A stretch of DNA of 64,000 nucleotides. It comes from Sulfuricurvum sp. PD_MW2. Lineage in GTDB: Bacteria; Campylobacterota; Campylobacteria; Campylobacterales; Sulfurimonadaceae. The notes under the pieces are model-generated. The model saw only the letters and a list, made by a program, of their open reading frames with translations, made no database searches and was not told where the DNA came from. The DNA lies in assembly GCF_002633015.1 (NCBI RefSeq), contig NZ_NSIU01000001.1, forward strand, positions 186,001 through 250,000, given 5' to 3'. Positions 1 through 64,000 of this stretch are shown here, one piece after another; position 1 is the first letter of the stretch; every line of letters starts with the position of its first letter. The translations under genes and the position numbers were made by a program.

Positions 1-47
1 ATACAGTGAACAGAAAAGCAACCAACAACGTTTTCATCATTCAGCCT

Positions 48-1589
48 TTAGAAGAGATAATTCATTTCAAAACGATATTCGTTATACGAGTTATTATCAA
101 CCGTTCCTTGAACTGTTGCACTCGTATATGCCGGATCAGCGTTTACAGTTGCAAAACGAAATTTAAACTCTGTGTTCGGCAACGATTTAAACGTTTGTGT
201 TGCATCTACATGGAAAATTGTACGGTCGGTAAATGTTGATGTAAATGCTTTTTTATCATCAAAATTCATATTTTCATAATCCGCTGCAACCAGCAATCCT
301 GGAACCAATCCTGCTTTTCCGAAATCATATACTGCTTTTACAGCCCAGTTTTTCGTGTTTGCGATCCAGTCAACTTGCGCCATTGAACGGGTATATCCAC
401 CTGTCGGAAATCCACGCCATGGAGCGATAATATCCGCATCATCCGAGATTTTTGAGTACCCGGCAGACAATTCTAACGGTCCGCTTGCCGCAACCAAACG
501 CGCCATGATAATGCTACCATCCGCATTACGTGCATCTTTATATCCGCCTGAAGCGGTCCCCACTGGAATAGCTCTTAAGCTTCCGCTTAACGATGCACCA
601 CCAATATATCCTGCGCCATCATCCATTTGTTTTAAGTAACGAATACCTGGGGTCAATGTCCAAGAATCATTCAGTTTGATTTGATAATTTGCTTCACCGA
701 TTACGGTATTAAAAAATCCTTGGAGTCCGATATACTCACCATCAAGTTTTAAATTCGGGATTGATTTGTTAGAAACTGTCAACAATTTCATTTCAGGATC
801 AACATCACCCCCACCTTTAGTACGAATATTGTATGCAGACAATCCTTTATGTGTCCCAGAATCATCATTGTATGCCGTTTTATCTGTACTTAAAGTTGCA
901 CTGTCAGCTCCGCTGGCAATTAAACTATGAAATTCTTGGTGATCACGTAATTTTTGAGCCGTAATATATCCAGCACGAATGGTCGTGTCAGGAATATCTT
1001 TATTTTCAATCACAGCAGCTTCAAAGGTATTCGGAATCATTTTTGTGTCGTTGGTCGCAATCATGATGCTATCGATCCCTTGTCGCCCAACTTTAACATT
1101 CGTTTTGCCATTTTTGTATTCCAAATAAGCTTCGGCAAAATTCCCCATTGCACCTTCAGTGCCATCACGTCGTGTATGATAGGTATCTTTACCTGCTTTA
1201 CCAAAGTTTGTATTCGCTACTGCAGGGTCGATATTGTCTCTATGCATAGGAACAGTCCCATAAAATCCTGCTGTTGCACCTAAACCATGGAAAAAACCGG
1301 TTTTATAGACAACACTTCCCCCAAGTCCCCACATATTGTTATCACGTGTTTGGCTTGATCCAGATGTTTTTTCAGTATCCCAATCCCACCAGAACATATT
1401 CGAACGTAACCGGCCATATACTTCACCCTCTGTAAACATTTCAGTAAAAGAATTTACTGAACCCGGTGCTTTTGTATATTCAACTTGATAATTTGCTTTG
1501 AGCACGCGATCTTCTGTTTTAAGTGCATACGCTGACGTTGCCAACAAACAGGTAGCCGCTGCTACCATACTCAATTTCACTAATTTCAT
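48..1589 (-). CDS. OprD-like outer-membrane porin downstream of soxB
   Basis: Probable outer-membrane beta-barrel porin of about 513 residues. The chosen ATG is preceded by AAGGAG at normal spacing and gives a clean Sec signal peptide (MKLVKLSMVAAATCLLATSAYA). A longer reading from 1658 would overlap soxB and add a non-signal leader. The mature part alternates aromatic and glycine-rich strands and ends in Tyr-Leu-Phe, the C-terminal aromatic typical of Bam-dependent barrels. Only about 38 bp separate it from soxB, so it is probably the last gene of the sox transcript. It is clearly related to the porin at 35065-36306, sharing 'EAYL.Y', 'K.GRQ..D' and 'NTFEA..IEN'-type motifs. Substrate unknown; uptake of sulfur anions is an inference from context. 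Confidence 0.85.
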   Translation of the reverse strand: MKLVKLSMVAAATCLLATSAYALKTEDRVLKANYQVEYTKAPGSVNSFTEMFTEGEVYGRLRSNMFWWDWDTEKTSGSSQTRDNNMWGLGGSVVYKTGFFHGLGATAGFYGTVPMHRDNIDPAVANTNFGKAGKDTYHTRRDGTEGAMGNFAEAYLEYKNGKTNVKVGRQGIDSIMIATNDTKMIPNTFEAAVIENKDIPDTTIRAGYITAQKLRDHQEFHSLIASGADSATLSTDKTAYNDDSGTHKGLSAYNIRTKGGGDVDPEMKLLTVSNKSIPNLKLDGEYIGLQGFFNTVIGEANYQIKLNDSWTLTPGIRYLKQMDDGAGYIGGASLSGSLRAIPVGTASGGYKDARNADGSIIMARLVAASGPLELSAGYSKISDDADIIAPWRGFPTGGYTRSMAQVDWIANTKNWAVKAVYDFGKAGLVPGLLVAADYENMNFDDKKAFTSTFTDRTIFHVDATQTFKSLPNTEFKFRFATVNADPAYTSATVQGTVDNNSYNEYRFEMNYLF

Positions 1590-1627
1590 TCCTAACTCCT
1601 TAAGTTTGATTACATTATGCGCATGGC

Positions 1628-3394
1628 TTAGCAGCCGCGAGCACCTTTTTTCGGGCATCCGCAGTCATAATCCATAATTTTGACATTGCTATTACCACTT
1701 ATATTAACATTTTTTTGCCGACGAATGTATGCAGAGGTTACATCATATACCGGACGGGTCAGCTGTTCTTTGAGATTGCTTCCCGCATTTTGGAGATTGC
1801 CGCCCCATGAAGATACTTTGTATACTTTCGTATCACTCAAAGGTTTCCCGCCTACCATGATATTCGTAATCCGTTTACCGCTCGGAGCACCGATACGAAT
1901 TTCATAGGTCACACCGCCCAAACGGCTCATATCTCCACCTTGTTGATAAAGCGGGTTGGCGTTGAATACATTATCCGCAATGTCTTCCAACAATGTTCGG
2001 ATATGCATTCCTGTCAATTCAAACGTATACACGTTCGGATAGGTGATAGCCGTCATGTCATAAACGTGGTCCATGGTGATCGAATCACCTTCGAGAACCG
2101 TCGTTCCCCAACGATATCCTGGAGTAAACGAAATATCCGAGTCCATAGTGTCGATGATCGAATCATTGATCAGCTGATCGAACGTCGAATGGAACGTATC
2201 ACGTTTGTACAAGGTATTTTTGGTAATACCTAATACTTCGGAGAGTTCCGAATCATACGGTGAATATAACTCTTTGACAAGTTTTTCACCCTCTGGATCA
2301 GCCGGAATCAGGTTTGATGCCACCGGGATGAGTTTATACTCATACCCCTTGACTTTATGGTTTTGGATATCGATATCGAGTCGTCCGATATATTTACCGT
2401 GACTTCCCGCAATGACGATCACCGTACCGTTGATGACTGTCGGCTGCGGTGATGGATCATGGGTGTGACCGCTCAGGATGAAATCGATCCCTTTAACTTG
2501 ACGTGCAACCTCTTGGTCAACGCTGAACCCATCATGCGAGAGGACAACGACACAGTCCACTTTCTCTTCCTTACGAAGTTTATCCACATATGTTTGAAGT
2601 GTGTCAAGTCGTAAACCGAAACTCCACCCTTGTGTAAACTCTTTCGGGTTTGCCGTAGAGGTAAACGGAAACGCTTGACCGATAATACCGATCTTAGCTC
2701 CGCCTCTCTCCATAATCGTATACGGTTCAAAAATCGACTCTTCGAAATCATCCGCAAACGAATCATCTCCGATAACGTTTTGAGCGATAAATTTCGCATT
2801 TAACATCTCGATGAGCTCTTTGACCCGTTTTTTACCGTACGTGAATTCCCAGTGACCCACCATTACGTCGACACCGAGATAATTTTGAGCTTTGACAATC
2901 GCTTCACCGCCCGTTTTAAGCGCGACACCTGTTCCCTGCCACGTATCGCCGGAATCTAGAAGCAATACATTGTCAGCTCCACGCTCTTTTTTGATATGGT
3001 TGATGAGGGTTTTCATGTGTGAAATTCCCCCCATTTTCCCGAATTTATGAGCAAGTGCATCAAAATTCATAAACGTATCGAAATACGCATCAAGCGTTTT
3101 ACCTTTCATGCCGTAATGCTTTAAAAACGACTCACCGCACAAAAAGCCCGGTGTCCCCGTAAGATTCGGAGCGGAAATCAATGTTGAAGGTTCACGCCAG
3201 TAGAGCGGTTTGAGATGTGCATGCATATCACAGATATGAAGCAACGTCACATTGCCGCGTGCGTTAAATCCATAAATATCTTTTAGTCCTACCTCATCAA
3301 TACGCTTTGCGGCACTGCCGGCCGATGCCAAAGATGGCACACCAAGTCCGAGTGCGGCAGCAATATGAAAAAAGTCTCTTCGTGATAAATCCAT
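1628..3394 (-). CDS. soxB: SoxB thiosulfohydrolase
   Basis: SoxB hydrolyses sulfate from the cysteine-S-sulfonate carried on SoxYZ in the periplasm; it is a dimanganese enzyme of the metallophosphatase/5'-nucleotidase superfamily. Seen here: a twin-arginine signal (SRRDFF, residues 4-9) with a hydrophobic stretch, the metal-ligand motifs DMHAH (56-60), SGDTWQG (148-154), SHDG (286-289) and GHTHD (309-313), and the C-terminal nucleotidase-like domain. 588 residues is normal. The start has a good ribosome site (AAGGGGGAG). It follows soxA by about 10 bp. Odd: the C-terminus is a short Cys-rich tail (CGCPKKGARGC). Confidence 0.97.
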   Translation of the reverse strand: MDLSRRDFFHIAAALGLGVPSLASAGSAAKRIDEVGLKDIYGFNARGNVTLLHICDMHAHLKPLYWREPSTLISAPNLTGTPGFLCGESFLKHYGMKGKTLDAYFDTFMNFDALAHKFGKMGGISHMKTLINHIKKERGADNVLLLDSGDTWQGTGVALKTGGEAIVKAQNYLGVDVMVGHWEFTYGKKRVKELIEMLNAKFIAQNVIGDDSFADDFEESIFEPYTIMERGGAKIGIIGQAFPFTSTANPKEFTQGWSFGLRLDTLQTYVDKLRKEEKVDCVVVLSHDGFSVDQEVARQVKGIDFILSGHTHDPSPQPTVINGTVIVIAGSHGKYIGRLDIDIQNHKVKGYEYKLIPVASNLIPADPEGEKLVKELYSPYDSELSEVLGITKNTLYKRDTFHSTFDQLINDSIIDTMDSDISFTPGYRWGTTVLEGDSITMDHVYDMTAITYPNVYTFELTGMHIRTLLEDIADNVFNANPLYQQGGDMSRLGGVTYEIRIGAPSGKRITNIMVGGKPLSDTKVYKVSSWGGNLQNAGSNLKEQLTRPVYDVTSAYIRRQKNVNISGNSNVKIMDYDCGCPKKGARGC

Positions 3395-3404
3395 TCTCTC
3401 CCCC

Positions 3405-4181
3405 TTAGCGTTTCAAACCGGGGATTTGGATCGCATTGCCTTTGGTTTTGTTGGTAACATACACTTCCAACGCAACCATTTCACGTGATCCAAGAGGAAT
3501 TTTTGCCAAAAGAGCATTTTCCATACATTGCTGCATACGCTTATCCAACGTAACCATTTGACCTTGTGTCATACGATATGCCGGCCATGTTCCCGCTGCA
3601 GCCGTCACTTTTGCACCCAAATCAGGAAGCGGTTGCATACGAAGACGTTGTCCCACGATATCGGCACTGTGACAGTTATTGCACGATAGACCTCGTCCAC
3701 CGCGACGTTCTTCAAACACCTGCTGACCAAGAGCCATCATCTCTTTCATGTGTGCATTGGCTTTAACGTCGATAGAGGTTTTTTGTCCATTCGCCAATGA
3801 CTTGATATAAGCCGTCATTTTAATGATTTCGGGACTTTCAAGTTTAGAGACTTCTTTGCCTTGATTTGCCAATGCCATTTGCAATGATTGAGAAAGGGTC
3901 ACTACTTTTTTTGCCGGTTCAACGTAACGTGGAAAACCTGCAATCGTTTTCGGGAGATCTTTCTCTTTCACGCCCAGCATTTTCGCATAAGCGGCTGATC
4001 CGATCAAAGAGTTAAAAAGCTGTTCGCCCTCTCCTACTTCCATCTCAGCCGGATTGTTTTCAAGGAGTTCAGCATACATTGCTTTGTCCGCATCGGACAT
4101 ACTGAGTTTCTCTTCTGCATGAACCGAACTCAAAAGTGCCAGACATACCAATGCTGCACTGATTGATAAAGTACGCATCAT
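3405..4181 (-). CDS. soxA: SoxA, L-cysteine S-thiosulfotransferase c-type cytochrome subunit
   Basis: SoxA pairs with SoxX to oxidatively join thiosulfate to the SoxY cysteine. A Sec signal peptide ends near residue 22. There is one haem-binding motif, CNNCH at 167-171, and a later cysteine (Cys219, in RMQQCM) at the position of the catalytic haem-ligating cysteine. The N-terminal domain has no CxxCH, so this is the monohaem type rather than the two-haem form. It abuts soxZ with no gap, consistent with translational coupling. Two adjacent ATG codons make the exact start ambiguous by one residue. Confidence 0.96.
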   Translation of the reverse strand: MMRTLSISAALVCLALLSSVHAEEKLSMSDADKAMYAELLENNPAEMEVGEGEQLFNSLIGSAAYAKMLGVKEKDLPKTIAGFPRYVEPAKKVVTLSQSLQMALANQGKEVSKLESPEIIKMTAYIKSLANGQKTSIDVKANAHMKEMMALGQQVFEERRGGRGLSCNNCHSADIVGQRLRMQPLPDLGAKVTAAAGTWPAYRMTQGQMVTLDKRMQQCMENALLAKIPLGSREMVALEVYVTNKTKGNAIQIPGLKR

Positions 4182-4517
4182 TTATCCTTTCGGTGTAATT
4201 TGCGTCGTACTCTCTACGCTTTGCCCTTTGTTATCTTTTGCGACAACTTTGAGCGTTCCGGCACCCGGTACTTTAAAACTGATTGACATCAACGGATTCA
4301 CCGAGAGTGATTCCCAAATAACCATTTTGGTAATGAGTTTATCGTTGAATGAAAATTTCACCTCATCGATATAATTCGCCGGAATCAATTCACCGGTATC
4401 TTTGTTTTTACGCATTCCTGTTTCCATAGGGTGCATTGCCATAAAATCGATTTTTACGATATCACCCGCTTTATAATCTTTCGGTTTGATTTTAATTAGT
4501 GTTTTCATCTCTGCCAT
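4182..4517 (-). CDS. soxZ: SoxZ sulfur-carrier partner
   Basis: SoxZ forms the SoxYZ heterodimer that carries sulfur intermediates through the Sox cycle. The 111-residue protein has the usual immunoglobulin-like all-beta character, with 'MHPMETGMRKN' and a C-terminal 'STTQITPKG'. It has no signal peptide, as expected for a subunit exported by hitchhiking with Tat-exported SoxY. The start is preceded by AAGGAT. It lies between soxY and soxA in the canonical X-Y-Z-A-B order. Confidence 0.95.
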   Translation of the reverse strand: MAEMKTLIKIKPKDYKAGDIVKIDFMAMHPMETGMRKNKDTGELIPANYIDEVKFSFNDKLITKMVIWESLSVNPLMSISFKVPGAGTLKVVAKDNKGQSVESTTQITPKG

Positions 4518-4569
4518 GGGTTATCCTTTATCTTATTTCTTTAAATCGTTTTGTGATGGTTGAGATAAT

Positions 4570-5040
4570 TCAACCACATCCGCCGATAGTTACTTTTACA
4601 TTTTGCTTTGTGCTCAAAAACGTTCCATCACTCATCTCTGCGATAGCAACAACATCTTGAGTTCCACCGAGTTTGATACGGGTTCCGAAGTATGCTTCTC
4701 CGTTAGCAGGAGTCAAATAGATATTCGCACAACGAACATTCCCGTTTTTTGATGCCAAAACATGAATCGCTTTAACATAATCTTTTTCACTCATCGGACT
4801 ATCTACCGTGATTTTCACCGGAACAACTGCACCGTTTTCTGCAATTTCTGGTGCTTCCATTTTGACTTTAGCTGAAGCCACAAGTGCTTTGCCTCCGGTG
4901 ATAGCAGAAACTGCCGTCTCATAACTCATTTCGTTCGGACCGCCATTTTTTTTCTCATCTGCCGCACTTACCACTTGCGGTATTGCAATCGCACATGCCG
5001 CTGCCGCACCAAAACCTTTTAAAAATGATCTTCTTTCCAT
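4570..5040 (-). CDS. soxY: SoxY covalent sulfur-carrier protein
   Basis: SoxY binds the sulfur substrate covalently through a cysteine on a swinging C-terminal arm. The protein ends in Gly-Gly-Cys-Gly (Cys155 of 156), the defining SoxY motif. The N-terminus is a Tat signal (ERRSFLKGFG followed by a hydrophobic stretch and an Ala-rich cleavage region). It is followed about 52 bp later by soxZ. A second soxYZ-CD set, common in relatives, is not in this window. Confidence 0.96.
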   Translation of the reverse strand: MERRSFLKGFGAAAACAIAIPQVVSAADEKKNGGPNEMSYETAVSAITGGKALVASAKVKMEAPEIAENGAVVPVKITVDSPMSEKDYVKAIHVLASKNGNVRCANIYLTPANGEAYFGTRIKLGGTQDVVAIAEMSDGTFLSTKQNVKVTIGGCG

Positions 5041-5056
5041 TGTTTCTCCTTGATGA

Positions 5057-5578
5057 TTATTTTTTTATTGCACTGATATAGGATACTAAATCACACACTT
5101 CACGTTCACTGAACAACCCGTTAGCAAGATTTACCGTCATGTGCGTATGAGGGTTATCAAGACGCGGGTCAGCGATTTTTTGATACATAAACTGCGCATT
5201 GCGTACACCGCTGTCCATGTAGAGTTCTTTGTATTTACTCATATCCGGTCCGATATCACCGTACCCTTTTGCCCCTTCGATGTTATGACAAGCAACACAA
5301 TTCCCGTATTGTTTGTCTTTTCCATCTGCCAGTTTTCGACTGATACCCTCAGGCGGATTCTCTTTTGCATCTTTTCCGTTTAGATTATGAAAAAGATATT
5401 GCCCACGAGCAATGGCTGCTTTCTCGTTGCTGACACAACCTTCAGGCATAATGTATTGCTTTGGCACAGGAAGGGCATCTTTTTTTAAGATAGCCGTTGC
5501 ATCCGGGCTTTCAATCACCTGCGATAAATCGGCTGCACTTAAAAAAGTAGCAAGTCCGAGTATGATCACTTTTCGCAT
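5057..5578 (-). CDS. soxX: SoxX, monohaem c-type cytochrome subunit of SoxAX
   Basis: Small periplasmic cytochrome that takes electrons from the SoxA reaction. It has a short Sec signal peptide, one haem motif CVACH (94-98), and a 'THMTVNLAN' stretch offering a candidate distal Met ligand. 173 residues. It is the first gene of the sox cluster; the preceding gene is a histidine kinase ending 75 bp upstream. Confidence 0.94.
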   Translation of the reverse strand: MRKVIILGLATFLSAADLSQVIESPDATAILKKDALPVPKQYIMPEGCVSNEKAAIARGQYLFHNLNGKDAKENPPEGISRKLADGKDKQYGNCVACHNIEGAKGYGDIGPDMSKYKELYMDSGVRNAQFMYQKIADPRLDNPHTHMTVNLANGLFSEREVCDLVSYISAIKK

Positions 5579-5622
5579 TGACTCTCCTCAAAGTTATATT
5601 TCAAGGAGCATTGTAAAATAGG

Positions 5623-5650
5623 AGTGTAAAATTTATGTAAAAAATGTCAA
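5623..5650 (-). promoter_or_regulatory. Candidate sigma-70 promoter of the sox operon
   Basis: Reading the minus strand there is an exact TTGACA (-35; 5645-5650), a 16-bp spacer and TACACT (-10; 5623-5628), about 45 bp upstream of the soxX start. It sits in the only sizeable gap of the nadA-to-porin run, so sox may be transcribed both from here and by read-through from the kinase gene. No clear operator was recognised. Confidence 0.5.
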
Positions 5651-5653
5651 ATA

Positions 5654-6820
5654 TTAAGAGTTGATGTAAATCGGAGGGTAAAAAGTATAAGAGAATGTAC
5701 TCCCTTTTCCATATATAGAGTCTATGTGAAGTTCAATGCCAGCTTTATCGATAATCGATTTAACAATGTTCAATCCGATTCCGAATCCCCCCTTATCCTG
5801 ATTTTCTCGGTAATACCGCTCAAAAATCCGGTTGACATCTTCAATGCCGACACCGTTATCACGAAAATAAAGAGTGCATCTGCCCTCAAGTCGTTCCAGT
5901 ATCACCTCTATTTTCCCCTCTTCATTCGAATACTTGATCGCATTGGAGAGATTATTATCAATGATTCGCTGGAGCTGCGTAGAGTTAAAGAGGATATCGA
6001 TACCCTCTTCGATCTTTGATTCGATGGTAATATTTTTCAATGCGGCCACTTCATGAAAATAATCACATCTTTCCTGAACATATCGGCTCAAATCGATCTT
6101 TTCATATTCAAAAGAGAGCCGCTCGTTTTTGATCAAATAGTCCATATCATTGTACAGTGTCGATAATGTTTTCGTCGCCGCTTTGATTCGCTGAAGATAT
6201 TTATTGCTCGGATTGGCTCGGTGATAAAGATCGATATTTACATTGATGATGGAGAGCGGTGTATTGATCTCATGCATCGAATCTTTAATAAATTGATCCA
6301 GCCGTTTGTTCAGACGCTGAAACGGCAAGGCGAAGCGATCAAGAAAATAAAGCGACAACACAAAAAATATAGCGGCTGCTCCCAGCAAGATTATCACCAC
6401 ATCCTGATAAATTCGTGTGTAAGAGATCTGACCGGCTACCACAAGATACGCTGCATCAAAATAACGCCCCTCCGGTAACGCTATCACTTCATAGGCATAA
6501 CCGTTTTGGATATGATACCCCAGTTTTTGCTCGTCCAACGGAGCCTTGATGAGTGTAAAAATAGGCTTGAAATGAGTATCATACAAGCCTGACTCAAAAG
6601 AACGGAACCTCGGATAATCAAATTTTTGCTTCTCTTTGGAATCAAACTCTTCCATCGCGCGAATAATAAGATGTGATTGCCGTTTGAGTTTGAATTCATA
6701 CTGTATTTCGGTTACATACTTCATATAGGTGACATACAAATACGTCGGTATCAATAATAACACCGCCACCAACATCGTATAGATGAAAGCATTTTTCAAT
6801 GCATAACGATTATCGTTCAA
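5654..6820 (-). CDS. Two-component sensor histidine kinase next to sox
   Basis: Membrane histidine kinase of 388 residues. There is a transmembrane helix near 13-32, a short periplasmic segment of roughly 100 residues, a second helix near 140-160, then a HisKA-type helix with 'SMHEINTPLS' (phosphoacceptor His183) and an ATPase domain with N (NNLSNAIKYS), G1 (DNGVGI) and G2 (GGFGIGLNIV) boxes. The H-box has Asn where Leu/Phe is more usual. It overlaps the upstream response-regulator gene by 11 bp and is the last gene before sox. Signal unknown; thiosulfate or another sulfur species is inferred from position only. Confidence 0.92.
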   Translation of the reverse strand: MNDNRYALKNAFIYTMLVAVLLLIPTYLYVTYMKYVTEIQYEFKLKRQSHLIIRAMEEFDSKEKQKFDYPRFRSFESGLYDTHFKPIFTLIKAPLDEQKLGYHIQNGYAYEVIALPEGRYFDAAYLVVAGQISYTRIYQDVVIILLGAAAIFFVLSLYFLDRFALPFQRLNKRLDQFIKDSMHEINTPLSIINVNIDLYHRANPSNKYLQRIKAATKTLSTLYNDMDYLIKNERLSFEYEKIDLSRYVQERCDYFHEVAALKNITIESKIEEGIDILFNSTQLQRIIDNNLSNAIKYSNEEGKIEVILERLEGRCTLYFRDNGVGIEDVNRIFERYYRENQDKGGFGIGLNIVKSIIDKAGIELHIDSIYGKGSTFSYTFYPPIYINS

Positions 6821-7463
6821 TGATATACCCTAAACCGCGTCGATTTTGAATAATATCCACCGGAAGTTTTTTGCGCAAATTATTAATCTGTACCCGGATA
6901 TTCGCAGGATCAACATATTCACCCCATATCTCATCTTGGAACATCTCAACCGACACTACCTGATTGGTATGCTTGAGCAGAACCGTAAAAATCTCTTTTT
7001 CCGTTTTAGAGAGGGAAATGTTCTCTCCACCATGTGTCAAAGTAAAGTTTTCCGTGTCATAAATCAAATCGCTTCCAAAATCGATTTTGCTCTCACCGTC
7101 ATGGTAATAACTTTTCAATGCGTGCATAATCCGTATTTGCAATTCGGTCAAATCAAACGGCTTGCGCACATAGTCACAGCATCCCGATTTATACCCCTCT
7201 TGCAAATCACTCACATTGACCATAGAAGTAAGAAAAATAGCGGGAGTTTTATTCCCCTCTTTGCGAATACTGCGAAGCAATTCAAAGCCGTTCATTCCTG
7301 GAACATTGACATCGAGGAGATAGAGATCGAAATGGGTCTCATAAATTGCATCGAACGCTTTTTCTCCATTAGAAAATCCAACAACTTCGTATCCCATCTC
7401 TTCTAAAAATTCCGTGATACTGACGCGCAACATATATTCATCTTCGAGTAACAGCACTCTCAT
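6810..7463 (-). CDS. OmpR-family response regulator next to sox
   Basis: Receiver domain (acidic residues in LLEDEYM, phosphoacceptor Asp51 in YLLDVNVPG, Lys in YVRKPFD) followed by a winged-helix DNA-binding domain ending in RRGLGYIIER. 217 residues, canonical for the family. It overlaps the Cache gene upstream by 4 bp and the kinase downstream by 11 bp, so the three are very probably co-translated and form one signalling unit. The sox promoter is an obvious candidate target, but no direct-repeat operator was identified. Confidence 0.92.
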   Translation of the reverse strand: MRVLLLEDEYMLRVSITEFLEEMGYEVVGFSNGEKAFDAIYETHFDLYLLDVNVPGMNGFELLRSIRKEGNKTPAIFLTSMVNVSDLQEGYKSGCCDYVRKPFDLTELQIRIMHALKSYYHDGESKIDFGSDLIYDTENFTLTHGGENISLSKTEKEIFTVLLKHTNQVVSVEMFQDEIWGEYVDPANIRVQINNLRKKLPVDIIQNRRGLGYIIER

Positions 7464-8587
7464 CGTATCTCCCCTTTTATCTCTCTGGTCACTTTATAAT
7501 CGAGCAATATCCCTATCAACTCTTCTTTGGAATACGCATTTAAGCGTTCTCTTGCCTCTTGTAAATAAACCTCTCTATCCTCAGGCGAAACCGTATCTTT
7601 CAAATAAAGCAGCTCTTTGTCGTATACGCTTTGAAACTGCCCTTTGTCCAGCGATTTTTTGACCATTACATCATACAGTTCATTACGGGAGAGATGGATC
7701 AAAAATGAGATATCCTCTTCGTCCGAATGGGCATACGTATTAACTTGCTTAGGAGAAAGTGAAAATACAAAAGCGCCGATACTTTCACCCTCACCGTTCA
7801 CCATAGGTTCATAAAACAAATAACGACCTCCACTAAAGATGACACGGGCGGTTTTCAATGTCTTAAAATCAACCCCGTTCAAAAGCTTTAGATCACTTTG
7901 CGTATATTTTGGGTTGGCTAAAATATACTTTTTTCCGATTGTAGGATTCTCTTGCATAAAGACCGCTGTTTCATAAAAACGTTCATCCATGAGTATGTAT
8001 AGATCAATCCCCAAGCGATCAAAATACTCCTGTGTCGATTCAAAGAAAGAGACGACTTCGACAAATCCGATCATATTTTTTTGATAATAGACCGGGACCG
8101 TCGCTTTCACCCCAAGCTTTCTCCCTACCTCGATGGCAGAGCGCGGATTTTTATGTGTTTGAAAATAAAGCAGATCGGGACGATGATAATCCAAGGGCAT
8201 CCCCGCATACGAGTTGTCCCAGCTGCGGGCAAATATGATGTAATCGGATGTAATGATTTGTGAGCGGATCAGTGAATCGGTATGAAGTTTTATCGATTCC
8301 ATCACTTCGGAGAGAATCTTAAACCCTTTATCTTCATCCTCTTGTTCCAATGCATCGCTTAGTGCAGTATTTTGAGAGAGAATCAGTGCATAGCGCAGTG
8401 CGGTAGAACGCTCTTTTTCGAGCTGATTGTTCAACCCCATAGAGAGTTGATCACTAAGGCGTTCAAGAGTTTGATACGTCGCTTTTTTCTCAAGATACCA
8501 TAAGACTCCCCCTAGTACGACAGCAATTGCCAAAAATACACCGGCTATAATCCTTTTATCGGCTAAAATGCCATACCAGCGATCCAT
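7460..8587 (-). CDS. Membrane-anchored periplasmic Cache-like sensor protein
   Basis: A 375-residue protein with one N-terminal transmembrane helix (about 12-32), an amphipathic helix, and then a large, probably periplasmic, region resembling a double-Cache ligand-binding domain (pattern '..V.VY....IGFVEV' and 'GRYLFYEPMVNGEGESIGAFVFS'). No output domain follows: there is no second membrane helix, HAMP, kinase or GGDEF. It ends in a charged helical tail. It overlaps flhB by 1 bp and the response regulator by 4 bp. Likely a stand-alone sensory subunit for the adjacent kinase. The family assignment rests on pattern recognition and is uncertain. Confidence 0.6.
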   Translation of the reverse strand: MDRWYGILADKRIIAGVFLAIAVVLGGVLWYLEKKATYQTLERLSDQLSMGLNNQLEKERSTALRYALILSQNTALSDALEQEDEDKGFKILSEVMESIKLHTDSLIRSQIITSDYIIFARSWDNSYAGMPLDYHRPDLLYFQTHKNPRSAIEVGRKLGVKATVPVYYQKNMIGFVEVVSFFESTQEYFDRLGIDLYILMDERFYETAVFMQENPTIGKKYILANPKYTQSDLKLLNGVDFKTLKTARVIFSGGRYLFYEPMVNGEGESIGAFVFSLSPKQVNTYAHSDEEDISFLIHLSRNELYDVMVKKSLDKGQFQSVYDKELLYLKDTVSPEDREVYLQEARERLNAYSKEELIGILLDYKVTREIKGEIR

Positions 8588-9654
8588 TAACGTGACCCTT
8601 TTTGTTTTTTACCCATTTTATAAACGTATGCCAAGACTTCAGCAACAGCTGCAAACAACATATCGGGAATCGGACGGTCAAGCTCTACTTCAGCATAGAG
8701 TGAACGCGCCAGAGGCGGATTTTGAACGATATGCACCCCATTCTCCCGCGCCACTTTTTTGATCTGAATGGCTACATTATCAACCCCTTTAGCCACAACA
8801 ACGGGAGCGTTATGTTTGGTCTCATCATAGACTATTGCCACCGCATAGTGGGTTGGGTTGGTGATAACGACATCGGCGGTAGGAACGGCCGACATCATAC
8901 GCTTTTTTGCCGCCTGCATCTGGATTTGGCGGATTTTCGCTTTGATATGCGGATCCCCTTCCATGTTTTTCATCTCGTCTTTGATCTCTTGAAGCGACAT
9001 TTTGAGTTTGTCAAAATACTGTTTTCGTACCAAAAACAAATCGATGATCGCATAGATGAAAATAACAATCAGCATTACAGAGGCCAATACGATCGCTTTA
9101 TCCCGCAGCCATCCGAGTTGATCTTGGAGGTTAAACAGTGCCACCGTCGGAAGTTCTTCGACGTAGTACCAAAAATAGAGAAATCCGATACCCAATGCCG
9201 TTAACGATTTGAGGGTGATTTTGACTGATTCTATCGCTTTTTGAAGACTAAACAAATTGGCAAACCCTTTGATCGGGTCAAGTTTTCCAAAATTAGGGAC
9301 AAGCGGTTTGGTTGTAAAATTAAATCCGATTTGAGCTACCGTCCCGAAAATACCGGCAACTGCGACAATAATCGACACAGGCAACGCCATAATCAGAAAC
9401 TCTTTCATCGTCACGACGGCCATGTCCATCATCAATTCCCGATCAAGCGGCTGCTTCATGAGTGAAAAATAGTATTTGGAAAGACTCAGCATCCGATCCG
9501 CGATGAATGAAAACATCATCAGCACTGCCAAAATCGCGAAAAATAAAACCACTACCCCGACAATATCCTGACTCTTGGCAACATTTCCATCGGCACGGGC
9601 ATCTTCGAGTTTCTTGGCGGTGGGTTCCTCGGTCTTTTCTTGATCGTCAGCCAC
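8587..9654 (-). CDS. flhB: FlhB flagellar type III export switch protein
   Basis: FlhB is an inner-membrane part of the flagellar export gate that autocleaves to switch substrate specificity. The 355-residue protein begins with the typical hydrophilic 'EKTEEPTAKKLEDAR', has four membrane helices in residues about 30-210, a basic linker, and the autocleavage motif Asn-Pro-Thr-His at 266-269 in a complete cytoplasmic domain. It lies between nadC (4 bp upstream) and the Cache gene, with no other flagellar genes nearby. Dispersed flagellar genes are usual in Campylobacterota. Confidence 0.97.
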   Translation of the reverse strand: MADDQEKTEEPTAKKLEDARADGNVAKSQDIVGVVVLFFAILAVLMMFSFIADRMLSLSKYYFSLMKQPLDRELMMDMAVVTMKEFLIMALPVSIIVAVAGIFGTVAQIGFNFTTKPLVPNFGKLDPIKGFANLFSLQKAIESVKITLKSLTALGIGFLYFWYYVEELPTVALFNLQDQLGWLRDKAIVLASVMLIVIFIYAIIDLFLVRKQYFDKLKMSLQEIKDEMKNMEGDPHIKAKIRQIQMQAAKKRMMSAVPTADVVITNPTHYAVAIVYDETKHNAPVVVAKGVDNVAIQIKKVARENGVHIVQNPPLARSLYAEVELDRPIPDMLFAAVAEVLAYVYKMGKKQKGSR

Positions 9655-9658
9655 TTAC

Positions 9659-10474
9659 TTAATCCATTTTCATTGACATATCAATCCAGGAAGCTTGATG
9701 GATCAGTGCTCCGGTACTGATCGCATCGACACCGGTTGCCGCGTACGCTTCTATCGTCTCCAACGTTATATTACCGCTCGCTTCGAGCAACACACTGCTG
9801 TGGTGTTCCCATTTGTATTCGACAACTTCGCGTAACTGCTCCACGCTCATATTGTCACACATTACGATATCAGCTCCGCATCGCATAGCATGCTTTGCCA
9901 TCTCGAAATCTTCCGCTTCGATCTCAATTTTCGACGTGAACGGAATTTTTTTACGTGCTTCTTCCATAAAACTCTCTAAATTACTGATCGTCTTGAGGTG
10001 GGTATCTTTGAGCATCAGTGCATCATCCAACCCCATACGATGGTTTGTCGCACCGCCGATACGGGTTGCGTATTTTTCGAAGTTTCGAAGCATCGGACGG
10101 GTTTTTCGCGTATCCAGAAGTTTCGTTCCATAGGGAGCAATGAGATCGACATACTTGCGCGTCAATGTCGCGATAGAGCTGGCATGAAGAAGCATATTGA
10201 GCAGCGTCCGCTCAATCCGCAGCAGCGTGTGTGAATCGCCGGAGAGTTCCATCAGCACCTCTCCTTTGACAAACGATTCACTGTCGTGTTTATGCCAAAC
10301 GATCTCAAATTGCTCCATTTGTGCCAACACACGCAAATACACTTCTCCCGCGAGTACGCCGTCACTTTTTGCGATAATCTTCGCACTGGCGCTCACCGCA
10401 TCGGATACTCGCGCATACAGATCCCCCCGCCCCACATCTTCGGCCAATACATCACGGATAAATTGTTCGATCAT
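9659..10474 (-). CDS. nadC: Nicotinate-nucleotide pyrophosphorylase (quinolinate phosphoribosyltransferase)
   Basis: Converts quinolinate and PRPP to nicotinate mononucleotide, CO2 and pyrophosphate in de novo NAD synthesis. The 271-residue protein shows the family features 'RTLLNMLLHASSIAT', 'LDTRKTRPMLR', 'GGATNHRMGLDDALMLKDTHL' and 'LEASGNITLETI'. It overlaps nadA by 4 bp, so the two consecutive pathway enzymes are coupled. Confidence 0.96.
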   Translation of the reverse strand: MIEQFIRDVLAEDVGRGDLYARVSDAVSASAKIIAKSDGVLAGEVYLRVLAQMEQFEIVWHKHDSESFVKGEVLMELSGDSHTLLRIERTLLNMLLHASSIATLTRKYVDLIAPYGTKLLDTRKTRPMLRNFEKYATRIGGATNHRMGLDDALMLKDTHLKTISNLESFMEEARKKIPFTSKIEIEAEDFEMAKHAMRCGADIVMCDNMSVEQLREVVEYKWEHHSSVLLEASGNITLETIEAYAATGVDAISTGALIHQASWIDMSMKMD

Positions 10475-11463
10475 AGCGCCATCATCCTCTCAAGTGATAT
10501 TCTTGCCCAATGTGCCGTATCTTCATCAATCTGAATCTCGTTGATCGGATCGCCATCCTCGATCGATTTAAGTGCATTGTACAAATCTTCCAACGTCGTC
10601 TCATTCATTGTCGGACATTCGGGTTTGGTTGAAGAGAGGACATAAGTGTTACTCGGACGGAGACGATTGACCATATTAAACTCCGTTCCTACCGCCACCT
10701 TTTGATCCGCCGGTAACTCTGTGATGTATTTGATGAGTTGTGATGTCGAACCTACAAAATCGGCTCTTTCACAGATAGCCGGATCACATTCAGGGTGAAC
10801 CGCGATCAAAATTCCCGGATATTTATTGCGATAGAACTCAATGTCATCGACGCTGAAAAGCTGATGAACGGAGCAAAACCCGTCATAACAGATGATGTCC
10901 GCTTCTTTAGGATCGCTTCCATCACCCAATACACACGATTTTAGCCCCATCTGAGCGGCAATATTTTGCCCCAAACAGCGATCTGGAACAAAAAGGATCT
11001 TTTTCCCCTCTTGAAGCGCTTTGGTAATGATCGTTTTTGCATTCGAGCTCGTACACACCATTCCCCCCATTTTTCCGACACGTGCTTTGACGTCGGCATT
11101 CGAGTTGATATAGGTGATCGGGAGGATATTCTCTTGTGCTATACCGCTTGCCTCGAGTTTGGTAATCGATTCGTCATAATAGAGTCCGTCAATCATCTTT
11201 GCCATTGCGCAACAGGCGACTTTCGGCATCAAAACCCGTTTGTGAGGAGAGAGAATTTTGACACTTTGTCCCATGAATCCTACGCCGCAAAATACAACGT
11301 ACTCTTTTTCATCGGCCATGGTACGCTTGGCAAGCTCAAGGGAGTCTCCGGTGATATCTCCCATCTCAAACACTTCATCACGCTGATAAAAATGGGCGAC
11401 AACGGTGACGCTGAGACGGCTTTTTAGATCAATAATTTTTTGTTTCAATTCTTCAGTATTCAA
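10471..11463 (-). CDS. nadA: Quinolinate synthase NadA
   Basis: [4Fe-4S] enzyme that condenses iminoaspartate with dihydroxyacetone phosphate to quinolinate. Residues 1-330 contain the conserved 'AHFYQRDEV', 'FCGVGFMGQS', 'MVCTSSNA', 'VPDRCLGQNIA' and 'VHPECDP' motifs, including the three expected cluster cysteines. It heads the long minus-strand gene run; the 150-bp divergent region with plsY is the probable promoter. nadB is not in the window. Confidence 0.97.
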   Translation of the reverse strand: MNTEELKQKIIDLKSRLSVTVVAHFYQRDEVFEMGDITGDSLELAKRTMADEKEYVVFCGVGFMGQSVKILSPHKRVLMPKVACCAMAKMIDGLYYDESITKLEASGIAQENILPITYINSNADVKARVGKMGGMVCTSSNAKTIITKALQEGKKILFVPDRCLGQNIAAQMGLKSCVLGDGSDPKEADIICYDGFCSVHQLFSVDDIEFYRNKYPGILIAVHPECDPAICERADFVGSTSQLIKYITELPADQKVAVGTEFNMVNRLRPSNTYVLSSTKPECPTMNETTLEDLYNALKSIEDGDPINEIQIDEDTAHWARISLERMMAL

Positions 11464-11615
11464 ATCTATTATCCTTGTTACGTACAGTAAAGCTATTATT
11501 ATAACCTACTCACTCCCTTGCATCGTTGAAGGCTCCCAGTTCTTAAGAAGTTTTTTAGCCAGTTGTAACCATCGGTGATTTATAATACGCCACTGTTTAT
11601 CCCTAAAGGAACCTA

Positions 11616-12230
11616 ATGGATTTTTTATTTAACCAAAATGTACAATTTTACTTGGCAGCCTATCTCCTCGGCGGTATCCCGTTCGGACTGATCCTCGCCA
11701 AATTATTCGCCGGTGTCAACATCACCGATGCCGGATCAGGAAGTATAGGTGCTACCAATGTTTTGCGTGTCGTCAAAGAGACTAACCCTGCTTTGGCTAA
11801 AAAACTTGGTGCCGCAACGCTTGCTCTTGATGCATTCAAAGGAATTGCAGTTGTTCTCGCCGCCAAATATTTTGGTATGAGTGATAGCGTTCAATGGCTT
11901 GTTGCCGTTCTCGCTGTAGTGGGTCACTGCTTTAGCCCGTACATGTGGTTTGAAGGGGGAAAAGGGGTTGCCACCGGAATGGGTGTTATGGCTGTCATGC
12001 TCCCTATCCCTACCGCCATTGCCTTGGTTGTTTGGGGAGTTGCGGCAAAAACGATCCGCATTTCATCGCTCTCATCAATGCTCGGTCTCCTTGGACTCAT
12101 CATTGCCTCGTTTGTCCTTTATCCAAGCATGTTTCATGCACCGGTTCTTTTTATCGCATTTATCCTCTTTTATAAACATATCCCGAACTTTGTCCGTCTT
12201 TTCAAAGGGGAAGAGAAACGCGTCGTATGA
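11616..12230 (+). CDS. plsY: Acyl-phosphate:glycerol-3-phosphate acyltransferase PlsY
   Basis: Inner-membrane enzyme that acylates glycerol-3-phosphate with acyl-phosphate, the first step of phospholipid synthesis. 204 residues with five predicted membrane segments and the family motifs 'GGIPFGLILAK', 'GSGSIGATNVLR' and 'FEGGKGVATG'. A TATAAT-like element about 30 bp upstream of the ATG ('gatttataatacg') is a candidate promoter. It overlaps folB by 4 bp. Confidence 0.96.
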   Translation: MDFLFNQNVQFYLAAYLLGGIPFGLILAKLFAGVNITDAGSGSIGATNVLRVVKETNPALAKKLGAATLALDAFKGIAVVLAAKYFGMSDSVQWLVAVLAVVGHCFSPYMWFEGGKGVATGMGVMAVMLPIPTAIALVVWGVAAKTIRISSLSSMLGLLGLIIASFVLYPSMFHAPVLFIAFILFYKHIPNFVRLFKGEEKRVV

Positions 12231-12553
12231 GAATCCTCCTCGAGAACCTTACGTTTGAAACCATCATCGGGATTCTCGATTTTGAGCGCACTGCCCCCCA
12301 ACGGGTAGTAATCGATGCAATTATCGAATATTCTTATACCCAAGAGTGTTTTATCAACTACGCTGAAGTCGCCCAGCGGATAGAATCAACGATGAAAAAA
12401 GAGCAATTTGAGTTGCTTGAAACCGCTTTGGGGCATCTGAGTCAAATCCTCAAAAACGATTTCCCCTTAATCCAATCACTCTCTCTTACCATACGCAAGC
12501 CTGATATCCTCCCAAATTGCACCGTGGGTGTTCAAAAAAATTTCATTTTTTAA
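12227..12553 (+). CDS. folB: Dihydroneopterin aldolase FolB
   Basis: Small single-domain folate-pathway enzyme of 108 residues. The start 'MRILLENLTFETIIGILDFERTAPQRVVIDAIIEY' region and the later 'FELLETALGHLSQIL' match the FolB fold, with the catalytic Glu region in the N-terminal part. It is coupled to plsY by a 4-bp overlap, an arrangement common in this phylum. It could in principle be a related FolB/FolX-type protein. Confidence 0.85.
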   Translation: MRILLENLTFETIIGILDFERTAPQRVVIDAIIEYSYTQECFINYAEVAQRIESTMKKEQFELLETALGHLSQILKNDFPLIQSLSLTIRKPDILPNCTVGVQKNFIF

Positions 12554-12632
12554 AAAAAATTGAAAAAAAGTTTAAAAAATTCTAAAAGTGTGGTATCATT
12601 TCGGCAAAATTTCCGTACCATGAGGAATCTGA

Positions 12633-13304
12633 ATGCGTATTCTGATCATTGAAGATGAAGTAACCCTCAATAAAACCCTTGCAGAAGGGCTCAAAGAATT
12701 TGGTTACCAAAGCGATGTCGTCGAAACCCTAAAAGACGGCGAGTATTATCTTGATATCCGTAACTATGACCTAATTTTGATGGATTGGATGCTTCCGGAT
12801 GGGAACAGTGTCGATATCATCCCTGACATCAAAAGCAATACCCCAAAAACTGTCGTCGTTGTCCTATCCGCACGCGATGATAACGAGAGCGAAATCGAAG
12901 CACTTAAAGCGGGAGCAGACGACTATATCCGCAAACCGTTTGATTTCGATGTTCTCGTAGCACGTATCGAAGCACGTTTGCGTTTCGGCGGAAGCAACAT
13001 TATCGAAATCGATGATTTGACCATCAATCCGGAAGAAGAAAAAATCATCTACAAAGAAAAAGAGATCGAACTCAAAGGGAAACCGTTTGAAGTATTGACT
13101 CATCTTGCACGTCACCGTGATCAAATTGTCTCTAAAGAGCAATTGCTTGATGCGATCTGGGAAGAGCCTGAGCTTGTTACACCAAACGTTATCGAGGTCG
13201 CGATCAACCAAATCCGTCAAAAAATGGATAAACCGCTCGGTATCACTACTATCGAAACCGTGCGCCGCCGAGGATACCGTTTTTGTTTTCCAAAAGAAGC
13301 ATAA
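12633..13304 (+). CDS. HsrA/CosR-like OmpR-family response regulator with intact phosphorylation site
   Basis: 223-residue OmpR-type regulator. The C-terminal half (from about 'NVIEIDDLTI' to 'RRRGYRFCFP') is almost word-for-word like the essential orphan regulators HsrA (HP1043) of Helicobacter pylori and CosR of Campylobacter jejuni, as I recall those sequences. Unlike them, the receiver here keeps the full active site: E7-D8-E9, Asp51 (in LMDWMLPDG), Ser79 and Lys101. So it is probably a normally phosphorylated member. Its last 24 bases are duplicated at 16831, inside the start of a histidine-kinase gene. Expected roles of the family are redox and basic-metabolism control. Confidence 0.9.
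   Translation: MRILIIEDEVTLNKTLAEGLKEFGYQSDVVETLKDGEYYLDIRNYDLILMDWMLPDGNSVDIIPDIKSNTPKTVVVVLSARDDNESEIEALKAGADDYIRKPFDFDVLVARIEARLRFGGSNIIEIDDLTINPEEEKIIYKEKEIELKGKPFEVLTHLARHRDQIVSKEQLLDAIWEEPELVTPNVIEVAINQIRQKMDKPLGITTIETVRRRGYRFCFPKEA
13281..13304 (+). repeat. 24-bp direct repeat, left copy (end of the HsrA/CosR-like gene)
   Basis: These 24 bases, beginning TTTTGTTTTCC and ending GCATAA, recur exactly at 16831-16854. They encode the final Phe-Cys-Phe-Pro-Lys-Glu-Ala and stop of the regulator. Identity ends abruptly on both sides of each copy (t/a before, c/g after). The pair brackets 3526 bp containing the GGDEF-EAL gene. Confidence 0.97.
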
Positions 13305-13323
13305 CCCCTTTCTCTCTTATATT

Positions 13324-13346
13324 GAAAGCCCAATTTTAGGGCTTTC
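13324..13346. terminator. Stem-loop between convergent genes
   Basis: GAAAGCCC, 7-nt A+T loop, GGGCTTTC: a perfect 8-bp stem followed by a T-rich stretch (attcatttta). It lies between the convergent HsrA/CosR-like gene and the GGDEF-EAL gene and could serve both. It falls inside the 24-bp-repeat-bounded segment, so it would now stop transcription from the regulator reaching the kinase gene. Confidence 0.65.
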
Positions 13347-13395
13347 ATTCATTTTATACTCTCTTCTCTTCAATTTTTACTATAGAGTGGTTTTG

Positions 13396-16300
13396 TTAAT
13401 GCTTTAACTTCCAATCGTTAACAAATAATTCATAGTCGTTTGCCCGCAGAGGTTTACTGTATAAATATCCCTGTACTTCATCACATAATTCTTCTTTTAG
13501 AAATGCCAATTGATCGGTTGTTTCTACCCCTTCGGCTATTACACGCAATCCCAGACTGTGTGCCATGCGGATAATCGCTTTAACGATAGCTTTGTCCTCC
13601 AAATCATCGCTGATATCCGCTATGAAAGATTGATCTATTTTAAGCTTATAGACTTTAAATTTTTTGATGTAGCTCAACGATGAATATCCCGTCCCGAAAT
13701 CATCAATGGACATACGAATACCTTTGGCGTGTAATCTGTCCATCATACTGATAACACTTTGGGGATCATGCATCGCAACCGCTTCGGTCAGTTCAAGCTC
13801 CAGATACTTTGAAGGTAGATCAAACTCCTCTAAGATACTTGTGACGATTTCAGGCAAATGGGGATGACGAAACTGTACGGCAGAGAGGTTGACCGCTATT
13901 ATTGTTTCCGGAAGGCCAGCATCAAGCCATTTTTTTGCCTGTTCAACTGTCCTGCGCAATACCCATTCGCCTATAGATAAAATAAGACCACTATCTTCGG
14001 CTAACGGAATAAATTCTGAAGGGGGAATGTTTCCAAATTCAGGGTGTTCCCATCGTACAAGCGCTTCTAATCCGATAATCTTATTTTCAGCAATCGCTAT
14101 TTGCGGCTGATACATGATAGACAATTGATTTTTCTCAACTGCATGACGCAAACCATTGATCAATTGCAAGTTTTTGGAAGCATTCTCTTGCATTGCTTTG
14201 GTAAAAAACTGATAGTTATTACGCCCTTTTTGCTTTGCTTCATACATTGCTGCATCGGCATTTTTAGTAAGAGTATCCGGATCGCTACCATCGTATGGGT
14301 ATATTGCGATACCGATGGAAGCAGTAACGTTCAGTTCATTTTCATTGATATCAAAAGATTGGGTAAGAACATCAAGAATTTTTTCTGCGACGAATGCAGC
14401 ACCTTGTGTACTGGTATGTGGCAGCATAAAAATGAATTCATCTCCACCCAGACGAGATAACGTATCCTCTTCTCGTAGTAGCTTTTTCACACGTTTGGCA
14501 AGTTCTCTCAATAACAGATCACCAATACTATGGCCTAACGTATCATTGATATCTTTAAAACGATCCAGGTCTAGAAATAATAAAGCGATTTCTCCAGCGT
14601 TACGTTTTGCGTCGTTGAGTGCGTACTGTATCCGATCATTCAGTTGGCTTCGATTTGGAAGACCGGTTAATAGATCATAATTCGCCAAATAATGGATCCG
14701 TTCAGCAGCACGTTTTTTTTCGGTAATATCATCTTTGATTGCCATATAATGAGTGATGTTCCCATCTGGCTGTATGATCGGTGATATGGTAACTTCTTCG
14801 GTAAACTCTTTACCGTCTTTGGAAAGATTGGTAAATTCGCCGTTCCAACTTTTCCCTTGCTTCAACTTCTCCCAAAGATCAATATAAACGGTGGTAGGGG
14901 TTTTCCCAGATTGCAAAAAACGGGGATTTTTGCCGATAATTTCATCGAGGGTATACCCTGTAGATGCTGTAAATGCGTTATTGACATATTCGATACGTGC
15001 CGCCAAATCAGTGATAATAACCGTATTTGGACTTTGCTCTATTGCTTGCGAAAGTTTTTTGAGCTCTTTTTCCGATTTTTTGTGTTCTGTAATATCTCGG
15101 GAAGATGCGTAAATATACCGTTCATCATCTAAAAGAATTTTTTGAGCCGTGATCTCAACATCAATGAATTCTCCATTTTTACTTCGATACATCGTCTCCA
15201 AGGTAATCGGTTCTTCAGGCAATGGCTCAAAGGCACTAAGAATTTCTTGAATTGAAAATTTTGGGTCAATATCAAAGATATTCAACTTTGCCATCTCATC
15301 ATTGGTATACCCAAGCATACTCGCGAAGGAAGGGCTGTATTCGATAATTTTGCCATTCATATCGATAATATGCACACCATCGGTGGCAGAATTAAGCAGT
15401 GTCCGAAGGCGCGTTTTATGAGATATGAGTTCTTTTGACTTTTCAGCCATGATTCTACGGCTCGTAATCAAACCCAATATAATAAACATAAGAAGAATAT
15501 AGACAAGCAATCCGATGACAGTATATAAAACAGGTGATTTTGAACTGTGTTCGGCATCAAATTTTTCAGAACTGTAAAAATGGATGTGCCAAATTTGACC
15601 ATTGATTTCGATAACTTTTATAGCCGTGAATTTTGGATGATACGATGATTTGTTAAATGAACGATACAAAAGGTTACGACTGGAAAGATGATCAACATCA
15701 TATATTTCAAAATTTATATCAGGATCTTTCAATGCTATGACACGCATAAGATCATTCATACGAAACGGACTGTATACGAACCCTTCGATTGCTATTCTCC
15801 GCTCTTCGACCGTATTAATAGGGAGGTTTTTTTTGTAATATGCCAAATACATCAGTATACCCGGCTGTATATCCGTTTCCATCTCCTGTACAAGTTTTAC
15901 ACGCCCTGATAATGTAGGGTGCCCGGTATCTCTGGCTTTTTCCATCGCCAAACGTCGTACAGGTTCGGAAAACATATCGTACCCGATAGCGCGAAGATTG
16001 CGTTTATCCATCGGTTCCAAAAACAAAATAGAGCTGTACTCATTTCTCATGCCAGACGGTTTGAGTTTAAAAGAGGGATATCCATCGGAGCGCATTTGCT
16101 TTTCGGTTGAAGCGATCTCATCGGCACGAAGCATTTTGGAATACCCTATCCCCTGCATACCGGGATAATGCTGGTTTAATTGGAGGGTAGATACAAATTT
16201 ATGCCATTCTTCTCTGGATACATTGTCACTTCCCTGAAAAAAAGCAACTCCGCTCCGCAGTACGGTTTCATAACGCAAGATTTGGCGGTTCAAATGATCT

Positions 16301-16482
16301 ACATCTTCATTGACATGAGACATAAATACATTTTTCGCACGGGTATCATAATAATTTTTTGAATTAGACCAAACAAAGAAAGTCACAATAATAGAAATAA
16401 TTAGCAATATCCAAATATTCATTGTTTTTCGAAAAAACGCACGATGAACATTTTTGTATGATTCTTTCACTTTATAATCCAA
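13396..16482 (-). CDS. CHASE-PAS-PAS-GGDEF-EAL membrane c-di-GMP signalling protein
   Basis: Large (about 1028-residue) bifunctional-type cyclic-di-GMP protein. In order: a membrane helix near 22-42, a periplasmic CHASE domain (about 70-300, with 'MQGIGYSKML' and 'LFLEPMDKRN'), a second helix near 320-345, two PAS domains (about 360-480 and 485-600), GGDEF (intact RLGGDEF active site) and EAL (GLEALVRWEH, plus 'DDFGTGYSSLSYI'). Both catalytic motifs look complete, so it may make or break c-di-GMP. The start is uncertain: TTG at the given end has a weak ribosome site, and an ATG lies 20 codons in. It stands alone inside a segment bounded by the 24-bp repeat. Confidence 0.92.
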   Translation of the reverse strand: MDYKVKESYKNVHRAFFRKTMNIWILLIISIIVTFFVWSNSKNYYDTRAKNVFMSHVNEDVDHLNRQILRYETVLRSGVAFFQGSDNVSREEWHKFVSTLQLNQHYPGMQGIGYSKMLRADEIASTEKQMRSDGYPSFKLKPSGMRNEYSSILFLEPMDKRNLRAIGYDMFSEPVRRLAMEKARDTGHPTLSGRVKLVQEMETDIQPGILMYLAYYKKNLPINTVEERRIAIEGFVYSPFRMNDLMRVIALKDPDINFEIYDVDHLSSRNLLYRSFNKSSYHPKFTAIKVIEINGQIWHIHFYSSEKFDAEHSSKSPVLYTVIGLLVYILLMFIILGLITSRRIMAEKSKELISHKTRLRTLLNSATDGVHIIDMNGKIIEYSPSFASMLGYTNDEMAKLNIFDIDPKFSIQEILSAFEPLPEEPITLETMYRSKNGEFIDVEITAQKILLDDERYIYASSRDITEHKKSEKELKKLSQAIEQSPNTVIITDLAARIEYVNNAFTASTGYTLDEIIGKNPRFLQSGKTPTTVYIDLWEKLKQGKSWNGEFTNLSKDGKEFTEEVTISPIIQPDGNITHYMAIKDDITEKKRAAERIHYLANYDLLTGLPNRSQLNDRIQYALNDAKRNAGEIALLFLDLDRFKDINDTLGHSIGDLLLRELAKRVKKLLREEDTLSRLGGDEFIFMLPHTSTQGAAFVAEKILDVLTQSFDINENELNVTASIGIAIYPYDGSDPDTLTKNADAAMYEAKQKGRNNYQFFTKAMQENASKNLQLINGLRHAVEKNQLSIMYQPQIAIAENKIIGLEALVRWEHPEFGNIPPSEFIPLAEDSGLILSIGEWVLRRTVEQAKKWLDAGLPETIIAVNLSAVQFRHPHLPEIVTSILEEFDLPSKYLELELTEAVAMHDPQSVISMMDRLHAKGIRMSIDDFGTGYSSLSYIKKFKVYKLKIDQSFIADISDDLEDKAIVKAIIRMAHSLGLRVIAEGVETTDQLAFLKEELCDEVQGYLYSKPLRANDYELFVNDWKLKH

Positions 16483-16830
16483 CTTACTGTTTTTTATAAA
16501 TTAAACACAAAAATAATACTCTTAAAAAATCACAATTCTGTCATTCTAACAAAGTTTTTATATGATCGTCTATTTTCAACCAGAACAGGTACAAGATTAT
16601 AGATAAAAAATTGTTACAAAAATGGCCGGATTTAACTCCATGCTTGATTACAAACACAAAAGAAATAAAAATTCATGTTCCTTCGACTTCCCGTATCACA
16701 ATTCGGTAATAAAATCCTGTATAATCATATCCATACAATAAGAATGCAAAACGCACTGTAAAGCCATTTAAAAATACATAATTAGTTTGGTTTCAATGCT
16801 ATATAAATATCTAAAAAAAGAGGAGTTGTA
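16483..16830. other. A+T-rich non-coding region upstream of two divergent signalling genes
   Basis: About 350 bp without a convincing gene. It must hold the promoter of the GGDEF-EAL gene (leftward) and, now, of the histidine kinase (rightward). A TATAAT at 16720-16725 is a candidate -10 for the kinase; no good -35 is seen, which is usual in this phylum. AGGAG at 16820-16824 supplies a ribosome site for the TTG start at 16833. It is visibly more A+T-rich than the surrounding genes. Confidence 0.6.
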
Positions 16831-16854
16831 TTTTGTTTTCCAAAAGAAGCATAA
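16831..16854 (+). repeat. 24-bp direct repeat, right copy (start of the histidine-kinase gene)
   Basis: Exact copy of the last 24 bases of the regulator gene at 13281-13304. Here the same bases contain the TTG start codon and code for Met-Phe-Ser-Lys-Arg-Ser-Ile of the kinase in another frame. This fits an ancestral state in which the kinase gene overlapped the end of the regulator gene. Confidence 0.97.
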
Positions 16855-18137
16855 GACGACGCTTTCTCTTTCAACTCATTGTCGCTTCTGCGGCATTGGT
16901 GATCCTCTTCTCCTCTTTTTTGTACCTTTTTATCAAACAATCTATTTATGATGAGAAACAAGCTGAATTGATCGGTTATGCCGAAAACATATCATCGTAC
17001 AAATCGCTTCTCTCCGCAACGCAGCAAAACAGTGCCGATACACTGATGGGATTGAATGTTGAATTAATCACCTTGAACCAAAGCGATGAACGGATCGATT
17101 TTTATGAGACGCAGCACAAAGACAAAACAACAACACTTACACTTATTTACCCATTTGATTTTGAACACTCTTCGTATCTCAAAATCAGTCGTGATATTAC
17201 TCCGACCAAACGGCTGTTACGCAAAATTATGAATTCAATCTATTTAATTAATGCCGTCGGTTTTGTCGTCATTATCCTTTATGCTATCGCGTTTTCAAAA
17301 ATGTTGATCGCTCCGATCAGCGCCCTCACCCGCCGTCTGGCAAACATGAACGAACACCTGATCCGTCCGATAAAAGTTGAGCAGCTTCCCGATGAATTCG
17401 AGCCTCTTGGCGAAACGCTTAACCGTCTTATGGGGCGGATTCAAAACTTTGTCAAATACCAAAAAGAGCTCTTTATCGGTGCGGCGCATGAGCTCAAAAC
17501 TCCTCTCGCCGTCATCAAACTCAAAAATCAGGTCACGTTAATCAAAAAACGGACTCCGGAAGAGTATATTGAGGCCATTAAAATTACTAATCAAAGCGTC
17601 GATGAGATGAACAAAATCGTCGCAGATATCCTCAATATCGGGCGCCAAGAGGGGGCACAACTAGAGATCCCCGTTCAGGTTGATATCATCCAAATTCTCC
17701 AAAAATGGGAAGGGGATTTCAAACTTCTTGCCCATAGCGAAAACAAAAAACTGATCACCTGCTTTGAACCCGATGCGTTCAGTGCCATCTTACAAGTAAC
17801 CCTTTTAAATCAAATTTTGCAAAACTTTTTGCAAAATGCACTCAAATTTACCCCGGAAGGGAAAACGATCGTTTTCCAAAGCTATCTCAATGAGATTGGA
17901 ATCGTTATCGAAGTAATCGATGAGGGGTGCGGTATTGATGAGAGTGTCGATCTGTTTGCGCCGTTTAAACGCCAAGGAAACAAGTCGGGTGTAGGGTTAG
18001 GGCTCTTTTTAGCGAAAAGTGCTTCAGAAGCGATAGGAGCGACGATCACGCTTACCAACCGTGATGATGGAATTGACGGAACCGTTGCACGGCTTGTCCT
18101 CCCATCAAAGCTCTGCTGTATTCTTCCGCAGCGATAA
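16833..18137 (+). CDS. Sensor histidine kinase, probable former partner of the HsrA/CosR-like regulator
   Basis: 434-residue kinase: basic N-terminus, transmembrane helix about 12-34, periplasmic domain of about 100 residues, second helix about 137-157, HAMP-like linker, H-box 'GAAHELKTPLAVIK' (His219), N-box 'NFLQNALKFT', G1 'DEGCGI' and G2 'GVGLGLFLAK'. The start is TTG with AGGAG 8 bp upstream; no in-frame ATG exists nearby. The first eight codons lie within the 24-bp duplication of the regulator's 3' end, which ties this kinase to that regulator. Confidence 0.92.
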   Translation: MFSKRSIRRRFLFQLIVASAALVILFSSFLYLFIKQSIYDEKQAELIGYAENISSYKSLLSATQQNSADTLMGLNVELITLNQSDERIDFYETQHKDKTTTLTLIYPFDFEHSSYLKISRDITPTKRLLRKIMNSIYLINAVGFVVIILYAIAFSKMLIAPISALTRRLANMNEHLIRPIKVEQLPDEFEPLGETLNRLMGRIQNFVKYQKELFIGAAHELKTPLAVIKLKNQVTLIKKRTPEEYIEAIKITNQSVDEMNKIVADILNIGRQEGAQLEIPVQVDIIQILQKWEGDFKLLAHSENKKLITCFEPDAFSAILQVTLLNQILQNFLQNALKFTPEGKTIVFQSYLNEIGIVIEVIDEGCGIDESVDLFAPFKRQGNKSGVGLGLFLAKSASEAIGATITLTNRDDGIDGTVARLVLPSKLCCILPQR

Positions 18138-18214
18138 GATAAAGCCGTTTAAAACTCCTCAAAGGTTCCTTTCGCTATAAATCGCGCACTAACGAAACAA
18201 TTAGAGGTTAAACC

Positions 18215-18469
18215 ATGCCATTACTTATAGTCGATGAATGTATAGCGTGTGACGCATGCCGTGAAGAGTGCCCGATGGATGCTATTGAAGAGGGTGATCC
18301 GATTTATATCATCGATCCGGACCGTTGTACCGAATGTGTAGGAACCTATGATGAGCCTGCATGTATCGCAGTTTGCCCGGTTGATTGTATCGAACCGGAC
18401 AAAGATAATGTCGAAACCATGCAAGAACTTCTCTACAAACATAAACAACTTATGGAGGAAGAGGAGTAA
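18215..18469 (+). CDS. 2[4Fe-4S] ferredoxin (YfhL-like)
   Basis: 84-residue soluble ferredoxin. The first cluster motif is CIACDACREEC-P (C-x2-C-x2-C-x3-C). The second has the long insertion typical of the YfhL/alternative ferredoxin group (C-x2-C-x8-C-x3-C; 'CTECVGTYDEPACIAVC'). An acidic C-terminal helix follows. It is separated by 2 bp from the Ppx/GppA gene. Electron partner not evident from context. Confidence 0.93.
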   Translation: MPLLIVDECIACDACREECPMDAIEEGDPIYIIDPDRCTECVGTYDEPACIAVCPVDCIEPDKDNVETMQELLYKHKQLMEEEE

Positions 18470-18471
18470 GA

Positions 18472-19944
18472 ATGGCTTCATGTACCGCTGTTATCGACAT
18501 CGGAAGCAATTCCATGCGAATGGCGGTCTTTCAAAAAACCAGCCGTTTTGCTTTTCATATTCTTCACGAGGCCAAAAGTTCTGTTCGCCTGAGTGAACAT
18601 GCCTATAAAAACGGCGGTCATCTTCAACACGAACCGATGGAACGTACAGCGCGTGCTATCGGAGAATTTCTCTCAATAGCACGTTCTTTCGGCGCTCGCA
18701 AAATCCTTTGTGTCGCGACATCCGCATTGCGTGACGCCCCGAATGCTTCGACATTTATTTCCCGTATTCAACGTGAACACAACCTCTCAATCAAAATAAT
18801 CAGCGGAGAAAAAGAGGCCTATCTCGGAGGGATGGCATGTGCCAATCTTCTTCCGGATATTCCCGATGCAATCAGTGTTGACGTCGGAGGGGGATCGAGC
18901 GAGTTTACTCAGATACGCAACGGAAAAGTTGAACAGCTTTTTTCTCTGAATATCGGAACCGTACGGATTAAAGAACTTTTTTTCGATACGAACAATATAG
19001 AAGGCGCCATAGCCTATATCGATCAAGCACTGAAAACTCTCCCTCCGTTTCAAGCCACAACCCTCATCGGTATCGGGGGAACGTTTCGGGCCCTGACCCG
19101 TGCCTTGATGAAAAAAGAGGAATATCCACTCAAAAAACTGCATGCGTATACCACAAAAAACGATACGCTTTTACGCTTTATCGATCAAATACAAGAAGCG
19201 ACTCCAAAAAAGCTCCGCTCCCTTTTTATTAAACCGGATCGTTTTGATACGATTAAACCCGGTGCACTCATATTAGAGCGAATTATCCGCTATACTCAAG
19301 CAAAAACCTTGATGTGCAGCGGTGTAGGTGTTCGTGAAGGGGTGTTTTTATCTGATCTGCTCCGTAATGCGGGAGATCGTTTCCCTGCCAATTATAATCC
19401 GAGTGTTCGTTATCTCTTGGATACCTATGCGCAATACAGCAATCATCCGCTGGAATGTTCCCATTTGTGCAAACGGATGTTTGATCTGCTACACGATCAT
19501 CTCGAAATCAATCCCAAATACAAACATGAGCTTGTCATTGCTGCCAAGCTGATCGGTATCGGTATTGGGGTCAGATATTATGCCTATCAGCGGCACAGCC
19601 ACTATTTAGCCATGAGTGCATTAGATTATGCTCTAAGCCATTCTCAGATCGTTCTAATCTCTCATCTATTGCTTTTCAAAAAAGGGACAAACGCTTCGGA
19701 GCTTATCCAAAAAAATTCGTACGAGCCATTGCTCCCCGATCATACCACCCTTAATACTCTTAGCAGTATTTTATGGCTCTCTCATATCCTTTTGGCAGGG
19801 CGGGTTAAAGCGTCTGAAATTACATTAGAAATCGATTCAGACACGCATGCATTGGTTATCGGAGGTTCCTCTCTTTATTTAGCGCACGAACAGCTTAAAA
19901 ATATTGTTTTACCGAAACATCTCACCCTCGTTTTCAAGGATTAA
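18472..19944 (+). CDS. Ppx/GppA family exopolyphosphatase / pppGpp phosphohydrolase
   Basis: 490-residue member of the ASKHA-fold Ppx/GppA family. N-terminal phosphate-binding motif 'VIDIGSNSMRMAVF' (about 6-19), second motif 'SVDVGGGSSEFTQI', and 'IGIGGTFRAL'. The C-terminal part is the HD-like helical extension of the longer Ppx forms. It either removes terminal phosphates from polyphosphate or acts on (p)ppGpp; sequence alone does not decide. It is in tandem with the ferredoxin (2 bp) and the DUF808 gene (3 bp). Confidence 0.92.
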   Translation: MASCTAVIDIGSNSMRMAVFQKTSRFAFHILHEAKSSVRLSEHAYKNGGHLQHEPMERTARAIGEFLSIARSFGARKILCVATSALRDAPNASTFISRIQREHNLSIKIISGEKEAYLGGMACANLLPDIPDAISVDVGGGSSEFTQIRNGKVEQLFSLNIGTVRIKELFFDTNNIEGAIAYIDQALKTLPPFQATTLIGIGGTFRALTRALMKKEEYPLKKLHAYTTKNDTLLRFIDQIQEATPKKLRSLFIKPDRFDTIKPGALILERIIRYTQAKTLMCSGVGVREGVFLSDLLRNAGDRFPANYNPSVRYLLDTYAQYSNHPLECSHLCKRMFDLLHDHLEINPKYKHELVIAAKLIGIGIGVRYYAYQRHSHYLAMSALDYALSHSQIVLISHLLLFKKGTNASELIQKNSYEPLLPDHTTLNTLSSILWLSHILLAGRVKASEITLEIDSDTHALVIGGSSLYLAHEQLKNIVLPKHLTLVFKD

Positions 19945-19947
19945 CAA

Positions 19948-20889
19948 ATGGCAGGAAGCAGTCTTCTTATACTTATCGATGATATAACGCTTCTCCTAGA
20001 TGACGTTGCCGCCATGAGCAAAGTAGCCGCCAAAAAAACGGCAGGCGTTTTAGGGGATGATCTGGCTCTCAATTCTCAACAAGTGATGGGAATTCGGGCG
20101 GAAAGAGAACTTCCGGTTGTGTGGGGTGTAGCCAAAGGCTCACTGAAAAACAAAGTCATCCTTGTTCCTGCCGCATTAGGGCTTAGCGCTTTTGCTCCGT
20201 GGTCGATTACACCAATCTTAATGCTAGGCGGTGCCTATCTGTGTTATGAGGGGTTTGAAAAAATTGCGCACCCTTTTTTGCACCATGAAGATAATGAAGA
20301 TCAGAAATTAATCGAGGCATTTCATAACCCTGATATGGATCTTGAAGCCTTTGAAAAAGAGAAAATCAAAGGGGCGATTCGTACCGATTTTATCCTCTCA
20401 GCGGAGATCATTGTTATTGCGCTAGGTACGGTTGCCGATAAAGATATTATGACCCAAACCCTCGTCGTTTCGAGTGTTGCGATTGCGATCACCGTAGGAG
20501 TTTACGGCCTCGTTGCCGCCATTGTAAAAATGGATGATGCGGGATTGTATCTTTATCAAAACGCTCCCGAAGGGAAAAAAGGCTCATTCCAAAGAGCTTT
20601 GGGAGAGGGATTACTTAATTTCGCTCCAAAACTTATGAAATTTCTAACTATTATCGGGACAGCTGCAATGTTTCTGGTCGGAGGGAGTATCCTTTTACAC
20701 GGTATTTCGGATGCCCATCATATGATTGAAACTGTTATCGATGCTGTAAAAAACATCCCTGTTGCAGGAAATGCTTTGGGAGCAGTTATTCCTCTTTTCA
20801 TTGACGCATTAAGTGGAATCATTGCCGGTGGAATCGTTATGGGAATAATCAGCGTAATTGGGAAAATTAGGAAAGTATTTTCAAAATAG
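19948..20889 (+). CDS. DUF808/YedI family inner-membrane protein
   Basis: 313 residues with the distinctive N-terminus of this family (MAGSSLLILIDDITLLLDDV, then 'KKTAGVLGDDLALN' and 'RELPVVWGVAKGS') and several membrane helices, including 'SGIIAGGIVMGIISVIGKI' near the C-terminus. Function is not established for the family. It is the last gene of the ferredoxin-Ppx/GppA-DUF808 string. Confidence 0.88.
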   Translation: MAGSSLLILIDDITLLLDDVAAMSKVAAKKTAGVLGDDLALNSQQVMGIRAERELPVVWGVAKGSLKNKVILVPAALGLSAFAPWSITPILMLGGAYLCYEGFEKIAHPFLHHEDNEDQKLIEAFHNPDMDLEAFEKEKIKGAIRTDFILSAEIIVIALGTVADKDIMTQTLVVSSVAIAITVGVYGLVAAIVKMDDAGLYLYQNAPEGKKGSFQRALGEGLLNFAPKLMKFLTIIGTAAMFLVGGSILLHGISDAHHMIETVIDAVKNIPVAGNALGAVIPLFIDALSGIIAGGIVMGIISVIGKIRKVFSK

Positions 20890-20911
20890 ACTCTGCTTTC
20901 TTAGATTCCGT

Positions 20912-20927
20912 TCACCCCAAGGGGTGA
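20912..20927. terminator. Short inverted repeat between convergent genes
   Basis: TCACCCC-AA-GGGGTGA lies between the convergent DUF808 gene and bamA. The perfect arms with a 2-nt centre would open to a loop of about 6 nt in RNA. There is no T-run on either side, so this is a weak terminator candidate. Confidence 0.35.
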
Positions 20928-20939
20928 GTAGTTGGTAAC

Positions 20940-23180
20940 CTAGAATCTCTGACCAATCGTAAATTCAAAGTGGGCAACATCATCTCCAGGTTTGCTTCCG
21001 ATAGGGTTTGCAAAGACAAGCTGCAGGGGACCGACTGGGCTGAACCATTCTAATGCAACCCCATAACCGCCTCGTTTAATCTCATTCAGGCTGCTTTCTC
21101 CAATCATACCGTAATCCACGAACATCGTCGCACGCATTTTTGCTTCCGGAACCAATGGGGCACTAAACTCGATACTATTTGAAAAAGTTTCCGTACCACC
21201 GGTTTTAAATGGTTTGCCGGAAGTATCAAACGTTCCATCTGTCGGGGAAAGGGAATACGATTGATATCCGCGAACCGAACCGATCCCACCCATATAGAAT
21301 TTTTCACCTAATGGGAGAAGGCCACTTTCATGAGCATAGTTAAATCGCGCTTTATAACGGAGAATCAAATCAAAATCGGTCCATTTTTGAAGACCCTGAT
21401 AGGCACCGAATGTCGTACGGCTTTTCCAAAAATCGGCATCTCCGCCGACTCCTGCCATTTCAATGCTTTGAGAAGCGGTGATCCCTTCACGCGGCACATA
21501 GTAATCGTCCGTATTATCATACGTCGCAGATACTACCACCGAACTTTTTGCATAACTTTCGAAATAGCGCGGGTCCCGAACCGTCGTATTCAAATCAATG
21601 TCGGTATAGGTGTTTTGGGAATAATTGTACCCTACATATCCGCTGACGTATCGGTTGAAACGATGACCTGTTCCGACACTTAATCCTTTGGAAGACGTGG
21701 TATAACTCGTATATTTTGTCGAGCTGTTAAATGCCGAAAAGTTCCCGCTGAAATCACTGTCATTGAGGCGAGGATTGGAAATATTAAAAGAATAGTTTCG
21801 GGTACGTTGAGATTTTTCAAGCTGCAACCCAACATTGATTCCCGAACCGAAAATATTTCTATCACTGATCGCAACACTGAGCAAAATACCACCGAAGCTT
21901 CCGTATCCACCACCAAGCTGGATATTTCCCGTCGGTGCTTCTTTCGCCTGTACGATCAGATCCATCGTCTCATCATCAATCCGTTTCTCTTCAATTGTGT
22001 TACTCTCAAAATATCCGGTTCGTCCCAAAGCGTTACGTGAGTCTTTGAGATTGCTCAAACTGTACAAATCTCCTGGAGCCAGGAACAACTCACGTCGGAC
22101 AACACGGTCCAAAGTACGGCTGTTTCCTGAGACGATTACGTTTCGGATATGAACTTTTTTACCCGGATTGATGCGATAGACAACATCAACGCTTTTTCCA
22201 TCTTTGTCTTTTTTAAGATCGGGCTGTACCTGTACGTAGGCGTACCCCAAATCGGCGATTTTGGTTTTGATTCGATCCGCATCTTCGCGGAATGTTTTTA
22301 TATTGAACGGTTTGTTTTTCTCCAACGCAATAACGTCCAATAGCGCTTGGTCTTCGATCACTTTTGTATCTTGAAAGACCAAAATATCGCTAACGCGGTA
22401 TACGTCTCCTTCAAAAATGTTATAACTCATTTGCGCTTCATAATGATCAAAATCAACCCTTACAAACGGTTCATCGATCTTAGCGTCCAAAAATCCGCGC
22501 TGCATATAAAAATCACGGATACGGAGCGGATCGTATTGCAACTCGGCAACCTTCATTTTGCCATCGTTTCGTCCCCACATCCATCCCATGAATTGATGTT
22601 CTTTGTTGGCGATCATACTGTCAAAATCATCCGGATCTTGCGTCAAAACTCCCGCATAGGTGAGTTTTTTGATAATAATCTCTTCTCCCTCATTGACAAC
22701 AAAAGTTACCTGCATGCTTCCGTTATCAAGTTTCTCGCTGTTGACCTCAACAACCGAATCGATTTTGCCGTCCTGACTCAACGCATCGACAATCCGTTTT
22801 TTGGCATTTTCGAGTCTTTTTTCATCAAAAAGAGACCCTTTTTCGATTTGCAACAGTGTTTTTTTGGCCTCTTCGTCGTTCTCTTTATACCCTTTGAGCT
22901 CGATTTTCGAAATAACCGGTTTCTCTTTGAAATGGAATGTTACTTTTCCCTCATTCTCATCTGCCCAAACGTCTTGAAAATACCCCTGATCGAAAAAATT
23001 TTTAACGGTTTTGTCTACCGCAACAGGGTCTAAAGGTTCGCCGATTTTCACTTCATTCAGCCGTTTCGCAACCGTTTCAGAGATATGAACCATGCCTTCG
23101 TATTGAATCGATTGTACGTTTTGTGTCGATGCGTGTACTAAAACACTCGCAACGATCAAAGAGAGGGGTATTGTTTTCAA
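20940..23180 (-). CDS. bamA: BamA outer-membrane protein assembly factor
   Basis: Omp85-family protein that folds beta-barrel proteins into the outer membrane. 746 residues: Sec signal peptide (about 1-18), POTRA repeats over about 20-400 (e.g. 'VSGNSRTLDRVVRRELFLAPGDLYS'), and a C-terminal barrel with the conserved 'GIGSVRGYQSY' loop motif, ending '...IGQRF'. The start is TTG with GGAAG upstream; no in-frame ATG is available. It is divergent from tyrA, separated by 115 bp. Confidence 0.96.
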   Translation of the reverse strand: MKTIPLSLIVASVLVHASTQNVQSIQYEGMVHISETVAKRLNEVKIGEPLDPVAVDKTVKNFFDQGYFQDVWADENEGKVTFHFKEKPVISKIELKGYKENDEEAKKTLLQIEKGSLFDEKRLENAKKRIVDALSQDGKIDSVVEVNSEKLDNGSMQVTFVVNEGEEIIIKKLTYAGVLTQDPDDFDSMIANKEHQFMGWMWGRNDGKMKVAELQYDPLRIRDFYMQRGFLDAKIDEPFVRVDFDHYEAQMSYNIFEGDVYRVSDILVFQDTKVIEDQALLDVIALEKNKPFNIKTFREDADRIKTKIADLGYAYVQVQPDLKKDKDGKSVDVVYRINPGKKVHIRNVIVSGNSRTLDRVVRRELFLAPGDLYSLSNLKDSRNALGRTGYFESNTIEEKRIDDETMDLIVQAKEAPTGNIQLGGGYGSFGGILLSVAISDRNIFGSGINVGLQLEKSQRTRNYSFNISNPRLNDSDFSGNFSAFNSSTKYTSYTTSSKGLSVGTGHRFNRYVSGYVGYNYSQNTYTDIDLNTTVRDPRYFESYAKSSVVVSATYDNTDDYYVPREGITASQSIEMAGVGGDADFWKSRTTFGAYQGLQKWTDFDLILRYKARFNYAHESGLLPLGEKFYMGGIGSVRGYQSYSLSPTDGTFDTSGKPFKTGGTETFSNSIEFSAPLVPEAKMRATMFVDYGMIGESSLNEIKRGGYGVALEWFSPVGPLQLVFANPIGSKPGDDVAHFEFTIGQRF

Positions 23181-23295
23181 GCCAAAACTTCCATTGCATT
23201 AAAATAGTCTCCTATTCTATCACTCTCTCGATTAATAGGAGCGTAAATTAAACTTAAAAGGGCTAAAATAGCACCATTATACACAAAGGGGAGTT

Positions 23296-24132
23296 ATGAA
23301 AATCGGTATCGTAGGGTTAGGTTTAATGGGAGGATCTATGGCATTGGCCTTGAAGCACCTCTCGTTTGTCTCCTCGATTACCGGTTGTGATCATAATCCG
23401 GCCCACCAAGAAGTTGCATTGCAACGTGGATTAGTCGAATCGTTTGTAAGTTTTGAAGAACTCAAAGCCCAATGCGACGTTATCTTTTTGGCGATCCCCG
23501 TTGATGGCGTCATCGCTTTTTTACAACAATCAACCGATTTAGCCGGAAGTGATAAAACCCTCATCGATTTAGGAAGTACCAAAGCACTGATTGTCAATGC
23601 GATCCCTGCCGTGATCCGTTCCAACGTCGTTGCCGCCCACCCGATGACAGGGACAGAGCAGTTCGGTCCGAGTGCGGCACTGGAAGGACTTTATGCCGAA
23701 AAAGTAGTCGTATTGTGTGATTTGGAACATAGTGGTGATACGCAGCGGGATATTGCCCTTCGCATTTTCCAGGCAATCGGGATGCAAATCCGACGGATGG
23801 GAGCAGAACAACATGACCGTCATGCCGCTTTTATCAGCCACATGCCCCACGTCATCTCCTACGCGCTTGCCAATACCGTACTTGCCCAAGAAGAAAAAGA
23901 GAACATCCTAACCCTCGCAGCAGGGGGATTTCGTTCCATGAGCCGTCTGGCAAAAAGCTCTCCGGCAATGTGGGAGGATATTTTCCGCCAAAACCGTGAA
24001 AATGTTCTCGAAGCGGTTGAACTGTTTGAAATTGAACTGCAGTCGCTTAAAAGTGCTTTGAAAAGCGAAGACTATGCCGAATTGCGCCGTGAAATGAAAG
24101 GGGCAAACAAGCTCTACGATATCTTCAAATAA
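23296..24132 (+). CDS. tyrA: Prephenate dehydrogenase TyrA
   Basis: Oxidatively decarboxylates prephenate on the way to tyrosine. 278 residues beginning with the Rossmann motif 'GIVGLGLMGGSMALAL', followed by 'HPMTGTE' and 'HDRHAAFISHMPHVISYALA', the dimerisation and active-site region of the family. AAGGGGAG precedes the ATG. It ends exactly where the convergent Bat operon ends, with no gap. Confidence 0.95.
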   Translation: MKIGIVGLGLMGGSMALALKHLSFVSSITGCDHNPAHQEVALQRGLVESFVSFEELKAQCDVIFLAIPVDGVIAFLQQSTDLAGSDKTLIDLGSTKALIVNAIPAVIRSNVVAAHPMTGTEQFGPSAALEGLYAEKVVVLCDLEHSGDTQRDIALRIFQAIGMQIRRMGAEQHDRHAAFISHMPHVISYALANTVLAQEEKENILTLAAGGFRSMSRLAKSSPAMWEDIFRQNRENVLEAVELFEIELQSLKSALKSEDYAELRREMKGANKLYDIFK

Positions 24133-25287
24133 TCACCATTCGAAGAGCCGTGTAGTCGGTGCTGTTCTCTTGGATGACAGTAGAGAAGGTATGTCGTACG
24201 CTACACTAGCCTCTTTGGCAGCATGTGATTCGTGATGTTTTTTCTTCGTGTCTCGCTTTTCGATCTGCATCTTGCTCTGTTCTAAATTATGACGCACCCG
24301 CTCCGATAAGAGCGGATCACTCGTATAAACTCTCTCATACCAGTAGCGTGAACGCTCAAAATGACCGCTCATATAGAGTGCATTCGCCCGATTGTAGCGA
24401 ACCTGCGGTGAATCGTGTTCCAGTTGATACCGAGCGTATAAACGTTCACTTTTTTCATATTCACCGCTCTCATACGCCTCTTTCGCTTCACGTAACAGCT
24501 GAAAATCAAACAGTCCCGCTTCACTTTTATGGGGTAAAGATCCCAAGAGGAACATCACCGTAACAACACTGACACTGCGCCGTTTCGACATCGATGATAA
24601 CGCAATCAGGATCAATACCATCGCCGTACCCAGCGGATAAAAAAAGAGGGGTATATGTTCTTGCAGCACCGTTTTCTCTCTCAAGACTAGCAATCGTTGA
24701 TGCACTTTAGCAATATCTGCAGGCGATGCAACAGCAAAATATCCCTGATTCTCTACCGTTTTGGAAGTTATAATGACGATCATATCAGCACTGCTTTGAC
24801 GCAATGGTTCTTCTATCACTGTGAGGTTAGAGGGTTTGGTAGAGACCGAAAGATGGCGAATCAACTCCCCCAAAATCATTCCATCATTGCTGCGTGGAGC
24901 GATGCGATAAAGCCGGTTATCAAATGCCGCGAGTTCAATCTCTTCCCCTACAAGAGTATAAAGTGTCGATAGTGCTAATGAACGGCTTTTTTCAGCATCT
25001 ACTGCTCCACGATCTACAACAAGCACAATATGGAGTTTTTTTCCTTTTATGGGTGTTGAGTTCAAAATTACCGGTTGAGCCATGGCACTAATCAACAATA
25101 TTGCGGCAATAAAAAATAAACCATTGCGCGCTTTGAGTCCCATCGTCGTCTTGGGAGCACGAAGTTTTTCAACGACTGCTTCACTCAGCCATCGATGCTG
25201 AAGCGGTTTTTGAGTGAGCCAAAAATAAAAGAGCGCCAAGGTTGGAGGCAACAACCAAATGAAAAATTCGCTATGGAGAAAACTCAT
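24133..25287 (-). CDS. Degenerate BatB-like protein with TPR region (second Bat pair)
   Basis: 384 residues: two N-terminal membrane helices, a von Willebrand A-like domain (about 85-200), a third helix near 214-232, a fourth stretch near 240-258, then TPR-like repeats (about 265-335: 'AKEAYESGEYEKSERLYARYQ', 'RANALYMSGHFERSRYWYERV'). The architecture matches BatB fused to BatC. The MIDAS Asp-x-Ser-x-Ser is replaced by D92-R-G-A-V, so the domain is unlikely to bind a metal. It overlaps the gene before it by 4 bp and ends the operon. Confidence 0.8.
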   Translation of the reverse strand: MSFLHSEFFIWLLPPTLALFYFWLTQKPLQHRWLSEAVVEKLRAPKTTMGLKARNGLFFIAAILLISAMAQPVILNSTPIKGKKLHIVLVVDRGAVDAEKSRSLALSTLYTLVGEEIELAAFDNRLYRIAPRSNDGMILGELIRHLSVSTKPSNLTVIEEPLRQSSADMIVIITSKTVENQGYFAVASPADIAKVHQRLLVLREKTVLQEHIPLFFYPLGTAMVLILIALSSMSKRRSVSVVTVMFLLGSLPHKSEAGLFDFQLLREAKEAYESGEYEKSERLYARYQLEHDSPQVRYNRANALYMSGHFERSRYWYERVYTSDPLLSERVRHNLEQSKMQIEKRDTKKKHHESHAAKEASVAYDIPSLLSSKRTAPTTRLFEW

Positions 25288-26018
25288 GCCAGACCCTTTT
25301 GGTTACGGCCGTAGAGATAGATGAGCATCGATAAGAATCCTAAAAAGAGAGGATAAATATAAAAATACTCATAATATTTCCGCTCAGCCATCTGCACATA
25401 AGGGGGATGAGAACGATCACTCATCTCCATCCAGTATCGGTTGGGCTCGATGACACTGACTTCTACCCCAACGGGGAGAGAGCGGACAAACTCTGTCGGA
25501 TTGCTAGAGAGGATCATCGCTAATCCTCTCCCCTCAGAGGTCGTAGCAAAAAAACGCTCTATCTCCCGTGTCACTTTCTCTCCCGATTCTCCTTGAGAAA
25601 GGTGTGAAAGTATTTTTTCCAGCGCATCATGATCAGCGCTCATCGGTATCATAACCGGTGAGGGTGTAGGAACATAGATAGCAAAACGATCCGCAGGACG
25701 TCTGCGGATAAACGACTCTATTTCATCGATGATGGTAGTAGTGATTGTCGAGGGATCGATGACCAGGAGAATATCATATCCCGATTTTTCTTCTTTGATT
25801 TCCCGTACCGGCGACATCAACGCGACTACAAAAAAAGAGAGCATCGCCCATTTGGCGATCCAAATCCAAAGCGACGGCTTCGTCTCATCTGTTCCAAAAA
25901 AAGCGGTACGCGGGAAATAGATCGGATTGAGCCGAAGCGGACAAAGGGCTTCGCACGCCAAAAAGAAAAAAAGGATAAAGCTGAGTTTAGGAAACTGGAA
26001 ATAAATCCCCTCAAGCAT
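25284..26018 (-). CDS. Degenerate BatA-like VWA membrane protein (second Bat pair)
   Basis: 244 residues: membrane helices near 10-25 and 52-70, a VWA-like domain about 80-195, and a C-terminal helix near 217-236. This is the BatA layout, but the metal site is D88-P-S-T-I, lacking the last serine, and the later Asp-Gly (TDG) loop is absent ('MILSSNPTEF'). It is 8 bp overlapped by the upstream gene and 4 bp by the downstream BatB-like gene. Probably a structural paralogue of the intact BatA at 30787-31698. Confidence 0.75.
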   Translation of the reverse strand: MLEGIYFQFPKLSFILFFFLACEALCPLRLNPIYFPRTAFFGTDETKPSLWIWIAKWAMLSFFVVALMSPVREIKEEKSGYDILLVIDPSTITTTIIDEIESFIRRRPADRFAIYVPTPSPVMIPMSADHDALEKILSHLSQGESGEKVTREIERFFATTSEGRGLAMILSSNPTEFVRSLPVGVEVSVIEPNRYWMEMSDRSHPPYVQMAERKYYEYFYIYPLFLGFLSMLIYLYGRNQKGLA

Positions 26019-26406
26019 CGATCATCTCTAAATAAAGACGATAATATCCTATCGTCTCCTCATCAATCATCTCTACTCGAGGGGCATATTTATACGGTTC
26101 CAGTCGATCAAAAAGATTCTGATACGCTTTGTATGTACGTTCGTTGTCCGAAGCGAAAACTCGTCCTATCTCGCTGATAGTATACGCAGCATGTTTTGGG
26201 TCCGAAAATGCTACGGCACGAAGTGCATTTAACTTCTCTTTGCGGATCGATATTTTACGTTTTCGCACCTGTTTGATGATGGCAAATATACTTGCCGCAG
26301 CCAGTGCCGTGATGATCAATACGAGTGCACTAAAGTAATATAGCGAATAATCGTGTATCTCGACCAACGGAGCAATATCGTTGAGCGGTATATTCGGGCT
26401 TTTCAT
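26011..26406 (-). CDS. DUF4381-like single-pass membrane protein of the Bat locus
   Basis: 131 residues. A short periplasmic N-terminus with 'LNDIAPLVEIHDYSLYYF', a transmembrane helix near 28-46, then a basic linker and a helical cytoplasmic domain. Position between the DUF58 gene (4-bp overlap) and a BatA-like gene, size and topology match the DUF4381 protein usually found in MoxR-DUF58-Bat operons. Sequence similarity was judged by eye only. Confidence 0.6.
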   Translation of the reverse strand: MKSPNIPLNDIAPLVEIHDYSLYYFSALVLIITALAAASIFAIIKQVRKRKISIRKEKLNALRAVAFSDPKHAAYTISEIGRVFASDNERTYKAYQNLFDRLEPYKYAPRVEMIDEETIGYYRLYLEMIDA

Positions 26407-27236
26407 ACTCTCCCCTCAAACAACCGACGCAAGGTGACGATCGCATTGGCATCGGTATAGAGTTTTGTCGCCCGTACTCCGGAAGTGCGAAACATCTCAA
26501 AAAGCGCACTATCATGTGCCCTCACCCGTTCGCGATAACGCTTGATGCTCCGCTCTCCAAAATCTCCCTCCAATACTGCCCCGCTCTCCGGATCGATTAG
26601 CGCGGTAAATCCCATAGGGCTGGGAGTCTCTTCGGCACGGTCACGAACGACGATGGCAACCACTTCATGCTTGCGTGCCAAAACCCGTAGATCTGGAATC
26701 TCAAAAAAATCGCCGATCAAAACGATGAGAGAACGCCGTTTGATACGACGATACAGCTCTTTTACCGTATGGTTGAGATCGATACGGCGGTGAAGTATCT
26801 CTGCGTTTAACACACTCTCCACACTTTGCTGGACCGAAAAGCGCTTTTTACTCGGACGGATCTCATCACGCAGGGTTTCCGAATAGTTGCAATGTCCATA
26901 CATATCTCCATTGGCAACCGCAGAGTATCCGATGAGAGCGACCGCTTCGGCAACACTCTGGATTTTAAACTTCTCGGAACCAAAATGAAGCCCTCCCCCT
27001 AACAATCCTACACTCAAGACATTCAGTTCCCGCTCTTCGCGAAACACTTTGACAAACGGTCGCCCCGTTTTTGCCGTCACGTTCCAGTCGATATGGCGTG
27101 TATCATCCCCGCTGATGTACTCACGCAGTTCGATAAAATCGAACCCCTCCCCGCGAAACATCGAAGGGTTGTTTCCAATCCGATCGCCGATGATCTGGCG
27201 ACGAGCTTTGAGTAGAATGTGGCGGCTGTTTTTCAT
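26403..27236 (-). CDS. DUF58 (VWA-related) cytoplasmic protein
   Basis: 277 residues with the DUF58 signature 'FIELREYISGDDTRHIDWNVTA' near 31-52, and 'SLIVLIGDFFEI' further on. The family is the invariant partner of MoxR ATPases; it resembles a degenerate VWA domain without a full MIDAS. Two bases separate it from the MoxR gene and it overlaps the DUF4381-like gene by 4 bp. Confidence 0.9.
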   Translation of the reverse strand: MKNSRHILLKARRQIIGDRIGNNPSMFRGEGFDFIELREYISGDDTRHIDWNVTAKTGRPFVKVFREERELNVLSVGLLGGGLHFGSEKFKIQSVAEAVALIGYSAVANGDMYGHCNYSETLRDEIRPSKKRFSVQQSVESVLNAEILHRRIDLNHTVKELYRRIKRRSLIVLIGDFFEIPDLRVLARKHEVVAIVVRDRAEETPSPMGFTALIDPESGAVLEGDFGERSIKRYRERVRAHDSALFEMFRTSGVRATKLYTDANAIVTLRRLFEGRV

Positions 27237-27238
27237 CG

Positions 27239-28186
27239 TTACGGTATCGGAACGGCTTTAACGATCTGCTCGATCAAAGCATCGATTTTGATCTCTTCGG
27301 CTTCCGCTTCATACGACAAAACGATACGGTGACGCATCAACTCTTTGACAATAGAGGCAATATCACTTGGGGTCACAAACTCACGCCCACGCAAAAATGC
27401 CACAGCCCGAGCGGCTTTAAACATATCGATACTCACACGCGGAGAGGCTCCGAATTCGATATACGCTTTGATGGAACCAAGACCGAACATTTCCGGTTCA
27501 CGCGTTGCCGTGACGAGATTGATCATGTAACGCTCAACCTCCTCATCGATGTGAATCGCCTTGACCCTCTCTTTGAGAGCATTCAACGCTTCTGCATCGA
27601 TCACAGCGTTAATCGCTTCACTTAGACCCGATCCGACACGCCGTGCAATCGAGAGTTCCTCTTCAGGAGTGTTGTACCCGACGTTGATTTTGAGCATAAA
27701 ACGATCCAGCTGCGCTTCAGGCAGTGGATAGACCCCCTCGTTTTCAATCGGGTTTTGGGTCGCCATAACGAGAAACGGAGGAGAGAGTTTAAAACTCTCA
27801 TCCCCTAATGTTACCTGTCGCTCCGCCATCACTTCAAGCAGTGCGGATTGCACTTTTGCAGGAGCACGGTTGATCTCATCGGCGAGGAGGAGATTCGTAA
27901 AAATCGGCCCTTTTTTGATCTTGAACCCATTGTTTTGCGGATCGTAAACCTCTGCCCCCAAAATATCACTCGGAAGCAGATCGGGAGTGAACTGAACCCG
28001 CTTAAACCCGAGTCCCAGTGCTTGGGAGAGGGCTTTGACGGTTGTCGTTTTCGCTAACCCCGGTATCCCCTCGATCAGAATATGTCCGTCACATAATAAT
28101 CCGATCAACAATCCGTCGATCATTTTCTCTTGACCGACAACCACCTTGGACACTTCAGCACGTATTTGATTAATTATATCTATCAT
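27239..28186 (-). CDS. MoxR-family AAA+ ATPase
   Basis: 315 residues. Walker A 'GIPGLAKTT' (about 39-47), the MoxR insert 'FTPDLLPSDILG', Walker B 'LLLADEINRAPAK', sensor 1 'MATQNPIENEGVYPLPEAQLDRF' region and an arginine-rich lid. MoxR proteins act as chaperone-like ATPases for VWA-domain partners, which here are encoded on both sides. It overlaps the BatD gene by 4 bp. The order (BatA-BatB-BatD-MoxR-DUF58...) is rotated relative to the more usual moxR-first operons. Confidence 0.95.
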   Translation of the reverse strand: MIDIINQIRAEVSKVVVGQEKMIDGLLIGLLCDGHILIEGIPGLAKTTTVKALSQALGLGFKRVQFTPDLLPSDILGAEVYDPQNNGFKIKKGPIFTNLLLADEINRAPAKVQSALLEVMAERQVTLGDESFKLSPPFLVMATQNPIENEGVYPLPEAQLDRFMLKINVGYNTPEEELSIARRVGSGLSEAINAVIDAEALNALKERVKAIHIDEEVERYMINLVTATREPEMFGLGSIKAYIEFGASPRVSIDMFKAARAVAFLRGREFVTPSDIASIVKELMRHRIVLSYEAEAEEIKIDALIEQIVKAVPIP

Positions 28187-29301
28187 AGTGTTACCTTTTT
28201 ATCTGTTGAGAGTCTAGCAAGTTTCTTTTTAGCTTCACCTAATACGATACTTCCCGCTTCAAGTTCGGCAATAATCGGTTCATACTCTTTATCACCCGAA
28301 AGGGCTAAAACTAGCACCAACTCTTTGGGGGTCTTCGCACTCTCCCAAAACATTTTGTTTTTTCGACGCGGACGACTTCTCCATAGCCGTCGCACCGTTT
28401 CTCCAAGAAGAATCCCAAGAACGACCCATCCCAGATTATACGCATAACGTTTAAGGGTTGCACGATCGCTCAGATCGGGAGCATCCAATAATGAAGCGGG
28501 ATCATACCCCTCTTTGATCTCTATGCGTATCGCCTCGCTTTTGAGAATGACGGGACGGTTATGGACCGTATCGAAAACACTCAGTGTGAGCGGAGGGATG
28601 AGATACGATTTGTCCGCTACCAAAGCAAACTCTTGACGTATTTCCCCCTCTACTCCATCGGATGAGGGAGAAAGTATTTGTTTTGGGGGCTCGGAAAATA
28701 CCCGCACACCGCTGATATTGAGTTCAAACGGAACGAATTGCTCCAGATTGCCTGATCCTTTGATGATGACACTCAAGTGAACCGGTTCATGTGCGTGTAC
28801 CGTATTTTGATCAATCTGTGCTTCCATCGTGATATTTCCCGTCAATGCCGCATTGTTGGCTTGAACCTCGATGCTTGCCTTCGGCAAATATACTTTTTGA
28901 TCCTCGAAATCGTATTTTTTGACATTATCGCGACCGATTGTTGCATTTTCAATCGACGCAAACGTGGTATGACGGATCAAGGCATCAAGATTGATTTCCA
29001 TGAGTCCCTGATGTTTTGGGGTTATCTGAACATCGAAACTCTGTACCCGTTTGCCTTGGGAGATCCGGTCTTGCTGCGTCAGAATTCGGACATCATACTC
29101 AGAGGTATTTTGAGGTTTAAAGGCTATCGTATACTCTGCAGCGCTGTCTGAAAATGTACATTCATATCGAATAATTCCGCTTTGGCCGAGATAAAGACTT
29201 TTGGGTGCTTCGAGAAGACGCCAAGCATGGGTCGAACCCCAAAGATTTGCACCCAACATCAATACTGCGATCAGCCTACCAAGGCTTCGTCTCATGCACA
29301 C
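28183..29301 (-). CDS. BatD-like periplasmic oxygen-tolerance protein
   Basis: 372 residues: signal peptide (to about 26), beta-rich periplasmic region with the BatD-type segment 'MEAQIDQNTVHAHEPVHLSVIIKGSGNLEQF', one C-terminal membrane helix near 300-318 and a cytoplasmic tail. BatD is named for a proposed role in aerotolerance; its biochemical function is not established. Overlaps: 26 bp with the BatB gene, 4 bp with moxR. Confidence 0.8.
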   Translation of the reverse strand: MCMRRSLGRLIAVLMLGANLWGSTHAWRLLEAPKSLYLGQSGIIRYECTFSDSAAEYTIAFKPQNTSEYDVRILTQQDRISQGKRVQSFDVQITPKHQGLMEINLDALIRHTTFASIENATIGRDNVKKYDFEDQKVYLPKASIEVQANNAALTGNITMEAQIDQNTVHAHEPVHLSVIIKGSGNLEQFVPFELNISGVRVFSEPPKQILSPSSDGVEGEIRQEFALVADKSYLIPPLTLSVFDTVHNRPVILKSEAIRIEIKEGYDPASLLDAPDLSDRATLKRYAYNLGWVVLGILLGETVRRLWRSRPRRKNKMFWESAKTPKELVLVLALSGDKEYEPIIAELEAGSIVLGEAKKKLARLSTDKKVTL

Positions 29302-30790
29302 TCCTTTGATTGATCAGTTCATACTGTTTGGAACTCAGTTTGGCTTTTCCCTGTGACATCGAAAAACGAGGATCGCTTTGGGTCTTTTTCCCCTCATCTC
29401 CGCCGCCTCCGGATGCTGTATCGGTTTTCATGTTGGAACTTCCCCCCTCTTTCGAACTCTTTTTCTCTCCCGCAGGTTTATTCTCATCGGCTGAAAACGT
29501 ATCTTTTTTCTCTTTGCGAACGTTTAATGTTTGCTGTTCTTCCACCTTAGCGATTGCTCGGAGATTTTGATCGGCAGCTTTGGTATAACGGAGAGTGAGT
29601 GATTTGAGAAACGCTTCACGGGCATCGGCAAACTGACTCAGACGGACATAGCAGTTACCCATATTGTAAAAAATATTAGCTTTAAACGATCGCTCATTCG
29701 TACGAATCAAGCGGTATAGCGACAGTGCTTCCGAATATTTCCCCGCCTTGTAGAGAGCGTTAGCTTGGTTGTAGCGACCGCTTTCGTTCGTAATGTTGCG
29801 ATACATCTGTGCTGAACGTGTATATTCGCCAGACGCATAATAGTGTTTCCCCGCATACCCATAGACAAAATCGCCCACTCCCGCATGTGCCGAAATACCA
29901 ATCAATGCCAAAAAAGGGATGAACAGACGATACGCTTTATTCCCTATCGTTGTAAACGCTGCGACAAATGCAAAAATAGCGAATGCCAGCGGAATATAAA
30001 ATAGTTCCTGATAGCGCATCACGGTTGTTTTTCCTGCAAAATCGTTGTGCCCTGCATCCTCAAGCACGGAGAGGATATCACTGCTGCTGTGCAGTATTTT
30101 CCCATCATAAACGATCTCTTCGATCGCATCGTTACGTGCACTCACAACGATATGACCCCCATCGTCTTTGAGCGAGCCCTCCGATGTCGGAAGAGTGCTC
30201 CCCTCTTTGGATGCGAGCATCACGACACTCACCGCCAAATTATGTTCACGGACGAAATCCGCCTCTTTGGCATAGGATACCTCATCTCCACCGTCGGTAA
30301 AAAGAATCACGTTGGGATGCTCTGCATGAGACATTTTTCGCGCCAGTTCAAGCGCACTCATCACATCTGTCCCTTTGGTAATGATCTGTGATTCATCGAG
30401 AGAGGCGAAAAGGTGTTCGAGCAATTGAGTATCTTTGGTGAGGGGTGAGAGGACAATCGCATTGGTGGTAAATCCGATCACGCCGAAACGATCTTTTTGA
30501 TCGGCACGCACCACTTCATGCAGCAGTTTTTTAGCAACCTCCAACCGACTCGGAGAGAGGTCAGTCCCGCGCATCGAATAGGACAAATCGACCGCCAAAA
30601 TAACGTCCGATCCCGATTCATCAACGCTGATCGGTTTTTGAGAGATGACGGGACGAGCAAGAGCAACGAGCAAGAGCGCCATGGAGAGAAGCAGCCACCC
30701 TTGTTTGTTCCACCCTTTGCGGCGAACCATCCAAAGATAGAGTGCTTCTCCTGCCAACCCTAAAAGCCACAGAGGCGATAAAAAGCTCAT
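29276..30790 (-). CDS. BatB-BatC fusion: VWA domain plus TPR repeats
   Basis: 504 residues. Membrane helices near 6-22 and 33-50, a VWA domain with complete MIDAS (D68-L-S-Y-S; 'GTDVMSAL'; 'FTDGGDE'), a further helix pair near 270-310, then TPR repeats (about 325-420) and a low-complexity Lys/Ser/Gly tail (about 425-480). BatB and BatC are separate genes in many organisms; here they are fused. Likely presents a metal-dependent binding face to periplasmic partners under MoxR control. Confidence 0.88.
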   Translation of the reverse strand: MSFLSPLWLLGLAGEALYLWMVRRKGWNKQGWLLLSMALLLVALARPVISQKPISVDESGSDVILAVDLSYSMRGTDLSPSRLEVAKKLLHEVVRADQKDRFGVIGFTTNAIVLSPLTKDTQLLEHLFASLDESQIITKGTDVMSALELARKMSHAEHPNVILFTDGGDEVSYAKEADFVREHNLAVSVVMLASKEGSTLPTSEGSLKDDGGHIVVSARNDAIEEIVYDGKILHSSSDILSVLEDAGHNDFAGKTTVMRYQELFYIPLAFAIFAFVAAFTTIGNKAYRLFIPFLALIGISAHAGVGDFVYGYAGKHYYASGEYTRSAQMYRNITNESGRYNQANALYKAGKYSEALSLYRLIRTNERSFKANIFYNMGNCYVRLSQFADAREAFLKSLTLRYTKAADQNLRAIAKVEEQQTLNVRKEKKDTFSADENKPAGEKKSSKEGGSSNMKTDTASGGGGDEGKKTQSDPRFSMSQGKAKLSSKQYELINQRSVHETKPW

Positions 30791-31698
30791 CCGCCGATCC
30801 TCCTACGCCACGTCAACATCATCATAATGAGCAAAGCCCCTCCGCCGAGCCATTGAAAATAGTGTTCCTCAAACGTGTGCTGTTTACTTTTGATCGATGC
30901 ACGTTCCAGCGTATCGATCTCATCATAGATCGCTTTGAGCTCTTTTTGATTGGTCGCGGTAAAATATTTTCCGTTCCCCTCATTCGCCAACTGTTCCAAT
31001 AGTGCGTTGTCAAATTCCCCTTTTTCACCGATCCCGATAGTGTAGAGTTTGATGTGCTCTTTGTGTGCCATCGCCACTGCCTCTTTGGGGGAGATGGAAC
31101 CGCTGTTGTGTTCTCCGTCGGTGAGGAGAATGATAATGCGGCTTTTGGCTTTTGAATCGCGCAGTGCCCGCACACCCATCGCGATCCCCTCGCCGATAGC
31201 AGTATTCTGCCCCGCCATTCCGTGATTCAGATAACCGATCATCTCTGTGATGATCTCTTTTTCATAGGTCACAGGGGTTGCGATAAACGCGAAATCCCCA
31301 AACAGCACTACTCCGACATTATCCTGAAGCCGTTTCATCACAAAATCAGAGGCGATTTTCTGAACAATCTCAAATCGGCTGGCTCGCGGGTCTTCCGTAC
31401 TAAAGCCCGATGCATTCATGGATCCGCTCCCATCAAGGCTAAGAACAATATCAATCCCGTTACGGTTACGCGGATCGGCATAATCGATGATGACCGGGGT
31501 CGCTAACGCTCCAACCATCAATGTCACGGCCAATGCTTTGAGGAGCCAATCGAAATTTCCCCATTTTCGGGGTGTACCAAAAAAATGAAGATGCGGGAAT
31601 GTACGCGGATGAGAGGCAATTTTACATTTATGCAAACAATAGAGCAATGGAGGAAGCGCTAAAAATGCCCAGACAAAATCAAACGACCAAATATTCAT
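30787..31698 (-). CDS. BatA-like VWA membrane protein
   Basis: 303 residues with the BatA plan: helices near 8-22 and 52-70, a VWA domain with intact MIDAS (D89-G-S-G-S, Thr in 'NTAIGEG', 'LTDGEHN') and a C-terminal helix near 280-298. It is the first Bat gene, 18 bp after the pentapeptide-repeat gene and overlapping batB by 4 bp. Part of a MoxR/VWA envelope-maintenance complex by family knowledge. Confidence 0.9.
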   Translation of the reverse strand: MNIWSFDFVWAFLALPPLLYCLHKCKIASHPRTFPHLHFFGTPRKWGNFDWLLKALAVTLMVGALATPVIIDYADPRNRNGIDIVLSLDGSGSMNASGFSTEDPRASRFEIVQKIASDFVMKRLQDNVGVVLFGDFAFIATPVTYEKEIITEMIGYLNHGMAGQNTAIGEGIAMGVRALRDSKAKSRIIILLTDGEHNSGSISPKEAVAMAHKEHIKLYTIGIGEKGEFDNALLEQLANEGNGKYFTATNQKELKAIYDEIDTLERASIKSKQHTFEEHYFQWLGGGALLIMMMLTWRRRIGG

Positions 31699-31716
31699 AC
31701 GTCTATTATAGCTTTT

Positions 31717-32313
31717 TTAGCGACACACCACGTCGTTATCGAGTAACGATTCCTCTTTTTTTGCCTGAGCGCATTGTGCTTTGCTCATCACCGATGCGGA
31801 AAACTGAGTCCGCCATAACAGCGCGTTTTTCATGTTAGCACTGCGCAGATCGGTTCGGACAAATTTTGCATCCCCCAGTTCTGCACCGGTAAAATCGGTT
31901 TTCATGAGATTGGCTTCAGTGAAATTGGCTTTCCAGCTTTTCGTTCCGCGAAAATCGGCGTGAGCGAGATTGCTCTGTTCCAAATGGGTCCCTTTGAAAT
32001 TGGCACTTTTGGCATGAATGTAGGTGAGATCGGAGCGCTGCATCGTCCCTTTCCAAAAAAGTGCGCCCCGAGCATTCGCACCGCTGAGATTGCAATCACT
32101 CAAATCACCCATCTCGAAAATGCTCTCATGCAAATCGGCACCACTCAGATTACTCCCATGAAAATCCGCCCCGCTAAAATCGATTTTGCTTAGATTCGCC
32201 CCCCGAAGGTCACATCCGATACACTCTTTCTCTTCCAATGCTTTTTTCAAATGCGCTGCATCGTAAGCACTCAACGTCACCCCTAAAGCGGCTGCCAAGA
32301 AAAATGCTCTCAT
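31717..32313 (-). CDS. Exported pentapeptide-repeat protein
   Basis: 198 residues: signal peptide (about 1-16), a 'CIGCDLRGANL' segment, then about 20 A(D/N)Lxx/F-type pentapeptide repeats forming a right-handed quadrilateral beta-helix (about 35-165), and a short tail with two cysteines. The signal peptide places it in the periplasm or outer membrane, unlike the DNA-gyrase-mimicking cytoplasmic members. It overlaps the thioredoxin-like gene by 4 bp and precedes batA. Function unknown. Confidence 0.85.
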   Translation of the reverse strand: MRAFFLAAALGVTLSAYDAAHLKKALEEKECIGCDLRGANLSKIDFSGADFHGSNLSGADLHESIFEMGDLSDCNLSGANARGALFWKGTMQRSDLTYIHAKSANFKGTHLEQSNLAHADFRGTKSWKANFTEANLMKTDFTGAELGDAKFVRTDLRSANMKNALLWRTQFSASVMSKAQCAQAKKEESLLDNDVVCR

Positions 32314-32699
32314 TTGATCCCTCGGATACGGTGTAACTCTTTTAAGAACGGTTGAGCCCGTTTGCTCCCTACCATCGTCTCTTTTTTATTCCCTGCTTTG
32401 TCGATAAAAAACATCGTCGGAATCCCGAAAAAATCGTATCCATCAGGTAGTTTGCTTTTGTGAACATTCTTCTCGATCACGACAAAGTTTTTACTCAAAT
32501 ACGGTTCCACCATTTTGTCATGAAACACTTTTTGTTTCATGTAGGCACATTCGGGACAATCTTCGGTCGTATAGATCATCAAAATCAGCTTGTTGTCACC
32601 CCCCATCGACATCACCGCCGATTTAAATGCTTCATCATTTTGAATCGTTCCGGCATGCAATCCGACTACCAGCAATATCCCGATCAACCACGCTCTCAT
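32310..32699 (-). CDS. Periplasmic thioredoxin-like (SoxW-type) protein
   Basis: 129 residues with a short signal peptide, a thioredoxin fold, redox motif CPEC in 'YTTEDCPECAYMKQ', and the cis-proline loop 'GIPTMFFID'. Probably reduces or oxidises periplasmic thiols, or rescues persulfidated proteins. First gene of a run into the Bat operon. It resembles the protein at 34669-35061 (CKMC motif, same size and layout), suggesting a duplicated function. TAAGGA lies upstream of the ATG. Confidence 0.85.
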   Translation of the reverse strand: MRAWLIGILLVVGLHAGTIQNDEAFKSAVMSMGGDNKLILMIYTTEDCPECAYMKQKVFHDKMVEPYLSKNFVVIEKNVHKSKLPDGYDFFGIPTMFFIDKAGNKKETMVGSKRAQPFLKELHRIRGIK

Positions 32700-32717
32700 G
32701 ATAATAATTCCTTATTT

Positions 32718-32733
32718 TAGTATCAAAATACTA
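32718..32733. promoter_or_regulatory. Perfect inverted repeat upstream of the thioredoxin-Bat operon
   Basis: TAGTAT-caaa-ATACTA, a perfect 6+4+6 palindrome in the 56-bp gap between the arsR-like gene and the thioredoxin-like gene. On the minus strand it sits about 20-35 bp before the thioredoxin start codon, where a -10 region would be. A candidate operator, possibly for the adjacent ArsR-type regulator, though it differs from the ATTAGCTAAT sites. Confidence 0.4.
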
Positions 32734-32755
32734 TCACTTTGTGCTTAACAAAATC

Positions 32756-33133
32756 TTATTTTAATGCCAACTTGTCATCAAAAAAAAGTTCCCTATGATC
32801 ATCAAAATTTTTAACTAATGTGGTAAAGCACCCTGCCATCTCTCTAATCGTCTCAATATTGGGTTCGATATAGACCTTATTCCCTTTTTTCTCGACCGTG
32901 ATGATCTTCGCTTCTTTGAGCTCTTTGATATGGGCAGAAATCGTCGGAAGGGAAAAATTGAAATGTTCGGCCACGGTACTGACGCATGTTGCGATCGGAT
33001 TCACTTCGACACCAGGCTGTTTTTTATCCAATGAACAAGTATATCCGCCGGTAAAAACGTTTTTAAAAATCAAAAAGCGGGTCTCATTACTGAGAGCTTT
33101 AAAAATTTTGAGCTTTTGTTCCATATCAAGCAT
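32756..33133 (-). CDS. ArsR-family winged-helix repressor with a cysteine-bearing insertion
   Basis: 125 residues. ArsR fold: 'LKIFKALSNETRFLIFKNV', helix-turn-helix 'HFNFSLPTISAHIKELKEAKII', wing 'VEKKGNKVYIEPN', and a C-terminal dimer helix. Between helix 2 and the HTH is an insertion holding Cys33 and Cys50; Cys102 is in the last helix. The classic metal site (ELCVCD) is absent, so a thiol/persulfide or redox signal is plausible given the divergent sulfur-relay genes. The start is favoured by AAGG 7 bp upstream; an ATG three codons in is possible. Confidence 0.85.
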   Translation of the reverse strand: MLDMEQKLKIFKALSNETRFLIFKNVFTGGYTCSLDKKQPGVEVNPIATCVSTVAEHFNFSLPTISAHIKELKEAKIITVEKKGNKVYIEPNIETIREMAGCFTTLVKNFDDHRELFFDDKLALK

Positions 33134-33173
33134 TCATACACCTTACTCCGTACTGCTGCACGGTTGATGTGAA

Positions 33174-33179
33174 ATTATA
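33174..33179 (-). promoter_or_regulatory. Candidate -10 element of the arsR-like gene
   Basis: TATAAT on the minus strand, about 40 bp upstream of the regulator's start codon. The matching -35 region overlaps the AATTAGCTAATT palindrome, so the regulator could repress its own gene from that site. Confidence 0.5.
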
Positions 33180-33200
33180 ACACGATGTTATTTATTAGGA

Positions 33201-33212
33201 AATTAGCTAATT
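33201..33212. promoter_or_regulatory. Palindromic operator candidate, divergent arsR/dsrE region
   Basis: AATTAGCTAATT is a perfect 12-bp palindrome in the 150-bp region between the arsR-like gene and the DsrE-like gene. Its central 10 bp, ATTAGCTAAT, recur just downstream of the rhodanese promoter (33793-33802). Two copies within 600 bp, both at promoters of sulfur-relay genes, suggest the binding site of the adjacent regulator. Confidence 0.6.
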
Positions 33213-33283
33213 AGGCGTTTATATTATTTTTACACTCTTTTTTTACAATGCAATTCTAAATAACTCATCACAAAGGATACCGC

Positions 33284-33745
33284 ATGAAAAAATGGCTTCT
33301 CATTCTCGCTCTCACAACCGCTCTGTTTGCCGAAGAGGGGATCAAAAAAGTGGTCTTCGATCTCAAAACGGGTAGTATCGAAACATTCGAGAAAAAAGTG
33401 CTACAGGGGATCGCATTTCATAAAACTCATTACGAAGGAAAACTCGAAAAACTCGATGCTACGGTCGTCATTCACGGTGATGCGTATAAGTTTTTCGTCA
33501 AAGATCTCACAAATTCTCCCTACAAAAATGATAAAAAGCTAAGTACCGTGCACGATCAGTTAAGTAAACGGATTACAGCGATGTCATCGACGTATGAAGT
33601 GGAGTTTTTAATGTGCGAAGCGACAATGCGCACCCTCAAAATCGATAAAAGCAACATCTATGATTTCGTCAAACTCACCCCGAATTCAACCATCGGACTG
33701 ATCGATAAACAACAAGAAGGATATTCATACATCCCGATTCATTAA
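33284..33745 (+). CDS. Exported DsrE-like protein
   Basis: 153 residues: Sec signal peptide (MKKWLLILALTTALFA), then a DsrE/DsrF-type alpha/beta domain with 'KKVVFDLKTG', 'ATVVIHGDAYKFFV' and 'VEFLMCEATMRTLKI', containing one conserved-looking cysteine near residue 110. Periplasmic DsrE-like proteins are thought to bind or move sulfane sulfur. It is divergent from the arsR-like regulator; AAAGGA precedes the ATG. A strong promoter follows before the next gene. Confidence 0.8.
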   Translation: MKKWLLILALTTALFAEEGIKKVVFDLKTGSIETFEKKVLQGIAFHKTHYEGKLEKLDATVVIHGDAYKFFVKDLTNSPYKNDKKLSTVHDQLSKRITAMSSTYEVEFLMCEATMRTLKIDKSNIYDFVKLTPNSTIGLIDKQQEGYSYIPIH

Positions 33746-33748
33746 TCC

Positions 33749-33777
33749 TTGACAATTAAATGTGATTATTCTATGAT
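33749..33777 (+). promoter_or_regulatory. Sigma-70 promoter of the rhodanese operon
   Basis: Exact TTGACA (33749-33754), 17-bp spacer, TATGAT (33772-33777). The predicted start of transcription is near 33784, placing the ATTAGCTAAT palindrome about 10 bp downstream of it, a position where a bound repressor would block initiation. Confidence 0.75.
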
Positions 33778-33792
33778 ACAATTATTTAGTTA

Positions 33793-33802
33793 ATTAGCTA
33801 AT
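33793..33802. promoter_or_regulatory. Palindromic operator candidate, rhodanese operon
   Basis: ATTAGCTAAT, identical to the core of the site at 33201-33212, sits between the promoter and the start codon. It is flanked by related half-sites: TTAGTTAA immediately to the left and ATGCTAA to the right, so two overlapping dimer sites are possible. Confidence 0.6.
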
Positions 33803-33832
33803 ATGCTAAGTATATCCAAAGGAGTATCTACA

Positions 33833-34294
33833 ATGAAATCACATATCGTTACGATCATCGCAGGATTGATAATCGGTTCATCACTAATGGGTGGGCAGGC
33901 TGAGTCTGAAAAACTGATTGCCGAGGCAAAAGCACAAGCAGGCGAAATGGTACCGAAACAGCTCAAAGAGATGTTAGATGCTGAAAAGAAAGTTATCGTC
34001 ATGGATGTACGCGAGGAAAACCAGCGGGCTGAGGGGGAAATCTACGCTCCCAATACGATGGCGATCACACGCGGAAATCTCGAATTTGAAGTTCTCAATA
34101 AAATCAAAGACAAAAATACTGTGATTGTCACCTATTGCCGTGGCGGGAGCCGTGGAGCATTAGCCGCACAAACTCTCAAAAAACTGGGATTTGTTAATGC
34201 GACAAACCTCAAAGGAGGTCTTAAAGGATGGGCGGAAGAAGGTTACCCTATCGAGACCGGCTTAGGGGTTACATTACTTTCTAAAGAGCAATAA
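33833..34294 (+). CDS. Exported single-domain rhodanese
   Basis: 153-residue sulfurtransferase. I use the ATG preceded by AAAGGAG rather than the ATG 30 bp upstream, which lies in the operator. A signal peptide (MKSHIVTIIAGLIIGSSLMGGQA) is followed by a rhodanese domain with 'VIVMDVREENQRAEG' and the active-site loop Y-C-R-G-G-S-R. The cysteine would carry a persulfide. It is followed after about 10 bp by a DsrE-like gene. Confidence 0.9.
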   Translation: MKSHIVTIIAGLIIGSSLMGGQAESEKLIAEAKAQAGEMVPKQLKEMLDAEKKVIVMDVREENQRAEGEIYAPNTMAITRGNLEFEVLNKIKDKNTVIVTYCRGGSRGALAAQTLKKLGFVNATNLKGGLKGWAEEGYPIETGLGVTLLSKEQ

Positions 34295-34304
34295 GGAGAT
34301 CATC

Positions 34305-34658
34305 ATGACAACCATAATTTTGAATCATCAACCTTACGACGGTTCTGATGTGACGTGGAACGCTCTGCGTCTGCTTAAAACCCTCCATAAAAGCGGCGAA
34401 AAAGTGAATCTTTTCTTGATGAACGACGCCGTCGATTTGGCTCGTGATATCACGAAAAAGCCCGAAAGTTACGAGTACGATCTCGTCGATATGGTCAAAA
34501 AACTCTATAATGATGGTGTCGCGGTGCAGGCGTGCAGTACGTGCAATGCCCGCTGCGGTCTTTTTAAAAATACCCCTTATTTCGACGAATCAATTTCATC
34601 TACTATGCAGATCCTAGCTGATTGGGTTATTCAAAGCGATAAAGTTTTAACATTCTAA
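34305..34658 (+). CDS. Cytoplasmic DsrE-family sulfur-relay protein
   Basis: 117 residues, no signal peptide. DsrE fold ('TTIILNHQPYDGSDVTWNAL', 'VNLFLMNDAVDLA') with a cysteine cluster in 'VQACSTCNARCGLF' (three Cys), like the conserved DsrE cysteine region. Likely accepts or passes persulfide in the cytosol. TAAGGAG precedes the ATG. It sits between the rhodanese and the thioredoxin-like gene. Confidence 0.85.
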   Translation: MTTIILNHQPYDGSDVTWNALRLLKTLHKSGEKVNLFLMNDAVDLARDITKKPESYEYDLVDMVKKLYNDGVAVQACSTCNARCGLFKNTPYFDESISSTMQILADWVIQSDKVLTF

Positions 34659-34668
34659 AGGAGCCATT

Positions 34669-35061
34669 ATGAAAAAAATTATCTTAGCCCTCTTGCTCAT
34701 CAGCAGTTCACTTTTTGCCGAACTCGATTGGGCACCTTCGTATGAGCAAGGATTGGCAAAAGCCAAAAAAGAGCATAAAATCCTCATGGTCATGTTTTCA
34801 TCCAAAACATGCAAAATGTGTAACTACATGAAAAAAACCGTCTATGAAAATGACGATGTCTCCGAATACATCAAAACCTTTTTTATACCCATTGAAATCG
34901 ATATTTCAGAACATCCCGACAAATACGGATATCAGGTGTTTGGCACACCGACCTATTATTTTCTGGATGCAAACGGAAAGCAAATAGGGCGTATGATGGT
35001 AGGAGGGGCATCTCCAGAAGGATTCTTACAAAAACTCAAAGATGTGCAACAAGGAAAATAA
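34669..35061 (+). CDS. Periplasmic thioredoxin-like protein (CKMC)
   Basis: 130 residues: signal peptide (to about 17), thioredoxin fold, redox motif C-K-M-C in 'SSKTCKMCNYMKK', cis-Pro in 'GTPTYYFLD'. It is close in size and layout to the protein at 32310-32699. Ribosome site AAGGAG. Likely keeps sulfur carriers reduced in the periplasm, by context. Confidence 0.86.
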   Translation: MKKIILALLLISSSLFAELDWAPSYEQGLAKAKKEHKILMVMFSSKTCKMCNYMKKTVYENDDVSEYIKTFFIPIEIDISEHPDKYGYQVFGTPTYYFLDANGKQIGRMMVGGASPEGFLQKLKDVQQGK

Positions 35062-35064
35062 AGG

Positions 35065-36306
35065 ATGATTAAACATTCACTTTTAGTATCGATACTCCTT
35101 ACGACCGTCTGTTCAGGAGAGAGTTTGGAGAATATTTTCACCCAGGGACAAGTGAGCGGAAACCTCCGCGGATTTTGGTACGACGGGAATCGTGAACTTC
35201 GCATCGACCGAACCGCACTCACCGTTGGGGGAATTTTGAGCTATAAAACGGCTCCGTATGAGGGAGTTAGCGGTGGAGTTTCACTCTTTTCGAGCAACGG
35301 CATTACCTCCCTTACCCACATGAGCGAATCAGGACAGACCCATAACCTCAATCTTGATGGCAGTTCCATCAACACTCTGGGCGAAGCGTATCTGCAATAC
35401 AGCGCGCATGATACTTTGATCAAATACGGTCGTCAGAGGCTTGATCTCCCTCTGGCAAATGATTATTACAATCGGATGCTCCCCAACAGTTTCGAAGCAC
35501 TCAGTATCGAGAATCGTTCTCTCTCGAACATGATATTCAAAGGAGCCTACATTACGGGATGGAAATACAAAGGCTCCGATACTTTTGTCTCACCAACCTA
35601 TACGTACGGAGTAGATCGCGATATCGCCGTGCTCGGAGCGATCTTTTCCCCTATACCTGCATATAAAATCGAACTTTATGACACCTATGTGCGTGATGTG
35701 ATGAATGCTCCATATCTACAAATGATCCATAACGAGCTATGGAAATCTTCCGAGGGGACAACCGTCTCGGGAGCATTGCAATATTTGAATGAACGCAATA
35801 TCGGTAACAAAGTCGCAGGAAATATCGACACCTATCTACTGGGATTGCGCGGATCCGTGAGCAAAGGTGAATGGAGTCTGAGCGCTCTGTACACCCGGAT
35901 AGGAGATCAAAGTTTGCTCGGGAGCGGAGGACGATACGAAAAAATGGGATGGGGAGGATTTATCACCTACACCGATCTGCAAATCGACGGAGAGAGTGAA
36001 AATGCCCATGCACAAGCGTACGGAGGTGTACTCACCTATCGTCCGGCATCGACATTTGAGATCTCTGGCAAATACATGCACATCGATCAAAGCGATTCGG
36101 TGCAATCCGATCCACATTCTCTGACACTCAATCCGCGCCCAGATTCGGACGAATACAATATCGATGCCACCTATCAACCGACCAAAGCGTTTCGATTACG
36201 CACCCGTCTTGCCCTAATCGATTATGTAAGCGGAAGTACCACCCTTTACAAAAACAAAGCCTATGATGAGACAAACGTTCGGATTATCGCTGATTATCTC
36301 TTCTAA
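35065..36306 (+). CDS. OprD-like outer-membrane porin ending the sulfur-relay operon
   Basis: 413 residues, signal peptide (to about 18), alternating beta-strand pattern, C-terminal '...IIADYLF'. Shared motifs with the porin downstream of soxB: 'FT.G.V.G.LR', 'GEAYL.Y', 'KYGRQ.LDLP', 'NSFEALSIENRSL' and 'YITG'. It follows the thioredoxin-like gene by 3 bp, so it belongs to the same operon. Substrate unknown. Confidence 0.85.
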   Translation: MIKHSLLVSILLTTVCSGESLENIFTQGQVSGNLRGFWYDGNRELRIDRTALTVGGILSYKTAPYEGVSGGVSLFSSNGITSLTHMSESGQTHNLNLDGSSINTLGEAYLQYSAHDTLIKYGRQRLDLPLANDYYNRMLPNSFEALSIENRSLSNMIFKGAYITGWKYKGSDTFVSPTYTYGVDRDIAVLGAIFSPIPAYKIELYDTYVRDVMNAPYLQMIHNELWKSSEGTTVSGALQYLNERNIGNKVAGNIDTYLLGLRGSVSKGEWSLSALYTRIGDQSLLGSGGRYEKMGWGGFITYTDLQIDGESENAHAQAYGGVLTYRPASTFEISGKYMHIDQSDSVQSDPHSLTLNPRPDSDEYNIDATYQPTKAFRLRTRLALIDYVSGSTTLYKNKAYDETNVRIIADYLF

Positions 36307-36330
36307 ATTTCACATTTTGGTTTGTTCCTA

Positions 36331-36359
36331 TTGACAAAAAAGGATCAAACCGCTATAAT
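36331..36359 (+). promoter_or_regulatory. Consensus-perfect sigma-70 promoter of the tRNA-Lys/tRNA-Glu operon
   Basis: TTGACA (36331-36336), exactly 17 bp, TATAAT (36354-36359), followed by a G+C-containing discriminator (tcccgtcc), about 40 bp before tRNA-Lys. Full consensus at both boxes is rare in this phylum and fits a strong stable-RNA promoter. Confidence 0.88.
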
Positions 36360-36400
36360 TCCCGTCCATAAATTGTGCTGGAACAGTTTATTGCGTTTAT

Positions 36401-36476
36401 GTCTCGTTAGCTCAGCCGGTAGAGCATCTCACTTTTAATGAGGGGGTCGATGGTTCGAATCCATCACGGGACACCA
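36401..36476 (+). tRNA. tRNA-Lys (anticodon TTT)
   Basis: 76 nt including encoded CCA. Acceptor GTCTCGT pairs with ACGGGAC; anticodon stem TCTCA/TGAGG with loop CTTTTAA (anticodon TTT); T-arm GATGG-TTCGAAT-CCATC. All four arms form. Confidence 0.96.
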
Positions 36477-36494
36477 CTTATCAGCCACTTACGT

Positions 36495-36569
36495 GGCCCC
36501 ATCATCTAATGGTTAGGATTCCAGATTTTCATTCTGGCCATAGGGGTTCGAATCCCCTTGGGGTCACCA
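36495..36569 (+). tRNA. tRNA-Glu (anticodon TTC)
   Basis: 75 nt including CCA. Acceptor GGCCCCA pairs with TGGGGTC (one G-T); anticodon stem CCAGA/TCTGG with loop TTTTCAT (anticodon TTC); T-arm AGGGG-TTCGAAT-CCCCT. Lies 18 nt after tRNA-Lys and is presumably co-transcribed. Confidence 0.96.
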
Positions 36570-36617
36570 CTTTAAAATCCCTATTCGCCGTACTTTCAAG
36601 CACTTTAAGTTTTATAC

Positions 36618-36659
36618 ATTGACCACTTGGGTGTCCACTTTTTTCTGATATATTGACCA
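36618..36659. repeat. Short direct repeat downstream of tRNA-Glu
   Basis: ATTGACCA occurs at 36618-36625 and 36652-36659, inside longer similar stretches (ATACATTGACCA and ATATATTGACCA). The first is followed by 'cttgggtgtccactttttt'. Repeated TTGACCAC/TCCACTTTT-like words resemble the internal terminal repeats of IS21-type elements, but no transposase or second end is present. Possibly a relic next to a tRNA. Confidence 0.3.
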
Positions 36660-36701
36660 TCTATAACTTCTCTCCCCTTTTGTTTTAACACAAATAATTT
36701 T

Positions 36702-36717
36702 CTTGACTTAGATCAAG
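36702..36717. promoter_or_regulatory. FNR/CRP-type binding site upstream of nrfHA
   Basis: CTTGACTTAGATCAAG contains TTGAC-N4-ATCAA, one mismatch from the FNR consensus TTGAT-N4-ATCAA. Its centre (36709.5) is exactly 41.5 bp upstream of the start point predicted from the TACACT -10 at 36739-36744, the geometry of a class II activator site. This fits oxygen- or nitrogen-oxide-responsive control of nitrite reductase. Confidence 0.7.
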
Positions 36718-36735
36718 TGAATGAATATTCATTCA
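36718..36735. promoter_or_regulatory. 18-bp perfect palindrome in the nrf promoter
   Basis: TGAATGAATATTCATTCA is fully self-complementary and lies directly between the FNR-type box and the -10 element (TACACT, 36739-36744), i.e. in the promoter spacer. The TGAATGA...TCATTCA form resembles operators of TetR-family repressors. No TetR-type gene is in the window. Confidence 0.6.
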
Positions 36736-36810
36736 TGCTACACTCTTTGAAGCTTTGCTCTAACCCTCAATTGGGAAAGCAAGCCAATCCCATGCAAAGG
36801 AAATATCCGT

Positions 36811-37275
36811 TTGAGACAGTTGGGTACAGAACAAAAGGTTCTTTTGATTTTGGCGTCTCTTTTTGTTGTCGGATGGTTTATTGGATCAGGCAGTGTCACC
36901 TTCTATGAAGCGAAGGGGCTTTCATACATGAGCAATTCTCCGGAAGCGTGTATAAATTGTCATTCAATGAATCAAGTGTATGACAAATGGTCTCATGGCG
37001 GGCACCGTCATGTAGCCACCTGTAACGATTGCCATACACCCCATAATTTTATTGGGAAATGGACGACAAAAGCGATCAATGGTTTTAACCACAGCAAGGC
37101 CTTTACTTTGGACAAAGAGCTCCCTATAGTCTTTGAAGCTAAAGAATCGACCAAAAAGATAGCACAGGATAATTGTATCCGCTGTCATGATTCAATCGCA
37201 TCTCATCCTGCAGGACTTGATAATAAGCAAGAACCGTTACGGTGTTTGTCTTGTCATCCAAATCCTGCACATTAA
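36811..37275 (+). CDS. nrfH: NrfH, membrane tetrahaem quinol dehydrogenase of nitrite reductase
   Basis: Transfers electrons from menaquinol to NrfA. 154 residues: N-terminal membrane anchor (about 8-28) and four haem motifs, CINCH (47-51), CNDCH (71-75), CIRCH (122-126) and CLSCH (145-149). 'CHSM' after the first gives the family's methionine next to haem 1. The TTG start has AAAGGAA upstream; no suitable in-frame ATG is closer. Followed by nrfA after 18 bp. Confidence 0.94.
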   Translation: MRQLGTEQKVLLILASLFVVGWFIGSGSVTFYEAKGLSYMSNSPEACINCHSMNQVYDKWSHGGHRHVATCNDCHTPHNFIGKWTTKAINGFNHSKAFTLDKELPIVFEAKESTKKIAQDNCIRCHDSIASHPAGLDNKQEPLRCLSCHPNPAH

Positions 37276-37293
37276 CTTTTAGGAGGAAAATCT

Positions 37294-38877
37294 ATGGTGC
37301 CTAAAAAATGGCTTATTGCAACACTGTGCGCGGGTATACTCCTCTCTGCCGGTACATTTTTGTTGTATAAAGATATCAATATCAAACAAGCAGAAGGGGA
37401 AAAACCTCTTTTCATGGTGACAAAAATCGATGATAATAACGTCGATTTTGCTGCATGGGGACAAAATTTCCCAACGCAACTTGAAATGTATGAGCAAACC
37501 AAGGACATGAACCTAACGACCGATTTTGGCGGAAGTAATCCTTACAGCAAACTCAATCGCTATCCTCAGTTAACGCAAATGTGGGCCGGATATCCGTTTT
37601 CGGCTGATTTTAACGAAGAACGCGGACACTTTTACACTCAAATCGATCAGTTTGAAACCAAACGCAATAACAAAGAGTATCTCAATGCACATGGATTTCC
37701 TGCTTTCAAAGGACAGCCGGGTGCTTGTATGAACTGTCATAGCGGCTGGGCTCCAAAACTGATCAAAGAGATGGGATGGGAAAAATTCAATTCAACTCCG
37801 TATTGGGATATTGTCAAAAAACTTGAAAAAGATCATGGCGATTCAATACACGGTTCAAAAATGGGATCAACGTGTGCAGACTGTCACAATCCAAAAGATA
37901 TGTCGCTTCGTGTCACACGTCAAGCCTATATCAATGCAATGGTAACACGCGGATATGAAGCCGATTCAGAAAAAGGTATAAAGGCCAGCCGTCAAGAGAT
38001 GCGCTCTCACGTTTGCCAACAATGTCACGTTGAATACTATTTCCAAGGAGACAAAAAAGTCTTGACGTTCCCATGGACAGAGTGGAAAAAAGGTGAACCT
38101 CTCCGTATCGAGAATATCGAAGCGTATTACGAAAAGAACAAAAAAGATTTCCCTCAAGACTGGACTCATAAAGAGACAAAAGCACCTATGCTCAAAATGC
38201 AACATCCGGAAACCGAAATGTATTCCAGCAGTGTACATGCTCGCAGCGGTGTAGGTTGTGCCGATTGTCATATGGCCTATGAACGTGTCGGAAGCCAAAA
38301 AGTATCTAATCACAAAATCGCATCACCGATGAACAATCTGAATAATGCATGCCGCAGTTGTCACTCAGGTCAAACCGAAGAACAGCTAAAAGAAAAAGTA
38401 CGCTATATTCAGACAACAACAGCAAACGGACTTCGAAATGCAGAAAATGGCATTGTTGCATTGATCACGGACATCAAAGCAGCTCGAGCATTACTCGAAA
38501 AACAACCTAAATTTGCAAGCATTTCAGATCCTGATGAAAAAACAAAAGAGATCAATAAAGTTCTCTCAAAAGCACTTGACGCACATCGCAAAGCAAGCAT
38601 GCGCTGGGATTTTGTTTTCAGTGAAAACTCAACCGGATTCCACAGTCCTCAAGAGGCGCAGCGTGTAGTTGGGCAAGCATCAGAACTTGCTCGTATCGGA
38701 CAAATCGAAGTACAAAATGCACTCAAGCCTTTTGGATTAACGATTACACCGACTATCAAAGCAACCATGCCACCGGCACCGCAACCGACCGATCTTAAAA
38801 ACATTGTCGGCAATGTAGCTCCGAAAAGTGTTGTAAATATTGACAAGACATACGATTTCTCAAATCCGTCAAAATAA
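37294..38877 (+). CDS. nrfA: NrfA, pentahaem ammonia-forming cytochrome c nitrite reductase
   Basis: Periplasmic reduction of nitrite to ammonium with six electrons. 527 residues: a signal anchor (about 5-24), then haem motifs CMNCH (145-149), CADCH (194-198), CQQCH (241-245), CADCH (322-326) and CRSCH (353-357). The first, catalytic, haem is bound by CxxCH instead of the CxxCK of E. coli, as I recall for Campylobacter NrfA. Active-site residues are offered by 'CHVEYYF' (Tyr) and 'KMQHPE' (His304). It ends at a strong terminator. Confidence 0.96.
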   Translation: MVPKKWLIATLCAGILLSAGTFLLYKDINIKQAEGEKPLFMVTKIDDNNVDFAAWGQNFPTQLEMYEQTKDMNLTTDFGGSNPYSKLNRYPQLTQMWAGYPFSADFNEERGHFYTQIDQFETKRNNKEYLNAHGFPAFKGQPGACMNCHSGWAPKLIKEMGWEKFNSTPYWDIVKKLEKDHGDSIHGSKMGSTCADCHNPKDMSLRVTRQAYINAMVTRGYEADSEKGIKASRQEMRSHVCQQCHVEYYFQGDKKVLTFPWTEWKKGEPLRIENIEAYYEKNKKDFPQDWTHKETKAPMLKMQHPETEMYSSSVHARSGVGCADCHMAYERVGSQKVSNHKIASPMNNLNNACRSCHSGQTEEQLKEKVRYIQTTTANGLRNAENGIVALITDIKAARALLEKQPKFASISDPDEKTKEINKVLSKALDAHRKASMRWDFVFSENSTGFHSPQEAQRVVGQASELARIGQIEVQNALKPFGLTITPTIKATMPPAPQPTDLKNIVGNVAPKSVVNIDKTYDFSNPSK

Positions 38878-38881
38878 CAGT

Positions 38882-38905
38882 CTTCTCCTCCTTTTGGAGG
38901 AGAAG
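38882..38905. terminator. Strong intrinsic terminator after nrfA
   Basis: CTTCTCCTCC-TTTT-GGAGGAGAAG: a perfect 10-bp stem with a 4-nt loop, followed by TTTACCTCTTTT. It lies between nrfA and the convergent response-regulator gene and may stop both. Confidence 0.88.
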
Positions 38906-38940
38906 TTTACCTCTTTTCAATCACTTAAATACACATCATC

Positions 38941-39609
38941 CTAGCATGAAGCTTTATCTAGCCATACATAACCTTGTCCTCGATAAGTATGAATAAAATC
39001 TTCTTTGAGTTTTTTGCGCAGACGGGATATGTGAGAGCGTATTGTCGCTGATTCTCCAAAGGGCATATTCCACAATGCTAATGATATTTGCTCTTCCGTA
39101 ATCACTTTATTTTTATTGAGCATAAAGAGTGCGAGAAGCGCTTTCTCATTTTTGGTCAGAGGCTGTTCTTCTTTATTGTAATAGAGTTTGAATGTATGGG
39201 TATCAAAAGTATAGTGTTGACTCAAATGAATCAGAGAGCTTTTGATCGGAAAGATATGTTTGTTGTGTTGACGTATTTTGAGTTCGAGTTCTTTGAATTC
39301 AAACGGTTTTTTAAGATAATCGGTGCATCCCAGTTCCAGACCTTTTTCAATTACATTCAAATTATGATGTGCGCTCAAAAGGATGATCGGAGTATGGGGG
39401 AATATTTTCACAATCCCCTTGATACAATTGGCAGAGATGGCATTGGATGCATCCAGATCGAGTAAAAACATATCGTAGGGGCCTGAACGGATCATTTCGA
39501 CGAAATCGGCTTTACCGTCAAAGTGATTTACACTGTGTCCGAGTGTTGTAAGAAAACTATTGATTGAGAGAGCAAGGCTATGGGTATTTTCTAAAAGCAA
39601 TATTTTCAT
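38941..39609 (-). CDS. OmpR-family response regulator downstream of a chemoreceptor
   Basis: 222 residues: receiver domain with Asp51 (MFLLDLD), 'LLSAHH' and Lys in 'YLKKPFEF', then a winged-helix domain ending 'YRGQGYVWLD'. The usual acidic pair near residue 8 is Glu7-Asn8 (LLLENTH), so one Mg-binding acid is missing and phosphorylation may be altered. AAAGGAG precedes the ATG. No cognate kinase is adjacent; the gene upstream on the same strand is a chemoreceptor 121 bp away. Confidence 0.88.
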   Translation of the reverse strand: MKILLLENTHSLALSINSFLTTLGHSVNHFDGKADFVEMIRSGPYDMFLLDLDASNAISANCIKGIVKIFPHTPIILLSAHHNLNVIEKGLELGCTDYLKKPFEFKELELKIRQHNKHIFPIKSSLIHLSQHYTFDTHTFKLYYNKEEQPLTKNEKALLALFMLNKNKVITEEQISLALWNMPFGESATIRSHISRLRKKLKEDFIHTYRGQGYVWLDKASC

Positions 39610-39691
39610 GAGACTCCTTTTGACAATACGTATATCAGCGATAATTCATACGTAAATCTATCTTTATAGACTCATGTATGAATTGGTAGGT

Positions 39692-39716
39692 GAGCTACTC
39701 AATAGATGAGTAGCTC
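39692..39716. terminator. Stem-loop after the chemoreceptor gene
   Basis: GAGCTACTCA-ataga-TGAGTAGCTC, a perfect 10-bp stem with a 5-nt loop, 15 bp past the chemoreceptor stop. No T-run follows on the minus strand, so it may attenuate rather than fully end transcription into the response-regulator gene. Confidence 0.55.
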
Positions 39717-39730
39717 TGAGTGGAAAGTCC

Positions 39731-41788
39731 TTAGAAGCTTTCCCAGATGTCATCTTCGCTTTTAGCGGTTGGGACGAAAGTTGCAGGTTTGGCAGCCGGA
39801 GCTGCTTTGTGTGCAGAACGGGCTGCCGGTTTATGCGCAGGTCGTGCAGTATTGTGATGCATTCCAGAGGCTTGAATATCCGATTTACCGACAAAGTTTT
39901 TGCTGGATGCATCAGTAACCATTGCTTGTGCTTTATCGATAGTGCTGTTTGCGATATTATCCGCTTCAGCAGCAATCTTTGCATTCTCTTGGGTCATTTG
40001 ATCGAGTTGGGTAACAGCAGTATTGATTTGACTGATACCTTGCATCTGTTCACGGGATGCATTGCTTACATCTTGAACCAACATGGTTGTTTGTTCGATC
40101 TTACCGGCAATTACTTCAAATCCGCGTGTAAGCTCGGTTGCGATTGACATACCCTCGCTTGATTTGCTTGCCGCTTGTTCTGCAAGAGCTTTGATCTCTT
40201 TGGCTGCATCGGCGGAACGGTTAGCCAGGTTACGTACCTCTTGGGCAACCACCGCGAATCCTTTTCCTGCTTCTCCTGCAGTTGCCGCTTCAACAGCTGC
40301 GTTGAGTGAGAGGATGTTGGTTTGGAATGCAATGTTCTCAATAATCGCAACCGCACTGTTGATAGAGTTGGTCGCCTCTTGGATCTCTGTCATAGCGGTT
40401 GCAGTTCTGTGTGCCAGTTCTGCACCTTCTTTGGCACTGGCATCGGTTTGTGCTGCCATAGATGCCATATCGTTTGCTTTTTGAGCATTCTGTTGAACGT
40501 TGCTGGTCATCTCTTCCATAGCTGCTGCTGTCTCTTCAAGACTTGCCGCTTGTTCGTTACTTGCAGTGGAGAGTGCTTCTACCGCTTGTTTGAGACTGCC
40601 TGCATCTCCTTGGAGTTCCATACCGTTTCGAAGAGATGCACCCAACATGGTAGAGATCTCGTTTCCTAGGTTATTGACTCCATCAATCAAGCTTGCCACT
40701 TCACCTTGCAGTGATGCTTTATCGGCACGTGGATTGAAGTCATTGTTTGCATAGACTTTGAGAACGCTCAATACTTTTTCGACATTGCCGTTTAGACCTG
40801 TAAGCATCTCATTAAGAACACTTCGAAGTTCTGCCAATTGAGGATTGTTTGGAACGACATTGATTTGCTCGTTCAAGTGACCCGCTTTGACTCTGTTGGC
40901 TACTTGTACCGCATTGGCTACTGCATTCGCATCCGCTACAAGCCCTTTTTCGATACTGGTAATGTTCTCATTGATCACTTTTGCCATTTGCCCGAACTCA
41001 TCTTCTGATTTTAGATCGATCAGCTCTGCTTTGGTGCTCTCTCGATTCAGGAAGCGGAAGAATGCGTTGAGTCCTGATTGAATCGAATTAAGTGATGCTG
41101 TAACAGAACGAGTGATAAGTGTTGAGAAAAGAATACTGATCGCAATGGCAATAACAGCGATAGATAACATCAAACTTTTTGAGAATGAAATAGTTACTTT
41201 TCCTTCATCATTTGCAACTTTTGCAACTTCAATATTTAGATCAATGATTTTTCCTAAAGTTGATTCTGCCGCTGCAAAAGTTTTCCTTTGTGCTTCATAG
41301 GCAGCATAGTATTGAGCAAATAGCGCTTTTTGAACTTCTGGGTTTGTATTATCTGCCAGTTTTTGAGTTAGTTTAGTTAAACCTTGTGCATCTTGTTTCC
41401 ATGCTGCCCACTCTTTTTCAAATTGTTTCCACAATTCAGCTTCTTCCGGTGTTTGTGGCAGTGGTGCATAAATATTCCATCCATTTTCAATGCGCGACCA
41501 AATTTCAGCATCTTTTTTTACAATCTCAGCAAATTGTTTATTTGCATTGTAATTTAGCTCATAGATAGGTGTTTCGAGACTATTTGCTTTGATAGCAGTT
41601 TGTCCTTCATTGATGATTTCCAGTCCGAGTACAGATGGAAGACGTGTTTCACTGACTTCAATAAGTGCATCTCCACACGCATTAATACCATAATTACCTG
41701 ATAAACTAACAGCGAGTAAACTTGCTAGCGTAATAATTGTCAAAAGCATGAGCTTTGTTTTGACAGCCATGTTGTTTAAGAAATTCAT
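39731..41788 (-). CDS. Methyl-accepting chemotaxis protein
   Basis: 685 residues: transmembrane helices near 9-30 and 205-225 around a helical, probably four-helix-bundle (4HB-type), periplasmic domain; HAMP-like region; a long cytoplasmic coiled coil with the conserved hairpin '[21 protein letters not shown]'; a flexible Ala/Pro/His/Lys tail; and a C-terminal 'DIWESF' resembling the xWxxF tether for CheR/CheB. Ligand unknown. Upstream lies a (CT)17 tract that could vary its expression. Confidence 0.95.
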
Positions 41789-42251
<463 letters not shown>

Positions 42252-42339
42252 TGGCGGACAGCTAGGGATTCGAACCCTAGATAGGTTGCCCTATACACGC
42301 GTTCCAGGCGTGCGCCTTCGACCACTCGGCCAGCTGTCC
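42252..42339 (-). tRNA. tRNA-Ser (anticodon GGA)
   Basis: 88 nt including CCA on the minus strand. Acceptor GGACAGC pairs with GCTGTCC; anticodon stem-loop ACGCC-TGGAACG-CGT-type with GGA; a long variable arm (TATAGGGCAACCTAT) typical of serine tRNAs; T-arm TAGGG-TTCGAAT-CCCTA. Confidence 0.95.
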
Positions 42340-42388
42340 ATTGATTGGAAGAGTGAAATTGTACCAAAGATACCTTAAGGGTGGGTAT

Positions 42389-42823
42389 TTAGAAACCATA
42401 CCGATCTTTAGGTGGAATTTTACGTGCTTTTTCTTGGTTCCATCGGGTGTTGATATGTTTGATCCATGCCAAAAAGATACCTACCAAAATTGTTACCGCA
42501 CATACTTCATATCCGATTGCCCAAATAACTGCGAATGAGGTTAGGTTAAACGCTAAAAAGTATTCATAACTTGCCCGGGCTACAAATAGGTAGAGAAAAC
42601 TCAAACCTGCAATATAAGGGATGATAAGGATATATAAGCTGATTGCGATCCCTTCATATCCATTGGGTACCATCAGAAAATTACGATAGTCCAGAGATTG
42701 ATTAAAAAAATCTTCCTCTCTGTAGCGCCGTGTTTTTAGATTCTCATTTTGATAGGCTTTTGCACTGTTTCGAGCTGTATCACTAATGAGCGAGGAGACC
42801 TTTTTTTCAATTTTATTATCCAT
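42389..42823 (-). CDS. Hypothetical two-to-three-pass membrane protein
   Basis: 144 residues: a charged N-terminal 55 residues ('KTRRYREEDFFNQSLDYRNFL'), hydrophobic segments near 57-82 and 88-122, and a basic C-terminus ('RWNQEKARKIPPKDRYGF'). I do not recognise the family. It is flanked by tRNA-Ser downstream and a divergent dgt gene upstream. AGGTCC-type ribosome site is weak. Confidence 0.7.
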   Translation of the reverse strand: MDNKIEKKVSSLISDTARNSAKAYQNENLKTRRYREEDFFNQSLDYRNFLMVPNGYEGIAISLYILIIPYIAGLSFLYLFVARASYEYFLAFNLTSFAVIWAIGYEVCAVTILVGIFLAWIKHINTRWNQEKARKIPPKDRYGF

Positions 42824-42912
42824 GCTTAGGACCTCTTTTCTATGATGATATATTATATCTTGTTTTTTGTTGATATAGAGAAGTATTTGGAAGATAGTTA
42901 AACATTATAGTA

Positions 42913-42957
42913 ACCGAATCTCGAAGGAGATGGATTCGGTCAAACTATCGAAGGAGA
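42913..42957. repeat. Inverted and direct repeats upstream of dgt
   Basis: ACCGAATC (42913-42920) pairs with GATTCGGT (42933-42940) around a core that itself contains ATCTC-gaag-GAGAT. The decamer TCGAAGGAGA occurs at 42921-42930 and again at 42948-42957, 27 bp apart. An exact TTGACA follows at 42963-42968. Could be an operator or a leader structure; no matching regulator was recognised. Confidence 0.5.
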
Positions 42958-43030
42958 ATCGAGTTGACATTGTAAAAAAGAAGTGTTAATTTTGTGTAAA
43001 AAAATATTTTATTTGAATATGCTTTCCCTT

Positions 43031-43038
43031 GCTATAAT
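43031..43038 (+). promoter_or_regulatory. Extended -10 promoter element of dgt
   Basis: TTGCTATAAT (TATAAT at 43033-43038 with an upstream TG) lies 28 bp before the GTG start codon. No close -35 match is seen at 17 bp, consistent with an extended -10 promoter. Confidence 0.6.
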
Positions 43039-43065
43039 GCCATAACACTAACAAAAAGGGTTTTT

Positions 43066-44166
43066 GTGCTGCCAAACCAACGTTTTTTTGCAATCAGTGA
43101 TGATTTTCGCTCCCCGTATGCCCGTGATCGCGATCGTATTATCCACTCTGGAAGCTTTCGTCGACTGGAGTATAAAACGCAAGTGTTTTTAAATTCACAG
43201 GGTGATTTTTTTCGTACCAGATTGACACACAGCATTGAGGTAAGTCAAATCGCCCGCTCGATAGCATCTCATTTGGATTTGGAAGAATCATTAGCCGAAA
43301 GTATCGCTCTTGCACATGATTTGGGACATACTCCATTCGGACATATCGGTGGAGATACGCTTGATGAATGTTTAAAGGAACGAGGTTTTACAAACGGATT
43401 CGAACACAATTTTCAAAGTTTTCGAGTCGTTACAAAACTCGAGCAGCGATATAAAGCATTTTTGGGACTTAATCTTACTTATGCCACACTAGAAGGGATA
43501 TTAAAACACTCCTATCCTTATAACAAATCTTTTTTGCCCGAGGCAATACGTGAGGCATTCGCCCTCGATACGCACCCAAGTATAGAGGCGATGATTGTCG
43601 ATCGTGCTGATGAAATCGCCTATATCAGCCATGACATCGATGATGGGATTGCATCAGGATTGATAACGTTTGAAACATTGAAATCTTCCGAGCTGATTCA
43701 GATTATTTTGCAAAAAGTGTACGATGAGGGGATTTGTGAAGATGAGGATGAGATGTTCCGTTATCGCTTCAGCTCCCATCTCATCAACCATCTCGTTTAT
43801 TCCCTTCTGGAACACTCACGTGATAAGATTGATAACAGCCGTGTGTTAGCCTCGGTTATACCTTCATCGGAACCGATAGTGATCGGTTTTGACACCCAAC
43901 TTGAAACGCAGATCAAAAAACTCAAAAAACTGTTGTATCAGGAACTGTATCAGCACAAACACATTATGCGCAAAATGTTTGCAGGCAAACAGGCGATTAT
44001 AGGATTGTTTAATGCCCTTATGGAAGAACCGAAGATGTTGCCGCGTTATTATCTGGAGCAGTGTGAACGGCGAAACACTCACAGAGTGATCAGTGATTAT
44101 ATTGCCAGTATGTCGGATCGTTACGCAATGAAACTGTATAACGAGCTCTATGGGAGAGAAGGGTAA
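43066..44166 (+). CDS. dgt: Deoxyguanosinetriphosphate triphosphohydrolase-like HD-domain protein
   Basis: Hydrolyses dNTPs (typically dGTP) to deoxynucleoside and triphosphate. 366 residues with the dGTPase HD motifs: 'RTRLTHSIEVSQIARSIA' (metal His), 'ALAHDLGHTPFGHIGG' (HD) and 'VDRADEIAYISHDIDDG' (third Asp). GTG start after an A+G-rich 'aaaaaggg'. The 366-residue length fits the bacterial dGTPase-like subgroup rather than the longer E. coli enzyme. Confidence 0.9.
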   Translation: MLPNQRFFAISDDFRSPYARDRDRIIHSGSFRRLEYKTQVFLNSQGDFFRTRLTHSIEVSQIARSIASHLDLEESLAESIALAHDLGHTPFGHIGGDTLDECLKERGFTNGFEHNFQSFRVVTKLEQRYKAFLGLNLTYATLEGILKHSYPYNKSFLPEAIREAFALDTHPSIEAMIVDRADEIAYISHDIDDGIASGLITFETLKSSELIQIILQKVYDEGICEDEDEMFRYRFSSHLINHLVYSLLEHSRDKIDNSRVLASVIPSSEPIVIGFDTQLETQIKKLKKLLYQELYQHKHIMRKMFAGKQAIIGLFNALMEEPKMLPRYYLEQCERRNTHRVISDYIASMSDRYAMKLYNELYGREG

Positions 44167-44174
44167 TCTCTCTC

Positions 44175-44609
44175 TTATTTCTCTTCTACTCCGAATGTTT
44201 TTTCAAGCCCCTCAGCCAACTCTTTTTTCTCTGCATCACTCAAACGGGCTTCGGGATGTGCAATCAGATACGGAGGTATCGGCATTTCGCCCTCTTTGAC
44301 TTCATCAGCGGCATCTTTTAGTTTGTTTTTCGTTTGAACACCGATCATAGAGACATTCATTTTTTCACGTCCCTCTTCAATATCATGAGCAACAAGCCAT
44401 GAGACAGGTGCGATATTGCTGTACCATGGATATTTAGTCTCATTGGAGTGACAATCGGCACATGCGCGGTTAAAGAGTTCTTGGGTACGCGGTGAATCCC
44501 ATTGCACTTCGCTCATTATCGGAGGATTAGTATGGTCTTTTCCATACGGGATAAATTGGATAGCAACCGCACCCAAAATAACGGCAATAGAGACGGTTTT
44601 CATATTCAT
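44175..44609 (-). CDS. Haem-binding-domain cytochrome c (Haem_bd type)
   Basis: 144 residues: uncleaved or cleaved signal (about 1-20), a haem motif CADCH in 'NRACADCHSNETKYPWYSNIAPVSWL', whose following 'HSNET.YPWY' is characteristic of the haem-binding domain family, and a C-terminal helix region. A small periplasmic electron carrier or sensor; partner unknown. AAGGAT precedes the first ATG. Convergent with dgt. Confidence 0.85.
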   Translation of the reverse strand: MNMKTVSIAVILGAVAIQFIPYGKDHTNPPIMSEVQWDSPRTQELFNRACADCHSNETKYPWYSNIAPVSWLVAHDIEEGREKMNVSMIGVQTKNKLKDAADEVKEGEMPIPPYLIAHPEARLSDAEKKELAEGLEKTFGVEEK

Positions 44610-44689
44610 AGGATATCCTTGTTGAAAATTGGTTTATTATAGTATAAAAAAGGGTGATAGCATGTTAATGAAGTGAGAATGGAAACGGT

Positions 44690-45685
44690 TTAAACTAAAA
44701 CCGCTTCACGTTTGCCTGTTTCAAGATGGCCGATAACGTATCCATCTGTTGCAGCTAGGACATCAGCTACATCCGATTCTTTGACGACTAGGATCATTCC
44801 GACACCCATATTGAATGCACGGAACATTTCATGACGTTCGACATGTTGACCGATCAACTCAAAAATCGGCAATACACGGATTGAAGATTCGGTGATAACG
44901 GCGCGTAACCCTTCCGGCAATACACGTGGAAAATTTTCGACGATTCCCCCTCCGGTGATGTGTGCAAGAGCTTGGATCTTGTTTTTGAGGGCTTTGAACG
45001 TTTTGACATAGATACGTGTAGGAGTGAGGAGTGTTTCGATCAAAGGTTTTCCTTCAAAATCATCCTCAAATTTCATCCCCATTTTTTCAAACAATACTTT
45101 GCGTGCCAGTGAGAACCCGTTAGAGTGTAATCCAGAGCTTGGAAGTGCAATCAAAATATCCCCTGCGGCCACTTTATCGGTACGATCGAGTTCGCTTTTT
45201 TCACCGATACCGACAGCAAAACCTGCCAAATCATAGTCATCGGAGTGGTACATCCCCGGCATTTCTGCGGTTTCACCGCCGATAAGCGCACATTCTGCTT
45301 GACGACACCCTTCTGCAATACCGCTTACGACCGCTGTTGCCGCAGTGACATCGAGCTTGCCGGTAGCGTAATAATCCAGGAAAAATGAAGGGGTTCCGAA
45401 ATTACAGATCAAATCGTTCACACACATTGCAACCAAGTCGATCCCGACCGTATCATGAATACCCGAATCGATAGCGAGCTTGAGTTTTGTTCCGACACCG
45501 TCGGTTGCCGCGAGCATCACCGGTTCACGGTATCCTGTTGGAAGCTCGAATGCTCCTGCAAACGAACCGATTCCGCCCAGTACACCCGGGATAACTGTTG
45601 ATTTTACAAGCGGTTTGATATTTTCGACAAAACTGTTTCCTGCATCGATATCGACACCGGCATCTTTATAGCTGATTTGACTCAT
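44690..45685 (-). CDS. purM: Phosphoribosylformylglycinamidine cyclo-ligase (AIR synthetase)
   Basis: ATP-dependent ring closure in purine synthesis. 331 residues with 'GVGTKLKLA', '[23 protein letters not shown]', '[11 protein letters not shown]' and '[15 protein letters not shown]'. I take the second in-frame ATG as start because GAGGGA lies 5 bp before it, whereas the ATG 12 bp upstream (45697) has no ribosome site and falls inside a palindrome. Confidence 0.96.
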
Positions 45686-45689
45686 GAAG

Positions 45690-45713
45690 TCCCTCATCTG
45701 TTGTAATGAGGGA
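45690..45713. promoter_or_regulatory. Palindrome at the purM promoter/ribosome site
   Basis: TCCCTCAT-N8-ATGAGGGA, perfect 8-bp arms. On the minus strand a TATAAT (45714-45719) abuts its outer edge, so it would lie over the transcription start; its inner arm holds the purM ribosome site (GAGGGA). It may be a repressor site, or, if transcription begins further upstream, a hairpin hiding the ribosome site. Confidence 0.5.
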
Positions 45714-45750
45714 ATTATAACGAAAGAGTGGTTAGGGGAAATTTAGGGAA

Positions 45751-45954
45751 TCAATCTTTTTGAGGACATTTACCAAAAACTTTTTTGAAAATCCACAAAG
45801 AAGGGCAAAAATCAAATATTGCCCAAACGATAACCATAACGATAACAAGGGTTTGGAGAATCATAGCGTACAACATTTGGTTGCTTGCAAACAAAAATAA
45901 TGCGATGGTCAATACGATAGCCATCAAAAAGCGTTGGATTTTTTCAGCGCACAT
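45751..45954 (-). CDS. DUF2892-like small inner-membrane protein
   Basis: 67 residues, two hydrophobic segments (about 10-28 and 30-48) and a C-terminal 'FCPSLWIFKKVFGKCP' that matches the end of YgaP-type/DUF2892 membrane domains ('.CP....' near the end). The family often accompanies rhodanese domains. It stands alone here upstream of purM. Confidence 0.75.
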   Translation of the reverse strand: MCAEKIQRFLMAIVLTIALFLFASNQMLYAMILQTLVIVMVIVWAIFDFCPSLWIFKKVFGKCPQKD

Positions 45955-46116
45955 TAAAAATACTCCATTTTGTGATATATATTTGACAAATTATAACAAA
46001 TCTTTTGCCCCGTTTCTTTAATCTTTGTAGACGAAAGAGAATATTCAATGCGTTTTAATCTCTGCGTGTTACAATCGCTGAAAAATTCCCGATTGTATAA
46101 GAAGAGAAACCTTTTA

Positions 46117-46671
46117 ATGAAAACATTTGCAGCTCCTGAAATGATGACACATGTTCCGATGTGTACCCACAAAAATCCCCGTACGGTTATGGTGATCAGT
46201 GATCAAAGTGATCTTCTAAAAATTGAAATGGCCCGTTATCGGGATATCAGTGTTGAATATGCTGAGACAAAAGATCTTCTTGGAATATTGCGAAATTCTG
46301 CCGACAAGAGTTTTGATGTGTTACTTTTGGATACGATAAACGATGATAGTGCTGCATTCGCCCACATCAATCGTATTATCAAAGAGGATGCTTTGATCGT
46401 TTGTCGACATCCGAATCTTGACGATGTGGCTGCGAACACCAAACACATGGAGATTTTAGGGAATTACTTTAAAATCATTATGCCCTACTACAATGGCGCG
46501 GGTGAGACATTGCTATTGTGTTCCAAAGAGTATCATCCGACTGCTGATTTGATTTTGCAACGCAGTGATCTTCTCGAAGGGCAGCAATTTTACAATTGCG
46601 ATGTTCATATCGGAGTGTTTGCAATGCCGCAATACATTCGCAAAAATTATCTCGGTGTAATTCGCAACTGA
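46117..46671 (+). CDS. SpeE-like (spermidine synthase family) protein, short at the N-terminus
   Basis: 184 residues from the ATG chosen here; 46048 would add an unlikely basic leader. The sequence runs parallel to the C-terminal two thirds of the short SpeE of Helicobacter/Campylobacter: 'APEMMTHVPMCTHKNPRTVMVI' and 'FDVLLLDTIND...IIKEDALIVCRHPNLD'. The N-terminal beta domain, the Gly-rich AdoMet loop and the catalytic Asp of full spermidine synthases are missing or unrecognisable. Possibly non-catalytic or altered. It overlaps coaE by 1 bp. Confidence 0.6.
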   Translation: MKTFAAPEMMTHVPMCTHKNPRTVMVISDQSDLLKIEMARYRDISVEYAETKDLLGILRNSADKSFDVLLLDTINDDSAAFAHINRIIKEDALIVCRHPNLDDVAANTKHMEILGNYFKIIMPYYNGAGETLLLCSKEYHPTADLILQRSDLLEGQQFYNCDVHIGVFAMPQYIRKNYLGVIRN

Positions 46672-47276
46672 TGGCATTTGAGTATGCTATTGCACTCACC
46701 GGAGGGATCGCAACGGGAAAAAGTACCGTTGCATCTTTGCTGGGATTGAATGGATTGCGTATCATTGATGCCGATACAATAGCGCATCGCATTTTGGACG
46801 AGAACAGTGCTTGGGTACGTGAGCATTTTGGTGAAGAGTTTGTGAAAAATGCTAAAGTCGATCGTCCTGCATTGGGAAAAGTTATTTTTGCCGATCCGAT
46901 AGCCAAAAAAGATCTCGAAGCCTTTTTGCATCCCAAAATACGTGCCTCTATCGAAGTGGAAAGCGACAAACAAGATCGTCTCAAATACCCTTATTTGATT
47001 GATATTCCCCTCTTTTTTGAAACATCGTCGTATCCGATCAAACACTCTGTCGTTGTGTATACCCCAAAAATATTGCAGTTGGAGCGTTTTATGAAACGGA
47101 ACGGATTTTCCGAAGAAGAATTGTTGCGTCGAATCGAGACACAGATGGATATAGAAGAGAAAAAAAATCGTGCTACGTGGGTAATTGATAACTCTTCCAA
47201 TCTCAAACATCTTCAGCAAGAGTGTGAACAGTTTGTGGAAACAATTAAAGCACTCTATCCGGCACCTAAGGTATAA
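46671..47276 (+). CDS. coaE: Dephospho-CoA kinase
   Basis: Last step of coenzyme A synthesis. 201 residues from the ATG that overlaps the preceding stop (TGATG); the longer upstream reading adds nothing conserved. P-loop 'LTGGIATGKSTVASLL', 'IIDADTIAHRIL', 'HPKIRA' and 'DIPLFFE' are the family motifs. Confidence 0.95.
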   Translation: MAFEYAIALTGGIATGKSTVASLLGLNGLRIIDADTIAHRILDENSAWVREHFGEEFVKNAKVDRPALGKVIFADPIAKKDLEAFLHPKIRASIEVESDKQDRLKYPYLIDIPLFFETSSYPIKHSVVVYTPKILQLERFMKRNGFSEEELLRRIETQMDIEEKKNRATWVIDNSSNLKHLQQECEQFVETIKALYPAPKV

Positions 47277-47302
47277 TTTCGTAATTATTCAAAGGATTTT
47301 TC

Positions 47303-48052
47303 ATGCTCCAAATTGCAAAATACTGTGCCAGTGGCAACGATTTCGTCATTTTTCATGCGTTTAGCGGTGCGGATCGTTCAGGACTTGCGCGAACTTTATG
47401 TGATCGTCAAAACGGTATCGGTGCGGATGGATTGATCGTTCTTGTTCCGCATGAAGTGCACGATTTTGAATGGGAGTTTTACAATGCTGATGGCTCTAGC
47501 GCATCGATGTGCGGCAACGGGAGCCGTGCGTGCGCCCATTATGCCTATCGTTTTGGACTTGCGGGTGAAAAAATGGAGTTTTTGACCGGTGCGGGGGTGA
47601 TCAAAGCTTCCGTTGAGGGGGATATGGTACAAAGTGATTTGACCCCTCCACAGGTTATCAACGATGCGATTTCGGAGTATGAGATGCGCTGGTGGCTTAT
47701 CGATACGGGAGTTCCCCATTTGGTGACGTTTGATGCCGATATGAATGATTTTAATATCGCGATGGCACGTGAACTTCGCTATAAATACAATGCCAACGTC
47801 AACATCGCCCATGTGGAGAGCAACGGATCGATTCGTGTACGTACGTATGAACGTGGCGTGGAAGATGAGACATTAGCCTGCGGTACAGGGATGGCAGCGT
47901 GTTTTTATCGTGCATCGATTGAAAATGCGGTTGCCGATACCGCTCGTGTATATCCAAAGAGCGGTGAAACGCTCTATCTTGGATTAGAGGACGAGACCAT
48001 TACGTTTAAAGGGGAAGTGAAAGGGGTTTTTGAAACTACCTGGAAATATTAA
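47303..48052 (+). CDS. dapF: Diaminopimelate epimerase
   Basis: Interconverts LL- and meso-diaminopimelate for lysine and peptidoglycan synthesis. 249 residues with both catalytic cysteine motifs, 'SMCGNGSRACAHYA' and 'LACGTGMAAC', and 'GNDFVIFHAF' near the N-terminus. AAAGGA precedes the ATG. It is followed by a bipartite palindromic element and then convergent prfA. Confidence 0.96.
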   Translation: MLQIAKYCASGNDFVIFHAFSGADRSGLARTLCDRQNGIGADGLIVLVPHEVHDFEWEFYNADGSSASMCGNGSRACAHYAYRFGLAGEKMEFLTGAGVIKASVEGDMVQSDLTPPQVINDAISEYEMRWWLIDTGVPHLVTFDADMNDFNIAMARELRYKYNANVNIAHVESNGSIRVRTYERGVEDETLACGTGMAACFYRASIENAVADTARVYPKSGETLYLGLEDETITFKGEVKGVFETTWKY

Positions 48053-48056
48053 ATTT

Positions 48057-48172
48057 ATCTCTCAAGCATCCTTAGAAAGCTGCGCGCGAAGCAGGAGTGC
48101 GAGAGTCGCGCAAGCGATTTGCTTGAGAGATGAGTTTTTTTGCATACTTTTTTGGCGGGACAAAAAAGTATG
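48057..48172 (+). repeat. Bipartite palindromic intergenic element, copy A
   Basis: Three modules fill the dapF-prfA gap. A 75-bp G+C-rich fold is bounded by perfect 12-bp arms (ATCTCTCAAGCA, 48057-48068, and its complement at 48120-48131). An 11-bp linker follows, then a hairpin with an 11-bp stem CATACTTTTTT / AAAAAAGTATG (48143-48153, 48162-48172) and loop GGCGGGAC. It shares architecture, spacing and the core GCAGGAGTGCGA (48091-48102) with copy B at 55824-55938. It may also act as a bidirectional terminator here. Confidence 0.85.
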
Positions 48173-48180
48173 AGAGGATA

Positions 48181-49248
48181 TTATAGTCCCGCCCGCTCCA
48201 TAATCTGTGCCTGTGCATCGGCAATCAGAGGCTCGATGATATCATCCATTAATCCCCCTTGCATAATCTCATCAAGACGATAAAGAGTTAGATTGATACG
48301 GTGATCCGAGATACGGTTCTGAGGATAGTTGTAGGTTCGGATACGGGCCGAACGATCTCCTGATCCTACTTGCTCCTTACGCTCCGCCATCTCTTTTTCT
48401 TTTGCCTCTTCCATTTGCATATCGTACAAACGGGCTTTGAGAATTTTCATTGCTTTGTCTTTATTTTTATGCTGCGATTTTTCATCTTGGTTGGTCACGA
48501 CAATACCGGTAGGCAAGTGGGTGATACGAACGGCGGAATCGGTTGTATTGACGCTTTGTCCTCCTGAACCGGATGAACGCATAACGTCGATTTTCAAATC
48601 GTTTTCGTTGATCGTGATTTCGACATCATCAACTTCGGGCATAATCGCAACCGTAATGGCTGACGTATGAACGCGTCCTTGAGACTCTGTCGCAGGGACA
48701 CGCTGAACACGATGTACTCCTGCTTCGAATTTGAGACGGGAGTAGACCTGCTCCCCTTTGATGAGGGCGATAATTTCTTTGTACCCTCCTGCATCTGATG
48801 GGCTGGTGCTCATCAACTCGATTTTCCACCCTCTTAGATCAGCGTATCGGACATAGGCGTTAAACAAATCCCCAACAAAGATAGCCGCTTCATCGCCTCC
48901 CGTTCCCGCACGTAACTCAATATAGATATTGCGTTTGTCGTTCGGATCGGCGGGGATGAGAAGTTTTTTGATCTCCTCTTCGAGAGGCTCGACTTGCGGT
49001 TCGAGGGATTTTAGCTCCTCTTTTGCCAACTCTCCGAGCTCCGGATCGAATATAAGCGATTTATTCTCTTCAATATCTTCGAGGAGTTTTTTGTATTCGG
49101 TTGCTTTATTGACAATCGCTTGGATAGATGATTGCTCTTTGGAGAGTTCTGTCATCCGTTTAATATCATTGCCGATTTCCGGAGAACTGAGCAGTTCGGT
49201 GAGTTCATTATAGCGGTTGATGAATGGGGTGAGTTTTTCGGATAACAT
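48181..49248 (-). CDS. prfA: Peptide chain release factor 1
   Basis: Recognises UAA/UAG stop codons and triggers peptide release. 355 residues; GGQ motif in '[17 protein letters not shown]', and '[17 protein letters not shown]' earlier. The Asn-Thr-Thr after GGQ and the overall match identify RF1 rather than RF2. Upstream on the same strand is rpsT. Confidence 0.97.
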
Positions 49249-49315
49249 AGGTATGTCCTAAAAGAGGCGTTTTGAGAAAATGCTAAAGAGGTGTTTTTTG
49301 CCCGGAGGGCAAAAA

Positions 49316-49582
49316 TTATGCTGCCATTTTGTTAACAGCGAGGTGAAGACGGCTAACTTTACGTGCAGCAGTCTCTTTTTTCAAGACACCTTTGCTAACA
49401 TACTTGTGAAGATTAGCGTTTGCGATAACGAGAGCCGCTTTTGCTGCGTCTTTGTTTCCAGCTTCAACAGCGCTACGAACTGCTTTAACGATGTTTTTAA
49501 TACGTGTGCGATAGAATCGGTTACGCTCAGTGCGTTTTTCCGTCTGACGGATACGTTTCAATGCTGACTTATGGTTTGCCAT
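49316..49582 (-). CDS. rpsT: Ribosomal protein bS20
   Basis: 88-residue basic helical protein beginning [21 protein letters not shown] and ending '[14 protein letters not shown]', typical S20. It is divergent from glmM and 67 bp before prfA, with which it may be co-transcribed. Confidence 0.97.
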
Positions 49583-49708
49583 GGCATTTATCCTTGTCGA
49601 ATTTTTTTTAGGGTAGAATACTATCTTAAACAGAATTAAATTTAAGTTAAAATTTATAGAATCTGAAATAAAAAATAAAAACTAATTGCAAAAAGGAAGA
49701 AAAAATTT

Positions 49709-51049
49709 ATGAAACTTTTTGGAACCGATGGAGTACGGGGAGAAGCCGGCTCATTTTTAACAGCAGAATTAGCGATGCGCGTCGCGATGGCGGCAGGAAT
49801 CTATTTTAGTGAACATGCCCGAACGAAAAAGATTTTGCTCGGTAAAGATACCCGAAAAAGCGGTTATATGATTGAAAATGCCATTGTCAGCGGTTTGACG
49901 GCGGTAGGATACGATGTTATCGAAATCGGACCGATGCCGACTCCGGCGATTGCATTCTTGACCTTGAATATGCGCTGCGATGCGGGAATTATGATCTCGG
50001 CAAGCCACAACCCGTTTGAAGACAACGGGATCAAATTTTTTGACGCTCAGGGAAATAAACTCTCCGAAGAGATCGAAGCGCAAATCGAAGCGATCGCTCA
50101 GGACAAGGCACGCCTCGAAGAGGGGCAGGTTACCGGCAGACAGATCGGTGCTGCAAAGCGGATCGACGACGTTATCGGCCGCTATATCGTACAGCTCAAA
50201 AACTCGTTTAGCCGCGAATTGACACTTCAGGGGCTTCGAATCGTTTTGGATACGGCAAATGGTGCAGGGTATAAAGTGGGACCGACGGTACTCGATGAAT
50301 TGGGTGCCGAAGTGATCGTCTTGCACGACAAACCAAACGGATTTAATATCAACGAGGGGTGCGGTGCAATGCACACCAAAGATTTGCGCGAAGCGGTCAA
50401 GCAGTACCGTGCGGATATCGGCTTAGCACTCGATGGAGATGCGGATCGCCTTATCGTTGTGGATGAAAACGGGGATGAAGTGGATGGAGATCAAATCATC
50501 GGTGCGCTTGCCCTCTTTTTGCATAAAAACGGTAAATTGAAAGGTGATGCTGTGGTTGCAACCGTGATGAGTAATCAGGCGCTTGAAGATACCCTCGCAG
50601 AAAATGGTCTCAAACTCTTCCGTTCCAACGTAGGGGATAAATATGTACTCGAAGTGATGCGTGAAAACGGGATCAACTTCGGTGGGGAACAAAGCGGTCA
50701 CATCGTATTGCTTGATTATGCAAAAACGGGTGATGGACTGGTGAGTGCGCTGCAAGTGCTATCTCTGTTGTTAACTACGGGTGAAAAAGCGAGCAAAGTC
50801 CTCCGACCGTTTAAACTGTATCCGCAAAAATTGGTCAATATAAAAGTCAAAACGAAAAAACCGCTGGATCAAATTGAGGGATTGGGTGAAGAACTGGCCA
50901 AAATAGAGAGTGCCCACATGCGTCATCTGATCCGCTACTCTGGGACAGAAAATAAACTCCGTCTTTTGCTTGAAGGCAAAGATGCCAAAGTGATGGAAAA
51001 AGCGATGGATAAATTGGTTGCATTTTTCGAGAAAGCACTGAATGCTTAG
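49709..51049 (+). CDS. glmM: Phosphoglucosamine mutase
   Basis: Interconverts glucosamine-6- and -1-phosphate for cell-wall precursor synthesis. 446 residues; '[11 protein letters not shown]' at the N-terminus, phosphoserine loop '[17 protein letters not shown]', metal loop 'ALDGDADR', sugar loop 'GGEQSGH' and phosphate loop '[11 protein letters not shown]'. It overlaps lspA by 8 bp. Confidence 0.97.
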
Positions 51050-51485
51050 GTCTCTTTTTATTCTTGCAGCAGCCGCTGCGGGAGTTTTTATCGTCGATCA
51101 AAATATCAAATGGCTTTTTGTTGAAGGATTTCGTTACTACACCGAGTGTATTGATTTGATCCTCGTTTACAATCGAGGGGTTGCTTTTTCAATGTTTGCC
51201 TTTTTAGAGGAGTCGTTGAAATGGATACAAATCGCTCTTTTGATCGGGGTTGTCGGATATACACTTTGGTTAAAGAAGAAGTGTTATGTGCTTCCGGTCG
51301 GAATCATGATAGGAGCAGGTTTCTCGAATGTTTATGATCGGTTTATCCATGGCGGAGTTGTTGATTACGTGTATTGGCATTGCGGATTCAATTTCGCGGT
51401 CTTCAATGCAGCCGATGTGATGATCGATATAGCGGTAGTGTGGCTGATGATTTTAAATTTTCGACCGCAGACGTGCAAGAGTTAA
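51042..51485 (+). CDS. lspA: Lipoprotein signal peptidase (signal peptidase II)
   Basis: Inner-membrane aspartic protease that cleaves prolipoproteins. 147 residues, four membrane helices, conserved 'VDQNIKW', '[10 protein letters not shown]', and the catalytic aspartates in '[19 protein letters not shown]' and 'FNAADVMI'. The start lies within the end of glmM. Confidence 0.95.
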
Positions 51486-51535
51486 GTCATATTTAACTTC
51501 CGTAAGGGTACAATTTCACCCTTGCAAATTGATAA

Positions 51536-51611
51536 GGTCCTATAGCTCAGTTGGTAGAGCACTACCTTGACATGGTAGTGGTCACAGGTTCAAGTCCTGT
51601 TAGGGCCACCA
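51536..51611 (+). tRNA. tRNA-Val (anticodon GAC)
   Basis: 76 nt including CCA. Acceptor GGTCCTA pairs with TAGGGCC (one T-G); anticodon stem CTACC/GGTAG with loop TTGACAT (anticodon GAC); T-arm ACAGG-TTCAAGT-CCTGT. Confidence 0.96.
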
Positions 51612-51670
51612 TCTTCTTTTAATTTTCCCCGAAATTTTTAAATTTAATCCTAATCCAATCAACATTTACG

Positions 51671-51676
51671 TATAAT
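51671..51676 (+). promoter_or_regulatory. Candidate -10 element of the thrS operon
   Basis: TATAAT followed by a CCGCG discriminator, 32 bp before the thrS ATG. The same TATAATCCGCG word precedes rpmI (54119-54129), suggesting common, growth-rate-linked control of these translation genes. Confidence 0.65.
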
Positions 51677-51707
51677 CCGCGATATTTTCTCATACGAGGC
51701 ATACCCC

Positions 51708-53516
51708 ATGGATATTATTGCGATCAAACATGACGATCAAATAATCGATTTACAAACTGCCGGGGCACTTGGAATTACGGGAGAAGAGATTGTTTACGAC
51801 AACTCTCCGGAATCGCTCGAAGTAATTCGACACTCTTGTGCCCACTTGATGGCTGAAGCGATTAAAGCACTCTACACCGATGCGAAATTTTTTGTCGGAC
51901 CAACGGTCAAAGAGGGTTTTTACTACGATTTCAAAGTCAATGAAACGATTGGGGAAGATGATCTTAAAACGATCGAGAAAAAGATGCTCGATATCGCCAA
52001 AGGCAAAGAAAAAATTGAGCGTTACGAGATTACGAAAGAGGAAGCACGGGCAAAATTTGCCGGAGATCACCTCAAACAAGCGGTCATGGATCGTATTCCT
52101 TCCGATACGGTATCGATCTATAAACAAGGTGAATTTGAAGATCTATGCCGAGGACCGCACTTGCCGAGTGTAGGGTTGATTCGCCATTTTAAACTTACCA
52201 AGATCTCAGGTGCTTATCTAGGCGGTGATAGCAAAAATGAGATGTTGACCCGCATTTACGGTATCGCATTTGCCGACAAAGAGTCGCTCAAAGCGTATCT
52301 TGATCAAATGGCGGAAGCCGAAAAACGCGATCACCGCAAAATCGGTGCCGAAATGAAACTTTTTACTTTCCGTGAAGAGGTCGGTGCGGGATTCCCGATC
52401 TGGCTTCCTGCGGGTGCGCGTATGCGTTCACGATTGGAAAGTCTTCTTTTCAAAGCGCATCGTAAACGGGGCTATGAGCCTGTACGCGGTCCGGAAATGC
52501 TCCGAAGTGATTTGTGGAAAGTGAGCGGACATTACCAAAACTACGGTGAAAACATGTATTTCACTAACATTGATGAACTGGAATTCGGGGTTAAACCGAT
52601 GAACTGTGTCGGTCACATCAAAGTGTACGAGCACGATTTGCATTCGTACCGTGACTTGCCGCTTAAATATTTCGAGTACGGTGTAGTACATCGCCATGAG
52701 ATGACGGGAGCACTTCACGGATTGTTCCGTGTACGTGAATTTACCCAAGACGATGCACATATTTTCTGTACGGCGGATCAAATCGAACAGCAAATCATCG
52801 AAGTAGTCGATTTCGTTGACAAAATCATGAAAACGTTTGAATTCAACTACAAAATGATGATCTCAACCAAACCTGAAAAAGCGGTCGGTGATGATGCGGT
52901 ATGGGAAATTTCGACCAATGCACTGAAGGCGGCAATGGAGAAAAATAATCTTGCTTATGAGATTGATGAGGGGGGCGGGGCGTTTTACGGCCCCAAAATC
53001 GATATCAAAATCACCGATGCAATTGGGCGTGAATGGCAATGTGGAACCATACAGCTCGATTTTAACCTTCCGGCTCGTTTCGAACTCGAATACAACGGAG
53101 AAGAGAACGCTAAAATTCAACCGGTGATGATTCATCGTGCCATTTTAGGTTCGTTTGAGCGATTTGTTGGTATATTGACGGAGCATTACGCTGGGGAGTT
53201 CCCAATGTTTATCGCTCCGACGCAAGTGGCTATCGTTCCGATCGCCCCTGCGCACGAAGCATATGCACGTGAATTGGCCGATAAATTGATCGATATGGGT
53301 GCCGATTTTGAGATTTTTGATAAAAATGAAAGTCTTAATAAACGTATCCGTACAGCGGAAAAAGGGCGTGTACCTATGATCATCGTTTTGGGCGATGAAG
53401 AGGTAAACAACAAAAGTATCGCGGTTCGGGATCGCCGATCACGTGAACAATACAATCTAAGCGAAGAGGATTTCCTCTCCTTAGTGAAACAAAAAATTAA
53501 TGAGGTACATTTTTGA
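51708..53516 (+). CDS. thrS: Threonyl-tRNA synthetase
   Basis: 602 residues. Editing domain with HxxxH ('[10 protein letters not shown]') and a distal Cys-containing motif, class II catalytic core with zinc-site '[11 protein letters not shown]', motif 2 '[22 protein letters not shown]', motif 3 '[15 protein letters not shown]', and an anticodon-binding domain. The N-terminal TGS domain of the 642-residue E. coli enzyme is mostly missing: only about 35 residues precede the editing domain, a form I recall from other Campylobacterota. Confidence 0.97.
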
Positions 53517-54046
53517 GTAATAAAAAAGACCGAGTCCTGATGAATGAAGATATCAGGGTCCCTGAAGTACGCTGTGTGGTTGATGGCGGTGAAGCATTAG
53601 GTATCATTTCGATCAACGAAGCAATGAACAAAGCAAACGAAATGGGACTCGATTTAGTTCTCATCTCTCCGGATGCAAAACCTCCTGTTGCCAAAATCAT
53701 GGACTACGGTAAGTTTCATTACCAAGAAGAGAAAAAGAAAAAAGAGGCGCGTAAAAAACAAACCAAAGTAGAGGTCAAAGAGATCAAACTTTCGGTAAAA
53801 ATTGCGGATAACGATGTCGGTTACAAAGTAAAACATGCGCGCGAATTCCTTGAAGAGGGGAAACATGTCCATTTTCGTGTCTTTTTGAAAGGGCGTGAAA
53901 TGGCACATCCTGAAGCCGCTGTTGCTGTTTTAGAACGTGTATGGCCGATGGTTGAAGATATCGGAAGCATGTATAAAGCTCCTGCAATGGAAGGACGTTA
54001 TTGCAATATGATGATTCATCCGAAAAAAGACGAGAAAAAACATTAA
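53513..54046 (+). CDS. infC: Translation initiation factor IF-3
   Basis: 177 residues: N-domain '[24 protein letters not shown]', lysine-rich linker '[12 protein letters not shown]', C-domain '[20 protein letters not shown]' and 'GREMAHPE'. It starts with a rare codon (TTG), overlapping thrS by 4 bp (TTGA). IF-3 genes in many bacteria use rare start codons for autocontrol; TTG could serve the same purpose here. Confidence 0.97.
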
Positions 54047-54052
54047 CTTTTT

Positions 54053-54075
54053 AGACTCTCTCCTTCAGAGGGTCT
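54053..54075 (+). terminator. Weak stem-loop after infC
   Basis: AGACTCTC-tccttca-GAGGGTCT forms an 8-bp stem with one G-U pair, followed by CTCCTCC rather than a T-run. It may attenuate thrS-infC transcription ahead of the separate rpmI promoter. Confidence 0.4.
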
Positions 54076-54118
54076 CTCCTCCTTCCATCTCATTATAAAA
54101 TCTACAGTTTTTTTATGG

Positions 54119-54124
54119 TATAAT
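54119..54124 (+). promoter_or_regulatory. Candidate -10 element of rpmI-rplT
   Basis: TATAAT with discriminator CCGCGTC, 41 bp upstream of the rpmI ATG. An internal promoter would allow ribosomal proteins L35 and L20 to be made independently of thrS-infC. Confidence 0.65.
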
Positions 54125-54165
54125 CCGCGTCTCGTTTAGAGAATTTTTGCGAAAGGATCAAGTCG

Positions 54166-54360
54166 ATGCCAAAAATGAAATCGGTTAAAGGTGCTGTAAA
54201 GCGCTTTAAAGTGAAAAAAAATGGTCAGATCAAACGTGGTACAGCGTTCCGCAGCCACATTTTGACAAAACAAGATGCTGGAACTCGACGCAAGCAAAAC
54301 ACCCCTAAAGTGGTTGCTAACGTAGATGTTAAAGCTATCAAAAAGATGATCGTAGGCTAA
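54166..54360 (+). CDS. rpmI: Ribosomal protein bL35
   Basis: 64 residues, Lys/Arg-rich, starting [20 protein letters not shown] and ending '[11 protein letters not shown]'. Standard infC-rpmI-rplT order. GAAAGGA ribosome site. Confidence 0.97.
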
Positions 54361-54454
54361 TAACCTATTAACTCTCCAGCATAACGCTGGGCAAGTCCGC
54401 AAAGCGGCACCCCGTCATTAAAATTGAAATGAACCGGGTCAAGAAAGGAAAAAA
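54361..54454 (+). promoter_or_regulatory. Structured rpmI-rplT intergenic leader
   Basis: 94 nt with consecutive small hairpins, CCAGC-N5-GCTGG (54376-54390) and CCGC-aaa-GCGG (54397-54407), before the rplT ribosome site (AAAGGAAAA). L20 represses its own operon in E. coli and Bacillus by binding a leader that mimics 23S rRNA. This could be an equivalent, but the match was not tested. Confidence 0.35.
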
Positions 54455-54808
54455 ATGCCAAGAGTAAAAACTGGTGTCGTAAGACGCAGACGTCATAAAA
54501 AAGTATTGAAACTCGCACGTGGTTTCTACAGTGCACGCCACAAACATTTCCGTAAAGCGAAAGAGCAACTCGAGCGCTCACTCGTATACGCGTTCCGTGA
54601 CCGTAAACAGAAAAAACGTGAATTCCGTAAATTGTGGATTATCCGTATCAATGCGGCATGCCGCCTAAACGGAATGAGCTATTCAGTATTCATGAACGGC
54701 CTTAAACGTGCTAACATCGAACTTGATCGCAAAATCCTTGCTGATTTAGCTATGAACGACGCAGCGGCATTCACTGCCTTGACTGCTCAAGCTAAAGCAG
54801 CTCTCTAA
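54455..54808 (+). CDS. rplT: Ribosomal protein bL20
   Basis: 117 residues: [20 protein letters not shown], '[28 protein letters not shown]' and '[21 protein letters not shown]' are characteristic of L20. Last gene of the thrS-infC-rpmI-rplT cluster. Confidence 0.98.
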
Positions 54809-54810
54809 AT

Positions 54811-54834
54811 AATAGGGCCCGAAAGGGTCTTATT
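54811..54834 (+). terminator. Stem-loop terminator after rplT
   Basis: AATAGGGCCC-GAAA-GGGTCTTATT: a 10-bp stem with two G-U pairs closed by a GNRA-type GAAA loop, 2 bp after the rplT stop. T-run is short. Confidence 0.6.
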
Positions 54835-54908
54835 CACCACTTTCGTTCTTCTTTTTTATTCTTTTACCGCACAATTTAAATTTCTACTATTCCCGAAGGA
54901 ATACTTGT

Positions 54909-55151
54909 TTATTGCTCGATTTTGTAGCCTTTGTTTTCGAGACATTTTTGACATTCAACAGTAATTGGGGCTTTTGAAGCTTCGCCGGCAGCTTTTAAAT
55001 CGTAGTAGCGACACTCTTGAAAATCAGCACGAATACGGTCTTCCGTTTTTCCTGCAGGACAGATCATACCATTAATAGTGATCTCTTTTTCAGCGCATCC
55101 GCTGAGAAGTAGCATCGTCGCTGTGAGGCTGAGAAGTAAAATAGTTTTCAT
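54909..55151 (-). CDS. Small putative lipoprotein
   Basis: 80 residues with a lipoprotein signal (lipobox L-S-G-C at 16-19) and five further cysteines in the mature part, among them a 'CQKC' pair near the end. It overlaps the thyX stop by 4 bp, so the two are co-translated. Family not recognised. Confidence 0.75.
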   Translation of the reverse strand: MKTILLLSLTATMLLLSGCAEKEITINGMICPAGKTEDRIRADFQECRYYDLKAAGEASKAPITVECQKCLENKGYKIEQ

Positions 55152-55774
55152 GATGTATGATCCTCTTTGAGTGAATTTTCGAACAGATAACGATGATCTT
55201 CCGGAAGTGCTTCAAAAACGGCATGAGCTAAATCACGGATTTCCCACAAAGCGGCTTTGTCACTGCGAAGCGAAATAAAGTTTTGCAAACTTCTAGCATT
55301 GATCGACCATGTCAATTCGGTTTTGTAACTCTCTGGAAGGCAGTATTTCGCACGATCGTTGCTGATACCGCTTGCAAGTACGATACGGAGGCTTTCGAGC
55401 GCTCTTATGCTCATTTCATCTACCATCTCGACATCGGTCATGACCAAATATTTCTCAGCCCGTTCTTTGTGATCAATACTAAAGGGAGCTTCATCTTTGA
55501 GTTCTTTGAGGGTGTATCGGGTACTTTTCACACTAAGCGATGCCATGCGGTGTCGTGCAAGCTCTTGGAGCAGGGCACGGCTGATCCCCTCAATGTAGAA
55601 GTTATAAACGATATGCTCTAGCGTAGAAGCGTGTTTGAATTTATTGCCGACGCGATCAATCAGAGCACGATCTACCTCTCCTCCGTTATCGCTTTTGTCA
55701 AAACTTTGCCAACAGGTGCGGATAGCATCGGAACAGATTACTAATGGTGTGTAATGGTGTAGGGTTACTTTCAT
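55148..55774 (-). CDS. thyX: Flavin-dependent thymidylate synthase ThyX
   Basis: Makes dTMP from dUMP using methylenetetrahydrofolate and FAD. 208 residues with the ThyX signature R-H-R-x2-S-x4-S-x-R ('RHRMASLSVKSTR', 74-86). This is the alternative to ThyA and explains a thymidylate route without dihydrofolate production. A short palindromic element and then rnj lie upstream on the same strand. Confidence 0.96.
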   Translation of the reverse strand: MKVTLHHYTPLVICSDAIRTCWQSFDKSDNGGEVDRALIDRVGNKFKHASTLEHIVYNFYIEGISRALLQELARHRMASLSVKSTRYTLKELKDEAPFSIDHKERAEKYLVMTDVEMVDEMSIRALESLRIVLASGISNDRAKYCLPESYKTELTWSINARSLQNFISLRSDKAALWEIRDLAHAVFEALPEDHRYLFENSLKEDHTS

Positions 55775-55823
55775 GGATGTGTCTTTGGAAGTAATTTTGA
55801 GAGAGTATAGCGAAAAGAGATAT

Positions 55824-55938
55824 ATACTTTTCTTTTTAATAAGAAAAGTATCAAAAGAAAATTGCCCTCCAACAAGACGCTATCGGTACGCCTTCGCACT
55901 ACTGCAGGCGACCTCGCTCTTGGTGTGTTGCGAGGGCA
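55824..55938 (-). repeat. Bipartite palindromic intergenic element, copy B
   Basis: Read on the minus strand after rnj: a 76-bp G+C-rich fold with imperfect arms (TGCCCTC at 55863-55869 plus AACA, pairing with TGTT and GAGGGCA at 55932-55938), an 11-bp linker, then a perfect 11-bp hairpin ATACTTTTCTT / AAGAAAAGTAT (55824-55834, 55841-55851). The core GCAGTAGTGCGA (complement of 55894-55905) matches copy A at 11 of 12 bases and at the same offset from the outer arm (33 versus 34 bp). Confidence 0.8.
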
Positions 55939-55944
55939 GAATTT

Positions 55945-58050
55945 TTACATTACGAATACATGCGGAACGATAAGTGGGTATTTTTTCATCTTGCGATAGA
56001 TATGTTTACGTACCACTTGGCGAAGATCGTTTTCTAACGCTTTCGGATTTTCGATAAGTCCCGGTTTCATGTTGAGGAGGAAATGCTCTAGCACATCTTC
56101 CATCTCTGCGGCAAACGCTTTGTCATGACGATCGGCAACAAGACCAAAGCTCGTAACGAGTGGTTTTGAGAGGAGATGTGAATCGGCAGCACTCACTTGA
56201 GCTACCAGTACAACCATCCCTTCTGCTGCCATTTTTTGACGATCGATGATAATATCGTCTTCAATTTGGTGATTGTTTTGGTTATCGATGTAGGTTTTAC
56301 CAGTTTTGACGGTTTTTGCTTTACGCATCATTTTGCTATTGACTTCGATACAGTCTCCATCACTCATCAAAAGAATGTTACGCTCAGGGACACCACAGCT
56401 TACGGCTGTCTCTTTATGCTTTTGAATATGGTTGTATTCTCCGTGCACCGGCAAGAAGAATTTTGGATTGGTGAGGCGAAGCATCAATTTTTGTTCTTCG
56501 ATACTCGCGTGACCAGAGACGTGAATATCGCGATCGTTTGCAACTTTGGCACCGGCACGTTGGAGATAGTTGAGCATTCCCGAAATCGATCCTTCATTCC
56601 CAGGAATTGCACGGGCTGAGAGGACGATCATATCGGTCGGTTTGATTTTGATATGGCGGTGTTCGCCGATCGCCATACGGAAAAGGGCTGAGCTTGGCTC
56701 CCCTTGGCTTCCGGTGGTGACGATAAGGACATCTTTGTCACTCATGCGGTTTGCTTCTTCGGCATCGATGAAGATGTTTTTCGGCAATTTGATGTAATCG
56801 TACTGCATACATACTTCGAGATTGCGTTCCATTGAACGTCCGATAACACATACTTTACGGTTATATTTTAATCCCGCCAAAATTGCCTGATAAACACGGT
56901 GGATATTTGAGCTGAATGTCGACATAATGATACGACCTTCAGACTTTGCAAAGAGACGATCAAATCCAGGAGCTACCGTCAGTTCACTCGGTGTCCACTC
57001 TTTGTTATAAGAGTTGGTTGAATCCGAGAGAAGACAAAGAACCCCTTTTTCACCGTAGTGAGCAAGGCGGTGCAAGTCGGCAGTATAACCATCTACTGGT
57101 GTGTGATCGATTTTGAAATCACCTGTATGGATAATCGTTCCTGCTTTGGTAGTAATCGCTAAGGAAGAAGAATCGATGATCGAGTGGGTCATGTGCATCC
57201 ATTCAATCTCAAAATCGTTTCCGATTTTGTACGGCACACGTTTGACAATCGGGTTGAAATAACGGCGGAAGTCACGCATATGGTGCTCGTCAAATTTGTT
57301 ACCGATCATTGCTAACGGAAGCGGTGTTCCATAAATCGGAAATTGCATCTCTTTGAAGAAATACGGTACCCCTCCGATGTGGTCTTCGTGGGCATGGGTA
57401 ATGATGACTGCAACGATTTTTTTACGGATTTCACGAAGGTAGGTGAAGTCAGGTACAAGGATGTCGACACCGTGCATCTCTTCATCCGGAAAGCTCATTC
57501 CGATATCGATGATAATGGCTTCGTTTTCGGTTTCGATAACGGTGATGTTTCCGCCGATTTCACCGAGCCCGCCTAGCGGAGTGATGCGGATTTTTTCATT
57601 GTTATTGAGATCGAGTTTATAATGTGGATTGAGACGATTTTTATGGGCATCTTGATTTTTTACAACGAAATCACGCAAATTGTTATCGATAGGTGTACTC
57701 GGGCTTCCACGGCGTCCACTACGATTGCGGTCGCGGTTACTGCGGGTGGTTTCGGTATCCGTTGCAGTGTTTTCTGAACCTTCTGCTTGTGGAGCACGTG
57801 GAGGGCGGTTATCTTGACGCGGAGGTCTGTTATCGTTGCGCGGCGGGCGGTTGTCTTGACGCGGAGGTCTGTTATCGTTACGTGGAGGGCGGTTGTCTTG
57901 ACGCGGTTCTACGTTTTGACTCTCTGCCAGATTCCCTTCCGTCCCTTCGGGACGATTGGCGTTTCGGCTTCGAAACGGACGACGGTTATTGCGTCGCTGA
58001 CGATTTTCACCTTGTGGCTGTGTGCTCGGTGCAGTTTGTTCATCGGACAT
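55945..58050 (-). CDS. rnj: Ribonuclease J with a long basic repeat-containing N-terminus
   Basis: 701 residues. Residues 1 to about 125 are disordered and rich in Arg, Asn, Pro and Gln. After that come the metallo-beta-lactamase/beta-CASP core with 'HAHEDHIGG' (219-227), 'HTGDFKIDHTPVDG', 'GRSMERNLEV' and 'HVSGHAS', and the RNase J C-terminal domain. It acts as 5'-3' exo- and endoribonuclease in mRNA decay. An N-terminal extension is also known for the Helicobacter enzyme, where it takes part in forming the degradosome with an RNA helicase. Inside it are five 7-residue repeats. Confidence 0.95.
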   Translation of the reverse strand: MSDEQTAPSTQPQGENRQRRNNRRPFRSRNANRPEGTEGNLAESQNVEPRQDNRPPRNDNRPPRQDNRPPRNDNRPPRQDNRPPRAPQAEGSENTATDTETTRSNRDRNRSGRRGSPSTPIDNNLRDFVVKNQDAHKNRLNPHYKLDLNNNEKIRITPLGGLGEIGGNITVIETENEAIIIDIGMSFPDEEMHGVDILVPDFTYLREIRKKIVAVIITHAHEDHIGGVPYFFKEMQFPIYGTPLPLAMIGNKFDEHHMRDFRRYFNPIVKRVPYKIGNDFEIEWMHMTHSIIDSSSLAITTKAGTIIHTGDFKIDHTPVDGYTADLHRLAHYGEKGVLCLLSDSTNSYNKEWTPSELTVAPGFDRLFAKSEGRIIMSTFSSNIHRVYQAILAGLKYNRKVCVIGRSMERNLEVCMQYDYIKLPKNIFIDAEEANRMSDKDVLIVTTGSQGEPSSALFRMAIGEHRHIKIKPTDMIVLSARAIPGNEGSISGMLNYLQRAGAKVANDRDIHVSGHASIEEQKLMLRLTNPKFFLPVHGEYNHIQKHKETAVSCGVPERNILLMSDGDCIEVNSKMMRKAKTVKTGKTYIDNQNNHQIEDDIIIDRQKMAAEGMVVLVAQVSAADSHLLSKPLVTSFGLVADRHDKAFAAEMEDVLEHFLLNMKPGLIENPKALENDLRQVVRKHIYRKMKKYPLIVPHVFVM
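57799..57903 (-). repeat. Five 21-bp tandem repeats within rnj
   Basis: Residues 50-84 of RNase J are five copies of R-(Q/N)-D-N-R-P-P, with Gln and Asn alternating (Q,N,Q,N,Q). The DNA therefore has a 21-bp unit and a 42-bp higher-order period. In-frame length variation by repeat slippage would keep the reading frame. Confidence 0.9.
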
Positions 58051-58123
58051 ACTATTTCCTTCTTAACGCTCTAGGCGTAGTATATGGTTTGATAGATTGA
58101 GATGCTTTAACTTCCCTTGAAAG

Positions 58124-58921
58124 TTATTGTATAAGGGTGTAAAGCCGGTGAAAGTCAGCGGTGCAAAGCTGATGAGGTCGGATGGTTTTTTCAAGCTCAA
58201 GCGTTTCAAAAGCTTGGGCTAAAATGGCGCCATCATAGCGCGAGGAGAGATTTTTGTGGAGGGTTTTACGCGGCTGAGTAAAAGCAATGCGTAAAAATTC
58301 TTCAAACCCTTCATCATTACGGTTCGTACGTTTAGAAATGAGCAGTACGCACGAATCGACTTTGGGAGCAGGGTCAAATGCGGTAGGTGGAACGTGTAAC
58401 ACGATTTCCGCATCGCCCACACTCTGCGTTATGACGCTGAGTGCTCCAAAAGCTCTCTCTCCGGGTGCAGCGGAGAATTTCTCCGCCACTTCACGCTGTA
58501 TCATGACAAGCAAGTTTCGGCACGCCGGATCGGCGAGGGCTTTGAGGATGATATTCGTTGCGATGTAATAGGGCAGATTCGCCACTAAATCGTACGGTTC
58601 ATCCAAAAGCTCACTCTTCCAATGCTCCAGGACATCTCCGCAGCGGAGGGTTAGGGCGTTGGTAGCGATGGCATCGGCAAAATGGTGCTCCAAATGCTTG
58701 CACAAGTCGGTATCGACCTCAAAAGCGGTGACACTTTTGACATCAACTAAATACTTAGTTAAATCACCTAATCCAGGCCCGATTTCAGCGATACGATACG
58801 GAGTATCGGGCATCGATTGGATGATTTGCTGTAAAACACTCTCATCGTTTAAAAAGTTTTGGCCAAATTTCTTTTTGGCAATGGCGGCACGCTCTTTTTG
58901 CATTGGTTTGATTGTACCCAA
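58124..58921 (-). CDS. rsmA: 16S rRNA dimethyladenosine transferase (KsgA)
   Basis: Dimethylates two adjacent adenosines near the 3' end of 16S rRNA. About 260 residues; 'KKFGQNFLND', AdoMet motif 'IAEIGPGLGDLTKYL', catalytic 'NLPYYIATN' and 'PPTAFDPAPKVDS'. Start uncertain: a TTG at the given end or the ATG six codons later. It is upstream of rnj on the same strand with a 73-bp gap. Confidence 0.95.
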   Translation of the reverse strand: MGTIKPMQKERAAIAKKKFGQNFLNDESVLQQIIQSMPDTPYRIAEIGPGLGDLTKYLVDVKSVTAFEVDTDLCKHLEHHFADAIATNALTLRCGDVLEHWKSELLDEPYDLVANLPYYIATNIILKALADPACRNLLVMIQREVAEKFSAAPGERAFGALSVITQSVGDAEIVLHVPPTAFDPAPKVDSCVLLISKRTNRNDEGFEEFLRIAFTQPRKTLHKNLSSRYDGAILAQAFETLELEKTIRPHQLCTADFHRLYTLIQ

Positions 58922-59059
58922 TAAAGTGTTAATTCCTTATTAAATCATAAAAAAAGTGAATTTGTATTCCTTTAAAGCTATAAAATCACCCTTTGGAATT
59001 TATCGTTACTTTTGGTAATAGGGGATATACTTTCACTATGATTGTACACAAGGTGTCAA

Positions 59060-59821
59060 ATGGATAATTTTTTTGCAAAGCGGATTATTCCGTGTCTTGA
59101 TGTTAAAGACGGACGGGTCGTAAAGGGTGTGAACTTTGTCGGGCTCAAGGATGCTGGAGATCCTGTCGAAGTCGCCAAACGCTATAATGAAGAGGGGGCG
59201 GATGAACTCACATTCCTCGATATTACGGCATCGCATGAAGAACGAGATACGATTGTCCATATCGTTGAGCAGGTAGCGAAAGAGGTCTTTATCCCTCTCA
59301 CTGTCGGCGGGGGAATCCGCGTTCTTGATGATATTTATCGTCTTCTTGCTGTTGGATGCGATAAAGTGAGTATCAATTCGGCTGCTATCAAACGCCCTGA
59401 ATTTATCAACGAGGGGGCAAAGCGGTTTGGGAGTCAGTGTATCGTTGTCGCGATTGATGTCAAAAAAACGGGCGATCAGTACAACGTTTATCTCAACGGC
59501 GGACGGGTTGATACGGGAATTAACGCATATGAATGGGCCAAAGAGGTTGTCGATCGAGGAGCGGGAGAAATTCTCCTTACCTCTATGGATGCGGATGGTA
59601 CGAAAGCGGGATTTGATCTCTCCATCACCGAGCAGATCAGCCGTGCGGTGAATGTTCCCGTTATTGCCAGCGGTGGAGCGGGGACGATGGAACACATCAA
59701 AGATGCGTTTGAGTCAGGGGCCGATGCGGCATTGGCAGCGAGCATTTTTCACTACAAAGAGATCGATATTATGGATCTGAAACGTTACCTCAGTTCTGAG
59801 GGGATCCCGGTACGTTTATGA
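59060..59821 (+). CDS. hisF: Imidazole glycerol phosphate synthase subunit HisF
   Basis: Cyclase subunit of the histidine-pathway synthase. About 253 residues of TIM barrel: '[20 protein letters not shown]', '[10 protein letters not shown]'-type motif ('[14 protein letters not shown]'), '[17 protein letters not shown]' and '[12 protein letters not shown]'. The ATG used has AAGGTG upstream; the TTG at 59042 is less likely. It overlaps the next gene by 4 bp. Confidence 0.96.
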
Positions 59822-60354
59822 TACTTTGTGCCGGTAACAACGAGACCTTTGATTTTGCAACACCGATAGGGGTGGGACTGATCGACAGTGCGATCAATCT
59901 GACGCGCCATTGTTTGGTAAACAAACCCGATTTTCTCCTTTTCGTCGGGAGTGCGGGGAGCTATGGCACTCATCAGATCAACGAGATTGTTGAATCTAAA
60001 ACAGCGGCTAACATCGAGTTAGGATTTTTGGATCAAAGTTCCTACACACCGATAGATAATGTTGTTTCCGCACAAACAGAAAATATCAAAGATGTGATCG
60101 TCAACTGCTCCAACTACATCACTACTAGTGAGAGTGCGATGGAAAAATTTCGTGCTTTGGGGTTAGGGATTGAGAACATGGAGTTTTTCAGCGTGATGCG
60201 GGTCGCTCAGATTTTTGGAATTCCTGCCGGAGGGGTGTTTTGTATCACCAATTATTGCGACGCCAATGCCCATCGCGATTTTATCAGTAATCATGGATTT
60301 GCGAAAGTTCTGCTCCGTGAACATCTCAAAGAAAAAGGGCTGATTCATGGCTAA
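59818..60354 (+). CDS. Phosphorylase/nucleosidase-superfamily (PNP/MTAN-like) protein
   Basis: 178 residues. The order of motifs fits the PNP/UDP phosphorylase fold: an N-terminal '[21 protein letters not shown]', '[11 protein letters not shown]', and '[31 protein letters not shown]', which stands where MTAN-type enzymes have the purine/ribose-contacting Met-Glu segment. It is shorter than MTAN (about 230). Substrate not predictable; purine-nucleoside related. It is coupled between hisF (4-bp overlap) and rlmN (8-bp overlap). Confidence 0.7.
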
Positions 60355-61423
60355 AAAGTGTATTCTTGATTACACGAAATCGGAACTTGCCGGGATGGTT
60401 AAACCCTCTTTCCGTGCCAAACAGATTTGGGGATGGATCTATCATCAGTATGCTATCGGCTTTGAAGCGATGCAAAACCTTCCCAAAGCGATGCGTGAAG
60501 AGTTGGAAAGAGACTATGAGATCATGCCCCTTAAAATCGTCCGAAAAGAGTGCTCAACTGATGGGACGATCAAATACCTTTTTGAACTCAGTGATGGAAA
60601 AACGGTAGAAACCGTCTGGCTCAAGATGAAAGATGAGTCTATTGATGATGAGGGAAATATCGAACATGAAGCCCGTTTTACCGTCTGTGTCTCAACACAG
60701 GTGGGATGCAAAGTAGGATGTTCGTTTTGTCTCACCGCGAAAGGGGGATTTACCCGTGATCTGAGTGCGGGAGAGATTGTCGCGCAGGTGCTCGCAGTAA
60801 AAATGGATAATGGTCTTGCAGCACATCGCCGTCTCAATATCGTCTACATGGGGATGGGAGAGCCGCTTGATAATCTCGACAACCTCGCGAAAGCAATCAC
60901 GATTCTTAAAGATGAAGAGGGACTCTCAATTTCGGGAAAACGCCAAACAGTCTCTACCAGTGGGTTGAGTACAAAAATTGACAAACTCGGAGAGATGGAT
61001 TTGGGGGTTCATATAGCGATTAGTCTTCATGCTGTTGATGATGAACTTCGTACAGAGCTTATCCCGATGAACAAAGCGTATAACATCGCTTCGATAATCG
61101 AAGCGGTGAAACGGTTTCCGATCGATACCCGTAAACGGGTGATGTTCGAGTATCTGGTCATCAAAGGAAAAAATGATGATCTCACTTCGGCAAAAAAGTT
61201 GGTCAAGCTTTTGCACGGGATTAAATCAAAGGTAAATCTCATCTATTTTAATCCGTATCCGGGAAGTGACTATCAGCGTCCGACGCGAGAGGATATGGTT
61301 GCTTTTCAAGAGTACTTGATCAAACACGGTGTATTGTGTACGATCCGTGATTCCAAAGGGCTTGATATCAGTGCGGCGTGCGGTCAGTTGAAAGAAAAAG
61401 AGTTAAGTGAGGTGGTAGTATGA
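60347..61423 (+). CDS. rlmN: Dual-specificity RNA methyltransferase RlmN
   Basis: Radical-SAM enzyme that methylates C2 of A2503 in 23S rRNA and A37 in some tRNAs. 358 residues; cluster motif C-x3-C-x2-C (C121, C125, C128 in 'CKVGCSFC'), '[13 protein letters not shown]', '[10 protein letters not shown]', and the methyl-carrying C-terminal cysteine in 'SAACGQL'. Start within the preceding gene; stop overlaps a 31-codon ORF (ATGA). Confidence 0.96.
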
Positions 61424-61515
61424 GCGGTATGGATTGGTTTCAGGTTGGGTTTTTAGTGGTTGTCGTAGGTGCCGGCTTAGGCGGATTCATTTGGGCCGCC
61501 ATGAAACAGGACTAA
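61420..61515 (+). CDS. 31-residue single-pass membrane protein coupled to rlmN
   Basis: ATG overlaps the rlmN stop by 4 bp (ATGA), a typical coupling signal. Residues 7-27 form one hydrophobic helix rich in Val/Gly/Ala, ending with Phe-Ile-Trp-Ala-Ala-Met-Lys-Gln-Asp. GAGGTGGTAGT before the start provides a ribosome site. The end weakly recalls the C-terminus of CcoS-type small proteins, but this is not a firm match. Its stop overlaps the convergent M23 gene's stop by 4 bp. Confidence 0.55.
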
Positions 61516-62321
61516 TCAAAAAGAGCATTAATTTTTTCGATCAGATCGAGCGGATCGGTTTGAACTCCATGTACCATAAACCCAAAATGTAGATGCGGCC
61601 CGGTGATTCTTCCGGTATCTCCGCTTAGAGCGATGGCGTCTCCTCGTCTTACATACTCTCCTACTTTTACATCGTATCGACTAAGATGAAAATAGCAGCT
61701 GTAAATCCCCTCTCCGTGATCGAGGATAATTGTCCCTCCCGAGTAATAGCGATCTTCGGCTAAGACAACGATGCCGTTGTTGGTAGCTTGGATCGGAATG
61801 GGCGTTCGGGCTCTGAAATCAACTCCGCCATGATAGCTTTTTAGTGTTTCGTTGTAGGTGCGTTTAGAACCGTATTCACTGGTAATATTGGAATCGAGAG
61901 GTTTGATAAATCCTTTCTCCCAATAGCGTATGGGAGTAAAGTGCTCATAGATCTTTTTTGCTTGCAAACGTTCGCGTTCAATCCGCTCAAGCGCTTCGCT
62001 CGGTGGGGTCACTTTGGCGGGGTCAACACTGAGTGTTTCAGTTGGATAGGGGGCTTCTTGGATATGTAGAGAGATTGGTGTTGTTTTACCGGGAGCGATC
62101 CAAGTTAGATTCGTATCTCCGATAGCGCTATAATAATCGATGGGGAGGATAGCAATTCCCCGTGTTGTATCGTTTGGATAGGCTAAAACACTGAAGTTGC
62201 GATCGTAGGTATAAATCGTTCCTGCCGGAGAAGGTAAGATCAAAATAGTACTTTTTCCAGTATACCCCTCAATAGCAAAAAGCATCCAAAAAGAAAGGGC
62301 TAAAATTGTAATTATGCGCAT
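61512..62321 (-). CDS. M23 (LytM-type) peptidoglycan endopeptidase
   Basis: 269 residues: signal peptide (about 1-18), a beta-rich N-terminal domain, a helical linker ('EALERIERERLQAKKIYEHF'), then the M23 domain with 'SYHGGVDFRA', 'ILDHGEGIYSCYFHLS' and 'GPHLHFGF', giving a full zinc site (H, D, H). Likely trims cell-wall cross-links, as the Csd/Pgp proteins do in relatives. Divergent from the substrate-binding-protein gene. Confidence 0.92.
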   Translation of the reverse strand: MRIITILALSFWMLFAIEGYTGKSTILILPSPAGTIYTYDRNFSVLAYPNDTTRGIAILPIDYYSAIGDTNLTWIAPGKTTPISLHIQEAPYPTETLSVDPAKVTPPSEALERIERERLQAKKIYEHFTPIRYWEKGFIKPLDSNITSEYGSKRTYNETLKSYHGGVDFRARTPIPIQATNNGIVVLAEDRYYSGGTIILDHGEGIYSCYFHLSRYDVKVGEYVRRGDAIALSGDTGRITGPHLHFGFMVHGVQTDPLDLIEKINALFD

Positions 62322-62446
62322 AGTGTTCTCCGATTTTCAGAGTGCAATTGTAGCATTAACCCGTGTTGAAGAGAGATAATGAATTTTTTTCGAAAAATTA
62401 TGTTATCATCGACTAGCACAGACAGCAGTAATGAGAGATACGTGAT

Positions 62447-63346
62447 ATGAAAAAAGCGCGGATTTTGAGCTTTATATTGCTCTTTTTTATAAGTTTGATC
62501 GTCATGATCTATTTGTATGTGAATAGATCAGTTGAAACAACCAAAATTCATATTTCGAGTAATCCATGGGTGGGATTTACCCCTTTTATCTATGCGCAGG
62601 AAAAAGGGTGGCTGGAGAAAACCTCGTTTAAATTTATTTGGCTTGTTGATTTGGATGAAAATTCCCATTTGTACGAGCGGGGGTTTACCCAAGGATTTAC
62701 CGCAACACAATATGAACTGCTCCATTTTAATGAATGGGAAAAGTTGAAGCCGGTGTTTTTTATCGATCGCTCTTACGGGGCTGATGCGATAGTCTCCAAC
62801 CGATCGATCCAAGAGATTGAGACCTATAAAGATGTCGTCGATGTTTATTTGGAACAAGGGTCCCTGAATGATGATTTTTTAGATGCGTTCATCAAAGAAA
62901 AAGGGCTTCAATCGGTTAAACTTCATAAAATTGATGCGTCACAGAAAAATATTCTTTCGCTAAAAGAGAGTGATAAACCGATTATTATCATCTCCTATCA
63001 GCCTTATTTGTCCACACTGCTCAAAAAAGGGTATCAACCTATCGCATCGACTCGGACAATGGAGTCTTTTTTTGTGATCGATGCATTGTTTGTCGATGAA
63101 GATGCAATCAAAGGGAGAGAAAAAGAGTTCGCACAGCTCAAAGAACTCTTTTCGATTGGTGTGGAACGCTTCCGATCCAATCCCCGAGAATATTACGAAA
63201 CGGTCAAAGGGTATTTAGAGGGGCAGAGTTATGAAGAGTTTATGGCAGCTACGACACAAATAGAGTGGCTTTACCAAAAAAATGATCCCAAAATCATAGA
63301 ATATCTCAGTACTCAGCAGATAAAGAGCGATAGGCTTCTCAAGTGA
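62447..63346 (+). CDS. Membrane-anchored NMT1/SsuA-like substrate-binding protein
   Basis: 299 residues: an N-terminal helix (about 6-25) without an obvious lipobox or cleavage site, then a periplasmic-binding-protein fold of the NMT1/THI5/SsuA kind ('SNPWVGFTPFIYAQEKGWL' start, 'GFTQGFTATQYELLHF', 'VDVYLEQGSLNDDFLDAFIKEKGL'). No permease or ATPase gene is nearby; instead it overlaps a membrane sensor gene by 4 bp, suggesting a sensory rather than transport role. Confidence 0.8.
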   Translation: MKKARILSFILLFFISLIVMIYLYVNRSVETTKIHISSNPWVGFTPFIYAQEKGWLEKTSFKFIWLVDLDENSHLYERGFTQGFTATQYELLHFNEWEKLKPVFFIDRSYGADAIVSNRSIQEIETYKDVVDVYLEQGSLNDDFLDAFIKEKGLQSVKLHKIDASQKNILSLKESDKPIIIISYQPYLSTLLKKGYQPIASTRTMESFFVIDALFVDEDAIKGREKEFAQLKELFSIGVERFRSNPREYYETVKGYLEGQSYEEFMAATTQIEWLYQKNDPKIIEYLSTQQIKSDRLLK

Positions 63347-64000
63347 AATTAGAACGTTTCAATTTTATTAATTTAATCGCTTTTTTCGTGATGGTAGGGC
63401 TTTTATCGGGTATTTTTTATTACGTTGAGCGATATACGACGTTGCGGTATATTGCTGAGAGAATCAATCAAGATTTTTTTGGTTTGGAAAAAGATATAGA
63501 AAATGCTCTTCAAGAAAATCGTTTGGAGAATGTTCAGGGGTTGTTAGATCAAACAAGTGCGATTGACAATGCGATTGGGGTTATTTCCGTCTCGTTGGAC
63601 GGTAAAACGATTGCAGTCTCTTCATCACGCGCGTTAATCGGTAAAACGGTTGATGGAAGCTATTTTCCCCTATCGCAAATTTTTCAACGCCTTACAGAGG
63701 ATGAAAGTTTATCTTATAGTGCTGATTTAAAATATTTTATCGGACCGGCGAAGAAAAATGCGGTGTTGTTCATAGAGTTAAATGAATCCTATATTTTTGA
63801 ACGTCTTAATCAAATTGCACTGTTTTATGGGGTGACTCTCTTTTTGGTCTTGGGGATTATTGCGATCGTGATTATGAAAACGGTGAATACATGGATCGCA
63901 TTACCGATTAAAAAAATTGCTTTGCGTACACGACAAGAGAATCCTATTGCAGAAACTCATTTTATTGAAGAACTATCTGTATTAGATCAAGCCTTGAGTG
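63343..64000 (+). CDS. Membrane sensor protein (partial; runs off the window)
   Basis: Begins with GTG overlapping the preceding TGA (GTGA) and stays open for 219 codons to the window end. Membrane helix about 8-28, periplasmic region about 30-155 ('AIGVISVSLDGKTIAVSSS', a PAS/Cache-like flavour), second helix about 165-185, then a HAMP-like segment with 'LPIKKIA'. The output domain (kinase or GGDEF) lies beyond 64000. It is probably the signalling partner of the substrate-binding protein. Confidence 0.75.
   Translation, partial: MKLERFNFINLIAFFVMVGLLSGIFYYVERYTTLRYIAERINQDFFGLEKDIENALQENRLENVQGLLDQTSAIDNAIGVISVSLDGKTIAVSSSRALIGKTVDGSYFPLSQIFQRLTEDESLSYSADLKYFIGPAKKNAVLFIELNESYIFERLNQIALFYGVTLFLVLGIIAIVIMKTVNTWIALPIKKIALRTRQENPIAETHFIEELSVLDQALS

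Follow-up and report, generated by a model that had tools for sequence, protein, structure and literature searches.

A candidate ArsR-family sulfur switch and its predicted operator beside sulfur-relay genes in Campylobacterota

Among the major oxidisers of sulfur are Sulfuricurvum, Sulfurimonas and Sulfurovum, yet no sulfur-responsive regulator for Campylobacterota was found described in the open-access literature. A stretch of 64,000 nucleotides from Sulfuricurvum (hereafter, the window) carries a small regulator gene beside genes for sulfur transfer, and raises the question of what this regulator binds, which genes it controls and which signal it might answer to. A sequence-only reading of this DNA had proposed a local ArsR-family regulator with its own predicted operator, adjoining a sulfur-relay operon, and the comparative evidence presented here bears this out. 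The closest named relative of the source is Sulfuricurvum sp. MLSB, whose regulator is 97% identical.

The regulator gene (32756-33133, minus strand) encodes a 125-aa protein of the ArsR/SmtB fold and, as read from the sequence, is divergent from the gene for a periplasmic DsrE-family protein (dsrE1, 33284-33745, plus strand), in which a signal peptide was recognized by inspection and which carries Cys111. A second promoter precedes four further genes on the plus strand, encoding a rhodanese with a signal-like N-terminus and the active-site loop CRGGSR (33833-34294), a cytoplasmic DsrE-family protein with a CSTCNARC motif (34305-34658), an exported thioredoxin-like protein with TCKMC that is similar to the C-terminus of DsbD/TsoB (34669-35061), and an OprD-family outer-membrane porin (35065-36306; PF03573, 3e-17). 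Thus, all five divergent genes that had been named at this locus are present. A longer rhodanese reading frame starts at 33803 and overlaps the operator; the likely true start is at 33833, where an ATG in the same frame lies behind AAGGAG.

Where would such a regulator act? The arsR promoter (33174-33202, minus strand) has a TATAAT -10 element at 33179-33174, while its -35 position (33202-33197, TTTCCT) is weak and lies within predicted operator 1, TTAGGAAATTAGCTAA (33195-33210), a TTAG-N8-CTAA dyad with a matrix score of 23.6. Operator 1, which covers the arsR -35 position, is located upstream of the likely dsrE1 promoter and not on it, as far as can be read from the sequence; consequently, control of dsrE1 is less clear. 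The anticipated TTGACA-N17-TATGAT promoter of the rhodanese transcript was found at 33749-33777 on the plus strand. It is followed by predicted operator 2a, TTAGTTAATTAGCTAA (33786-33801, about +2 to +17), and predicted operator 2b, TTAGCTAATATGCTAA (33794-33809), which is interlocked with 2a by 8 bp, so that predicted operator 2 as a whole spans about +2 to +25.

The operator had initially been proposed to be the palindrome ATTAGCTAAT, present at both promoters. Both copies are there, and the 10-mer occurs exactly twice in the window (33202-33211 and 33793-33802) with zero one-mismatch copies elsewhere in it; the conserved unit, however, is the longer TTAG-N8-CTAA dyad. At the second site, ATTAGCTAAT is the stretch shared by the two interlocked dyads; at the first, it covers half of the dyad. 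Most relatives lack the 10-mer yet keep TTAG-N8-CTAA, so we discarded it as the unit. Two copies in the window are no more than chance would give (2.25 expected when up to one mismatch is allowed), and the weight of the evidence from ATTAGCTAAT rests on placement and conservation, not on number.

To follow the dyad across relatives, 108 copies of the regulator were gathered from whole genomes and GTDB contigs, and 81 non-redundant upstream regions were kept. We counted every tetramer dyad with spacers of 0-16 in these arsR upstream regions, using dinucleotide shuffles as the control. TTAG-N8-CTAA was the top tetramer dyad, present in 71 of the 81 regions against 0.75 expected in shuffles, an expectation that overstates the significance because homologous promoters are not independent. 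The same half-sites separated by 7 nucleotides occurred in one region, and by 9 in none. The dyad was retained whichever gene stood first on the divergent side, be it rhodanese (36/39), DsrE1 (9/11), DUF302 (9/9), DsrE2 (5/5), Trx (3/3) or an ArsM-like methyltransferase (3/3), a pattern that speaks against the mere inheritance of a single promoter-gene block, even if the sequences are still related. In the modal geometry of the relatives, the dyad starts at a distance of 22 nt from the arsR -10 and therefore lies over the -35, and it sits 41 nt after the TTGAC of the divergent promoter, just past the transcription start. Both placements are where a repressor is expected. Comparison among relatives thus establishes the predicted operator together with its geometry.

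A 22-bp weight matrix was built from 77 sites (consensus TATTTAGCTAATTAGCTAAATA) and run on the window and on related loci, while the whole genome was scanned by patterns. Exactly three matches scoring at least 12 were obtained in the 64-kb window, and these are operators 1, 2a and 2b. At a score of at least 13, 1.03 Mb of related loci yielded 33 more matches, two of which are the window's own second site and many of which, in other Sulfuricurvum loci, fall at the internal promoter for rhodanese.

How specific are these sites within the genome? TTAG-N8-CTAA occurs 16 times in the 2.26 Mb, three times at the arsR/dsrE and rhodanese promoters; the other 13 occurrences, all of which were inspected, lie inside open reading frames. 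The stricter pattern TTAGNNAANTNNCTAA has two genomic occurrences, both at this locus. A genome scan for ATTAGCTAAT had been proposed as a way to refute the operator and does not do so: the 2.26 Mb contain three copies, and two of these are at this locus. The third (C67:43097) was rejected as an operator: it has no TTAG-N8-CTAA and is embedded in a GTGATTA-N8-TAATCAC repeat resembling a Fur box. When the 16-mer pattern was searched in 31 genomes, background matches appeared in AT-rich Sulfurimonas, also in genomes lacking the regulator; hence, single distant regulon matches support no conclusion.

SoxR is an ArsR-type sulfur repressor of sox genes, and soxB is also located in the window (1670-3385). 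We considered control of the sox genes by the present regulator and rejected it, as no operator was found near them within the window. Moreover, soxB is missing in 9 of the 27 genomes with a true regulator. Taken together, the absence of soxB from these genomes and of an operator near soxB indicate that the switch is not a sox regulator.

The protein itself belongs to a family found, in this analysis, only in Campylobacterota. Its profile matched in 28 of 397 Campylobacterota genomes, one of which (G435) has an outgroup protein only; the distant ArsR proteins of G435 and G456, without C33, C102, the dyad and the insertion, were assigned to the outgroup and not to the family. The AlphaFold (AF2) model (mean pLDDT 87) has an ArsR fold and superimposes on ArsR 6j05 with a Z of 12.7 and an rmsd of 1.3 over 87 residues; the best solved structural matches are ArsR 6j05, SrnR, CzrA, CadC and HlyU. 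NF033788 matched the regulator at 8e-14, with a score (51.2) just below its cut-off of 55.

Cysteines 33, 50 and 102, which had been singled out from the sequence, are confirmed as the only ones in the 125-aa protein. Cys33 and Cys50 are present in all 102 distinct homologues and Cys102 in 100 of them (Tyr in the other two), with no further aligned column containing cysteine. Aligning model residues 3-99 with residues 20-98 of the SqrR chain gave 79 pairs and about 18 extra residues, placed by secondary structure between helix 2 (17-29) and helix 3 (46-55). The insertion that had been suspected around two of the cysteines is therefore real, comprising 17-18 residues between these helices. In the model, Cys33 stands where the extra loop begins, while helix 3 holds Cys50 and helix 5 holds Cys102. 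The fold, the invariance of the cysteines and the insertion are, like the predicted operator, products of the comparison.

The comparison extends to the content of the divergent operons. Genes for rhodanese, DsrE, DUF302 or SseA-like (two-domain rhodanese) proteins are present in 68 of the 81 non-redundant operons; DsbD and thioredoxin genes are frequent, and the porin is found mainly in Sulfuricurvum. The catalytic cysteines are kept, with the rhodanese active-site Cys in 72 of 73 proteins, DsrE1 Cys111 in 21 of 21 and the CxxCxxxC of DsrE2 in at least 46 of 48. We considered, and did not retain, a link between this operon and the Sulfurovum indicum rhodanese genes IMZ28_RS02435/02440, which are up about 2.8-fold on S0 (PMC10045233).

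What signal, then, would the regulator sense? Three conserved cysteines would also suit a metal or metalloid site, either trigonal of the As(III)/Sb(III)/Hg(II) type or structural for Zn, with an operon that detoxifies thiol-reactive metalloids in sulfidic water. The model lies nearest to ArsR 6j05 and SrnR, Cys50 is matched in alignment to the leading cysteine of the CVC motif in CadC-like Lmo1102, and a paralogous clade of the regulator adjoins MerT-rhodanese fusions and ArsM-like methyltransferase genes. Nevertheless, the gene content of the operon is that of sulfur transfer; the annotated clusters among the neighbours common to at least four loci yielded neither an ars transporter nor an ars reductase; and none of the 27 regulator-positive genomes contains acr3. 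In addition, a distinct arsR(CVC)-arsC-permease-arsB locus exists on another contig of this genome, which makes an ordinary arsenic role less likely. On balance, we consider a metal or metalloid sensor unlikely.

Alternatively, the cysteines could report on thiol-disulfide status in general, through a Cys33-Cys50 disulfide or a Cys102-Cys102' disulfide across the dimer formed under oxidant stress, with sulfur species acting merely as oxidants. Thioredoxin/DsbD genes in many of the operons would fit such a sensor, as would the presence of RexT and YodB, redox sensors of the ArsR fold or related to it, among the structural matches. It is nonetheless improbable in view of the common targets, which are rhodanese and DsrE rather than peroxidases or catalases, and of a distribution that follows sulfur-metabolising Campylobacterota. 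Finally, the position of operator 1 upstream of the likely dsrE1 promoter would be compatible with ArsR acting there as an activator of dsrE1, or with a dyad that belongs to another regulator. Against this, the dyad accompanies the regulator in 71 loci whose first genes differ, and the rest of the window and of the genome is almost free of it; we regard either version as very improbable.

We therefore favor a Campylobacterota-specific ArsR-family thiol switch that probably represses a sulfane-sulfur relay operon and is released upon persulfidation or bridging of its cysteines. That it would bind DNA, act as a repressor and respond to persulfide or sulfide is suggested by the genes at the locus, by the conservation of the cysteines and by a dyad that lies over promoter elements. 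Our model suggests that the reduced homodimer would bind TTAG-N8-CTAA over the arsR -35 and over the start region of the divergent promoters that serve the sulfur relay, where, judging from its position, it would repress both arsR and the relay. The trigger would be a build-up of sulfane sulfur as polysulfide or persulfide, for which thiosulfate or S0 may be the source. The extra loop precedes the recognition helices and is bounded by Cys33 and Cys50; these two residues would then be persulfidated or bridged, a chemistry that we infer, with Cys102 in helix 5 assisting. The resulting shift of the loop would take the repressor off the DNA, allowing rhodanese, periplasmic and cytoplasmic DsrE, thioredoxin/DsbD and porin to be made, and the presumed physiological role of these products would be to take up, carry and reduce sulfane sulfur. 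The regulator and TTAG-N8-CTAA beside sulfur-relay genes are thus a strong candidate, by sequence comparison, for a sulfur switch in sulfur-oxidising Campylobacterota, and they supply a candidate regulator with its predicted operator, putative target genes and cysteines.

How does this candidate compare with known systems? A full-text search of the open-access literature returned no description of the regulator and no reports of expression or binding for its family. The TsoR model (NF045707) matches the regulator at 1.4e-8, and TsoB, a rhodanese/DsbD fusion-like selenoprotein, matches the rhodanese, thioredoxin and DsbD proteins of the operons. However, all these matches are far below the curated cut-offs, and no selenoprotein was seen here; with 34.6 bits against a cut-off of 115, TsoR was rejected as the identity of the regulator. 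We found no experimental work on Tso in the literature. With the CadC/ArsR/SmtB metalloregulators the regulator shares the fold and the position of Cys50 described above. In contrast to them, it has no CxC (the sequence is C50-V-S, without a second Cys), its Cys33 starts the extra loop, its Cys102 lies in helix 5, and its operon contains no ars or metal-efflux genes.

SqrR, BigR, YgaV, SoxR and sHdrR sense sulfane sulfur via a bridge between two conserved cysteines (PMC10451225, PMC12423496), and SoxR is reported to be strictly confined to Proteobacteria and absent from Campylobacterota (PMC10451225). Our candidate resembles this group in its ArsR fold, its invariant cysteines and its sulfur-transfer targets; its rhodanese neighbour recalls ygaVP, where a rhodanese likewise accompanies a sulfane-sulfur repressor; and its dyad has the 8-bp spacer of the SqrR sites, which are ATTC-N8-GAAT (PMC9774250). 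The cysteine arrangement had been suggested to be unlike that of BigR/SqrR, and this holds. In the structural alignment, C41 of SqrR corresponds to Lys24 (K24 in 101 of 102 homologues) and C107 to V107 or residue 108, and neither position is a cysteine in any of the 102 homologues, which thus lack the pair that forms the sulfur bridge in SqrR, BigR, SoxR and YgaV, with one cysteine in helix 2 and the other in the C-terminal part of helix 5. The BigR model NF040642 scores 14.4 against 155. With hhalign on sequence profiles alone, helix 2 was gapped and C33 was set against C31 of YgaV; the structural alignment disagrees, and we trust it more for the cysteine positions. Because both the cysteine positions and the half-sites differ, we do not file the regulator in the SqrR/BigR group. 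C33, C50 and C102, the 17-18-residue insertion, the TTAG/CTAA half-sites and the Campylobacterota host all set it apart. We tentatively propose, as a possibility that falls somewhat short of an even chance, a separate, phylum-specific class of sulfane-sulfur sensor, defined by a C33-X16-C50 cysteine-flanked loop plus C102, evolved independently of SqrR/BigR and controlling a periplasmic and cytoplasmic sulfur relay in Campylobacterota of sulfidic habitats. If this is true, the ArsR fold acquired sulfane-sulfur sensing with a cysteine layout different from that of SqrR and BigR.

The palindrome ATTAGCTAAT is found for the third time in the genome in an intergenic region (L164:598, equivalent to G000:C67:43097), where it sits within GTGATTATCATTAGCTAATCAC, a repeat resembling a Fur box. 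In the window, no TTAG-N8-CTAA-type operator was present near soxB (1670-3385, minus strand).

Natural variants of the ArsR-fold regulator at L114:6001 and L131:445 carry Tyr in place of Cys102, and both keep Cys33 and Cys50 as well as the TTAG-N8-CTAA dyad upstream. More distant Sulfuricurvum ArsR proteins, with an identity of about 30%, are encoded at L126 (genome G456) and L127 (genome G435). Of the cysteine positions they retain Cys50 alone, and both the insertion and the operator are absent from these loci. They are a possible outgroup.

Behind arsR, on the same (minus) strand and separated from it by 57 bp, lies a second thioredoxin-like gene (32310-32699) carrying TEDCPEC, which may be co-transcribed with arsR in this genome. 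A pentapeptide-repeat gene follows it. At locus L025, an extra gene separates arsR from this thioredoxin-like gene. On the other side, the OprD-family porin gene is directly followed by tRNA-Lys(TTT) and tRNA-Glu(TTC) (36401-36569), and nrfH and nrfA, for an ammonia-forming nitrite reductase, occupy 36811-38877, the nrfH frame as listed starting with TTG.

The regulator also has a paralogue clade, with members at L029:7423, L041:8657 and L084:8823. The genes divergent from these encode fusion proteins, in which a MerT-like transporter is joined to a rhodanese, or an ArsM-like methyltransferase to another methyltransferase domain; the substrate may be mercury, arsenic or a sulfur compound. The same genome as the regulator carries a separate, canonical arsenic locus (L124, G000:C55, about 24765), comprising an arsR with CVC, arsC, a permease gene and arsB.
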